From a virus, in IMG/VR virus record IMGVR_UViG_3300015374_000015, positions 1 to 45,830 of that record: a DNA stretch of 45,830 nt; one strand, 5' to 3'. Below are positions 1 to 45,830 of this stretch, piece after piece. Position 1 is the stretch's first letter. Each line of letters starts with the position of its first letter. Below the pieces are notes generated by a model. That model had not been told where the DNA came from. It was given only the letters and a program-made list of their open reading frames with translations, and made no database searches. Position numbers and translations under genes: made by a program.

Positions 1-6000: not shown

Positions 6001-6332
6001 GTCCAGCGGTTCTCGTTGTCTGCCCCAACCCTAGCTGTACAGGCCGATCCGTGCAGGACGGCGAAGTGATCCGCGAATTGTGGGAGGCAACGTGGCATGA
6101 GGCCATTCTTTACGAGCCCGGTCAGGGAGGCCAGCCAGCCGAATGGGCCTCAGATATCACATGCCCTCAATGCGGCGAGGAAGGTATAGACCCCGAGTCA
6201 GGCCAGCTCGATAGCGCAGAAGAAGAACTTGGGCGTAGATGCGAGTTTTGCGGTGTTGTCAGTGAACCGAAACGATGGATGTATCGCCATACCTCTCAAC
6301 TTCGATGTCCTCATTGCCAGGCGGTGCCTTGA
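5997..6332 (+). CDS. Protein with several zinc-ribbon CxxC motifs
   Basis: 111 residues. Cysteine groups at CPNPSC, CPQCGEEG, CEFCG and CPHC give up to three zinc-binding pairs plus one wider spacing. Such proteins usually bind nucleic acid or serve as accessory subunits of transcription or replication enzymes. ATGA overlap upstream, TGATG overlap downstream. Confidence 0.7.
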   Translation: MSPAVLVVCPNPSCTGRSVQDGEVIRELWEATWHEAILYEPGQGGQPAEWASDITCPQCGEEGIDPESGQLDSAEEELGRRCEFCGVVSEPKRWMYRHTSQLRCPHCQAVP

Positions 6333-6469
6333 TGACCCGCCGAGAACCACGCAGAGCACCCTGGAAGGCTCTCTTCGCCCCCGCCGAGACCAAACCCCGC
6401 CCGGCCCACGAGATCGCCTTAGACGCCCGTAGAGCGGAGCGCAGGGCAGGGATGAGGCGAGGGCTGTGA
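6332..6469 (+). CDS. Very small basic protein
   Basis: 45 residues, MTRREPRRAPWKALFAPAET at the start, with 12 arginines overall. Its ATG overlaps the stop before it (TGATG), which supports translation. The arginine-rich composition could mean DNA or RNA binding, or may only reflect codon bias. Confidence 0.5.
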   Translation: MTRREPRRAPWKALFAPAETKPRPAHEIALDARRAERRAGMRRGL

Positions 6470-6502
6470 AGCGTTTGTACCCGACAAAGGGAGGGGGCAG
6501 CG

Positions 6503-6748
6503 ATGAGTGAGCGCTTGTGGATATGCGAGCGCTGCGAAATGATCGGTAGCGGTTTTGAGGCCAGCAGGCACGTGGATAAGACCGGCCATCCCGTGAAAGA
6601 GCTTTCGCAGGAGATGAGCGATGCTGTCGGTGTTTTGCAGAGAAAGCACTCGCCTTGGCCCGATGCGGCTGACTGGATTGCGTATGCCCAGTTCAAACAG
6701 AGGGCAGGCAGAGCGGCCGAACGCCTATACCCCAAGGACTGCCCATGA
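6503..6748 (+). CDS. Small zinc-finger-like protein
   Basis: 81 residues from ATG 6503 with AGGGAGGGGG upstream. MSERLWICERCEMIGSGFEA, then SRHVDKTGHPV: a C-x2-C followed by two histidines, as in a C2H2-type or Zn-ribbon-like finger. The remainder is helical. ATGA overlap with the next gene. Confidence 0.65.
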   Translation: MSERLWICERCEMIGSGFEASRHVDKTGHPVKELSQEMSDAVGVLQRKHSPWPDAADWIAYAQFKQRAGRAAERLYPKDCP

Positions 6749-7056
6749 AGCGCCGTGATCGCATTGTGGTGGCAATCGCCAACCTTGTCCTACGTGCTGC
6801 TTCTAAGCGCTATCGAGACTTGACCAAAGCGCTGATCGTGCGAGGCATGGAGGCTGAGCTCTGCGTTTGTTGGCAGCGCCAGGCAATGTTCGAAGAACTT
6901 CCTGAAATGCCGACTCTCAGAGAGTTAGAGGCACTTGCAGTCCTTTACGAAACTTCACCTGGACATCTCCTTGACGAGTGCTACGAACGGGTAGGGCGCA
7001 AGCTCCGCGAGGAGGAGGAAGGCGACGCCGAAGAGGCTGCTGAGTCCAATGCCTAG
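6745..7056 (+). CDS. Hypothetical protein with acidic tail
   Basis: 103 residues. A basic N-terminus (MKRRDRIVVAIANLVLRAAS) and two helical segments lead to LRELEALAVLYETSPGHLLD, which resembles part of a HTH, and then to an acidic tail (REEEEGDAEEAAES). It overlaps the 7049 gene by eight bases. Function unknown; co-expression with the next gene is likely. Confidence 0.65.
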   Translation: MKRRDRIVVAIANLVLRAASKRYRDLTKALIVRGMEAELCVCWQRQAMFEELPEMPTLRELEALAVLYETSPGHLLDECYERVGRKLREEEEGDAEEAAESNA

Positions 7057-8044
7057 GCCTGACGAGAGCCCCGAAGTGACCGAAGCCGACGCGACGGAGA
7101 TGCGCGTAGAGCCGATTTGGACCGAGACGATTGGCGCTGATCCGATTCTCGCACCGCCTATACAGGCCCAAGCCATCGTTCCTCACGTAGAGCCAGGTGA
7201 TCTCGTCAAACGCCTTGAGGCGATCAAGGAGACCGCCAGCCGGGCGATGGAAGAGAACGTGGACTTCGGGAAGATCCCCGGCACTGACAAACCGACGCTG
7301 CTCAAGCCCGGCGCAGAGAAGCTCGCGGTTCTCTTCAAGCTCGACCCCGAGCCCGAGAACGAAAAACGCTGGGAAGAGAACGGGCACCTGACCGTGGTCT
7401 CGCGCACCACGCTCTATGACAAGGAGAGCGGAGTGCGTTGCGGAACCGGCGAGGCCATTTGCTCTACGCGCGAGAAAAAGTACGCCAAGCGCCAAGCTGG
7501 CCGTAAATGCCCTGTATGCAGCAAAGAAGCAATCATCAAAGGCAAGGCCGAGTACGGCGGTGGCTGGATTTGCTTCAAGAAGAAAGGCGGGTGCGGCGAG
7601 AAGTTCCCCGAAGATCAGCCTGCGATTGTTCAGCAAGAGGTCGGCGAGATCGATAACCCCGACCTACCCGACACTTGGAACACCATTGACAAGATGGCTT
7701 CGAAGCGCTCCCTCGTTGCCGCTGTTCTGATCGTCACGGGAGCTTCGGCGATATTCACCCAGGATTTGGACGAGCAGGTAGACGCAGCAGCTACCAGTCC
7801 GGCATTTGCACTAGCCACTGGAGAGCAGAGCACGCGCCTGTCCAAAGCCTTGTCCTACTTGCTCCCACCTGACGATCAACAAGAGGCCAAACGGGCGATC
7901 ATCGGAGCGTTCAACGGTGAGCTGTATGGCCCCGCAGCAGAGGCCGTGTGCGCCGTCATACGTGCCCACAAAGCCAACGTGGACGCTGAAAGTATGGAGG
8001 CCCAAGAAGCGTTGAATGCGGAGAGGGATGCGAGCGATGGCTGA
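7049..8044 (+). CDS. Conserved phage DNA-metabolism protein with zinc ribbon
   Basis: 331 residues. Residues 70-95 (NVDFGKIPGTDKPTLLKPGA), a zinc ribbon with Cys154/Cys157 and Cys175/Cys182, and residues 208-240 (DTWNTIDKMASKRSLVAAVL, TGASAIFTQDL) form a pattern I associate with a widespread phage family of unclear function, often near recombination genes. The lysine-rich helix recalls ssDNA-annealing proteins, so a role in single-strand DNA handling is possible but unproven. ATG 7049 overlaps the previous gene. It is the largest gene of the left arm. Confidence 0.6.
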   Translation: MPRPDESPEVTEADATEMRVEPIWTETIGADPILAPPIQAQAIVPHVEPGDLVKRLEAIKETASRAMEENVDFGKIPGTDKPTLLKPGAEKLAVLFKLDPEPENEKRWEENGHLTVVSRTTLYDKESGVRCGTGEAICSTREKKYAKRQAGRKCPVCSKEAIIKGKAEYGGGWICFKKKGGCGEKFPEDQPAIVQQEVGEIDNPDLPDTWNTIDKMASKRSLVAAVLIVTGASAIFTQDLDEQVDAAATSPAFALATGEQSTRLSKALSYLLPPDDQQEAKRAIIGAFNGELYGPAAEAVCAVIRAHKANVDAESMEAQEALNAERDASDG

Positions 8045-8141
8045 GTGGCCGCTAGGCGACCCGCAGCCTTTCACCGGCCCTCTCGCATGGCCTATTTGGC
8101 GCTCTGCATTTCCCTACGACTGGGAGAAAGATGACTGTTGA
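8037..8141 (+). CDS. 34-residue hypothetical peptide
   Basis: MAEWPLGDPQPFTGPLAWPI and on to WEKDDC; unusually rich in Trp and Pro. ATG 8037 overlaps the previous stop region by eight bases, and the frame overlaps the next gene by eleven. The composition is atypical for random sequence, but support is only contextual. Confidence 0.4.
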   Translation: MAEWPLGDPQPFTGPLAWPIWRSAFPYDWEKDDC

Positions 8142-8283
8142 GAATTGGATACGTCGTATAAATAAGCTCGCCCTAGATCTTGAAAAACAGCGTCATGGGT
8201 TGCATCCCTCAGCTTGGAGAGAGACCCTGGCTTCCGACACGAGGAAATACGAGATGCTGACCAAGAAGAGGCCGCTTCCATGA
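8131..8283 (+). CDS. Small hypothetical protein
   Basis: 50 residues, MTVENWIRRINKLALDLEKQ, helical and basic. It starts inside the preceding short frame (AAAG upstream) and ends in an ATGA overlap with the 8280 gene. The two short frames 8037 and 8131 overlap; 8131 is the better supported because of its coupling downstream. Confidence 0.5.
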   Translation: MTVENWIRRINKLALDLEKQRHGLHPSAWRETLASDTRKYEMLTKKRPLP

Positions 8284-8459
8284 GCCTTCGCTGCAGGCTT
8301 TTAGGCCATCGCCCAAGGTGTTCTCATCGTCGCGAGGCTATCGAACACGGTTACATATCTTCAAGTCGTTTCTGTGGTTTGACCTGCGGGAACTGCAAAG
8401 GTTGCAAGCAAGATTTGTGGTGGAACGGGAACCGTTGGGAGATTCGGAATGGCAAGTGA
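8280..8459 (+). CDS. Small cysteine-rich zinc-binding protein
   Basis: 59 residues. MSLRCRLLGHRPRCSHRRE, then FCGLTCGNCKGCKQDLWW: a cluster of CxxC motifs with nearby histidines, probably one or two zinc sites. ATG by ATGA overlap. Partner unknown. Confidence 0.65.
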   Translation: MSLRCRLLGHRPRCSHRREAIEHGYISSSRFCGLTCGNCKGCKQDLWWNGNRWEIRNGK

Positions 8460-8718
8460 AGTTGAAATACTAGAAAGAAAACTAGAGGCCGCCTCCTGGC
8501 ACCGCAAAGAGCTGGTGCGTCAGGGTAATCGACTCTGTAAATTCGCACTGTTAACCGACACCCATGAGTCTCGCGCCCTTGCCGCTGTCAAGGATTGGGA
8601 CGACTACGTCGCTTCGATACGCAACGAGCGCCTGGTCGTCTCCCGCGAGCGCCTGCTCGACGAGCGCTGGGGCTATAACCCGACCGCGGCGACCAACACG
8701 GATAGAGTGGTTCGATGA
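8449..8718 (+). CDS. Hypothetical helical protein
   Basis: 89 residues from ATG 8449. A charged helix (EVEILERKLEAASWHRKELV) at the start and a second one (DDYVASIRNERLVVSRERLL) suggest a coiled-coil hairpin. It ends in an ATGA overlap with the next gene. Function unknown. Confidence 0.65.
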   Translation: MASEVEILERKLEAASWHRKELVRQGNRLCKFALLTDTHESRALAAVKDWDDYVASIRNERLVVSRERLLDERWGYNPTAATNTDRVVR

Positions 8719-8936
8719 AGTCACCGGCTAGGAACAAGCCAGCGATCATGGGCCGCTATGAAACCCGGGACGTGGCGAGATTGGCGCGCAATCGTTTCGA
8801 GGATATGCCCGGTGCATATCACCGAGTTCGCTTCGATCCTTGCGAGCGCTATCCAGAGTATCCCTGGACACTGGTGGTCTATGAGTGGAAAGAGGAAGCT
8901 GATCTGATTGACCACAATGGGGAGGTACTGCAGTGA
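8715..8936 (+). CDS. Small hypothetical protein
   Basis: 73 residues. After a short basic lead the sequence reads MGRYETRDVARLARNRFEDM, then YPWTLVVYEWKEEADLI, a mixed alpha/beta pattern. ATG 8715 is coupled to the stop before it; an inner ATG at 8748 is also possible. Function unknown. Confidence 0.6.
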   Translation: MKSPARNKPAIMGRYETRDVARLARNRFEDMPGAYHRVRFDPCERYPEYPWTLVVYEWKEEADLIDHNGEVLQ

Positions 8937-9097
8937 AGTATGTCCTTACCACCCAAGAATTGATGGACCTGGCGAAGGAAGTGGGGGCCGAGATTCTTTC
9001 TCATGTTGATGCCGAGGATACGCCAGTCGAACGAGTGGATAGAGCTGTCAGGGCTGTTTTCGCTCAAAACGGTGTTAAGTACGAGGAGGACTCGTGA
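8933..9097 (+). CDS. Small hypothetical acidic protein
   Basis: 54 residues from GTG 8933 (GTGA overlap). VKYVLTTQELMDLAKEVGAE, then VDRAVRAVFAQNGVKYEEDS; two helices. The stop overlaps the next GTG. Function unknown. Confidence 0.55.
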   Translation: MKYVLTTQELMDLAKEVGAEILSHVDAEDTPVERVDRAVRAVFAQNGVKYEEDS

Positions 9098-9414
9098 GCT
9101 TCAAGACTTGGCGTCGCGAGCGGCACCTGAATCGAAAAGCCAAGAGGGGGCCATATCCGATACATGGACGCTCTCTTGGCTACTGCGACTCGGCACGCGA
9201 ACCCTATACGTGGTTTGTCTGCAATCACGGGCATCGCAGCATGGGTTCCCCTTGGGCAGAACCAAGGCATGAGTGCTTTCGATGCGGCTTCACCGAACCG
9301 CTTGAGTTCACGGGCTGGCGCGTAGCTGATCCCGACGAGGCATTTGAGGGAACGATGGAAGCGATTGGCCCAACGGTAGACGCCGATTCGCTTTACGTGC
9401 GGACTCAAGAATGA
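9094..9414 (+). CDS. Hypothetical protein with zinc-ribbon centre
   Basis: 106 residues from GTG 9094. Basic start (SFKTWRRERHLNRKAKRGPY), then VCNHGHRSMG and ECFRCGFTEP, giving possible zinc ligands C-x1-H-x1-H and C-x2-C. The C-terminus is acidic. It immediately precedes the recombinase gene with an ATGA overlap, so it may be co-expressed with it. Confidence 0.6.
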   Translation: MSFKTWRRERHLNRKAKRGPYPIHGRSLGYCDSAREPYTWFVCNHGHRSMGSPWAEPRHECFRCGFTEPLEFTGWRVADPDEAFEGTMEAIGPTVDADSLYVRTQE

Positions 9415-10250
9415 CCTGCGACGATCTTGCAGAGTGCTGGACTCGAAGATGGCCGCGCCCAAGCGAGACCTCGAACAAGCAAGGCGCTTACATGGTGAAG
9501 ACGTGGGGCGAAGAAAACGCGGGCGTCGAGCTAGGGGACTACACCCGCGAACAGGCACGTGAGTACGGTCTGAAGTACCCGTCGCGCGTCAAGTTCCTAC
9601 GTGCTATGTTTAACGATGCTATCCGTGATGGTCTCATAAAGCCACGAGCCAATCTCATGCTCATGAACCCCTTCAGTGCCCTTCGGATCGCCAAGCCCCG
9701 CAAGGAGCGCTACTTCCCGAGCACCGAAGAGGTACAGGCCCTTATCAGAGCCGCTCAGGAGCCGCTGAGAGGCCGTATCCGCTTCAGTGCATACACGGGT
9801 CTCAGATTAGGCGAGATGCTGGCTGTGCGGCCCTGTGACCTTGGCGATGGTCGTGTAAACGTTCGCTGGCAAATCAACCCCAGCGACGAACGTGTGCAGC
9901 GTAAAGGCAAAATCAAGGACTACTGGGCGCTCATACCTGAGCAAGGGCGCATCAGCCCTTCGTGGCTACTGCTTTCTCACGGTCACGCCGAGCGTCTTTG
10001 GCCTCATCCCCGCTATCTCTACAACAAGGAATGGAACGCTTTACGCAAGCGCCTCAAGCTCCCCGAGAACTTCGTCTGGCACAGCCTGCGCCACCACGCT
10101 GCTACGTGGTTCTTGGACCAGGGCGCGAGCTTCGAGGACGTGGCGATTCAGTTGGGGCACTCGGACGAGGGAACGATGGTGCGAGAGGTCTACGGGCACC
10201 GGGATCGCGGCAAGGCACTCGACAGACTAGAGGCTGTAGTCAATGGCTAA
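9411..10250 (+). CDS. Tyrosine recombinase (phage integrase family)
   Basis: 279 residues. A helical core-binding region (about 25-95) is followed by the catalytic domain with Arg132 in YTGLRLGEML, His224 and Arg227 in WHSLRHHAATWF, His250 in IQLGHSDEGT and Tyr261 in REVYGH, the full R-H-R-H-Y set. A lysine in RKGKIKD probably fills the beta-hairpin position. The N-terminal arm-binding domain of lambda-type integrases is short or absent. The enzyme could integrate the phage or resolve circular forms. I find no clear repressor or attachment site next to it, so the lifestyle stays open. Confidence 0.85.
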   Translation: MTCDDLAECWTRRWPRPSETSNKQGAYMVKTWGEENAGVELGDYTREQAREYGLKYPSRVKFLRAMFNDAIRDGLIKPRANLMLMNPFSALRIAKPRKERYFPSTEEVQALIRAAQEPLRGRIRFSAYTGLRLGEMLAVRPCDLGDGRVNVRWQINPSDERVQRKGKIKDYWALIPEQGRISPSWLLLSHGHAERLWPHPRYLYNKEWNALRKRLKLPENFVWHSLRHHAATWFLDQGASFEDVAIQLGHSDEGTMVREVYGHRDRGKALDRLEAVVNG

Positions 10251-10755
10251 AACGCTGGACCCAGATGAACGGCGGCAACTCCGAGCAGAAGCTAAAAAGC
10301 TCCGGCGCAAAAAGATGACCTATCAAGAAATAGGAGATGTATTAGGCATTTCCAACACGACCGTTTGCGAGTATTGCACTGGAAAGGTTTCACTTAGAAG
10401 AAAAGCTTGGAAGGAAAGAAATCCAGAGCGAGTACGTGCGCACAACCTTAAACGTAATAAAGCAAAGCAAGAATGGGCCTCGGGTGAATGCCCTCAGTGT
10501 GGGGGCCATTTTGCTACCGCCAACGGACACAAGCGTTCAAGCGTTTGTGTCTATTGCGCGACCGAGGATAAGGAACGGGCGGCCCGGGAACGCTGTCTGC
10601 GGTATATCGACTTGCGCCTCAAAGGTATGTCCAACGTACAAATCGCAGAGCAGGAAGGTTGCAGCCGTGCTGTTGTCAACTCGGTCTTTAGTCGCGCTTA
10701 CCATCGCTACGGGCTTACCGTCCCCCGCTCGCCTTACTTCAAGGCTCCCGCGTGA
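10243..10755 (+). CDS. DNA-binding protein with two HTH motifs and a zinc ribbon
   Basis: 170 residues. An N-terminal HTH (MTYQEIGDVLGISNTTVCEY), a central zinc ribbon (CPQCGGHF ... CVYC) and a C-terminal sigma-like HTH (MSNVQIAEQEGCSRAVVNSV). The arrangement suggests a transcription regulator, or a former endonuclease that keeps only its DNA-binding parts. It overlaps the recombinase gene by eight bases, so it could control or partner it, for example as an excision or immunity factor (inference). Confidence 0.7.
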   Translation: MAKTLDPDERRQLRAEAKKLRRKKMTYQEIGDVLGISNTTVCEYCTGKVSLRRKAWKERNPERVRAHNLKRNKAKQEWASGECPQCGGHFATANGHKRSSVCVYCATEDKERAARERCLRYIDLRLKGMSNVQIAEQEGCSRAVVNSVFSRAYHRYGLTVPRSPYFKAPA

Positions 10756-10922
10756 TCTGCTGCGAATGCGGTAGAACCGTGTCACCGAAGGGGGAGGGCG
10801 TCTGGTTCGGCCCCGAAGGCAAGATGATGTGCCCGAGTTGCGCGAGCGAGCAGATCAAAGTCGAGTCCACGTTGCTCTGGAACTCCGAGAAGGGCTGCTA
10901 CGATCAGGTGGAAGCGCTGTGA
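10752..10922 (+). CDS. Small zinc-ribbon protein
   Basis: 56 residues from GTG 10752 (GTGA overlap). ICCECGRTVSPKGEGVWFGP and KMMCPSCASEQ give two CxxC pairs 20 residues apart, a compact zinc ribbon. The stop overlaps the GTG of the resolvase-like gene. Confidence 0.65.
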   Translation: MICCECGRTVSPKGEGVWFGPEGKMMCPSCASEQIKVESTLLWNSEKGCYDQVEAL

Positions 10923-11284
10923 GCGCCGTAAGCCGTGGGAATGCGGCTGAGCGATACGTAGCTCGCTGGCTGCAAGATCGCGGCTGGCTCGTGGCTAGCA
11001 GGCGACACACTGGCGGCGCTGGGGATTTACTGGCTACATGGACGCATTTCCACGAAACCACAATGGAACTCGAGGGCGCTGGGTTAATCGAGGTCCGGGC
11101 CGGGGCGGTCTGGTTGATTGAGGTTAAGGCGGCCAAAGAGCTGTGGCAGCAGTTCAGGTGCTCCGAACGCGAGGAGATGCGCAAAGTCCCACTACTCCCG
11201 GGAAGCCAGCGCTTCGTGGTCAACGTGCGAGGCAGCGGCGAGAAGCGCGAGCTGATCTGGGTGGCCGAAAAGGATTGGCCATGA
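10919..11284 (+). CDS. PD-(D/E)XK nuclease, Holliday-junction-resolvase-like
   Basis: 121 residues from GTG 10919. Glu11 in NAAERYVARWLQDRGW, Asp36 in HTGGAGDLLATW and Glu68-x-Lys70 in VWLIEVKAAKELW reproduce the order and spacing of Hjc-type and related PD-(D/E)XK resolvases. Such enzymes cut branched DNA before packaging or during recombination. The GTG start overlaps the previous stop; an upstream frame from 10829 lacks support. A restriction-like nuclease is the main alternative. Confidence 0.7.
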   Translation: MSAVSRGNAAERYVARWLQDRGWLVASRRHTGGAGDLLATWTHFHETTMELEGAGLIEVRAGAVWLIEVKAAKELWQQFRCSEREEMRKVPLLPGSQRFVVNVRGSGEKRELIWVAEKDWP

Positions 11285-11427
11285 GCAGTCGCCTTCACTG
11301 CTGGCTGAACGGACATGAATGGGGTACATGGACCGGTGGCGACTATCAGGACATCTTTGGGAATATCTGGTCGCTCCGTTGGTGCAAGCAGTGCCGAGCA
11401 TCTCAGCGTAGGTGCATCGGGCCATGA
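11281..11427 (+). CDS. Small zinc-binding protein
   Basis: 48 residues, MSSRLHCWLNGHEWGTWTGG, later RWCKQCRASQRRC. The C...H and C-x2-C groups could bind one zinc. ATGA overlaps at both ends. A histidine/cysteine-rich start of this kind (LHCWLNGHEW) is also seen in the 8280 gene (LRCRLLGHRP), so the two may be distant relatives. Confidence 0.6.
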   Translation: MSSRLHCWLNGHEWGTWTGGDYQDIFGNIWSLRWCKQCRASQRRCIGP

Positions 11428-11783
11428 GCGCGCTGATGGGCCACATAAACGAGTACGGCGAACTCGTCAGCAGCGATGCCTTCGCCCGCAATAACCTCGC
11501 GACCATTTCAGACATTGTGAAGCTTCTTAAGAGCGCCGAGGCCAAAGAGGAAGGCGTAGACCTCCAAGAGTTCGCCCGCGCTGGCCACATACCGCCAACG
11601 GCCGTGGTCCAAGAGCTACGCAGGCGCGGATACGAGATCGAAACCTTTGACGAAGATGAGCGCTGTCGCCTACTTGCAGTCCCAGCCGTCGGAGCGAAGA
11701 AGCGCAAGCGCGCGCAAGCGCAGCTCTTTGACCCAGGACCCCGCGAGAAGCCCCAGACGACGCCCTACGAGGATGCGAGATGA
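11424..11783 (+). CDS. Hypothetical protein with possible winged helix
   Basis: 119 residues from ATG 11424. Helical N-terminal part (NNLATISDIVKLLKSAEAKE), then FARAGHIPPTAVVQELRRRG, which resembles a HTH followed by a wing, and a basic, proline-rich tail. Function unknown; DNA binding possible. Confidence 0.6.
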   Translation: MSALMGHINEYGELVSSDAFARNNLATISDIVKLLKSAEAKEEGVDLQEFARAGHIPPTAVVQELRRRGYEIETFDEDERCRLLAVPAVGAKKRKRAQAQLFDPGPREKPQTTPYEDAR

Positions 11784-11796
11784 TACGGAGGGACAC

Positions 11797-12054
11797 ATGA
11801 GCAGCAAGCAAGCGGAATGCGATGGGAGTGGCGAAGTCTGGCTAGGCTCGCAGCCATACGGGATCGTAGGAGAGTCCTACATGCCCTGCCCTGGATGCGC
11901 TAAGTGCCTGAAAGAGGAGGAGTCCTGGGCCTGCGATAGCTGCGGCAGGGTAGCCCGGATTGAGTCGCCGGGCTGGATTCAATCGCCAATGGACGACGCA
12001 GGTGTCACCGCTGAGTGGTGCCCCAATTGCTCTCGACAGACGCAGGGCGCATGA
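11797..12054 (+). CDS. Zinc-ribbon protein with three CxxC motifs
   Basis: 85 residues from ATG 11797 with GGAGGG seven bases upstream. CPGCAKC, CDSCGRVARI and CPNCSRQ provide three or more metal-binding pairs. ATGA overlap with the next gene. Probably a small adaptor or nucleic-acid-binding protein. Confidence 0.65.
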   Translation: MSSKQAECDGSGEVWLGSQPYGIVGESYMPCPGCAKCLKEEESWACDSCGRVARIESPGWIQSPMDDAGVTAEWCPNCSRQTQGA

Positions 12055-12428
12055 CCCCCAACCTTCTCCCCACACGCCTACGCGAATTCGTGGACGCAGA
12101 GCTTGAGAGCTACCACCGCTGCGACGTAGCAGGCGAGCTTCAACAGCTATCCGATGAACTTGTACCCGGCTGGCAAGGTTTCAAGATCAAAGGAGGTGAT
12201 GCGAGTGGGCGGACAAGGCCGGGGCGCGGCTTGGAATCCGGTAGCACCCATGTAACTGGGCCGAGGGCTGGAAACGGCCCTCGGCCTGCAAATCGCAAGC
12301 TCACCGCCGAAATCGCTCGCCAAATCCGCGCTTCAAGCGAGACCGGCAAGGAACTCGCTGCTAGGTTCGGCGTAAGCCAAGCGACGATCAGCCACATACG
12401 AAGGGGGCATACATGGAGGGACGCATAA
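12051..12428 (+). CDS. HTH DNA-binding protein
   Basis: 125 residues. The C-terminal 40 residues (RKLTAEIARQIRASSETGKE, LAARFGVSQATISHIRRGHT) form a clear helix-turn-helix of the kind often attached to HNH endonucleases or Xre-like regulators. The first 80 residues are unrelated and partly low complexity. Inside the gene, out of frame, lies a perfect ribosome site (12190-12198) and a strong hairpin (12260-12287). It is one of two regulator candidates; the other is at 10243. Confidence 0.7.
   Translation: MTPNLLPTRLREFVDAELESYHRCDVAGELQQLSDELVPGWQGFKIKGGDASGRTRPGRGLESGSTHVTGPRAGNGPRPANRKLTAEIARQIRASSETGKELAARFGVSQATISHIRRGHTWRDA
12260..12287 (+). other. Perfect hairpin inside the HTH gene
   Basis: GGCCGAGGGC (about 12260-12269) pairs with GCCCTCGGCC (about 12278-12287) around an 8-base loop. 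A 10-bp uninterrupted GC stem inside coding sequence is uncommon here. It follows by about 60 bases an 18-codon open frame that begins with the AAAGGAGGTGATG ribosome site, so it may attenuate transcription or the frame may be a leader peptide. No T-tract follows. Confidence 0.4.
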
Positions 12429-12655
12429 AGCGAGAGGCAATCTCCGCGTGGAAGGACTCGGAAGGCGATGAATGGAGCGTGGTAGTTCAACACGACTGCT
12501 TCGAGCAAGGTGGCCCGTTCCTCGTCAGCCTTTGGATTGAATCGGAGGATGGTTCGGCGCTGGCGACTCCTACGCCCGATCAAGCCCGCGAGATGGCTAC
12601 CGCCCTCAACGTCTATGCGGATGAAGCGGAGAAGGCGACGGCGCAGATCGCATGA
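12413..12655 (+). CDS. Small hypothetical protein
   Basis: 80 residues from ATG 12413 (AAGGGGG upstream), overlapping the HTH gene by 16 bases. Strand pattern EWSVVVQHDCF and GPFLVSLWIESEDGS, then a helix (DQAREMATALNVYADEAEKA). A small alpha/beta protein of unknown function, conserved-looking. Confidence 0.65.
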   Translation: MEGRIKREAISAWKDSEGDEWSVVVQHDCFEQGGPFLVSLWIESEDGSALATPTPDQAREMATALNVYADEAEKATAQIA

Positions 12656-12888
12656 CCCCTACCCCGCCCGAGCGCAATAATCCTGGCTCCGATGAGAAGC
12701 CCTACAACCCGCATATCGACGTGACGCTGGTCAGGGAACTTGAGGAGGCAAGGGAGACCGCAAAGGACTTCGCCGGAGCCAACGAGATCACCGTAGACGC
12801 TCGCGAGTCATACGCGCCTGTCTTCGCGATCCGCTGGCTGGCCGCTGAGGTGCGCGTAATGCGGCTCGAAAGGGCGCTGGAGCGGTGA
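12652..12888 (+). CDS. Small hypothetical protein
   Basis: 78 residues. The N-terminus is proline-rich (MTPTPPERNNPGSDEKPYNP), the rest helical (LVRELEEARETAKDFAGANE, LAAEVRVMRLERALER). ATGA overlap upstream, GTGA downstream. Function unknown. Confidence 0.6.
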   Translation: MTPTPPERNNPGSDEKPYNPHIDVTLVRELEEARETAKDFAGANEITVDARESYAPVFAIRWLAAEVRVMRLERALER

Positions 12889-13142
12889 GTAGGCGAATAC
12901 AGGTCGTCGGCGGTCCCCGTGACGGTGATTTCGTGCCTGACTACGGGCCTGTATACCGCGAACCTGTCCCGGTGAAGCATTCTGTCCGTATACCGCTCAG
13001 CGTGCAGGTTCCCGCTGCCTTTGAGCTTGAAGTTCAGCACCAAATGCCCTTCGAGGAACGCATTTACGACCGCAAGCAATGGTTCAACGGAGCCAACGTC
13101 GAACCTCGTTACGTGTTTCGTGGCTGGAAGCTCGGCCAGTGA
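12885..13142 (+). CDS. Small hypothetical beta-rich protein
   Basis: 85 residues from GTG 12885. MSRRIQVVGGPRDGDFVPDY followed by several strands (VKHSVRIPLSVQV, RYVFRGWKLGQ). The opening I-x-V-x-GGP-x-DG is a motif seen in many small phage proteins of unknown function. Coupled to the next gene by GTGA. Confidence 0.6.
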   Translation: MSRRIQVVGGPRDGDFVPDYGPVYREPVPVKHSVRIPLSVQVPAAFELEVQHQMPFEERIYDRKQWFNGANVEPRYVFRGWKLGQ

Positions 13143-13318
13143 CGCGTTCTCACCTACGAGCCGTAGTAGATGGCGAGACCGTGCATCGATGCTTCGTTGA
13201 GCGTCCATCGCGCATGTGGCAAGCGCAGTGCTCCTGCGGCTGGAAGGGGAGCAAAATGTGGCACCCAAGGCTTGCGGAATCACAAGCTTCTGGGCATCTC
13301 GGGGGAACTCGTGGCTAA
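13139..13318 (+). CDS. Small protein with shared HLRAVV(D/E)GET leader
   Basis: 59 residues from GTG 13139. The first 14 residues (VTRSHLRAVVDGET) match the starts of the 13311 and 13903 genes. The rest (QCSCGWKGSKMWHP) has a C-x1-C and histidines, possibly zinc binding. The N-terminal module is therefore shared among three neighbours whose bodies differ. Confidence 0.6.
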   Translation: MTRSHLRAVVDGETVHRCFVERPSRMWQAQCSCGWKGSKMWHPRLAESQASGHLGGTRG

Positions 13319-13526
13319 AGCGCACCTCAGGGCGGTCGTGGAGGGCGAGACTGACCGTCGCATCTTCCGCATCATCGACCCCGATACAGGCGAGCACGAG
13401 GATCACGTGGGTGGCTGCCCAGAATGCAGAGCCAACGACGATTACATAGCGGGCCTCCAACGCGACGTGAAGGCAGAGCACTTGCGCTACGAGAACCTTA
13501 AGCGAGACAAGGATGGCTGCACGTAG
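13311..13526 (+). CDS. Small protein with HLRAVVEGET leader and CxxC
   Basis: 71 residues from GTG 13311, overlapping the previous gene by eight bases. VAKAHLRAVVEGETDRRIF, then GGCPECRANDDYIAGLQRD and a charged helix. The first 41 bases are nearly identical to those of the 13903 gene; bases 13326-13351 are repeated exactly at 13918-13943. Confidence 0.65.
   Translation: MAKAHLRAVVEGETDRRIFRIIDPDTGEHEDHVGGCPECRANDDYIAGLQRDVKAEHLRYENLKRDKDGCT
13326..13351. repeat. 26-bp direct repeat (copy 1; copy 2 at 13918-13943)
   Basis: The 26 bases encoding LRAVVEGE(T) are identical in the 13311 and 13903 genes and diverged in the 13139 gene. Identity at the DNA level, including third positions, points to a recent duplication or gene conversion of just the 5' end. 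Confidence 0.85.
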
Positions 13527-13608
13527 GGCAGCACCCTTGCTTGGGTGCAATCGCCTTCTCGAACTCGGTGCATTTTCGGTTCCCGCATTTCCATTCCATA
13601 CCACACAT
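13498..13608 (-). CDS. Possible antisense cysteine-rich micro-ORF
   Basis: 36 residues, MCGMEWKCGNRKCTEFEKAI, then QGCCPTCSHPCLA: eight cysteines, spaced like a zinc-binding peptide. It fills most of a 189-base gap (13527-13715) between plus-strand genes and overlaps the previous gene's end by 29 bases. A weak GGGGTG lies upstream. The cysteine density is the only argument for it. Confidence 0.3.
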   Translation of the reverse strand: MCGMEWKCGNRKCTEFEKAIAPKQGCCPTCSHPCLA

Positions 13609-13715
13609 TTTACACCCCGGCTTTTGAGCGGTCGCCGAGTTCCTGCCCGGCTTCGAAAAGTAAAGTGTGTGTTTTGCAGGCTTTCTAAAGATTGCTTGAC
13701 AGGGGTTTCGGTCAG

Positions 13716-13910
13716 ATGAGCGAAGAAGACCGCCAGGTACGCTGCGAAACCGCGCTTGAAGAACTGGCCGATCCCGAAAACTGGCACGGCAACCCACACG
13801 ACCAGAGCGCATGGCTCTTCGGCCACTTCACGCCGTACGAGCTTGCCCGCGAGGCACTTGGCCTGCCAGAGGACCCCGAAGGGCCGCAGGAGGCCGCTGA
13901 GCGTGGCTAA
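13716..13910 (+). CDS. Small acidic hypothetical protein
   Basis: 64 residues from ATG 13716. MSEEDRQVRCETALEELADP, then NPHDQSAWLFGHFTPYELAR. A TTGACA lies at 13698-13703, too close to serve this start. It overlaps the replisome-organiser-like gene by eight bases. Function unknown. Confidence 0.6.
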   Translation: MSEEDRQVRCETALEELADPENWHGNPHDQSAWLFGHFTPYELAREALGLPEDPEGPQEAAERG

Positions 13911-14400
13911 GCCGCATCTCAGGGCGGTCGTGGAGGGCGAGACCGGCCAAATCTTCGCCAACCCTTGTCCTCGCTGCGAAGACGTAGAGCTTGGCGATTT
14001 AGAAAACGCAGAACGCCGCATTCGCAAGCTGGAGCGCCAGATACGAGCCCTGGAACTCGACAAGCAGGCCGCACGTGAAGGAGACCCGCAGCGAGCCGTG
14101 GTTCTAGGCCTTATAGACGCTTGGAAGCGCCACACAGGGCATCCGAAGGCTAACGCGAACGCCGGGGACCGCTTCGATGTGGTCAAAGCGAGGCTCGCAG
14201 AGGGCTACACGCCCGAAGATATCGAGCTAGCTATCGAGGGCATCGGCGCAAGGCCTTACGTAGTCGAAGGACAGCGCGTAAAGCACGGCGGTCGTGGTCA
14301 GCGCTTCGACAGGCTTGGCATTGTCTGCGGTGGCGGTGAGCAAATCGAGAAGTTCGCGGTGATCGGATACGAAGCGAGAAAGGAACGAGAGGCAAAATGA
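13903..14400 (+). CDS. Putative replisome organiser / replication initiation accessory protein
   Basis: 165 residues from GTG 13903. After the shared leader (VAKPHLRAVVEGET) come CPRCED, a coiled coil (ENAERRIRKLERQIRALELD) and a C-terminal domain with LGLIDAWKRHTGHPKANANA, RFDVVKARLAEGYTPEDIEL and FDRLGIVCGGGEQIEKF. That domain pattern recurs in phage replisome organisers that load the host helicase at the origin. The usual N-terminal winged helix seems replaced by leader plus coiled coil. No polymerase or helicase is visible, so the phage probably relies on host replication enzymes. Confidence 0.6.
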   Translation: MAKPHLRAVVEGETGQIFANPCPRCEDVELGDLENAERRIRKLERQIRALELDKQAAREGDPQRAVVLGLIDAWKRHTGHPKANANAGDRFDVVKARLAEGYTPEDIELAIEGIGARPYVVEGQRVKHGGRGQRFDRLGIVCGGGEQIEKFAVIGYEARKEREAK

Positions 14401-14564
14401 GCGACCCAATTGCGGCACTCGCCACGCTATGCGGCGAACTGCGCGAAGAGAAGGAATACGCCGAGGCTCTGCATGAGAGCAAAGCAGACGCCGAGCGCAT
14501 TCTGAGCAAGAAGATCCTCGAACTCAGCGATTGCCGCAAGGCATTGGAGGCTGCTCGTGCCTGA
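14397..14564 (+). CDS. Small coiled-coil protein
   Basis: 55 residues, ATGA-coupled to the previous gene. MSDPIAALATLCGELREEKE and a long charged helix (ESKADAERILSKKILELSDC). Too short for the family searches I can do by eye. It may assist the replication-like protein upstream. Confidence 0.6.
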   Translation: MSDPIAALATLCGELREEKEYAEALHESKADAERILSKKILELSDCRKALEAARA

Positions 14565-14721
14565 CTTCAACCCAGCCCTCCCCAAAGCCCCCAAGGTCTA
14601 CGAGGCCCGCGAGAAGCCAGAACGCGGCACGCCCTTGGGCCTGATTCGCAAGCCGCTGGCTGAGCCTCGTATGGAGCAAATACGACAGCCAACAACCACA
14701 AAGCGCCCCGGAGGGCGCTAG
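14557..14721 (+). CDS. Small basic proline-rich protein
   Basis: 54 residues from GTG 14557, overlapping the previous gene by eight bases. VPDFNPALPKAPKVYEAREK and a basic, disordered remainder ending KRPGGR. The last codons form the hairpin at 14702-14719. Confidence 0.5.
   Translation: MPDFNPALPKAPKVYEAREKPERGTPLGLIRKPLAEPRMEQIRQPTTTKRPGGR
14702..14719 (+). terminator. Hairpin at end of gene chain
   Basis: AGCGCCC (14702-14708) pairs with GGGCGCT (14713-14719) around CGGA, a 7-bp GC stem at the last codons of the chain that began at 5570. No T-run follows, so termination would be of the weak or factor-assisted type. Confidence 0.4.
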
Positions 14722-14801
14722 TGGAGCATTCGGTCAATCCGATCACTGCCCTGGTGTCGTCGGGCCTGAGCTTTTCGCTCGCTTAATCGACCACGTCTGC
14801 G

Positions 14802-14842
14802 TAGCACATTCTAGCACACTCGCCTGCTAAGCTGTAGTGACA
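14802..14842 (+). promoter_or_regulatory. Promoter/operator with TAGCAC repeats and GTAGTGAC
   Basis: TAGCAC occurs twice (14802-14807, 14812-14817), then extended -10 TGCTAAGCT (-10 at 14828-14833) with CACATT 17 bases upstream, then GTAGTGAC (14834-14841) just before ATG 14843. The words are the same as at 402-430, 5532-5563 and 20443-20467, in a different order. Confidence 0.55.
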
Positions 14843-14968
14843 ATGAGTAAGCGGGCATCGAAAAGAGCTAAGGCCATCCTCAGCGCCAGGCAACGAGGCT
14901 ACGAGCCACAAAAGGCCAATGCTGGCTTCAAACGCCCCGGTTCGTTGAATCCGCGCAAGAGCCCATGA
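14843..14968 (+). CDS. Small basic protein
   Basis: 41 residues, MSKRASKRAKAILSARQRGY, then NAGFKRPGSLNPRKSP. Very basic, so likely nucleic-acid-associated if stable. It sits directly behind the promoter with no room for a ribosome site (leaderless) and overlaps the next gene by ATGA. Confidence 0.55.
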   Translation: MSKRASKRAKAILSARQRGYEPQKANAGFKRPGSLNPRKSP

Positions 14969-15162
14969 ACGCAAGAGAAGTCCTTGAAGAAGAGTGGATC
15001 ACGTGCCCTCGCTGTAGGAACGAGGGCGAAGTAGGTATGGAGTTGATCGGTAAGCGCTTTGTAGCTGGGTCGGGCCGCTCTTGCCCATTGTGTGAGGGCA
15101 ATATGGGTTTTGGTGATACAGACGAGCTTAAACGGGCCAAGCAACGCTTGTCCTTCGCATGA
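14965..15162 (+). CDS. DnaJ-like zinc-ribbon protein
   Basis: 65 residues. TCPRCRNEGEVGMELIGKRF, then SGRSCPLCEGNMGFGDTDEL: CxxC-x-x-G pairs as in DnaJ-type zinc ribbons. ATGA overlaps at both ends. Partner unknown. Confidence 0.65.
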   Translation: MNAREVLEEEWITCPRCRNEGEVGMELIGKRFVAGSGRSCPLCEGNMGFGDTDELKRAKQRLSFA

Positions 15163-15350
15163 CCTCCACCGAACAGATCCGCGAACGCGAGCTAGTGGAA
15201 GCCCAAGAGCATCGAACGGTCCACGAAGGCCTACGACGCAGGGCTGAGGCGGAACGCGATGAGCTAATCCGCCTTGTGCAAGCTGAACACCGCGCTAAGG
15301 CTGCTATTGGCGGTCCCTGTGTGTGCAAGTGGTGCAAGCGCAAGCCATGA
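15159..15350 (+). CDS. Small coiled-coil protein with C-terminal CxCxxC
   Basis: 63 residues, a single long charged helix (RERELVEAQEHRTVHEGLRR) ending in GGPCVCKWCKRKP. The cysteines may bind metal as a dimer. Coupled on both sides by ATGA. Confidence 0.6.
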   Translation: MTSTEQIRERELVEAQEHRTVHEGLRRRAEAERDELIRLVQAEHRAKAAIGGPCVCKWCKRKP

Positions 15351-15481
15351 CCACCCCCCAAGCCATCCTTTGCGCCTGGATCGCGACGCCTGATCTGATC
15401 GCGACGCCTGATCTGATTGCGCACCTTCTCGCCTGTGTAGGTTGCTTCCTCGCCGGGATGATCGTGGGTGAGCGGCTGTGA
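15347..15481 (+). CDS. Small membrane protein with tandem hexapeptide
   Basis: 44 residues, MTTPQAILCAWIATPDLIAT, then PDLIAHLLACVGCFLAGMIV and GERL. The C-terminal 20 residues form one membrane span. A perfect 18-base tandem duplication (15379-15396, 15397-15414) encodes the repeated IATPDL. GTGA overlap with the next gene. Confidence 0.5.
   Translation: MTTPQAILCAWIATPDLIATPDLIAHLLACVGCFLAGMIVGERL
15379..15414. repeat. Perfect 18-bp tandem repeat
   Basis: The unit GATCGCGACGCCTGATCT occurs twice without gap or mismatch and is followed by GAT of a third copy. It keeps the reading frame of the small membrane protein and adds six residues per copy. Slippage could vary its length. Confidence 0.9.
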
Positions 15482-15789
15482 GCGACGAGTGGGGGATGCA
15501 AACCGAGCAAGAGGTATCGGCCGAAGAGGAAAATGCGCGCCTGCTGAGCCAGAAGAAGGCACTGGATGATGCCCGTAAGGATTTAATCCATGAAAAGGAG
15601 CAGGTAGGGGCGTGGTTCGCGCAGATAATCGTTGCCGACGAACTCTGTACTGGCCTCCTAAGCCCTGTTCCTCGCTGCTTGCGTGAGCCTATTGCCAAGG
15701 AGCTTGTCAGAGACCAGGAGCATTTAGGCTGGCCCGATATGGAGACCGCGTTTGCCTACATCGATGAGCTTTACGAGTGGACGCAATGA
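15478..15789 (+). CDS. Hypothetical acidic helical protein
   Basis: 103 residues from GTG 15478. A coiled coil (EEENARLLSQKKALDDARKD, LIHEKEQVGAWFAQI) with a helical, acidic C-terminus. Function unknown. ATGA overlap with the next gene. Confidence 0.6.
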   Translation: MSDEWGMQTEQEVSAEEENARLLSQKKALDDARKDLIHEKEQVGAWFAQIIVADELCTGLLSPVPRCLREPIAKELVRDQEHLGWPDMETAFAYIDELYEWTQ

Positions 15790-16049
15790 AGCCTGTCGCC
15801 CTCCACGTACCCCTCTCCAACCGCGATGCCTGCCTGCGCTGCGCAGAGTCCAGCAGCTACCGCTTCATGGTGGACGATGCCTTCCTTTGCCCAGAATGCT
15901 GCGCGGTGGTTGATCCTGGTCGGTTTATGCGCGCCGGCGACGATCAAGATCGCACAGAGCTTGAACATGCGCAGTCTCGCGCGCATTACTTCGATCACGA
16001 ATGGGCAGCGATGGGTTGGAAGCCGCCTGCCACCGTGACGCATCTATGA
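15786..16049 (+). CDS. Protein with MKPxALHxPLSxR leader and zinc ribbon
   Basis: 87 residues from ATG 15786. The first 14 residues (MKPVALHVPLSNRD) match those of the next gene (MKPHALHIPLSDRE), but the body is a zinc ribbon (CLRCAESS ... LCPECCAVV) instead of a RHH-like helix pair. A second case of a shared 5' module between neighbours. Confidence 0.65.
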   Translation: MKPVALHVPLSNRDACLRCAESSSYRFMVDDAFLCPECCAVVDPGRFMRAGDDQDRTELEHAQSRAHYFDHEWAAMGWKPPATVTHL

Positions 16050-16285
16050 AACCCCACGCACTGCATATCCCGCTAAGCGACCGCGAGCGCAAAGCCATCC
16101 TCAAGCGCTCCAAGGAACTCGGCCTCACACAGGGCCAGTACGCACGCAAGCTCATGTACGGCAAGCTGGAGCCGATGGCTGCGGTGAAACGGGCGGATCT
16201 GCGAGATGGGACTGTGATCACAATCCACACGCCTGAAATGAAGCACCCCACGACCTTCAAGAACGACGGAAAGGCACGTAAGTGA
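16046..16285 (+). CDS. RHH-like small DNA-binding protein
   Basis: 79 residues. MKPHALHIPLSDRERKAILK, then RSKELGLTQGQYARKLMYGK: a strand followed by two helices as in ribbon-helix-helix or MobC-like proteins. Likely a dimeric DNA-binding repressor. GTGA overlap with the next gene. Relatives of the fold occur at 16479 and 20872. Confidence 0.6.
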   Translation: MKPHALHIPLSDRERKAILKRSKELGLTQGQYARKLMYGKLEPMAAVKRADLRDGTVITIHTPEMKHPTTFKNDGKARK

Positions 16286-16482
16286 GCGACGCGTGGCCCC
16301 AAGAACTCCGCGTGCTCAAAGACTGGGATGGGAACCTGAGTCTAGACGCCGAAGAATGGCAGTCCGGCAACATCTATGTCTCCCACGAGCGGATGCAGGA
16401 ATACATTGAGGCCAATACGAGCCAGAAGCATCGCATTCGTGAGCTTGAGGCGCGAATCAGCGAACTGGAGCCTTACGCGTGA
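16282..16482 (+). CDS. Small hypothetical protein
   Basis: 66 residues from GTG 16282. MSDAWPQELRVLKDWDGNLS, then a C-terminal coiled coil (HRIRELEARISELEPYA). Lies between two RHH-like genes, coupled to both by GTGA. Function unknown. Confidence 0.6.
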   Translation: MSDAWPQELRVLKDWDGNLSLDAEEWQSGNIYVSHERMQEYIEANTSQKHRIRELEARISELEPYA

Positions 16483-16724
16483 CTCCCCACGGGCCTGTTT
16501 TCGACACCTACCTCCAAGTGCGCCTCACAACGCACGACAAGGAGCGGATCAAGGCTCGGGCGCTTGAGGCGGGGCTCAAAACCAGCGAGTATGTGCGTAA
16601 GCGGGCGCTGGGGGAGCAACTAGGCGCTTGGCGACGCGCTGAAGGCATGCCGGGTCACTCCGGCTCCGAAGAACCACACATGAACTCACTGCTCCAGCGC
16701 CCCGAGAGGCGGAAGCCTCTGTAG
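16479..16724 (+). CDS. RHH-like small DNA-binding protein
   Basis: 81 residues from GTG 16479. FDTYLQVRLTTHDKERIKAR, then ALEAGLKTSEYVRKRALGEQ: the strand-helix-helix pattern of ribbon-helix-helix regulators. It is the last gene of the chain from 14843 and is followed by a hairpin. Confidence 0.6.
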   Translation: MTPHGPVFDTYLQVRLTTHDKERIKARALEAGLKTSEYVRKRALGEQLGAWRRAEGMPGHSGSEEPHMNSLLQRPERRKPL

Positions 16725-16729
16725 CCCTT

Positions 16730-16753
16730 GACGGCGGCGGGAAGCTGGCCGTC
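16730..16753. terminator. Hairpin between convergent genes
   Basis: GACGGC (16730-16735) pairs with GCCGTC (16748-16753), sitting in the 28 bases between the stop at 16724 and the stop of the minus-strand frame at 16753. The position suits a bidirectional terminator; the T-tracts are poor. Confidence 0.35.
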
Positions 16754-16947
16754 TAAGTTCCAGGAACCGGATAGCCGTCGATTTCATCGGCGCTCGGTCG
16801 GCGAAAAGTAGTCGAGGCATCGAACATCAAGAGGCCGGTTCGGCTGACGATCATCCAAAAGCCATTGACATCAACCAGAAGCTCATCGCGATTTGGGGTA
16901 ATCCGTAAGCTCAGCATGATGTAGCACAATAGCAGATAAGCACCCAC
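16753..16947 (-). CDS. Possible small membrane-anchored protein
   Basis: 64 residues from GTG 16947. VGAYLLLCYIMLSL is hydrophobic and would insert in the membrane; RITPNRDELLVDVNGFWMIV and SRTGLLMFDASTTFRRPSAD look like beta strands of a small outer domain. A GGAGG lies 15 bases upstream, farther than usual. The frame is open much further upstream, but without coding character. A real gene is likely but not certain. Confidence 0.4.
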   Translation of the reverse strand: MGAYLLLCYIMLSLRITPNRDELLVDVNGFWMIVSRTGLLMFDASTTFRRPSADEIDGYPVPGT

Positions 16948-16970
16948 GATGCAGAGAACGGCCCTCCGAA

Positions 16971-17001
16971 GAGAGCCGCCTCTGAGCGCTTTGCGGCTCT
17001 C
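16971..17001. other. 9-bp perfect inverted repeat
   Basis: GAGAGCCGC (16971-16979) and GCGGCTCTC (16993-17001) can form a stem with a 13-base loop. It lies just upstream of the minus-strand membrane frame, so it may be part of its leader or a factor site. Confidence 0.4.
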
Positions 17002-17069
17002 GGTCGGGGAATTCAGGCGCCCCCCGGCGTGCCGAACCGCGATTCGTCGTGATCTTAGCGCATTACGCA

Positions 17070-17100
17070 GGAACGCCCCGATTTCCAGCCGGGGCGTTCC
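17070..17100. terminator. Strong 11-bp hairpin
   Basis: GGAACGCCCCG (17070-17080) pairs perfectly with CGGGGCGTTCC (17090-17100) around a 9-base loop. This is the most stable simple hairpin seen in the window. It lacks a T-tract on either strand, so it may be an intrinsic terminator of GC-rich type, an RNA processing site or a protein-binding palindrome. Confidence 0.5.
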
Positions 17101-17144
17101 GTAACTTGCCGAGCGTGAGATCAGCTTTCGTGAAAGCATAAGAA

Positions 17145-17429
17145 GTGGCCCGGTCGAAGGCTTACCGCTGGCGCAATCTACGCACCGAGCGCAAGCACGC
17201 CAAGGTCGTGCATCGCAAGCTAGAACCCGAGATGGCGAGCGAGAAACAGCTTGCCTACATTCGTGGTCTAGCTCGACAGCTCGGCATTCCGGTTCCTGAT
17301 GGCATCGCAACCAAGCGTGGTGCCTCGCACGTCATCGAAGACCTTAAGAAGCGGCGTGAACGTCGAGGTCGAGAATCAGACGAACGACGGGATCGTGATC
17401 GCTTCCAACGTCAGGAGTGGCTCGCCTAG
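17145..17429 (+). CDS. DUF3072-like small protein
   Basis: 94 residues from GTG 17145. A basic N-terminal part (RSKAYRWRNLRTERKHAKVV) is followed by MASEKQLAYIRGLARQLGIP, then a second helix (GASHVIEDLKKRRERRG). The centre resembles the 'KQ-x-Y-I-x-x-L' helical module found in DUF3072 and many phage proteins, thought to bind nucleic acid or protein. No good ribosome site; an inner ATG at 17232 is an alternative start. About 680 bases without a gene follow. Confidence 0.55.
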   Translation: MARSKAYRWRNLRTERKHAKVVHRKLEPEMASEKQLAYIRGLARQLGIPVPDGIATKRGASHVIEDLKKRRERRGRESDERRDRDRFQRQEWLA

Positions 17430-18062
17430 TCCCGCGACGCCCGGTAGCCCTGGCCCTCACGTCCGTGTCATGCACCCTGAAGTGCCAGGACGCTAAAAGC
17501 AGATAGGACAGGCCGAATGTCGCCATTTAGAAGCGCGTGAGCTACCGCAGAGCGCGTGGGACAAGTCAGGCGTGGGGATATCTCCCAAGACGACGGTCGT
17601 GGCTCGTTACGGACGGGCCGCATTGACCACAGCACCAAATCCATAGTTGGACTGTCAGGACTGCGGGAACCGATGAGGGAACGAAGCAGAGACCAGCAGC
17701 ACCGGATGGTCAGGAGGACGCCAATGGAACGGAAGAAGGGTATCTCTGCGGTCAGCCTGCCTTGAACCAGGAGAAGACTGGAGGCATTGGGAGCAGGGAC
17801 GGCAGTTCACAGCTTGCTCCTACGTGCCCGCTGTAGAGCTTTGAGCCAGGACACAGCGGTGCAGCGGAGAGAGTTGTGGGTGATGGCAGGCGTAGTTATG
17901 CGGTAGGCTTGGGGTCAGAACAAGCCTCAGGTCTGTAGTAGCGGGTTGATCACCGTGAACTGGCCTCGTGCGCTCCGAATTGAGCCGAAGACTTCGCATG
18001 CATTGGTCTCTCGGTGAGAGAGAGGAAAGACCCGGCTAATCGGGCGCTTGTTCGTACAATAG
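17430..18062 (+). ncRNA. Long gene-free stretch, candidate structured RNA or packaging region
   Basis: All three plus frames contain many stops, and the one 69-codon frame (17556-17765) has no coding character. Several perfect stems are visible: CCTGGC/GCCAGG near 17447-17492, GGAGCA/TGCTCC near 17790-17820, CCGCTGT/ACAGCGG near 17830-17861, AGGCTT/AAGCCT near 17906-17928, TCTCTC/GAGAGA near 18007-18021 and CCCG/CGGG near 18030-18045. By chance two or three 6-bp stems would be expected, so the excess is modest. The purine-rich texture recalls large phage RNAs, but no known class is recognised. Its place before the small terminase also suits a pac or cos region. Confidence 0.35.
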
Positions 18063-18091
18063 TTGACGTTGAAGTAGTTGACGCGTAGATA
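18063..18091 (+). promoter_or_regulatory. Sigma70-type promoter for the packaging/structural block
   Basis: TTGACG (18063-18068), exactly 17 bases, TAGATA (18086-18091). The next start codon is at 18109 with GGGGTG in between. It is the closest match to the consensus in the window. A second TTGACG overlaps within the spacer (18078-18083). It would drive 18109 onward, starting with the small terminase. Confidence 0.7.
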
Positions 18092-18108
18092 GGGGTGATG
18101 GCTTGGTT

Positions 18109-18240
18109 ATGCTCCGGTCCGGAATGGACTTCCCAGGAGAGCCTCAGATGGTTGTGGTCTACGACGACGGGTCTACGCACGGGCAGGTATACGAAACCGC
18201 CTACGGCACTACACAGAGCGAGCGATGCAGCGCTGTGTGA
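18109..18240 (+). CDS. Small hypothetical protein ahead of the terminase
   Basis: 43 residues, MLRSGMDFPGEPQMVVVYDD, then GSTHGQVYETAYGTTQSE. ATG 18109 is the first start after the promoter; ATG 18124 is an alternative. The strand-turn-strand pattern and the GTGTGA overlap with the next frame support it. Too short to assign. Confidence 0.5.
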   Translation: MLRSGMDFPGEPQMVVVYDDGSTHGQVYETAYGTTQSERCSAV

Positions 18241-18314
18241 AGCGTTACGGCCACAAGGTCGGGGTCAGGTGCCTTCCGGGGAAAGAGCAGTCGCTTCGGG
18301 AAGTGCGCGGCTGA
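18225..18314 (+). CDS. 29-residue micro-ORF coupled to the small terminase
   Basis: MQRCVKRYGHKVGVRCLPGK, then EQSLREVRG. ATG 18225 or GTG 18237, the latter overlapping the previous stop. Its TGA overlaps the ATG of the small terminase (TGATG). A frame that fits exactly between two genes by overlapping codons is likely translated, perhaps as a leader or a Cys-containing peptide. Confidence 0.45.
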   Translation: MQRCVKRYGHKVGVRCLPGKEQSLREVRG

Positions 18315-18850
18315 TGAGCGAAGCAGTCGCAGAGCGTCCGAAGCGCATTGAGCGCAGTTACACGGACGCACAGAAAGACACGGCGCTTGTCGCCTACGTG
18401 CGTTGCTCGGGTCATGTGAAAAAGGCTTCGCAGCTCTTGGCGGCTAAGGACATGATTGTGCCCTGGCGCACACTTGAAGACTGGGCGAAGAAGATCGAGG
18501 TTCCACGCCTTGAACGGATTCGCCAGGAGCTTGAGCCGATCATCAAGCGTGAAGCTGCCGAAACTCACCGTGGTCTGCTGAACGCAGCGGCTGAGATCGA
18601 GATGCAGGCGATTGAGGGGATCAAAGAGCGCTTGGACAACGGCGAGGGCGACTTGAAGGACCTCTCGGCAGTCGCGCAGCGCTCGGCTATCGCCACGGGC
18701 ATCCACTCCGAGAAGCACTTGCTCTACAGCGGTGAGCCAACGCAGATCGTTAAGCAGGACGCGGCTGAAGTGATGAGGAAGCTTGCGAGTCGTGGGATGC
18801 GGGTTGAAGCTACCGAGCGGACTGTGGTCGTGGAGTCGAGCGATGGCTAA
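18314..18850 (+). CDS. terS: Small terminase subunit (putative)
   Basis: 178 residues from ATG 18314. An N-terminal HTH-like region (VKKASQLLAAKDMIVPWRTL, EDWAKKIEVP), a long central helical part (RIRQELEPIIKREAAETHRG) for oligomerisation, and a strand-rich C-terminus (MRVEATERTVVVES). This order is typical of phage small terminases that recognise the packaging site. It precedes the large subunit by about 5 kb, with HNH, tRNA-like and lysin genes in between, which is a wide separation. A longer frame from 18095 is not supported. Confidence 0.65.
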   Translation: MSEAVAERPKRIERSYTDAQKDTALVAYVRCSGHVKKASQLLAAKDMIVPWRTLEDWAKKIEVPRLERIRQELEPIIKREAAETHRGLLNAAAEIEMQAIEGIKERLDNGEGDLKDLSAVAQRSAIATGIHSEKHLLYSGEPTQIVKQDAAEVMRKLASRGMRVEATERTVVVESSDG

Positions 18851-19121
18851 CAAAAAGACCATCGACTGTGAAGAAGGCAAGCACGGCGATTGCAAGGGCT
18901 GGGGCGAAACGATCTTCCGGGTTCCTCGTGAGCGAGTTACATGCGAGTGTGGTTGCCACGATGGGCCATTTAGTGGCGTGGACTTGGAAGCGTGCCAGGA
19001 TGAGACTCTTCCCCCGGATCACGTGAAGTTCTTGCATGCTGACAACGAGGCGTCTGTTTACAGGCTGGATCTTGAGAAAGAGTCCGGCAAGCTTGTAGCT
19101 ACGTGGCCTGAGCGTTCTTAG
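18843..19121 (+). CDS. Hypothetical protein with cysteine cluster
   Basis: 92 residues from ATG 18843, overlapping the terminase gene by eight bases. IDCEEGKHGDCKGWGETIFR, then VTCECGCHDGPFSG: C/H groups that may bind zinc, with an acidic C-terminus. The pattern C-x-C-x-C-H near the middle recurs in many actinophage proteins of unknown role. Confidence 0.65.
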   Translation: MANKKTIDCEEGKHGDCKGWGETIFRVPRERVTCECGCHDGPFSGVDLEACQDETLPPDHVKFLHADNEASVYRLDLEKESGKLVATWPERS

Positions 19122-19504
19122 ACGCGCTGAGCCGCCTTCTAAGCGCTTGCGAGACAGTGCCGCGTGTCTTTCCCTTCGGTGACTTGCGCGTAGCTGAGAA
19201 GGGGATCGGATTACGGGAATGAGAATCAGTCGCATTTCGTTCTGATACGTGGATACAAACGCACACGCGTCTCACCCCCAGCCCAGGCGCTACATACTCA
19301 GGAGGGTATGCGCTGAGCACAAGCATTCGGCTCTAGCAAGCCATTGTTCCTACGTGCTCGCTGTTCCTCGACCTCGGTTTACCGAAAAGCGATTAGGCGA
19401 TTGCGCATAGGGGGAGGGGGGAGAGGTCGTCGCGTGAGTCGGCGCTGTATTAAATATACGTAGCCCTCCCACATTTTCGCCAGCAAACGCGCTAGTGTCA
19501 TTAC
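19122..19504. other. Gap of about 380 bases without a gene
   Basis: No frame with coding character on either strand. A bulged hairpin lies near 19279-19305 (GCGC-ATAC paired with GTAT-GCGC), followed by a G-rich tract (GGGGGAGGGGGG, near 19411) and an AT-rich palindrome-like TATTAAATATA near 19448. The end of the gap holds the promoter of the 19505 gene. Confidence 0.45.
19493..19498 (+). promoter_or_regulatory. -10 element for a leaderless gene
   Basis: TAGTGT (19493-19498) fits TAnnnT and ends six bases before ATG 19505, the same spacing as at 437 and 5570. CACATT lies 17 bases upstream, as before the 14843 gene. There is no ribosome site. It lacks the GTAGTGAC/GTGCTA words. Confidence 0.45.
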
Positions 19505-19783
19505 ATGGCCCACGTCCTCTGCCCAATGACGATCACGAGCCCGGAGCCCGACTACGGCCTACCGGCGAACCTTGAATGCGGTGAACCGTGCCGCGTAGAG
19601 CGAGTAGCGCAGGCCATGCACTTCAAGTGCCCACGAGGCCACGATTTCTACGCGAATCCCTGCGATGTCATCCCACCGCCGCAGAAAAGCCCGTCTAGCC
19701 TGATACGCTTCGCGGGTGACAGAGAAGGCATGCACCAAATGCGGCGAGACGAAACCGCTGGAGGACTTCAACCGCTTACGTAG
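19505..19783 (+). CDS. Hypothetical protein with zinc-ribbon-like motif
   Basis: 92 residues from ATG 19505. MAHVLCPMTITSPEPDYGLP, NLECGEPCRVER, HFKCPRGHDFYAN: cysteines and histidines spaced like a zinc ribbon. The last 23 codons overlap the HNH gene in another frame, so the true C-terminus may once have been different and the HNH gene may have inserted into its end. Confidence 0.6.
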   Translation: MAHVLCPMTITSPEPDYGLPANLECGEPCRVERVAQAMHFKCPRGHDFYANPCDVIPPPQKSPSSLIRFAGDREGMHQMRRDETAGGLQPLT

Positions 19784-20183
19784 CGCCAAGGACGGCCACG
19801 AACCGCGCTGTCGGGAGTGTAGGCGGCAGGAGCGCAAGGCGTGGAGAGAGAACAATCCCGGAGCCGAACGAGAGAGCCGGAAGCGGCGCTACCAACGCAA
19901 CCGCGACCATGAAATCAAGGGCATCGCCAAGTGGAAGCGCGAACATCCCGAGCGTGTCGCGGCTACGGCAAAGCGCTACTACGAGCGCCATTCCAAGAAA
20001 CACGAAGCCCGCAGGCTTGTTTCAGAGGCGATCAGGGACGGAGTTCTCGTGCGACCGGAAGCGTGTGAGATCTGCGAAGGCCGTGATTCGATTCAGGCGC
20101 ATCACCCGGATTACGATAGGCCGCTCGACGTTGAATGGCTCTGCCTCTCGTGCCATACTGACACTCACGCCCGTCTAGCTTAA
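19716..20183 (+). CDS. HNH homing endonuclease with N-terminal zinc module
   Basis: 155 residues from GTG 19716. Residues 6-35 (CTKCGETKPLEDFNRLRSAK ... CRECRRQ) are a zinc module; 40-105 are basic helices; 117-146 (CEIC ... IQAHHPDYDRPLDVEWLCLS, CHTDTH) form the HNH/treble-clef nuclease core with the HH pair as catalytic candidates. A close relative is at 25392, a broken one at 32071-32797 and a remnant at 34257. The 3' end overlaps the tRNA-like sequence by 15 bases. Such enzymes nick DNA and spread by recombination. Confidence 0.8.
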   Translation: MTEKACTKCGETKPLEDFNRLRSAKDGHEPRCRECRRQERKAWRENNPGAERESRKRRYQRNRDHEIKGIAKWKREHPERVAATAKRYYERHSKKHEARRLVSEAIRDGVLVRPEACEICEGRDSIQAHHPDYDRPLDVEWLCLSCHTDTHARLA

Positions 20184-20240
20184 CAGCAGAGCGCCGGTCC
20201 TGTAAACCGGAGGGTCCCAGAGCGAAGCTGGGGACGGGCT
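20169..20240 (+). tRNA. tRNA-Thr(UGU)-like sequence with atypical D- and T-loops
   Basis: A full cloverleaf can be drawn: acceptor GCCCGTC/GACGGGC (20169-20175/20233-20239, 7 bp); D-stem GCTT/GAGC; anticodon stem CCGGT/ACCGG with loop CCTGTAA, anticodon TGT at 20201-20203; variable loop AGGGT; T-stem CCCAG/CTGGG. All spacings match a tRNA. Three things are odd: position 33 is C instead of U, the D-loop AACAGCA lacks the GG pair, and the T-loop AGCGAAG lacks TTC. Because both partners of the D/T-loop contact are missing, it may be a degenerate tRNA or a tRNA mimic. CCA is not encoded. Confidence 0.5.
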
Positions 20241-20241
20241 T

Positions 20242-20439
20242 GTGATTGGGATCGGGCTTTACAGCATTGCTATCGACGGTCGGGAGCCAGGCGGCATTCT
20301 TTGGTTCCGCACGTTTGGGTGCGCTCGCAGGGCACTCAAGCGACTCTCGCTGGGGGAGAAGGACGTTGCTGTGCTTGCAAGGCATTGCAAGGGCGGTGGT
20401 ATGAAGGTGCTCGATGAACGCTACGGTGAGTGGTGGTAG
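20242..20439 (+). CDS. Small hypothetical protein
   Basis: 65 residues from GTG 20242, two bases after the tRNA-like sequence. VIGIGLYSIAIDGREPGGIL, then WFRTFGCARRALKRLSLGEK. The alternation of hydrophobic strands with charged helices looks genuine. If co-transcribed, processing of the tRNA-like part would release a leaderless message. Function unknown. Confidence 0.5.
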   Translation: MIGIGLYSIAIDGREPGGILWFRTFGCARRALKRLSLGEKDVAVLARHCKGGGMKVLDERYGEWW

Positions 20440-20442
20440 CCC

Positions 20443-20467
20443 GTAGTGACGTGCTAAGCTGTGCTAC
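20443..20467 (+). promoter_or_regulatory. Promoter/operator with GTAGTGAC and two GTGCTA words
   Basis: GTAGTGAC (20443-20450), GTGCTAA (20451-20457) and GTGCTAC (20461-20467) stand head to tail directly before GTG 20468. The first GTGCTA forms an extended -10, TGCTAAGCT (-10 at 20455-20460), seven bases from the start codon. AAGCTGTGCTAC is identical to 416-427. No clear -35 is visible, consistent with an activator-dependent or extended -10 promoter. Confidence 0.55.
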
Positions 20468-20644
20468 GTGAGCGATGAGGTTCTGACCTGCTGGCCCAAG
20501 GGCTTCCTAACGAGGGAGGAGGCCGAAGCGCTCCGGTCCTGCCTCAATACCCTCGTATGGAGCAATGGGGAATCGCTGACGACTGAAGACGAAATGGCCC
20601 TTGAGAAGCTTCAGGCGGCCATAGAGGTGGTTCCCGTTGACTAA
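20468..20644 (+). CDS. Small hypothetical acidic protein
   Basis: 58 residues from GTG 20468. VSDEVLTCWPKGFLTREEAE, ALRSCLNTLVWSNGESLTTE and a final helix. Translation from the GTG would be leaderless. It overlaps the TTG start of the next gene by eight bases. Function unknown. Confidence 0.6.
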   Translation: MSDEVLTCWPKGFLTREEAEALRSCLNTLVWSNGESLTTEDEMALEKLQAAIEVVPVD

Positions 20645-20879
20645 CCGCACGGAGAGCGAGAGCGTGTCCGAGTGGGACGAACAGCAGCTCCAGGCTTCTG
20701 ACCTGGCCGCGCTCAAGGGAGCCACGATCCGCCAGGCGACGCTTGGGCCGGTCGAGGGCTTCGAATACGACGCCATCACGCTAGAGCTAGAGGACGGCGG
20801 CATCCTCCAGATTGGTCCCTGGGACTATGAGGGCTACTCGGCGGGGCTCGAAAAGAGGTGGAGCAGGGCTGATGAGTAA
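20637..20879 (+). CDS. Small hypothetical protein with (T/S)NRTE leader
   Basis: 80 residues from TTG 20637. MTNRTESESVSEWDEQQLQA, then strands (TLGPVEGFEYDAITLELEDG). The first seven codons resemble those of the next gene (MSNRTEM), a third instance of neighbouring genes sharing only their 5' end. Function unknown. Confidence 0.55.
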   Translation: MTNRTESESVSEWDEQQLQASDLAALKGATIRQATLGPVEGFEYDAITLELEDGGILQIGPWDYEGYSAGLEKRWSRADE

Positions 20880-21327
20880 CCGCACAGAGATGCTCCACTT
20901 CCGCGCCACGCCTGAGGAGAAGACGCGCATCAAGGAGAACGCCGGGCACGCGGAGGTTGCGCTGAGCGAGTGGATGCGCGTACGGAGCTTAGACCCCGGC
21001 GAGTCCGTCTCTTGGGGTCTTCAAGACCGCTGGGTATCGAAAGAGGCGCAAGCTCAGGGTGTTCGCGTTGTTCCTGCCCATCGCTCAGCGACGACCCCTA
21101 CCCAGCCCGCAGTTGAGGAGTCTGAGCGCATCCAAGAAGAAGCTGAGGCTGCGAAACAGGGGTTCACGGCCTCATTCCACCGTGACCCTGAGACCTACGA
21201 GCAGTTCATGGAGCGCCGGGTTAGGGAGCTTGTAGGAGACGAGGCTACGTTGGCATCTCAGGACAAGGCGACGGATGAGGCCGAGCGCGAGTGGTTTCTG
21301 TTGCGAGGCGACTCCCCAAGCGCCTAA
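20872..21327 (+). CDS. RHH-like DNA-binding protein with long C-terminal helix
   Basis: 151 residues from ATG 20872. MSNRTEMLHFRATPEEKTRI, then KENAGHAEVALSEWMRVRSL: strand-helix-helix as in ribbon-helix-helix proteins. Residues 75-150 are charged and helical, perhaps for oligomerisation. It could be a regulator of the late genes. It overlaps the previous gene by eight bases. Confidence 0.6.
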   Translation: MSNRTEMLHFRATPEEKTRIKENAGHAEVALSEWMRVRSLDPGESVSWGLQDRWVSKEAQAQGVRVVPAHRSATTPTQPAVEESERIQEEAEAAKQGFTASFHRDPETYEQFMERRVRELVGDEATLASQDKATDEAEREWFLLRGDSPSA

Positions 21328-21363
21328 CATGCCGGGTACAGACCTCGTCCCGAAAGGATCGCA

Positions 21364-21720
21364 ATGCCCGCCCAACTCGGTTCCCAGCTAACCCGCAAAG
21401 TCAAACGCGGTGAAATCAGCCGGGGCCGGGCACGTAAGACGGTCCAGGAGCGTCAGACGTTCAAAGCGGCCTACGGGGCCGACTGGCGTACGAAGGTCTA
21501 CGGGCAGGGTGGGGCCAAGGCGGCGAGCGGCCCCTTCGCCAGCCGCGACGTGGCCGCGAAACGCTCTCAGGCGCTCTCGGTGGCGAAAGGCAAGCTCGGC
21601 GGGGGAGTTCAAAGCGCCAAGAGACTTGCACCGAAGAAGGGTCATATCGAGCCAATCCCGATGGCTCCGATGCGCAAGGGCGAAGGCAAGCGGAAATACC
21701 TCTCGGGGGGCCGTGGGTAG
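21364..21720 (+). CDS. Basic virion-associated or DNA-binding protein
   Basis: 118 residues from ATG 21364, AAAGGA upstream. Very rich in Lys, Arg, Gly and Ala (TRKVKRGEISRGRARKTVQE, ending MRKGEGKRKYLSGGRG). The frame ends at TAG 21718-21720, then reads CGC, TAG and a further 46 sense codons. Its basic nature and position before the virion lysin suggest a small structural or DNA-condensing protein. Confidence 0.6.
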   Translation: MPAQLGSQLTRKVKRGEISRGRARKTVQERQTFKAAYGADWRTKVYGQGGAKAASGPFASRDVAAKRSQALSVAKGKLGGGVQSAKRLAPKKGHIEPIPMAPMRKGEGKRKYLSGGRG

Positions 21721-21726
21721 CGCTAG

Positions 21727-21867
21727 GCTCTCGACATCCCTTACGTCTCGACAAATCAGCGTTCCTACCTTCACGTGCACTTTCCAGCACTTGCTAAGCG
21801 CTGGGACAAGCGCTATGGCGGCAAGATAGCCGAGCCTCGCAAGCATCGTGGCTCGGAGAGACGCTGA
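21727..21867 (+). CDS. In-frame extension after two amber codons, no usual start
   Basis: 46 codons in the frame of the previous gene after TAG-CGC-TAG: ALDIPYVSTNQRSYLHVHFP, ALAKRWDKRYGGKIAEPRKH, ending RGSERR and TGA, which overlaps the next ATG (TGATG). The composition is clearly protein-like. The only ordinary start inside is GTG 21775, which would leave 30 residues. It may be reached by readthrough, use a rare start such as ATC, or be the 3' part of a broken gene. Confidence 0.45.
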   Translation, partial: ALDIPYVSTNQRSYLHVHFPALAKRWDKRYGGKIAEPRKHRGSERR

Positions 21868-23648
21868 TGGCCTTTCGAACCAAGAACACCTACACGACCG
21901 GCCAAGGTTCGTACAACACGAAGAACAAGACCTATAGTGGCAAGGGCAGCGCATCGGCCGGGTACAAGAAAGTCGCGGCTCCCAAGCCGAGCGAAGTCCC
22001 CACGGTCACGACAGACGTATCGAGCGGACGCACGACGACCTCTGGGTTCCCTTCTCAGCGGGCCGCCATACGCGCCAAGAAGCGCCGAAGAGCCGCTGTT
22101 CGCACCGAGAGACGAAAGACCCGTGCGCTTAATTTGGCACGCCGTGTAGCTGCTAAACGGCGTGCCATTACTTCACAAAATGAAGCGAGGGTTAAGAGCA
22201 CGGAAGCTGCGATTCAGGCGCGAAGAAGTGCAAGTAGGGGGCCTTCGACTGCAAGTAAAGCGTCGTCAACTGTGAGACAGCCCGCGAACGCTGTCAAACC
22301 GCCGAAATTTGCGGGGCGTAAAACGGCTGGCACGCCGACGCTTAAGTCGTTGCGGCAAGCTAAATCGCAGGGAAAGCTCAAGGTCAACCAGCGTGGCTAT
22401 CTGACGACGCCAGCGGTGCGCAAGACGGCTTCGAAGGTTAAACTGCTAGAATCGAAGGCACGGAATAGTTCCTCGCTCCTCCCCGGGCTGACACCGCAGG
22501 CATCCCACGTCGCGCATGTGGTGCTGGCTCGGGGAGCCAAAGCCGGAGCTACGCGTAAGGAAAAGCTCGCTGCGGCTGAGACAGGGTTGGTGGAGTCGGG
22601 TTTTGAAAATTTGCCAGGAGGAGACGCAGATTCCGAAGGCTGGCGGCAAGAGCGCTCCTCGCTCTATCCGAATCCACGCAACGTCAAAGCCTCGGCCTCT
22701 CGCTTCTTCCAGGAGGCAAAAACGGATACGGGGGGTGTGCGTGGTCGTGGGCAGACTGCTGGGCAGCTTGCCCAGACGATTCAGGGTTCTGCTTACCCGA
22801 AACGCTACGACGAACGCAAGCCTGAAGCCAACGCGATCCTCAAAGCCTACGAACGGGGTAGCCTGACGCAAGTTCAGCGTCGAAAACTTGCGTCAGCTCG
22901 AAAAGACGCAAGTAGGCTTGGCCTCAAGGGGCTTACGAAAGGTAAGCAGGTTGGTCCGGCTCCCAAGAAGGTCGTGACGCGCTATAAGGCGATTAAGGCT
23001 TCTGCGAAGGCGCTGGAGAAGATGAACGTGCCCTACGTCTACGGAGGTGGCCACGGAGCCCCCGGGACGCCTAATCCTTCCGGTGGCCTGGATTGTTCCT
23101 CTTCGACCGTCTACCTGCTCAACAAGGCAGGCGTCAAGGTGCCGAACATCACGTCGGGCGAATTTGGCAATCACTTCCCGCCCGGCCCCGGCGCGGTGAC
23201 GATCTTCTACAACCCCGGGCACGTCTTCCTGCGCATCGGCGAGGACTACTACGGAACTTCCGTGGGCGACAGCGGTGCCGGTGGCCTCGGCTACCACCCC
23301 GCGCCCGGTTCGGACTACCTCGCTCAGTACAGCGTCGCCCATGTGCCCGGTCTCGGCAAGAAACAAGCGCTCCAGCTCGGGATCAGCGCGGCCACCCCTA
23401 CGAGCTTCCCCGGTATGTCGCTTTCCTCCAGCGGGACTACGGCGACGATTGAATCGGGCGCGACGATTAGCGGCAAGCCGGGCTTCTCCTCGAAGCCGAT
23501 CAAGCTTACGCAGGCGCTGAAAGCTCGCCGTACGTACCGGCAATTGCGGGAAGCGGGCGTGGGGACGGGGAAAGCGGTCTCAGGCGAGGAAGCGACTTCG
23601 CCCACTTTGCGCAGCCTGGAAGCCAAGTACGGCGTGAAAACGGGGTAG
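21867..23648 (+). CDS. Virion-associated lysin: transglycosylase-like plus NlpC/P60 domains
   Basis: 593 residues. Residues 1-200 are basic and low complexity. Residues 210-330 resemble a lysozyme-like domain, with Glu243 in AAETGLVESGFENLPGGDAD as likely catalyst and GWRQERSSLYPNP downstream. Residues 385-500 form an NlpC/P60 domain: VPYVYGGGHGAPGTPNPSGG, Cys410 in LDCSSSTVYL and His452 in NPGHVFLRI. A dual glycan- and peptide-cutting enzyme packaged in the particle would open the wall for DNA entry. Its position before the large terminase is unusual, since such genes normally lie with the tail genes. Confidence 0.8.
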   Translation: MAFRTKNTYTTGQGSYNTKNKTYSGKGSASAGYKKVAAPKPSEVPTVTTDVSSGRTTTSGFPSQRAAIRAKKRRRAAVRTERRKTRALNLARRVAAKRRAITSQNEARVKSTEAAIQARRSASRGPSTASKASSTVRQPANAVKPPKFAGRKTAGTPTLKSLRQAKSQGKLKVNQRGYLTTPAVRKTASKVKLLESKARNSSSLLPGLTPQASHVAHVVLARGAKAGATRKEKLAAAETGLVESGFENLPGGDADSEGWRQERSSLYPNPRNVKASASRFFQEAKTDTGGVRGRGQTAGQLAQTIQGSAYPKRYDERKPEANAILKAYERGSLTQVQRRKLASARKDASRLGLKGLTKGKQVGPAPKKVVTRYKAIKASAKALEKMNVPYVYGGGHGAPGTPNPSGGLDCSSSTVYLLNKAGVKVPNITSGEFGNHFPPGPGAVTIFYNPGHVFLRIGEDYYGTSVGDSGAGGLGYHPAPGSDYLAQYSVAHVPGLGKKQALQLGISAATPTSFPGMSLSSSGTTATIESGATISGKPGFSSKPIKLTQALKARRTYRQLREAGVGTGKAVSGEEATSPTLRSLEAKYGVKTG

Positions 23649-23752
23649 ACTGACTTGGTCGTTGTTTGTTTGGCGCGCGTTCGGCCTCGCCTGTACTGAG
23701 AGTTCGTCACCTCAGTGGCGAGGTCGTCGTGTAGTTGCGGTTGAATGGCCGC

Positions 23753-25318
23753 GTGAGCGCCGTCGCCGACCTCGTAATCCCCGAGCACCTTCAGAAGGAC
23801 CCCGAGGCACTCAAAGAGCTTGCCGAACTTGAGGCGATCTTCGAGGCGAATCCGCTTGAGGCCTACAACCACCCGGAAATCGCCAATGTCTTTCCGAGCT
23901 ACAAGGTGCATGAGAAGCAGATGGCGTTTCATGCGATCAAGGCTCCGCCGCTCGGGATCAAGGCCGCGATAGCAAGCAACCGTGCTGGCAAGACTGTTTC
24001 GTGCGTGGTGGACAACATCATCCAGCTTATAGACGAGGCTCATGTGCCTGTGCATCTCAAAGCTTTCAAGAAATTTGAGGGGCCGATTACGATCTGGATT
24101 GGCGCACCGAAGATGGATACGCACATGAAGAATACGGTCCCGCTTTTCCGCAAATTCCTGCCCAAAGCGGAACTTATTGCGGGCCAGTTCGGCAAGTCCT
24201 TCAAATCTCAGCCTCCCGAACTGCGGCTGAAAAATGGCTCCGTCGTGGCTTTCAAAAGCTATGACATGGACCTTGATGCATGGGCGTCGGCAGAGGTCCA
24301 TCGGATCAACTGGGACGAGGAGCCGAATACTGCCAATAGCAGGGAATTGAGGACGGAGGCCCGCTTTCGCCTGGTCTCCACGGCGGGCGACGAGATTATC
24401 GGCATGACGCCGGTTCTGGGCGCGCTTTCGTGGGTCAACGATGAAGTCTGGGAAAAGCGTGATTCTGATCCCTCTGTGGCCGTCGTACAGATGTCGATCT
24501 ACGACAACCCCTACAACACAAAAGAGGTCATCGAAGAGGTCGAACGGGGATTGACCGAGGATGAGAAACGGGCGCGTATTTACGGCGAATTCGTCCATCT
24601 CGGCGGTCTCTTTTACGAGGAGTTCCGCGATTCAGTGCACGTGGTCGATCCGATCACGCCCGATCATTTGAAGGGCCAGGACATCGTTGTGGGGATTGAT
24701 CCAGGCCGCAATCGCACAGGCGTTGTCTGGACTTGCTTCGACAAGGACAACGCCGCGATGGTCTTCGATGAGTTCAATCCGCGAGAGGCGACGGTTGTTG
24801 CGGTTGCCGATGAAATCAAGCGGCGCAACAAGGCTTGGGGTCTTGATGAGGACAAGGTGACCTACGTGATCGACCCCTCGGCGCGCAACACGTCTGCAAT
24901 CAATGCCGATCAGGTCGCTGCTGCCTATGCGCGCTCGGAGATTTACTGCCAGTACGGCCAGAATAGCCGTGCGGCGGGCATCTTGGAGATCAAGCGCCGT
25001 TTGCAGGCAAAAGATGCCGATGGGAATTCGAGCCCGCTGCTCGTCTTCTGTCGCAACTGCTCAGAAACGATCAGGCAGCATGAAAAATACGCGAGAGACC
25101 CGAAAGCAGCCGACGAATGGGCTGCTGTAGCTCAGACAGATACCGTTCGAGCCGACCTTGCGGACAGCACTCGCTACTCGATAATGAGTAGAAATTATGA
25201 GTTCACCGACCCCGATGAGATCGTTAAGCCCCCGCCCCATTTCGACCCGGTATCGGAGCCTCCATTTGACCCCAATGACTTCTTGATAGACCCTGCCCCA
25301 ATGGGCGATTGGTCTTGA
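23753..25318 (+). CDS. terL: Large terminase subunit
   Basis: 521 residues from GTG 23753; TTG 23735 would add six. ATPase part: Walker A SNRAGKT (75-81), Walker B VHRINWDEE (182-190) with catalytic Glu, coupling motif IIGMTP (215-220). Nuclease part (RNase H fold): Asp316 in VVGIDPGRNRTG, Asp374 in YVIDPSARN and acidic residues in TDTVRADLADS (462-472). The motor cuts and pumps DNA into the head through the portal. No strong ribosome site is visible; the gap before it holds a small hairpin (ACCTC/GAGGT). Confidence 0.9.
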   Translation: MSAVADLVIPEHLQKDPEALKELAELEAIFEANPLEAYNHPEIANVFPSYKVHEKQMAFHAIKAPPLGIKAAIASNRAGKTVSCVVDNIIQLIDEAHVPVHLKAFKKFEGPITIWIGAPKMDTHMKNTVPLFRKFLPKAELIAGQFGKSFKSQPPELRLKNGSVVAFKSYDMDLDAWASAEVHRINWDEEPNTANSRELRTEARFRLVSTAGDEIIGMTPVLGALSWVNDEVWEKRDSDPSVAVVQMSIYDNPYNTKEVIEEVERGLTEDEKRARIYGEFVHLGGLFYEEFRDSVHVVDPITPDHLKGQDIVVGIDPGRNRTGVVWTCFDKDNAAMVFDEFNPREATVVAVADEIKRRNKAWGLDEDKVTYVIDPSARNTSAINADQVAAAYARSEIYCQYGQNSRAAGILEIKRRLQAKDADGNSSPLLVFCRNCSETIRQHEKYARDPKAADEWAAVAQTDTVRADLADSTRYSIMSRNYEFTDPDEIVKPPPHFDPVSEPPFDPNDFLIDPAPMGDWS

Positions 25319-25391
25319 TTTGGCTCTAGAATGCAGAAAACGGCCGGGCAGCGTCTCCACGCCCCCGGCCCGACCACGAAGGCGAGGCTTC

Positions 25392-25805
25392 ATGGCAGGG
25401 CAAGGATACAAGCGGTGCCCGAAATGCGGCGAGACTAAGGCGTTCGAGGCGTTCTACAAACGCAGTGCCAGCCCAGATGGACGGCAAGGTTGGTGCGTGC
25501 CGTGCCAGCGACAGCGGGTCAAGGACTGGAAACAGGAGAATCCGGTCCGGTTACGGGAGCTCAGCCGCCGTGAAAGGGAACGGCATCCAGGAAAATCGAG
25601 GGCGCGTGGGCTGGTCAAAAGATTCGTGCGTGAAAGACGCATAGTCAAGCCTGATCTCTGCGAGGGATGCAGGAAGGCCACGGAGGTTTCCAAGCTTCAC
25701 GGCCACCACGAGGACTACAGTAGGCCGCTAGATGTCGAGTGGCTCTGCCAGGGTTGTCATGCAGAGCGGCACGGCAAGCTCAAATCTTCCGAAGGAGAAC
25801 CCTAA
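25392..25805 (+). CDS. HNH homing endonuclease, intact relative
   Basis: 137 residues from ATG 25392. An N-terminal zinc module (CPKCGETKAFEAFYKRSASP ... CVPCQRQ), basic helices, and a nuclease core CEGC ... LHGHHEDYSRPLDVEWLCQG, CHAERHGK. The last 30 residues are nearly the same as in the 19716 gene (SRPLDVEWLCxGCH versus DRPLDVEWLCLSCH). Inserted between terminase and a structural gene without disrupting either. Confidence 0.8.
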   Translation: MAGQGYKRCPKCGETKAFEAFYKRSASPDGRQGWCVPCQRQRVKDWKQENPVRLRELSRRERERHPGKSRARGLVKRFVRERRIVKPDLCEGCRKATEVSKLHGHHEDYSRPLDVEWLCQGCHAERHGKLKSSEGEP

Positions 25806-26639
25806 GTGGCCCTAGAAAGCATCGATACCTTCAACGTAGGCAAAGTCAAGCCTGTCCTGATCAACGCCAGCCCTACGAGCCAAGCGAAGATCATGAACGG
25901 CGGCGGCGGCGCTCTGTTCTACAAGACCGCCGAAGACGTGGACACCGGCGACACCGAACTCGCCGTAGGCGCTTCGGTCACGGTCGAAGCGGTCAACTGG
26001 ATCATCTCCGCATCGCGTTCCACGGTCCTGATCGAACATCCTGTCGGCCTTGCCGTTCAGGACGCAACGATTGGCGATGACCTCTCGGTCAAAGACACGC
26101 TGACGGTCACCGGCGCAACGACCCTGACCGGTGGCGTGGCCACCGCCACCGCGGCTCCTGGGTTCTACGCAGGTGGCTGGCATCCCAACACGGCGGAATC
26201 GGGCACCGATACGACGCCTGCCGAAAAAAAGCTCTTCGTGACCAGCCTCTTCTTGCCCGTCAACAAGAAAATCAAAGGCATTGGCTACCTTGTTGGCTCG
26301 GTCGGCGGCACCAACAAGGTCGTCGCCGGTCTCTTCAGCGCCACCGGCGCGCTGCTTGCCAACTCCTCAGAAACGACCGAAGGCGCAACGGTCGGCACGG
26401 CTAAAGAAATTCAGGAGCTGAATCTGACCGCCGAATACAGCGCCGTCGGCCCGGCGGTCTACTTCGTCGGTATCACGATGAACGGCAACACGGCCCGTTT
26501 GCGCTCCATTCCCAAAAACACGGCTGGGTCGAACGTCCTCTCCGAAGAAATCACGCTCTCAGAAAAAAACAAACTGGCCAAAATCACGCCCCCGACCGGA
26601 TTTACGGCCGACAAGGGCGTCGTCGCCTGGGTCTACTGA
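25806..26639 (+). CDS. Structural protein, beta-rich (decoration or minor fibre)
   Basis: 277 residues from GTG 25806, GGAG upstream. Residues 30-110 are strand-rich with a repeat-like DDLSVKDTLTVTGATTLTGG segment, which is common in fibre and trimeric spike proteins. Residues 115-277 contain FYAGGWHPNTAESGTDTTPA and a jelly-roll-like series of strands. Likely exposed on the head or tail. The exact place is unknown. Confidence 0.55.
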   Translation: MALESIDTFNVGKVKPVLINASPTSQAKIMNGGGGALFYKTAEDVDTGDTELAVGASVTVEAVNWIISASRSTVLIEHPVGLAVQDATIGDDLSVKDTLTVTGATTLTGGVATATAAPGFYAGGWHPNTAESGTDTTPAEKKLFVTSLFLPVNKKIKGIGYLVGSVGGTNKVVAGLFSATGALLANSSETTEGATVGTAKEIQELNLTAEYSAVGPAVYFVGITMNGNTARLRSIPKNTAGSNVLSEEITLSEKNKLAKITPPTGFTADKGVVAWVY

Positions 26640-26642
26640 GCC

Positions 26643-27068
26643 ATGAATGACCCACAGATAGTTCCCGAAGCTAAGAATCGGCCCGGTCGCTGCATCGCCT
26701 CGCGCGATATAGAGGGACCCTTCATCGATGTGGGAGTCTGGTCGCGTGAGCACGACCCCTATGTCTATCTCTCGGTGCGCTGGTTTGAAGAGATAGCTCG
26801 CGATTTGCTGGGCATGGTCTCGAAGGCCGAGGTCGATGAGCGCTATGCGGCGCTTGAAAAGAAACTCATGGAGCAGGCGGAAGAGCTGGGGAAGCTCGAC
26901 CAGCTTGTGCAGGCTGCTACTGGTTTTGAGAAGGCGCTGGAGATGAACGGGTTGCGCAATGTCGTTGAGGACAGCGCTTCTGCGTCTGATCCCGCCAAGA
27001 CCGAATTCAGCCAAGACGACATTGAGCGAGAGCGGATTGAGCGCGAAGCCGGGGGAGTTGCCGCATGA
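26643..27068 (+). CDS. Hypothetical virion-block protein with coiled coil
   Basis: 141 residues. N-terminal strand region (ASRDIEGPFIDVGVWSREHD), then a coiled coil (SKAEVDERYAALEKKLMEQA, EELGKLDQLVQAATGFEKAL) and an acidic tail. Could be a head-assembly chaperone or minor head protein, by position between terminase and portal. ATGA overlap with the next gene. Confidence 0.5.
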   Translation: MNDPQIVPEAKNRPGRCIASRDIEGPFIDVGVWSREHDPYVYLSVRWFEEIARDLLGMVSKAEVDERYAALEKKLMEQAEELGKLDQLVQAATGFEKALEMNGLRNVVEDSASASDPAKTEFSQDDIERERIEREAGGVAA

Positions 27069-27358
27069 GCCTCAATGACAATCCCGTCTCCTCGCTTGGC
27101 ACTGGGCGCAAAGCCGTAGCCGAAAAAGAAAAAGCAACGGCTCTCGCGAGTGCTACGAGTTGCGTTTGGGTTACGGTCAGCGCTGACAAGAAAGTCGTGG
27201 TCGGCGGCTCAAAAGTGGTCTCGAAAGCCGCTGAACGCGCCGGGGTTCTCCTCGAAGCGGGCGACACGCTGACGATCCCCGTAGCCGATCTCTCGCAGGT
27301 CTACATCGATGCCCTGGAAAACGAAACGTCTGTGAGCTACGTCTACGGGGTGGCCTGA
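27065..27358 (+). CDS. Small head decoration-like protein
   Basis: 97 residues. SCVWVTVSADKKVVVGGSKV, then GVLLEAGDTLTIPVADLSQV and SVSYVYGVA: a compact beta barrel pattern close to the short 'head fibre/decoration' proteins of other phages. Coupled to the next gene by TGATG. Confidence 0.5.
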   Translation: MSLNDNPVSSLGTGRKAVAEKEKATALASATSCVWVTVSADKKVVVGGSKVVSKAAERAGVLLEAGDTLTIPVADLSQVYIDALENETSVSYVYGVA

Positions 27359-27675
27359 TGTTGCCGCTCATAACGCGAGCGCGGCAAGCCAACGTTGGCA
27401 CGGCGGTCTCGACTGCGGAGATCGAAAACGAAGCGGTGACGGCTGAAAAAGTCAAAGCGACCGAGGTTGCCACGCTCGGTGCTTCGACTAACAAATTCAC
27501 GGGCAAAGTAAGTTTCAACGGGGCTGCGCCGCCTACCCAGGCAAGCGATTGCGGTAGCTCGAATACGGGTCTCACAATTGCGTTACTTACTGAAGTGGCA
27601 GGTGCGATCAATACGGATCGCACGAAGCTGAACGAAATTCGCACCTGTCTACGCAATCACGGGATGATGGCGTGA
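27358..27675 (+). CDS. Small structural protein, fibre-like
   Basis: 105 residues. The segment TAVSTAEIENEAVTAEKVKA, TEVATLGASTNKFTGKVSFN resembles the shaft repeats of the 36587 tail fibre (x-I-x-x-x-A-V-T-A-E-K). The C-terminal part is helical. May be a small head fibre or an attachment protein. Confidence 0.5.
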   Translation: MLPLITRARQANVGTAVSTAEIENEAVTAEKVKATEVATLGASTNKFTGKVSFNGAAPPTQASDCGSSNTGLTIALLTEVAGAINTDRTKLNEIRTCLRNHGMMA

Positions 27676-27965
27676 TCGGAGCGCTTGTTGTCCTAGCTCT
27701 CGTCTGTGTAGCCTTGATGGCGCTTCTTTTTCTTCGCGAGCGGGATTTTCGAACCGAGCGCGTAGAATGGATCAGAGAGCGCGGCGAGCTTTTAAGTCGA
27801 ATTCAGGCTCCAGAAGCCGCTCCCTTCCTCTTTGAAGCCGACGAGAAGGACGCGGAAAACGATTTGCCGCTACCGCCTACGTCTGAGTTCGACCCGCATG
27901 AGGTCGAGAAAGCCCGCGAACATCTGGTTGAAGTGGGTTACGAAGAGTCGGGCACGGGCCTCTAG
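27672..27965 (+). CDS. Membrane-anchored small protein
   Basis: 97 residues from GTG 27672. Residues 1-22 (MIGALVVLALVCVALMALLF) form one membrane span, followed by basic RERDFRTERVEWIRERGEL and an acidic C-terminus. A membrane protein directly before the portal gene is unexpected. It might assist late assembly at the membrane or act in lysis. Function unknown. Confidence 0.55.
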   Translation: MIGALVVLALVCVALMALLFLRERDFRTERVEWIRERGELLSRIQAPEAAPFLFEADEKDAENDLPLPPTSEFDPHEVEKAREHLVEVGYEESGTGL

Positions 27966-30011
27966 ATGCCGGTTGTCCCCGCCAAAGTCAAAGCGGCGAT
28001 TGCGCAGGTCATCGGCGAGGATCAGAAGCCGCCGCCTGAGATTGAGGCGAGGATCAAGCGTGGCGAAGAGGCGATGGCTCAGGGCGCTCCCAAGCGCAAC
28101 GAATGCCTGCGCTTCGCCCGGGGACGCCAGTACTCATGGGTTGATTCCCAGAACGTCTTGCGTGAGCAGGACACGACCTCGCGCTACGAAGGTCGAGGCG
28201 GCAAGGCGCGCCATCGCGTGCGCACGGTGCGCAACTACGTCTTCGACCATGTTGAGACCGAGGTTGCAGGAGCGACACAGAAAATCCCCGGCTATGACAT
28301 CGCGCCGACCTCGACTGAGCCTCGCCGCATCTCCGCCGCCCGGCTCGCCCGCAAGGTCATGTACTACGGCTATGAAAAGTGGGGGATCGCCCAGGCGACT
28401 GAGCGCGTGATTCGCTATGCCGTCGTTGCCAAGGAAGGCTTCGCCTGGCCCTACTTCGACAACACGGTCGGCCCCTACATGACCGTGGACGTGACCGATG
28501 AGAAAGGCAAGCCGACCGGGGAGACCAAGGTCGTCGGGCAGGGCGAGATAAAGGTCCGTGTGTTCGGCCCCAACGAAGTCTTCTGGGAGCCAGGCCTGAA
28601 GTTCGATGAGTCGCGCTGGCACGGGATCAAGCAGGCGCGGGACATGGATGAGGTGATGGAATCGGCGGACTACATGGGCGGCAAACTCACGCCTGATGCC
28701 AAGAAGGCCGAAACGAGCGACACCGAGGAACCACAGGAACGCCTCGTCTTGGTCACGGAGTATCTAGAGCGTCCCTCACGCGCTCGGCCTAAGGGCCGCT
28801 GGATTACGCTGGCAAACGAAAAAGTCGTCATTCCCGAGCGGCCCTATCCCTGCGTGGACGGGGAAGGCAAGGTGCTCGGCGAGCCAGTCCTGCACGAGCT
28901 GCACTACGCCGAAGACCCCGATTCCTCTCGCAACCTCGCCCTGGTTGAGTTCTTGATCGACGCCCAGCGGCAGTTGAACCATGCGGTCTCCAAGATCGCC
29001 GAGTGGGTCAACCTGACGCTCAATCCGCAGATCTTGGTGATCAACGGCAAGGTGCTGAGTGGCAAGTTGAACGACGTGCCTGGTGCGATTGTGCGTGTGG
29101 CAGGCACGGGCGAAGTCAAAATCAAACCTGTTCCGCCGATTCCGCCTGAGCTTTTCCAGCAAAAGGAAGAGGCGATTAACGACATGGCGCGGATCAGCGC
29201 ACAGAACGACATCCCCAACCAGGTCGAATCGGCGGCTGGCATCCGCTTTCTGCTCGAAAAAGACTCTTCGCGACGCTCGAACTTCTACAACAACCTGGCC
29301 CGCTATCACTCACGCCTGGCACGGCACTGTCTATACCTCGTCCAGCGTCATTACACCGAGCCTCGCTTGCTGAAAATCCGGGGAGAGCAGGGGATTGAAC
29401 TGGTCCCGGACTTCATGGGCGCAGAACTGCTCGGCGAGGTGGACGTGCGCGTGCAGCCCGGCTCGCTTGAACCGCTGACCCGGGAGTCAATTGAAGCCAA
29501 GATTCTCGCCTACGCCGACCGTGGCTGGGTTAGCCCGCATGAAGCCATGGCGGCGATCAACGCGGGGACGGCGGAATCCTTGGTGCAGAGCTATGAACGC
29601 GATATCGCCCGGGCAAATCTGTTGATTCAGAAGTGCAAGGAAGGCCCGGCGGTTCTCTTTGCCACCCCACCTCGCCGACCTTTCTTTGGCGAGGACCCTG
29701 GCATCGATGAGGAGACCGGCGAACCGAGGGAATACATCCCCGGTTGGATGCCGCGTCCTTTTGATGACATCGCAGTGCAGAAGGACGTGATCGCGGACTT
29801 CATGAAAGGCACCGAGTACGACGACTTCGATCCGCCTACGCAAGAGGCGCTCAATGCAGTGTATGACGGCATGTTGCAACTCGAAGCCAAACAACAGGCG
29901 CAAGCCGCAGCGGCCCAGGAAGAGACGGCGCAGTCGCTCGGGATGTCCAATGCCTCAAAGCCTCAGACGCCCCCACCGCTACCCAGCCAAGCGCCACTTA
30001 CGCAAGGTTAG
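27966..30011 (+). CDS. Portal protein
   Basis: 681 residues from ATG 27966. Identified by place (after terminase, before scaffold and capsid), size and pattern: a helical clip/stem region with WVDSQNVLREQDTTSRYEGR near the N-terminus, the strand FGPNEVFWEPGLKFDESRWH, and a long helical stretch DSSRNLALVEFLIDAQRQLN followed by the acidic/Gln-rich tail LEAKQQAQAAAAQEETAQSL. The long C-terminus resembles the P22-type barrel portals. Twelve copies form the entry point of DNA in such phages. Ends 113 bases before the scaffold gene. Confidence 0.8.
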   Translation: MPVVPAKVKAAIAQVIGEDQKPPPEIEARIKRGEEAMAQGAPKRNECLRFARGRQYSWVDSQNVLREQDTTSRYEGRGGKARHRVRTVRNYVFDHVETEVAGATQKIPGYDIAPTSTEPRRISAARLARKVMYYGYEKWGIAQATERVIRYAVVAKEGFAWPYFDNTVGPYMTVDVTDEKGKPTGETKVVGQGEIKVRVFGPNEVFWEPGLKFDESRWHGIKQARDMDEVMESADYMGGKLTPDAKKAETSDTEEPQERLVLVTEYLERPSRARPKGRWITLANEKVVIPERPYPCVDGEGKVLGEPVLHELHYAEDPDSSRNLALVEFLIDAQRQLNHAVSKIAEWVNLTLNPQILVINGKVLSGKLNDVPGAIVRVAGTGEVKIKPVPPIPPELFQQKEEAINDMARISAQNDIPNQVESAAGIRFLLEKDSSRRSNFYNNLARYHSRLARHCLYLVQRHYTEPRLLKIRGEQGIELVPDFMGAELLGEVDVRVQPGSLEPLTRESIEAKILAYADRGWVSPHEAMAAINAGTAESLVQSYERDIARANLLIQKCKEGPAVLFATPPRRPFFGEDPGIDEETGEPREYIPGWMPRPFDDIAVQKDVIADFMKGTEYDDFDPPTQEALNAVYDGMLQLEAKQQAQAAAAQEETAQSLGMSNASKPQTPPPLPSQAPLTQG

Positions 30012-30045
30012 TCGCTTCCGCCGCAACGAGCGGCATTATGGCGGC

Positions 30046-30132
30046 GTGAGAACGGATTCGCCATTTGGCCCCGTAAAGCGCCAGACTCGCCGGTTTCGGC
30101 CCTGGCTGAACGCAAGGAGCATCAATGCCTGA
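30046..30132 (+). CDS. Possible 28-residue basic micro-ORF between portal and scaffold
   Basis: GTG 30046 starts VRTDSPFGPVKRQTRRFRPW, LNARSINA; its stop overlaps the scaffold start. Half of the gap between portal and scaffold is covered by it. The basic, aromatic composition is unlike the neighbouring frame, but there is no ribosome site, so this is a weak candidate. Confidence 0.25.
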   Translation: MRTDSPFGPVKRQTRRFRPWLNARSINA

Positions 30133-30844
30133 AGAGGCAGCAGTCGCTGAGGCCCCCGTAGTTGAGGACTCGCCCAGCGTCCCAGAGGCCCCGGCATCAC
30201 CGGATTCGCCTACGTCCGATTCACCCCAAGTTCCCGACGGCTACGTTGAGGAGAAACGCCTCAAAGACACTCAGGCGGAGCTAACTCGCAAGAGCGAGCT
30301 TTTGGCCGACATCGAAGGGCGCAACGGCCCCGAGAGACAGGCTGCCGCTCTATCTGAGCATGCCCGTATCGAACTTGAGGCCGAAGAAGCGGAGCTTGAG
30401 CCCGAAGAAGAGTTTGAGCTGCCACCTGATCCCCAGGAAGAAATCGAGGCGATCAGGCAGGAGCTGGCTGAACGCGATGAAGTCGCAGCAGAGGCTGAAT
30501 TCGAGCAGCTAGAGAACCGCTACATAAACGAGACGGTTGCGCAACTCGAAGAGAGCGAGAACGTCAAACTCTCCAAAGAGGAGCGCGATCTGGTCGTCAA
30601 CTACGGCCTCAACCATCGTGAGGAGCATGGCCCCGAACAGGGTAAGCCCGATCTTCAGGGTGGCTTCGCCGCTTTGAAGGCTTCCCAGGAGGCTTTTCGT
30701 AAACGCTATACGGAATCGAAGGAAACTTTTGTTCCGCCGGTTGGGACTGAGGGTGAGCCAAAAGTCAATCTTCGCGACAAGGAGGCTCGGCAGAAGCTTG
30801 CCACTGAAGCCTTTGAAGCCGCTGAGAGGGCTAAAGAAACCTAG
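30125..30844 (+). CDS. Scaffold protein
   Basis: 239 residues from ATG 30125, AAGGAG upstream. Acidic, helical and with Pro/Ser-rich N-terminus (EDSPSVPEAPASPDSPTSDS). The centre EAEEAELEPEEEFELPPDPQ is highly acidic, followed by coiled coil, and the last 50 residues are basic/helical (RDKEARQKLATEAFEAAERA), as scaffolds use to grip the capsid protein. Position directly before the capsid gene agrees. Confidence 0.75.
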   Translation: MPEEAAVAEAPVVEDSPSVPEAPASPDSPTSDSPQVPDGYVEEKRLKDTQAELTRKSELLADIEGRNGPERQAAALSEHARIELEAEEAELEPEEEFELPPDPQEEIEAIRQELAERDEVAAEAEFEQLENRYINETVAQLEESENVKLSKEERDLVVNYGLNHREEHGPEQGKPDLQGGFAALKASQEAFRKRYTESKETFVPPVGTEGEPKVNLRDKEARQKLATEAFEAAERAKET

Positions 30845-30856
30845 GAGGTAGGCCGC

Positions 30857-32074
30857 ATGGCGGCTACGGAAAGCTCACTCGAAGCAGCATTGGATGTCAT
30901 TTGGACGTCCAGGACCATGAAGGAGCAGCTCTACGAAAAGAACCGCTTCCTCGAAAAACTCAAAAAGACCAACAAGTACACGCAGGGCAAAGAAGCGAAG
31001 GTTCCGCTTCACGTATCCCGAAACGGTGGTTACACGGTCCTTCCCCCAGGGGGCGGAACGCTGAACGAAGCCGGTAATCAGGGCTACGACGAAGCGAACT
31101 TCAAGCTCACTCATCGCCATCAGCAGGTAGCGATCCAGGGCGACATCCTGGATATCTCCGCCGACAAGGCCGGCTCGATTGTCTCGGCTGCCGACGAGGA
31201 GATCACGCGGGCGCTGAACGACATGAATCGCCAGCTCACCCGCGAAAGCTACATGGATGGCACCGCTCGCATTGCTCAGTGTCGGACCTCTGACTCCAAC
31301 AACGTCGATCTCAATACGACCTCTGGGCGTATCGCAATCGAGCGCGGTTGGATCTTCGAGGGCCAGCAGGTCGATGTGGGGACGAAAACCGAAGAGGCGA
31401 CCATCGTCAACGGCGGTGTCGTCACCTTCGTGGACGACGAAAAATACGCGTTCACATCCTCGACCGGCAACGTCACGACCGAGGGCACGACGCACTACGT
31501 GTCCAACAAGAACTCTCGCTCGGGGGAAACCTCGTTTGAGATGAACGGCATCCGCAACGTCATCTCGGAAACCGGCACGCTCGGTGGGCTCGCGCCTTCC
31601 GTGCAGCGTCAGTGGAAGTCAACGGTCAATACGACTACGACCACGCTGACGATCCCGGCTCTGCTGACGGGTCAGCGGAAGATCAGGCAGAAACGGGGCG
31701 ACGATCCGACGTTCCTCGCCACCGGGCTCCTGCAGCAGCAGAAGTTCTATGAACTTTTGCAGCAGCAGGTGCACTTTGGCTCTGATAAAGGGCTGACCGC
31801 CGGTGCGGACCAGACGACCACCTGGAACGGCATGGAAATCTTTGCCGATGCCGACTGCCCCGACGAATTGTTGATGATGGGGCACTGGGAGCATCTGTTC
31901 ATGCTGGAGACGCCGAGTGGGGCGCCGTACTGGCAGAACAAGCACACCGGTGGAGAAAAACTGGCTTGGATTCAGGGCAGCGATTCGTACGGTGGCAAGC
32001 TCGCCTACCGCTGCCAGCTCGGAGCGGATCGTCGGAACGATCTATACCTTTTTAATGCTCTGGCAACTTCTTAG
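30857..32074 (+). CDS. Major capsid protein
   Basis: 405 residues from ATG 30857, with TAGGAGG upstream. The N-terminal helix (TSRTMKEQLYEKNRFLEKLK), AKVPLHVSRNGGYTVLPPGG (loop/strand) and the long helix SAADEEITRALNDMNRQLTR, then MEIFADADCPDELLMMGHWE near the C-terminus, fit an HK97-fold capsid protein of the kind found in short-tailed actinophages. It follows scaffold and precedes head-completion genes. Its stop overlaps by four bases the stop of a minus-strand HNH gene. Confidence 0.8.
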   Translation: MAATESSLEAALDVIWTSRTMKEQLYEKNRFLEKLKKTNKYTQGKEAKVPLHVSRNGGYTVLPPGGGTLNEAGNQGYDEANFKLTHRHQQVAIQGDILDISADKAGSIVSAADEEITRALNDMNRQLTRESYMDGTARIAQCRTSDSNNVDLNTTSGRIAIERGWIFEGQQVDVGTKTEEATIVNGGVVTFVDDEKYAFTSSTGNVTTEGTTHYVSNKNSRSGETSFEMNGIRNVISETGTLGGLAPSVQRQWKSTVNTTTTTLTIPALLTGQRKIRQKRGDDPTFLATGLLQQQKFYELLQQQVHFGSDKGLTAGADQTTTWNGMEIFADADCPDELLMMGHWEHLFMLETPSGAPYWQNKHTGGEKLAWIQGSDSYGGKLAYRCQLGADRRNDLYLFNALATS

Positions 32075-32505
32075 CAAAGAGCATCAAGAAGGAACCCGAG
32101 CAAGGGCTTAGTACTCTTGCGAAGGTTGCAAGAACCACAGGAGGCGGTGAGGTTGTCCCACTCACCGCCTCCACCTTTAGTCAGGGCTTGGATGTGATCG
32201 ATATGCTCCATCGGGTCACCGCAGTAGCAACAAGGATCGCGCTCAAGAATCAGGATGAAGTCACGCGTCTCGTAAGTCGGCGTAGGTGCTCCACGCCTCC
32301 GAGCCTTATTGACATGGGAACGTAGGCGTATCGTCTCGGGATTGTTCTCGCGATAGCGCCTGACATGTTCTCGGCGTTTCTCGCGGTTTTCTTCGGCCCA
32401 GCGCTTATCTAGGGCAGCCTTACGCTCGCGGTTCTTTTCGCGCCATTCTTTGTCTTTCAGGCGTTTACGCTCGACGTTGTCGGGATCAGCAAGCCATTTC
32501 TCCAT
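32071..32505 (-). pseudogene. HNH endonuclease, C-terminal part (downstream of a frameshift)
   Basis: 144 residues from ATG 32505, but the same frame extends upstream to about 32571 (NNLEEYRAKGRKYAQLDREG). Basic helices (REKNRERKAALDKRWAEENR) lead to a full HNH core: CCYCGDPMEHIDHIQALTKG, then EWDNLTASCGSCNLRKS. This core is of the classical D-H-I/N-L-x-x-C-x-x-C-N type and differs from the 19716 and 25392 genes. It lies between capsid and next head gene on the opposite strand. One missing base near 32577-32583 separates it from its N-terminal zinc module. Confidence 0.75.
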
Positions 32506-32566
32506 GCGCCTCTTAGCGCCCTCGCGATCTAGCTGAGCATATTTGCGGCCCTTAGCTCGATATTCC

Positions 32567-32797
32567 TCAAGGTTGTTCTAGCCGCTTAAGCCGTTCTCGC
32601 CTCAAGGCTCGCTCTCGGTTCGCGGCATACCAAGCCGCCGAGCGTTTCCGGGCCTTCTCAGGATTGGCGCGGTTTCGGGCATTCTGTTCGGCACGGATGC
32701 AGACCTTGCACGCAGCCGATAGCCCATCCGGACTGGCGCTGCGTTTATGGAACTCCTCCAACGCCTTCTCCACGCCGCAACGGCTGCAAGACTTCAC
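32567..32797 (-). pseudogene. HNH endonuclease, N-terminal zinc module (upstream of a frameshift)
   Basis: 76 residues from ATG 32797: MKSCSRCGVEKALEEFHKRS, ASPDGLSAACKVCIRAEQNA and a basic helix. This is the same zinc module as in the 25392 gene (HKRSASPDG versus YKRSASPDG). The frame ends at TGA 32567-32569 just where the frame of the C-terminal part opens, so the intact gene would span 32071-32797. Either a recent mutation, a sequencing error, or a split gene still made as two parts. Confidence 0.7.
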
Positions 32798-32826
32798 GCA
32801 CCCGATCTTAGCCTGAAAGGACCCTC

Positions 32827-33147
32827 ATGGCCGTCTCAGTAGAAGCAATGCTCTCTCCGCCCTACCGCATCATCGGCAACCGCAAAGAAACCGTCACCAA
32901 CGTCACGATGGACTCCAGCTATCTGAGCGGGGGCGAGAAACTCACGCCTGCCCAGCTTGGCTTCTCAAGCTTCGTGGATAGTGCTCAGTCGCTGATCAAA
33001 GAAGTCAAAGGTACCGTCAACGTCGCAAGCGCCCACTACGAGCGCTCCAAAGAACTTCTGCATCTCTTCGATGAGACGCCCGCGGAGGTCGCTTCGGAAG
33101 CCAATGTGGAAGGCATGGTCATTCAGGTCACCGCGATAGGCATCTAG
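32827..33147 (+). CDS. Small structural protein after the capsid gene
   Basis: 106 residues from ATG 32827, GAAAGGACC upstream. Strand-rich (MAVSVEAMLSPPYRIIGNRK, ETVTNVTMDSSYLSGGEKLT) with a C-terminal helix and strand (SEANVEGMVIQVTAIGI). Could be a head decoration or head-completion protein. Confidence 0.55.
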   Translation: MAVSVEAMLSPPYRIIGNRKETVTNVTMDSSYLSGGEKLTPAQLGFSSFVDSAQSLIKEVKGTVNVASAHYERSKELLHLFDETPAEVASEANVEGMVIQVTAIGI

Positions 33148-33148
33148 C

Positions 33149-33658
33149 GTGGAAGACCCCTTCAACCTAGTTCCGCCTGATATCAAGGAGCGCTATCAGC
33201 GAGCCGACTTCGTGGATCGCGCCCAGAAGGCGGGCAGGCTGCTCGAAAAGCACCTTCAGGCAACTTTCGGCCGTGAGATGGAAGTCGTCTTCGTGCGCCA
33301 CGACATCGACCCCGACCGCCTGCCGACCACGGCAATCCCCGGTCGCTGGCACGTGAAACGCAATAACCCGCTGCCTGCTCTACCCAGCTACATCCCGATC
33401 ACCGCGCCCGACGGGAGCTATCGCGACCCGGACTCGCGCGTGCCTGCCGAACTCGCAGAAATCGATCTGAGGCGGCCAGAGGTCAAGGAAAGAGTTCTGG
33501 CCGAGACACGCACTGATTCGCCTCAGCGAGCTGCTGAAAGGCTCCTGAAGCAGGAACAGCGCCGGGACGAACTCGCTTCGCACTACAGAGCGGCCCGTAG
33601 GACCAGGGGCGAGGGCGGTCTCCGCAAGAGCTTCGAGCGCAAGCGGAGCATGAAGTGA
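33149..33658 (+). CDS. Hypothetical head-completion protein
   Basis: 169 residues from GTG 33149. Helical start (DFVDRAQKAGRLLEKHLQAT), then FGREMEVVFVRHDIDPDRLP and a proline-rich stretch, then a basic helical tail (GGLRKSFERKRSMK). Its place between capsid and adaptor suggests a minor head protein. GTGA overlap with the next gene. Confidence 0.5.
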   Translation: MEDPFNLVPPDIKERYQRADFVDRAQKAGRLLEKHLQATFGREMEVVFVRHDIDPDRLPTTAIPGRWHVKRNNPLPALPSYIPITAPDGSYRDPDSRVPAELAEIDLRRPEVKERVLAETRTDSPQRAAERLLKQEQRRDELASHYRAARRTRGEGGLRKSFERKRSMK

Positions 33659-34260
33659 ACCTCGAAGAGCTACGCACGGAGTTCCTCGCCAGGGGCTTCC
33701 ACTATCTGCCCAGCTCACGCGCTGACAGCTACATCGACAGCGCTTATCGGCTCGATATCTGCGAGGACGAACCCTGGTTCTTCCTGGAGGCCACGGCTAC
33801 CGGCACGGCTCCCCTGACGATCAGCGACCTGCGCACCATCGAATACGTGATCGACCTGACGAACGTCGAAAAGCTCCAGCCCTTACTCCAGGCACGGATC
33901 ACCGACGATTGGAATCCCGATCTGACCGAAACCGGAACACCTTCGCTCTACTACGTGACGAAAGGGACGACGGTCAACGTCTTCCCCGTGGCGGCGGACG
34001 AAATCCAGGTCAACTACTGGAAGGTCCCGCCCAAACTCACCGGCACCGATGAACCGCTGCTTCCCGAGCGCTGGCACAGCTTGATCGTGGATGGGGCTGT
34101 AGCGCGAGCTTATTCGGAGTCAGACGACTACGAATTGGCCCAGGCGGCTCGTTCGGAGTTCGAAGCACGTTTGCAGCAGATGCGCGAATCGCTGGAGTCT
34201 CAGCAAAGAGACGAGAGCGACGATTACGTGGTCCTAGAGGACTGGGCGGCGCTGCGGTGA
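33655..34260 (+). CDS. Head-to-tail adaptor (tail tubular protein A-like)
   Basis: 201 residues from GTG 33655. NLEELRTEFLARGFHYLPSS, SYIDSAYRLDICEDEPWFFL, then two strands with an insert (YYVTKGTTVNVFPVAADEIQ, VNYWKVPPKLTGTDEPLLPE) and the C-terminal helix RWHSLIVDGAVARAYSESDD. This order (helices, beta pair, helix starting with 'P-x-x-x-H') is the adaptor fold of T7 gp11 and P22 gp4-like proteins. It would sit under the portal and hold the nozzle. Confidence 0.7.
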   Translation: MNLEELRTEFLARGFHYLPSSRADSYIDSAYRLDICEDEPWFFLEATATGTAPLTISDLRTIEYVIDLTNVEKLQPLLQARITDDWNPDLTETGTPSLYYVTKGTTVNVFPVAADEIQVNYWKVPPKLTGTDEPLLPERWHSLIVDGAVARAYSESDDYELAQAARSEFEARLQQMRESLESQQRDESDDYVVLEDWAALR

Positions 34261-34373
34261 GCGTTTCGGTTTCAGAGACCAAGCCGTGCCGGAAGTGCGA
34301 CGAGGAGAAGCCCTCGGACATTGAGTGGCTATGCCGAGGTTGCCACCAAGCTGAGCATTGGGACGAGGAGTAA
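34257..34373 (+). pseudogene. 38-codon fused remnant of an HNH gene
   Basis: GTG 34257 overlaps the adaptor stop (GTGA). The product VSVSVSETKPCRKCDEEKPS, DIEWLCRGCHQAEHWDEE joins the start of the zinc module (C-x-x-C-x-E-x-K-P, as in CTKCGETKPLED) directly to the end of the nuclease core (DVEWLC-x-x-CH in the 19716 and 25392 genes). All of the middle, including the catalytic HH, is missing. Despite this it keeps an open frame, four cysteines that could bind one zinc, and provides the ribosome site (GAGGAG) for the next gene. Confidence 0.65.
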
Positions 34374-34377
34374 TCCT

Positions 34378-35955
34378 TTGTCCGTGCGTGGAAACGTTTC
34401 TTATCCGCAGGAATCCTTCGGCGGCGGGCTCAATCTTCGCGACAAGGCCGATGCGGTTGTCCCCGACCAGGCCATCGATCTGATCGACGTGCGCTTCACC
34501 GACCGTGGAGCCGTCGAACAGCGCCCAGGCTACGACAATCTCACGGCTGCGCTGACCAACCGCGTAGCGTCCCTGGAGCCCTTCTATACCACGGGGGGTA
34601 CCAAGCAGCTCTTGGCGGGCTGTGGGACGCGCCTGGAGGCTTTGAGCAATGCCGGGGCTGTTGTCGCGTCGGCTACGGGCCTGACGAGCGCCGTCTGGGA
34701 CTTCGCCCGCTTCGGCAAACCGAACGCCGAGGTCGCCTACGCCGGCAACGGGACCGACACGCTGCGCAAATGGAGTGGCTCCGAATGGACGGCGCCCACG
34801 GCCACGGTCAACGGCGAAGCGGGGAAAGCAATGCCCAAAGCCGGCTCACTCTGCGTTTGGCCCGAGGCTGGGAATCGGCTTGTCGCGACTCGCTTCTCTA
34901 CGACTACTGGGGGTCCCGGCGGCGCTACGTCTTCACCCGATCACGTCTGGTTCTCCGACCCGGGCAATGCTGAGGCTTGGCATACGACCGAACCCGAAGA
35001 AAACGACGTGCAGCTTTTCCCCGGCAACGGCGAGCCGATCATGGCTGCGGTCGCTTGGCGTGAATTCGTCTTCGTTTTCAAGGAAACAAGTTTCTTCGTC
35101 TTCTACAACGTCTCAGGAGAAACCTCGCCGACCTTCAACTTTCGACCCGTAGAGGCCGGCGTAGGCCTTGCTTCTTCCCGTGCCGTTTGTGCGCATCACA
35201 CCGGCGTTTACTTTATGAGTCGCAACGGGGTCTACCGGACCACGGGCCAAGAGCCCGAACTGGTCTCCTCGCTCGTGGAGCCGATTTGGACTGGAGATGT
35301 CTCGCCCTTTTACCTTGGCGGCACGCTCGCGCAGGGATCAATCGCCGAATGCGCTATGAGCGTCGATCACGAAGACAACATCCGGCTCAGCTTTCCCCTT
35401 GCCTCTGGAACCCGCGTTTTGGTCTTCGAGCCAAGGTTTGACCGCTGGAGCCTTGAGAGTATCCCCGCCTCCTGTTTTGCGGTCTTCCGTCCTTCCAGTG
35501 CCCCTGAGCTTGTCTTCGGCTACGCGAGCGGGGAAAAGATGGTCGGCAGGCACTCGTCAGCCTATACGAACGATGATGGCACAGCGATCTCTTCGCATTG
35601 GCGCTCTGGGTGGTTCGACCTGAACAACCCCGACATGAAGGTGCTGCGGTCCTCGAAGTACTGGGGTTCGGGCAAGTGCTTTTGCGGCATGGGCGTCAAC
35701 TTCGAACAGGGGACCGGCAAGCTCGCCGCGCTCGACTTCTCTGAAGCCGCCGGTACCGAATGGGACAAATCGACCTGGGGCGGCGGTGAATGGGAGACCC
35801 CGAGCGGTCTCTTACCCGACCACTATCGGATCGCGGCTCGGGGAGCAGTCTTCTCGCGCTTCTTCTCGAACTCGATCAAAGATTCCTCTTGGTCTGTCCA
35901 CCGCGCCACGGATCATCTGAGGACGACAGAGAAGCCAGAAAGGGCCGCAGCATGA
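34378..35955 (+). CDS. Tail nozzle beta-propeller (tail tubular protein B-like)
   Basis: 525 residues from TTG 34378, seven bases after GAGGAG. The N-terminal PQESFGGGLNLRDKADAVVP, QAIDLIDVRFTDRGAVEQRP is a signature of phage nozzle/stopper propellers, where gp12-like proteins bind the adaptor. Blade-like strand groups follow (VWDFARFGKPNAEVAYAGNG, PVEAGVGLASSRAVCAHHTG). The presence of adaptor and nozzle without tape measure supports a short tail. ATGA overlap with the next gene. Confidence 0.7.
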   Translation: MSVRGNVSYPQESFGGGLNLRDKADAVVPDQAIDLIDVRFTDRGAVEQRPGYDNLTAALTNRVASLEPFYTTGGTKQLLAGCGTRLEALSNAGAVVASATGLTSAVWDFARFGKPNAEVAYAGNGTDTLRKWSGSEWTAPTATVNGEAGKAMPKAGSLCVWPEAGNRLVATRFSTTTGGPGGATSSPDHVWFSDPGNAEAWHTTEPEENDVQLFPGNGEPIMAAVAWREFVFVFKETSFFVFYNVSGETSPTFNFRPVEAGVGLASSRAVCAHHTGVYFMSRNGVYRTTGQEPELVSSLVEPIWTGDVSPFYLGGTLAQGSIAECAMSVDHEDNIRLSFPLASGTRVLVFEPRFDRWSLESIPASCFAVFRPSSAPELVFGYASGEKMVGRHSSAYTNDDGTAISSHWRSGWFDLNNPDMKVLRSSKYWGSGKCFCGMGVNFEQGTGKLAALDFSEAAGTEWDKSTWGGGEWETPSGLLPDHYRIAARGAVFSRFFSNSIKDSSWSVHRATDHLRTTEKPERAAA

Positions 35956-36587
35956 CGAATATTGTCTATCCCAAGCTGAACCAGACCGGGGTCAACGAAT
36001 GGGCCGATGTCGAAGACGATCTGCTCGCCGTCAGCACTGTTGTAAACGGTTCGTTGACCAATGACAACCTCTCCGGAGCCGCGGCCATTACCCGCTCGAA
36101 TCTTGCCGCCGCCGCCAAACCTTTGCTGTGGTACACGCCGACAATCATTGCGACGGAAGAGAGCAGGACCAGCGCGAGTTATGGACTTTTGGCGACTCCC
36201 GATGAGGTCTCTGAAGTGGTTGTTCCCGAAGGAGCCCTAGTCCTGGTTTCGTACATCGCTCTCGCGAGACAGGAAACAGCAGGCAACGTCAACGCGAATA
36301 TCTTTTTTGGCTCCACGGCGGTTACTGGGCCCGAAGCATTGGAAGAAGAAGGCGGCGGGCATGCTTCAACCAACTTTCGTGCGGTGTTTACGGATGGACC
36401 TCTTGGACTCAGGTTTGGAGGCCAAACTGTGAACAACGTTCCTTCAACTGGTTTCTTGATGGGGGTTTCGGAGTTCTATGTAGCCCCAGGAACATACAGT
36501 GTTTCAATACGCTGGAAAACCTCTGCCGGCAAAGCATTGGTCAAGCAGCGTCGCCTATATGTGGGCGTCAAGGGTGCAACAGCCTAA
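35952..36587 (+). CDS. Tail-associated structural protein, possibly fibre base or receptor-binding
   Basis: 211 residues from ATG 35952. N-terminal helix (NQTGVNEWADVEDDLLAVST), then beta-rich C-terminal 130 residues (VVPEGALVLVSYIALARQET, FYVAPGTYSVSIRWKTSAGK), like a jelly-roll. Its N-terminus resembles attachment regions found in phage fibres. It is followed with TAATG by the long fibre. Likely a tail fibre or fibre connector. Confidence 0.55.
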   Translation: MTNIVYPKLNQTGVNEWADVEDDLLAVSTVVNGSLTNDNLSGAAAITRSNLAAAAKPLLWYTPTIIATEESRTSASYGLLATPDEVSEVVVPEGALVLVSYIALARQETAGNVNANIFFGSTAVTGPEALEEEGGGHASTNFRAVFTDGPLGLRFGGQTVNNVPSTGFLMGVSEFYVAPGTYSVSIRWKTSAGKALVKQRRLYVGVKGATA

Positions 36588-38341
36588 TGGCATGGCCTCT
36601 CCCCGGCGGCGTAGTCTCTGACCCGCCCTCAGCCCAGAACTTCGATGCCCTAGCCGCCGAAGGCGGCTTGCTCGAAGAATCGGTTCACGCCATTGAAAAA
36701 GAAGGCGTTGGACCTTCGGGCAAAGCGGGCGGCGTTCTCTCCGGCGAATACCCGAACCCAGGGTTCGCTGCGGATATGGCGACTCAGGCAGAGCTTGAAA
36801 CTCTTGTAGCGGCCGAGGAATCGGCTCGTAAAACGGCTGACAGCACGGAGAAATCAGAACGCGAATCCAAAGACGCCGAACGAGTCGTGGGTCCGGCCAG
36901 TGCAACTAGTGGCGTACTGGCCGCTTTTGACGGTACCACCGGCAAGCTGATCAAAGTCGCCGGGAAAATCGTCGCAGAACAGATCGAAGCGGGAACGATC
37001 ACGACGGAACTCCTCGCCGCCAATTCGATCACGTCCGAAAAAATCAAAGCGGGAACCATCGAAGCCGGTGACATCAAAGCAGCGACCATAACCTCCAACG
37101 AGATCGCCGCCGCCACGATCACTTCGGGCAATATCGCTTCGGGGACGATTACGGGTGGCAACATCGCCAGCGGCACGGTAACGGCGGGCAACATCTCGGT
37201 CTCGAAACTCTCAGCCCTGAGTGCCGATCTGGGCACGATTACTGCCGGGACCGTTACGGGGGCCACTCTACGCACGGCAGCCGAAGGCACCCGCTGGGAA
37301 GTCAATACCGAAGCAATGCGCGCCTACAGCGGTGCGACCCCGGTACTTGATTTCAACCTCTCGACCGGCAATCTGAAAATCAAAGGGACCATCGAAGAAG
37401 GCTCGACCATCCCGGCTCCGACGATCACTGGAACCATCGTAGAAACCCAGATTGGCAACGAAGCAATAACGACCGCGAAGATCAAAGCCAACACCATCGA
37501 AGCCGGGGATATCAAAGCAGAAGCGATTACGACAACCGAGATTAAAGCCAATACCATCCTTGCCGGGGACATCGCAGCCACGACTATTACCGGTGAAAAA
37601 ATAGCCGCCGAAACAATCACTGGCACAAAGATTGCAGCCACGACTATTACCGCAGGCTTGATTGCCTCTAACGCGATAGAAGCAGCGAAGATCAAAGCCG
37701 GTGCGGTAACTGCCGAAAAACTCAGCGTCTCCGAACTCTCAGCTATTAGCGCCAGCCTTGGGACCGTCACGGCGGGAACTATCGAAGGACTTACCATTAA
37801 GCTTTTGCTGGATACATCTGGCGAAAAGATTGCTAAAGATACGGTTTCATGGATCAATAGCGAAGGGATTGAGAAGGCCTCAATATACGTAACAGGGAAA
37901 GGTGAAGCTGGATCGACCAATACCCTTTTTTTGGATGCCGGCAAGAAAGGCGCAGGGGAAGCGTACGGACGGATTAAACTAGCGACTGTTGGGCTCGAAG
38001 CTCCTACTGCAGAAACCTATGAAGCAGTACTGCTTGAAAAAAAGGGTAAATCAGATTTCCTCCAGCTCACCGAAACCGCGAAGCGCAAAGTCAACTTTGG
38101 TGAAGTCAAAATCACCGTAGAAGCTGGCACCGACGCAGCGAACGTCGCCACCGTCGAACATGGGCTTGGGGCGGTCCCCAAATACGTCGGCCTGATCCCC
38201 GTAGCGGCCAAATCGGGTACCGTCATTGCGCCACGGTTGGCTGCCGCTCCGACCTCTACGAAATTCGAAGCTACATTTTCGTCAGATGTGAACTTCGGAG
38301 CGAAAACGGAAATCGTCCACTACTGGGTGGCCGTGGGTTGA
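36587..38341 (+). CDS. Tail fibre with decapeptide-repeat shaft
   Basis: 584 residues. After an N-terminal adaptor and helix (residues 1-125), residues 131-200 contain seven perfect-register 10-residue repeats (xxIxAxTITx), a cap motif VSKLSALSADLGTITAGT (205-222), a beta domain (230-285), then eight more repeats (297-376) and the cap repeated as VSELSAISASLGTVTAGT (381-398). Residues 400-584 form the tip, ending with strands. Such repeats build a trimeric beta-helical shaft. The tip is the probable receptor binder. The 30-bp DNA repeats could vary in number by recombination. Confidence 0.75.
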   Translation: MAWPLPGGVVSDPPSAQNFDALAAEGGLLEESVHAIEKEGVGPSGKAGGVLSGEYPNPGFAADMATQAELETLVAAEESARKTADSTEKSERESKDAERVVGPASATSGVLAAFDGTTGKLIKVAGKIVAEQIEAGTITTELLAANSITSEKIKAGTIEAGDIKAATITSNEIAAATITSGNIASGTITGGNIASGTVTAGNISVSKLSALSADLGTITAGTVTGATLRTAAEGTRWEVNTEAMRAYSGATPVLDFNLSTGNLKIKGTIEEGSTIPAPTITGTIVETQIGNEAITTAKIKANTIEAGDIKAEAITTTEIKANTILAGDIAATTITGEKIAAETITGTKIAATTITAGLIASNAIEAAKIKAGAVTAEKLSVSELSAISASLGTVTAGTIEGLTIKLLLDTSGEKIAKDTVSWINSEGIEKASIYVTGKGEAGSTNTLFLDAGKKGAGEAYGRIKLATVGLEAPTAETYEAVLLEKKGKSDFLQLTETAKRKVNFGEVKITVEAGTDAANVATVEHGLGAVPKYVGLIPVAAKSGTVIAPRLAAAPTSTKFEATFSSDVNFGAKTEIVHYWVAVG

Positions 38342-38359
38342 TCCCCATAGAAAGGAACC

Positions 38360-38578
38360 ATGCCCCGTAAACCTCGCAGCGACAAAGGTAAGCCCCGCAA
38401 GGCACCCGAGAAGACGACGCAGCGCCCAATGGATGGCGTTCTCGTGCGTTTGGTCTCCGGTGAGGGCAATACGCAGGAATTGCAGATCCAGGTACTCGGC
38501 GACGTAAAGCCTGCCGAGTCCCCTACCTTGCTGCGGTTAGCTGCCCAGAACGCTGAGAGGCAGCTAGGGATCGGTTAA
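38360..38578 (+). CDS. Small basic/beta protein
   Basis: 72 residues from ATG 38360, GAAAGGA upstream. A basic disordered start (PRKPRSDKGKPRKAPEKTTQ), then VLVRLVSGEGNTQELQIQVL and a short helix. Function unknown; lies between fibre and a membrane protein. Confidence 0.55.
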   Translation: MPRKPRSDKGKPRKAPEKTTQRPMDGVLVRLVSGEGNTQELQIQVLGDVKPAESPTLLRLAAQNAERQLGIG

Positions 38579-38585
38579 TCCCGTC

Positions 38586-38978
38586 GTGTCTGAGGATTCC
38601 GTATCTCTCCGCGAGTACCTCGAAGCCCTGCTCAACGAGCGTGACAAAGCGCTGAAAGTGCAGTTGGAGGCCAGCGCTGAGGCTTTGCGTTTGGCGCGGG
38701 AAACGCAGACCTACAAGGACGAGAAAGCAAACGAACTGCGTAAGCAGATCGGCGACGAACGAGTTGAACGCCAGCGTGAGACGGCGAAATTCCTGACGAT
38801 TGAGGAGTACACGCGCCGCCACGAAGATCTAGAGAAACGCTTGCTGGAGACCAACGAGGACATCGGCGGCATCCGCACGGCACAGGCCAAAATCGCCGGA
38901 GCGTCTGTGATTGGCTCCGTGATCCTCGCCGTGCTGATCAATCTGATCTTGCGCCTGTCGGGACTTGGGAGTTCTTGA
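38586..38978 (+). CDS. Coiled-coil protein with C-terminal membrane segment
   Basis: 130 residues from GTG 38586. Residues 5-100 are coiled coil (LREYLEALLNERDKALKVQL, ETAKFLTIEEYTRRHEDLEK), residues 105-125 a membrane span (SVIGSVILAVLINLILRL). Same layout as the 2801 gene. It may be a second lysis accessory, a tail-chaperone-like protein or a membrane-channel part. Confidence 0.6.
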   Translation: MSEDSVSLREYLEALLNERDKALKVQLEASAEALRLARETQTYKDEKANELRKQIGDERVERQRETAKFLTIEEYTRRHEDLEKRLLETNEDIGGIRTAQAKIAGASVIGSVILAVLINLILRLSGLGSS

Positions 38979-39010
38979 GCGCCGTGCTAACGGCCATACT
39001 TGCCAACTGA

Positions 39011-39793
39011 ATGCCCGCCTATCCCACTCGCCGCCAGGTTGTCGCTCGTGCCACGGTAGCGCGCCAGCCACGATCAAGCGGTGGCACTAGCGCTCCCCGC
39101 AACACAGCAGGAGGATCGCGTTATGGCCTGAATCGAGCGCGGAAACCGGCGACGCGAATCGGGCTCGGCGGCAACAAAGCGGTCTCAGGCCCGGGGATAG
39201 GTGGTCCCAGCGGACCGGGTGGGGCTGGAACCCCTGCCCCGCTCGTGAACGTAGCGCCGACGCCCTGGAACTCCAAAGCCGAGCAGATCGTCGCCGGAGC
39301 GCGTAAAAGCTACCTGGACGCAAGCGGGAACTTCGATCTCGCAGAACAGACGGCGAAACAGGACTTCGGCCTGGACCCTGGTTTCAACGACTACAAATCA
39401 AATCCCTACTCGCGTGCCGCCCTGCTTGAGCAGAGTTACCAGAACGCCAACCGGGGCACGATGAACAACGCGGGCCTTCAGCTCTACAGCGGTTCCACGT
39501 CAAACGCTCTGGGTGCTAACCGCGGCGTCTACAGCCAGAACCGCGATGAGCTGGCGAAAACCTATCGAGACGCTCTGGGTGAAATCACCGCTGGGCGCAC
39601 GAAAGCCGCTGAAGAAAAAGCTGAACGTGAACGTGAAGCCGAATGGGAACGCATTGCCGGTGCTGAAGGTGCTGAACTGGACCCGCAGACCGCACCGGGT
39701 GGCGGCGGCGGCAAAAAAGGCAAACCGAAATCCAAACCGAAAGGCGGGGGCGGTAAAGGCCCGGGTCTCGCCCCTCGCAGGAAAGCGCGATGA
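39011..39793 (+). CDS. Probable internal virion protein
   Basis: 260 residues from ATG 39011. Basic, glycine/serine-rich beginning (RQPRSSGGTSAPRNTAGGSR, GGPSGPGGAGTPAPL), a helical centre (NFDLAEQTAKQDFGLDPGFN, QSYQNANRGTMNNAG) and a Lys/Gly-rich tail. The three genes 39011, 39790 and 40945 increase in size, as do the internal ejection proteins of podoviruses. Role inferred from order only. ATGA overlap with the next gene. Confidence 0.5.
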   Translation: MPAYPTRRQVVARATVARQPRSSGGTSAPRNTAGGSRYGLNRARKPATRIGLGGNKAVSGPGIGGPSGPGGAGTPAPLVNVAPTPWNSKAEQIVAGARKSYLDASGNFDLAEQTAKQDFGLDPGFNDYKSNPYSRAALLEQSYQNANRGTMNNAGLQLYSGSTSNALGANRGVYSQNRDELAKTYRDALGEITAGRTKAAEEKAEREREAEWERIAGAEGAELDPQTAPGGGGGKKGKPKSKPKGGGGKGPGLAPRRKAR

Positions 39794-40941
39794 GACGCAG
39801 GGGTCGTGACAAGCCAATCAACGCCGGAGTTCCCCGACAAGGAAAAGAGCCCCGCCCACCCCGCCGCAAGCAGGGAAGCGGTCGGCGGGACGCGACGGGG
39901 CGAGGCTCAGGCGAACGAGAATACCTCAAACCTCTCACTGATCGCGGTGTGCGCAAAGAGACTCGTGCTTCGACCAACCTCAAATTCCGCCCGCTCGAAC
40001 GAGAGATCGGGGCTGAGAAACGAGCCTCGGAGCGCCGCGTGGGCGAAGTGGGCGATTGGTGGCAGAACTACCTCGACACGGTCAACCAGGGGCGCTCGGA
40101 GACCCAGGCTGCCTATGGTCAGGCCGGGCAGGAAATCCAGAGTCAGATCGGTGCGGCCAGCGCAGCGGACGCCACCAACACGCAGACGCTCCAAGCCGAA
40201 ACCGCCAAATCGGCAGAGCTTCGCGGCGCACCGGTGGATAACTCGGCGGCACAGAGAGAGGCGGCGGCCGGAGCCCAGCGCAACTACCTCGCTGCTGCTT
40301 TCGGCGGTGCTACGGCTCGTGAAGGCGCTAACCAGTTCGGCTATCTTACCGACCAGAAGCGAATCGGCGTCGGTCAGTCCATCGCTTCGCGCAAGGAAGA
40401 GCAGCGGCGCACACGCTCCATCGAAAAAGACCGCCACGACGTGCGCAAAGAACGAGGTGAGTATGCAACCGCCAAACGCGGAGAACTGCGTGCTGGCGAG
40501 CGCGACTACTTGATCCAGCGCAAGGCGTTCGGCCTTGAGAAGAAAGAAGCTGCCCAATCGGCGAAGGAAAGCGCTCGCGATGCCCGCGAAAAGGCACGAG
40601 ATCGCGAATACGAACATGGACAGGATGCGATCAGCAATCGCCAGGCGCAGGAACGGATTGGTGTCTCGAAGCAGAGCGATAAGACCGGCGGCCTCTCTCC
40701 CTCTGAAAAGCGAGCTAAGAAACAGGATTGGAACAACGCCAAGGCTTCTGCCAAAACTCTCTTCGAATCCAAGGAATGGAAAAGCTGGGAGGGACTGACG
40801 CGAGCGCTTGAAAAACAGACCGAAGTCAGTCCTGCAATGGCCCGTCGCGCGGTGAAAGAACTGCGTGAAAAGGTCGAACGAGAAGAAGCGGCGAACAAAG
40901 GCGGTCCCTACCGTGGGGCTAAACCTGGTCTAGGGAATTAA
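39790..40941 (+). CDS. Probable internal virion (ejection) protein, helical
   Basis: 383 residues from ATG 39790. Highly charged and helical with a Gln/Ala-rich central part (YLDTVNQGRSETQAAYGQAG, QEIQSQIGAASAADATNTQT) and a long basic coiled coil (KKEAAQSAKESARDAREKAR). No catalytic motif recognised. Such proteins line or extend the DNA channel across the envelope in other phages. Starts ATGA over the previous stop; three bases separate its stop from the next ATG. Confidence 0.5.
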   Translation: MRRRGRDKPINAGVPRQGKEPRPPRRKQGSGRRDATGRGSGEREYLKPLTDRGVRKETRASTNLKFRPLEREIGAEKRASERRVGEVGDWWQNYLDTVNQGRSETQAAYGQAGQEIQSQIGAASAADATNTQTLQAETAKSAELRGAPVDNSAAQREAAAGAQRNYLAAAFGGATAREGANQFGYLTDQKRIGVGQSIASRKEEQRRTRSIEKDRHDVRKERGEYATAKRGELRAGERDYLIQRKAFGLEKKEAAQSAKESARDAREKARDREYEHGQDAISNRQAQERIGVSKQSDKTGGLSPSEKRAKKQDWNNAKASAKTLFESKEWKSWEGLTRALEKQTEVSPAMARRAVKELREKVEREEAANKGGPYRGAKPGLGN

Positions 40942-40944
40942 GCC

Positions 40945-43900
40945 ATGCCCTTCGGCACCGGCCGAATTGGCTCTACTCCTAAGCCGTCGTCACCCAAGAA
41001 GCGCAAGGGACGCCGCAAGAAGCCACCTGAAGCCGAGGTAGCCGGTCCGTACCGCTCACAGTCCTCCAACCCGAGAATCCGCAGCGAAGCGGTCCCCGGC
41101 GAACATCGCAGAGAGCCGACCACCGTTGCGGGAGTTGAACGCAAGGGAGCCGCTCAGGAACGCAAGGCGGCTGCTCAAACCGCAGAGCGACAGGCGGCGA
41201 AAAAGGCGCGCCGTCAAAGTGCCCGCAAAGCGCGGCGTATTGAGCACCAGGCTCAAAGCATCCTCCGGAAGAGCCCCCCTACACCCGTTCAGGCTGTTCA
41301 GGAGGCCAAGCAGGGAGTCAAACCACCCCAGAGCAAACAGTGGCGCAAAGCCTTTCCCAAAGCCGCCAAACGAGCCGATACAGAGTTCATCAAGAGCGTT
41401 GCGAAGAAAGAAAACCTCGGCGAACCGGAAGACATTACGCACGCCATTGAAGCGGTGGGGTTGGCAACGGGAGCTGGAGCCGCAGCCAAATTGGCGATCA
41501 AGGGCAGCGCGGCTGGAGCTGAGGCTCTCATTGCCAAAGACGTAGTGCAAGGTGCTGCTTCTGAGGCTGGTCCTATCGCTAAGGCTGCACGCTCAGTCAA
41601 GGGCGGTATCAAGGCCCGGGTCGGAGCTAAGGCCAAACGCATCAAATCCACGCCTGAGCGAGTGAAGACCGCTCCCAAGCGCGCTAAGAAGGCAGCGAGC
41701 ACCAAGGAAGGGCGCAGGGCTGCGGGGAAAGGTGCTGCTCGCAAGGCGAAGCGCCATCCCGTGAGAACTGGCTATGGAGCCGCTGCGGTCTCCCCCGTGC
41801 CTCTTCCAGGTGAAGCTGACAAGCGGGCACGTGCGGCAGCCGAGGGCACTTTCAAGGCTGTTACACAGCATCCCCTCGAAACCGGTAGAACGACCCTTCG
41901 GTCTCTTCCTGCCGCAATTACTGGACCCGCTGCGCTCATCTCCTCTGGCGTTGAGTCAGCAATCCATCGTGATCCACAGCCTTTGAAGGAAGAGGCCGAA
42001 GGTCAAGCCAAAGGCGTCGCGGAGATTGCTTCCAACGTCTTCTCAGGTGATCCCGAGAAAGCCGAAATGGCCGCTCGCAAAGAAGGGAGCCTCGCTTTCC
42101 TCACCCCGCTACCCGCAGTAACGCGCCTGAAAGGCTATAAACGGGCACGAAGCAAAGTCCGCAAAGGCGCAGCCACGATCAGGGGGAAGGTCGCGGCCAA
42201 AGGGGAGGCTCCGAATCGCATTGTGCGCCACGCTCCGAAGGGAGTTGAGCAGAACGTCTTCGGAGCAACCGCTCGCCGCCAAGCTCGCAAGAAGACGGCA
42301 CTGGTCAAGCAACGAGCTGATAACCCGCAACGCGTAGCCGCCGCTCATCACGAGCGCCAGATCACAAAGCGCATAGCCAAGGCCCCAAAGGGTTCTCACG
42401 TTGCGCTTCAGGCTCTCGCCGAGTATGGGATTCGCTCTCCAGAGGGGGCGAGGCTCGTGCGCGAGGGCGGACCGAAAGATGCCCAACTGCTACAAGCCCT
42501 TGATTATGTGGACAGCCATCCCGAGGTCTTCGCGTCTAAGCCCTTTCAGAGCGCGCTGGAGGCCGTTGGGGAGGCTTCGCGGACTGCACCGGCCGCAATC
42601 GTTGGAAAGGGCGAGCGAGCGCGGCTGTTGCAGCAGGGCGATGTTTTTGGCCATACGCGCCCTGAGTACATGGTGCCACCCAAGGCCCGTGAGTTCACGT
42701 CGGCCAAAACCCGTGAGGGAGCTTGGGCTGATCTCGCCTCGGCCGATAAACGCCTCACACAGCTCAAACGTCAAGGGCGTCAGCGCTTGGACCAGGCCAA
42801 GGTGCTGAAGGGTGCTGGGCGTGAGCGAGCCCTGCGAGAGGGCAAAGCGCTCTACGCGGAAGCACGGCAACTGCGAGCAGCCAACCAGAAACTCTACGAT
42901 GCCCTAGATCCCTTTACTCGCCCTAACCAGAGCTTGGACGGCAGTAAACGCACGGGCTACGAAGGCCGGATGCTGGAGGAGTACAAAGCCGCCGTGGAAG
43001 CCTCACGCAAGCAGGCGGGGCTTGCACCGGCCATCTGGACGCACCACACCGAACTCGGCAAAGACGCAGGCGCGGGGCTTGGAAGGTCCTTCCCCACCGC
43101 GCCGGGTCGCGTTGAGCACATGCGCGAGGGGAACTTGGCGAAAGCCGACAACTTGGATCGCTCGTTGGAAGCCCTGCTCAAAGGCACCGTCCACATGCCT
43201 CGTCTGCGTGCTGCCGGAAAGCAGTTCGGGCGTGACTTCGTACAGGAGTTCAAAACCCCCTTCAAGATCGACGGTAAGCAGAAAATCGTTGGTCAAGGCT
43301 CGAAGGACTGGGCTGCGATCACGGCACCGAAAACGAAGGAGAATCCCAATGGCGGCCAGTTCGACCCCAAGTCTTGGGCACGCTTTCCGCTTCGTGAGTG
43401 GAAGAACGCGATCAAAGACCCGTTCACGCAGGACAGCTCGCTCGTGGCGCTTTTGGAGGAGGCCGATCAGGGGCGCGTGAAGGGCAGGGAGCCCTGGGTT
43501 CTGATGCCACGCGAGGCGATTCGTGAGGCTCGCGCTCAGATCAGTCCGGAGCACAACGTGATTACGACCGCGGCCAACAAAGCCTCCCGTGTTGCCAGCC
43601 GCACAATTCTCGGCACGAACCCGGCGTGGGCGATAGCGCAGATACCCGCCGAGGGAATTCCCCTGCTTATGGCCAAGCCCAGCCTGCTCAACCCGATCAA
43701 GACGATTCGCTTCGAGCGAGACATCCAGCGCTTCAAGAAGACGCACCCCGAGGAGGCTCTTGCCTTACAGGCGACCGTTGGAGCTTCGCCGCTGAATGCC
43801 GCCGTCAACCGTACGCCTCTCGATATGCAAGAGACCTATACGCCTGCGCTGTGGGATAAAGGCGCGAAGGCATTGACGCGTGGCAAGACGGCCCGTTCGC

Positions 43901-45183
43901 TGATCAGCTTCGCCAAGCTGAAAGCACTCGGCAGCTTCGATGTAAGGCGTCAAAACGAGTACCGCACGCTGCTCGCGGCAGCCGAGGCCGACAAGCGATT
44001 CCGCTCTTGGCACTCCGGCGTAAGCGGCCTCTTCGACTCAAGCGCTCGGCTGTCGAGCCGATTCAAAGGCAAGTCGCGTGCGGAGTTATGGACCTGGCTG
44101 ACGAAAGACCCGAAGGGCAAGGCCGAGCTTGCGAAGATCACGGACTACGTCGAGAACATCCAGGGCAATTGGACAGCCTTCACACGCTATGAGCGCTCTC
44201 TGGCCCCGCTGGCGATTTTCTACCCGTTCCTGCGCTATTCCATGCGCTGGACTCTCTGGACGTTCCCGAAAACGCACCCGGTGGCGGCGACGTTGGCCTA
44301 CGTCTCGGGGCAGGCCAACGCCAACCAGCTTGAGGCTTTGGCGGGTGGACCGCTGCCGAATCCCATCGCCTACGCTTTCCCCGCCTACCAGAATGAGCGA
44401 GGCGAAACGGCCGTGCTGCCCGGTGGCTCGCGCATCTCGCCCGGCCAGTCCTCGCTTACGCAGGCCGTTGCCACGGGGAATCCCTCGCAGGTTCTCTCCT
44501 CGGCCAACCCGTTCATCGGCGCAGGCCTGACGGCCCTGACGGGCATTGAACCTTTCACGGGCGAAAAGTCCTCCCTGCCATCCGGACTCGCGGCACTGAA
44601 TTCGTTGCTGAACATGCCTGCCCCCGCACGTATCATAGGGCTGAGGATCGGTGGGCAGTCCACGGCTTCCAAAGCCTTCGCACAATACGACCCGAACAAG
44701 AAAGCGCGCTCGGTCCTGTTCCCGTTCATTCCGCAGAGCGGAGCCAAATTTGCGGCCGGGGAAAAACTCAGCCGCTCGTTCGACAAGAAGTACGAAAACC
44801 CCGTGCCGAGCCTGCCGAAAGAGGTTTGGGACGCGGCCTACGGGAAAGACTGGAAGGCAGCGGAGAAACTACGCAAGTTGCGCCTTGAGGCTGAACAGGC
44901 GGGCGAGTACGTGAAATCGGCCGAGGAACCCTTCTTCGAGGACTCAGGTGACTTGACCAAAGAGGGCTCGGAAATCCTGCGCTACATCACCGGCCAGCTC
45001 GTGATTCCCTCAGAAGAAGTAGCCGACGTGAAACCTCCGACTCGCAAGGGACGACGCATGAACGGAATCGGGGGACCATCGGGAGGCGGTATCGGGGGCT
45101 ACTCGCTTGGCGGTGGTTCGGTAGGTGGAAGTGTCGGTGGTGGTTCCAGCGGAGCTGGCATCGGCGGATACAGCCTGCGTTAG
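40945..45183 (+). CDS. Very large internal virion / ejection protein
   Basis: 1412 residues from ATG 40945, the largest gene. Residues 1-280 are basic and Ala/Lys-rich with low complexity. A helical body follows with an aromatic segment (PLAIFYPFLRYSMRWTLWTF, residues about 1085-1104) that could touch or cross the membrane. The tail (last 45 residues) is glycine-rich with GIGGYSL repeated (GGIGGYSLGG, GIGGYSLR). No enzyme motif recognised. Size, position at the end of the late block and helical nature suggest an ejection protein like T7 gp16, by analogy only. Confidence 0.55.
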   Translation: MPFGTGRIGSTPKPSSPKKRKGRRKKPPEAEVAGPYRSQSSNPRIRSEAVPGEHRREPTTVAGVERKGAAQERKAAAQTAERQAAKKARRQSARKARRIEHQAQSILRKSPPTPVQAVQEAKQGVKPPQSKQWRKAFPKAAKRADTEFIKSVAKKENLGEPEDITHAIEAVGLATGAGAAAKLAIKGSAAGAEALIAKDVVQGAASEAGPIAKAARSVKGGIKARVGAKAKRIKSTPERVKTAPKRAKKAASTKEGRRAAGKGAARKAKRHPVRTGYGAAAVSPVPLPGEADKRARAAAEGTFKAVTQHPLETGRTTLRSLPAAITGPAALISSGVESAIHRDPQPLKEEAEGQAKGVAEIASNVFSGDPEKAEMAARKEGSLAFLTPLPAVTRLKGYKRARSKVRKGAATIRGKVAAKGEAPNRIVRHAPKGVEQNVFGATARRQARKKTALVKQRADNPQRVAAAHHERQITKRIAKAPKGSHVALQALAEYGIRSPEGARLVREGGPKDAQLLQALDYVDSHPEVFASKPFQSALEAVGEASRTAPAAIVGKGERARLLQQGDVFGHTRPEYMVPPKAREFTSAKTREGAWADLASADKRLTQLKRQGRQRLDQAKVLKGAGRERALREGKALYAEARQLRAANQKLYDALDPFTRPNQSLDGSKRTGYEGRMLEEYKAAVEASRKQAGLAPAIWTHHTELGKDAGAGLGRSFPTAPGRVEHMREGNLAKADNLDRSLEALLKGTVHMPRLRAAGKQFGRDFVQEFKTPFKIDGKQKIVGQGSKDWAAITAPKTKENPNGGQFDPKSWARFPLREWKNAIKDPFTQDSSLVALLEEADQGRVKGREPWVLMPREAIREARAQISPEHNVITTAANKASRVASRTILGTNPAWAIAQIPAEGIPLLMAKPSLLNPIKTIRFERDIQRFKKTHPEEALALQATVGASPLNAAVNRTPLDMQETYTPALWDKGAKALTRGKTARSLISFAKLKALGSFDVRRQNEYRTLLAAAEADKRFRSWHSGVSGLFDSSARLSSRFKGKSRAELWTWLTKDPKGKAELAKITDYVENIQGNWTAFTRYERSLAPLAIFYPFLRYSMRWTLWTFPKTHPVAATLAYVSGQANANQLEALAGGPLPNPIAYAFPAYQNERGETAVLPGGSRISPGQSSLTQAVATGNPSQVLSSANPFIGAGLTALTGIEPFTGEKSSLPSGLAALNSLLNMPAPARIIGLRIGGQSTASKAFAQYDPNKKARSVLFPFIPQSGAKFAAGEKLSRSFDKKYENPVPSLPKEVWDAAYGKDWKAAEKLRKLRLEAEQAGEYVKSAEEPFFEDSGDLTKEGSEILRYITGQLVIPSEEVADVKPPTRKGRRMNGIGGPSGGGIGGYSLGGGSVGGSVGGGSSGAGIGGYSLR

Positions 45184-45198
45184 CGCCAGCCCGAGCCG

Positions 45199-45296
45199 TT
45201 ACCGGAGCTGGGTGCCGCTGATTATTTCTTTGGGCACGGGCTCGACCTCGTATCGCTCAATCCACTCCAGGGCGTTTACTTCGGCTTGACTGCGTG
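45199..45296 (-). pseudogene. 3' part of the split 75-codon gene
   Basis: Reading on the minus strand from the 15-bp repeat (RSQA) it continues EVNALEWIERYEVEPVPKEI, ISGTQLR and stops at 45199. Alone it has no start; its true start is ATG 322 at the other side of the inserted segment. It ends 15 bases from the stop of the 1412-codon gene on the other strand. Confidence 0.85.
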
Positions 45297-45599
45297 CTGG
45301 CCATCGTTGAGGGCGCAGAGATCGCAGCAGTAGGCCGACCCCTTGGCGGCGACCCGACCGCAGCCTTTCTCGCAGTCGCGCGGAGCGGGGCCGTCGATCA
45401 CGCGCTCCTGGGGACCGCCGCGCCACTCCGCGAAGCGACAGCGGAACTCCTCCATCGTCACGTAGCGGTGGCCGTCCCTGGTGCGGCGGTGCATCTCGCG
45501 GTGCTGGTACTTGGCGCCGTTCCCGCGGACGATGGCTCCGCAGGTGCAGAAGTGAGCGTGGCGAGCGTGGGCCTGGGCGCGCTGCTTGGCGGTGCTCAT
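45276..45599 (-). CDS. Zinc-finger protein in the inserted segment
   Basis: 107 residues from ATG 45599. MSTAKQRAQAHARHAHFCTC, GAIVRGNGAKYQHREMHRRT, then CEKGCGRVAAKGSAYCCDLC. Two metal-binding groups (C-x1-C with H-x3-H, and CEKGC with CCDLC) are visible, as in many actinophage accessory proteins. The last four residues (VKPK) and stop lie in the 15-bp repeat and phage side, so its natural end was probably cut off. The start overlaps the stop of the gene before (ATGA). Confidence 0.65.
   Translation of the reverse strand: MSTAKQRAQAHARHAHFCTCGAIVRGNGAKYQHREMHRRTRDGHRYVTMEEFRCRFAEWRGGPQERVIDGPAPRDCEKGCGRVAAKGSAYCCDLCALNDGQHAVKPK
45282..45296. repeat. 15-bp direct repeat flanking the inserted segment (phage right side)
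   Basis: The second exact copy of CGGCTTGACTGCGTG. Bases to its left (45281 and lower) belong to the split phage gene; bases to its right to the GC-rich segment. In circular coordinates the two copies are 700 bp apart. Confidence 0.9.
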
Positions 45600-45802
45600 A
45601 GCGCTTCGATCTCCCAGCCGTACACCGTGGTCAGCTCGTAGTCGTCCAGCCACACCCGGTAGATCGGCCCGTCGTGGGGGTCGAGGATCACGGCCTCGAT
45701 CTCACCCGTCTTGCATGGGCGAGTGTTCAGCGGCCACACGTCGTCGCGGATGACGAAGGAGTCGCCGGGCTTCAGCATCGACTCCTCGACCGTGGCCATC
45801 AT
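45596..45802 (-). CDS. Small hypothetical beta protein in the inserted segment
   Basis: 68 residues from ATG 45802, which overlaps the TGA of the gene running in from position 1 (TGATG). MMATVEESMLKPGDSFVIRD, then GEIEAVILDPHDGPIYRVWL, DDYELTTVYGWEIEAL. Looks like a small SH3-like or beta-barrel phage protein. GTG 45805 and ATG 45799 are alternative starts. Third-position GC is visibly higher than in the phage body. Confidence 0.65.
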   Translation of the reverse strand: MMATVEESMLKPGDSFVIRDDVWPLNTRPCKTGEIEAVILDPHDGPIYRVWLDDYELTTVYGWEIEAL

Positions 45803-45804
45803 CA

Positions 45805-45830
45805 CCGCCCCGCCAGCTCTTCCTGGATGC
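45805..45830. repeat. Terminal direct repeat, right copy
   Basis: Identical to bases 1-26. One copy should be removed when the sequence is treated as a 45,804-bp circle. Confidence 0.9.

Follow-up and report, generated by a model that had tools for sequence, protein, structure and literature searches.

The window analysed here, the whole 45,830 nucleotides of the viral record IMGVR_UViG_3300015374_000015, contains a 685-bp segment (hereafter S) whose origin differs from that of the surrounding phage. The sequences flanking S join up again in a single reading frame, the 15 bp repeated on either side of it are resident sequence, and genes are cut at both of its edges. It appears somewhat likelier that S reflects a chimera of sample preparation or assembly than a natural capture of DNA from another phage, the weights given to these and the remaining readings being judgements made without computation.

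The geometry of the site is defined by two exact copies of the 15-bp sequence CGGCTTGACTGCGTG, which mark the right (45282-45296) and left (178-192) ends of the resident phage. Because the ends of the record overlap by exactly 26 bp (1-26 being identical to 45805-45830, a redundant record end within S), the underlying circle measures 45,804 bp. Around it the repeat starts lie 700 bp apart, as the original prediction had claimed for these same two copies, and they enclose S as a first part of 508 bp (45297-45804), which continues via the circular join into a second part of 177 bp (1-177). A 15-mer that recurs within 46 kb is, by number alone, nothing unusual: order-2 Markov sequences lead one to expect about 2.7 such pairs, versus 33 seen in the window, many of which are pieces of longer repeats. 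Its position, however, is not chance, since composition, foreign homology and reading-frame breakpoints independently coincide there. Elsewhere in the record, a degenerate repeat ladder with a spacing of about 60 bp occupies 37049-37699 within a tail-fibre-like gene (36587-38341), and two 47-bp stretches (13310-13356 and 13902-13948), 592 bp apart, are 89% identical, a third and weaker copy lying at 13138.

The DNA between the repeats had been described as GC-richer, and its GC content is indeed 68.3% versus 59.2% in the rest of the phage, where 889 windows of equal size reach a maximum of about 65.1%. The second and third of the genes in S have GC3 values of 0.93 and 0.90 versus 0.67 in resident genes, which suggests that the source of S had a different, GC-richer host. 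Two order-3 models were compared, one built on the resident phage and the other on the contig bearing the only relative of S (IMGVR_UViG_3300037070_006409). S obtains +33.7 in this comparison; the mean is -23.1 (sd 8.8, maximum +3.5) for windows of the resident phage and +21.7 (sd 12.0) for those of the contig. A maximal-scoring-segment search blind to the repeats delimited a block from 45297 or 45299 to 181 with an LLR of 34, the next-best composition block anywhere in the phage having an LLR of 8. Composition, GC3 and homology agree that parts of different genomes are joined here, as would be expected of a preparation or assembly chimera.

Three small minus-strand genes had been foreseen within S; three are present, with the correction that the first lacks a start and bears an apparent frameshift. 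Gene 3 (45294-45597, minus strand) has a product rich in cysteine and histidine, putatively zinc-binding by its CxC...HxxxH and CxxxC...CCxxC motifs. Its 101 foreign codons match a gene in IMGVR_UViG_3300037070_006409, a viral contig of 78.9 kb and 66.5% GC that shares no similar DNA with the resident phage, at 74% identity over 101 residues in protein and 79% in DNA; a degenerate pattern for its core matched only this already known contig. The DNA similarity ends 16 bp before the repeat, where the gene of the relative runs on with a different sequence, and in S the gene is truncated at its 3' end at the repeat, its frame continuing as HAVKPK and a stop through the repeat to 45276. Gene 2 (45596-45799, minus strand) is an ORF of 67 residues with both start and stop within S. 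Gene 1 (1-177, minus strand), whose 5' end is lost at the repeat, ends just before gene 2 and shows an apparent one-base frameshift near 103, where coding moves to another frame and no stop codon is close by. The claim that two of the frames are cut at the repeats is thus upheld by genes 3 and 1. Searches for relatives of genes 1 and 2 found none; genes 2 and 3 matched no recombinase or other family and no recognised domain, nor was a domain recognised in the short read-through piece of gene 1 that was scanned. On the contig of the relative, a 755-residue ORF at 6819-9086 carries an apparent intein-like insertion, and in the record itself the stretches 19731-19772 and 25416-25457, which are 76% identical, encode C.KCGETK-type motifs and possibly belong to small HNH-like zinc proteins.

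Taken together, homology and composition segmentation support S being a fragment of an unrelated, GC-richer phage, in line with the suggestion in the original prediction that it is a piece of another phage. No significant inverted match exists between its two ends, and nothing in S points to a functional mobile element. As it has neither recombinase nor terminal inverted repeats, and disrupts both the resident gene and the genes at its own edges, it can be seen as passenger DNA.

The resident gene that S interrupts is recovered when the flanks are joined through one repeat copy (322-193, the repeat and 45281-45199, minus strand), yielding a 75-codon ORF, MNPDLSEYGINFYQHKGSSYWYWRGTTPSGRTFGPAALFAGFKSRSQAEVNALEWIERYEVEPVPKEIISGTQLR, with AGGAGG upstream. 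Its head (179-322, minus strand) comprises 48 codons, including 5 from the repeat, and its tail (45199-45281, minus strand) follows in frame via that single copy, each part scoring positive in the same frame. The joined ORF has a codon score of 8.0, where off-frame stretches obtain -16.3 +/- 7.0 (maximum 2.8) and true genes 16.3 +/- 6.5, and its GC3 of 0.70 and codon usage are those of the resident phage. Read in the joined frame, the repeat specifies part of SRSQA, which assigns the 15 bp to the resident gene; S is flanked by an exact 15-bp duplication of its target within that reading frame. The expectation that removal of S and one repeat would restore an uninterrupted gene of 75 codons is thus confirmed by frame, AGGAGG and codon score. 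Searches of the joined protein and of S separately had also been proposed; the latter led to the viral contig matched by gene 3, while the joined 75-residue protein gave nothing usable among phages, viral contigs, genome contigs, Pfam, PHROGs, NCBIfam and PDB sequences. As none of these yielded a homologue, the case for the gene is made solely by coding statistics, frame and ribosome-binding site.

Of the possible origins of this arrangement, the chimera that the original prediction had listed as its third option is modestly favoured, with natural capture a less probable but credible contender. In such a chimera, S would be a random, non-functional fragment from another phage. The DNA of the resident phage may have been broken at a staggered site, with S joined into or across the break, and fill-in of the staggered ends would have left 15 bp of resident sequence on both sides. 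The joining would most likely have come about not in a cell but when the sample was prepared or amplified or the reads assembled, and the ends of the record would then fall in thinly covered foreign sequence. In keeping with this, S is compositionally foreign with its borders at the repeats, and the GC3 gap suggests a source adapted to a different host. Further, a frame jump is seen in gene 1 of S, and no unexplained one between genes in the late half of the resident phage, which the codon scan models well (the early half is modelled poorly, and frameshifts there were possibly missed); however, the decay of unselected DNA would likewise yield a frameshift in S.

The ends of the record also lie inside S, and their overlap of 26 bp is not a usual assembler k-mer length. 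The authors of CheckV describe circles closed by short-read assemblers as overlapping by odd k-mer lengths, e.g., 55, 77 or 99 (PMC8116208), by which measure a 26-bp overlap resembles a pair of ends at which the reads gave out. The same arrangement was sought in viral contigs, phages and genome records and was found in none, near-identical records possibly lying outside these searches. The nearest structural relative, IMGVR_UViG_3300044837_000270, has 65-77% DNA identity over the late genes and carries other genes beyond the homologous last late gene, with neither S nor the 75-codon gene; it is the sole structural relative, at only about 70% identity, and terminase- and integrase-based searches added no further ones.

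Against a chimera, the same 15 bp stand at both junctions and S is unbroken across the record ends, in natural gene order, which points to one event and one molecule and not to two random chimeras. A rare molecule made in vitro should, moreover, be outcompeted in assembly by the many intact ones, unless real physical ends of the phage DNA lie here or the sample was heavily amplified; by the same token, this argues for natural capture, as a minority chimera should not oust the intact form. The chimeras that phi29 amplification or ligation produces in metagenomic libraries resemble S in joining unrelated, functionless DNA at short identical stretches with arbitrary ends within genes. They differ in that their overlap is typically about 5-8 nt, though up to 21 has been seen, and in that they have one junction each and are mostly inverted (PMC4595205, PMC1855051), whereas S has two junctions with the same 15 bp.

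Natural illegitimate capture is a possible, though less probable, origin. Here, a 685-bp piece of another phage would have been inserted in a co-infected cell during repair of a staggered double-strand break, or by a template switch, in the resident genome, duplicating 15 bp of the target and inactivating a dispensable 75-codon gene; the capture would be real and recent, its fragment coming, perhaps, from a phage that infects another host lineage. A single event of this kind accounts for both identical 15-bp flanks and the unbroken S, and the frameshift and cut edges suit unselected passenger DNA. The 15-mer fits the frame of the resident gene and is not visibly native to the relative of S, where the best match is 9/15 (shuffle P 0.51), leaving its presence in the source unsupported. 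Against it weigh the very different codon usage of the source, suggesting another host, the 26-bp overlap of the record ends within S, which would be odd in an evenly covered genome, and the want of any relative bearing S among those found.

A foreign phage gene block of different GC inside a phage genome is also what illegitimate recombination and mosaicism in tailed phages produce. Established mosaic joints usually lie at gene borders and leave genes intact, unlike S, which breaks three genes. An insert between short direct repeats of the target recalls, likewise, the target-site duplication of transposons, from whose insertions S differs in lacking a transposase and terminal inverted repeats and in having its genes cut short at both edges.

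An unlikely reading, which overlaps with the chimera as one concrete route to it, is that the resident phage is linear with 15-nt cohesive ends at this site, the fill-in of which produced a 15-bp terminal repeat, with S ligated between the ends. This would explain the exact duplication and the absence of an assembled intact junction, and the site does lie where the last late gene gives way to the first early genes; however, it falls within coding sequence and not between genes, and the terminase large subunit (23735-25318) is about 21 kb off. Directly before the terminase gene is an ORF of 593 residues (21867-23648), a short stretch of which matches endolysin families and the tape-measure proteins of Gordonia phages.

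That the tyrosine recombinase of the phage integrated S site-specifically, with the 15-mer as core, is very improbable. The phage does encode such an enzyme (PF00589, 3e-11), and both junctions share an identical core of 15 bp, a plausible size. However, the integrase gene (9411-10250) is about 9 kb from the site and not next to a junction, arm sites sought by eye were not evident, S has no recombinase, terminal inverted repeats or evident att arms, its edges cut genes, the interrupted site is itself within coding sequence and shows no evident att structure, and the 15-mer is absent from both related records; the original prediction's suggestion of this enzyme is accordingly not supported. Integration of the resident phage into S, with S as the host flanks, was rejected because the flanks meet at the record ends with their genes in natural order, and only a circular or tandem host of 700 bp would give this. 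As GGGGTTCAAATC adjoins the repeat, a tRNA-like attachment site was considered and likewise rejected: the arms around it do not pair when the letters are read, and ARAGORN finds no tRNA there, the sole tRNA of the record being a tRNA-Thr (TGT) at 20169-20240.

If S is a chimera, as is modestly favoured, the circular closure of this record depends on a scrap of foreign DNA, the actual genome of the resident phage would measure about 45.1 kb and have an intact 75-codon gene, and caution would be called for in taking short end repeats of unusual length to prove completeness. If instead the insertion is real, the site would be a freshly made mosaic joint with its scar still visible; such joints are seldom seen, most of those that survive having already been filtered by selection. 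The end-joining of unrelated phage DNA would then have been caught before selection cleaned it up.
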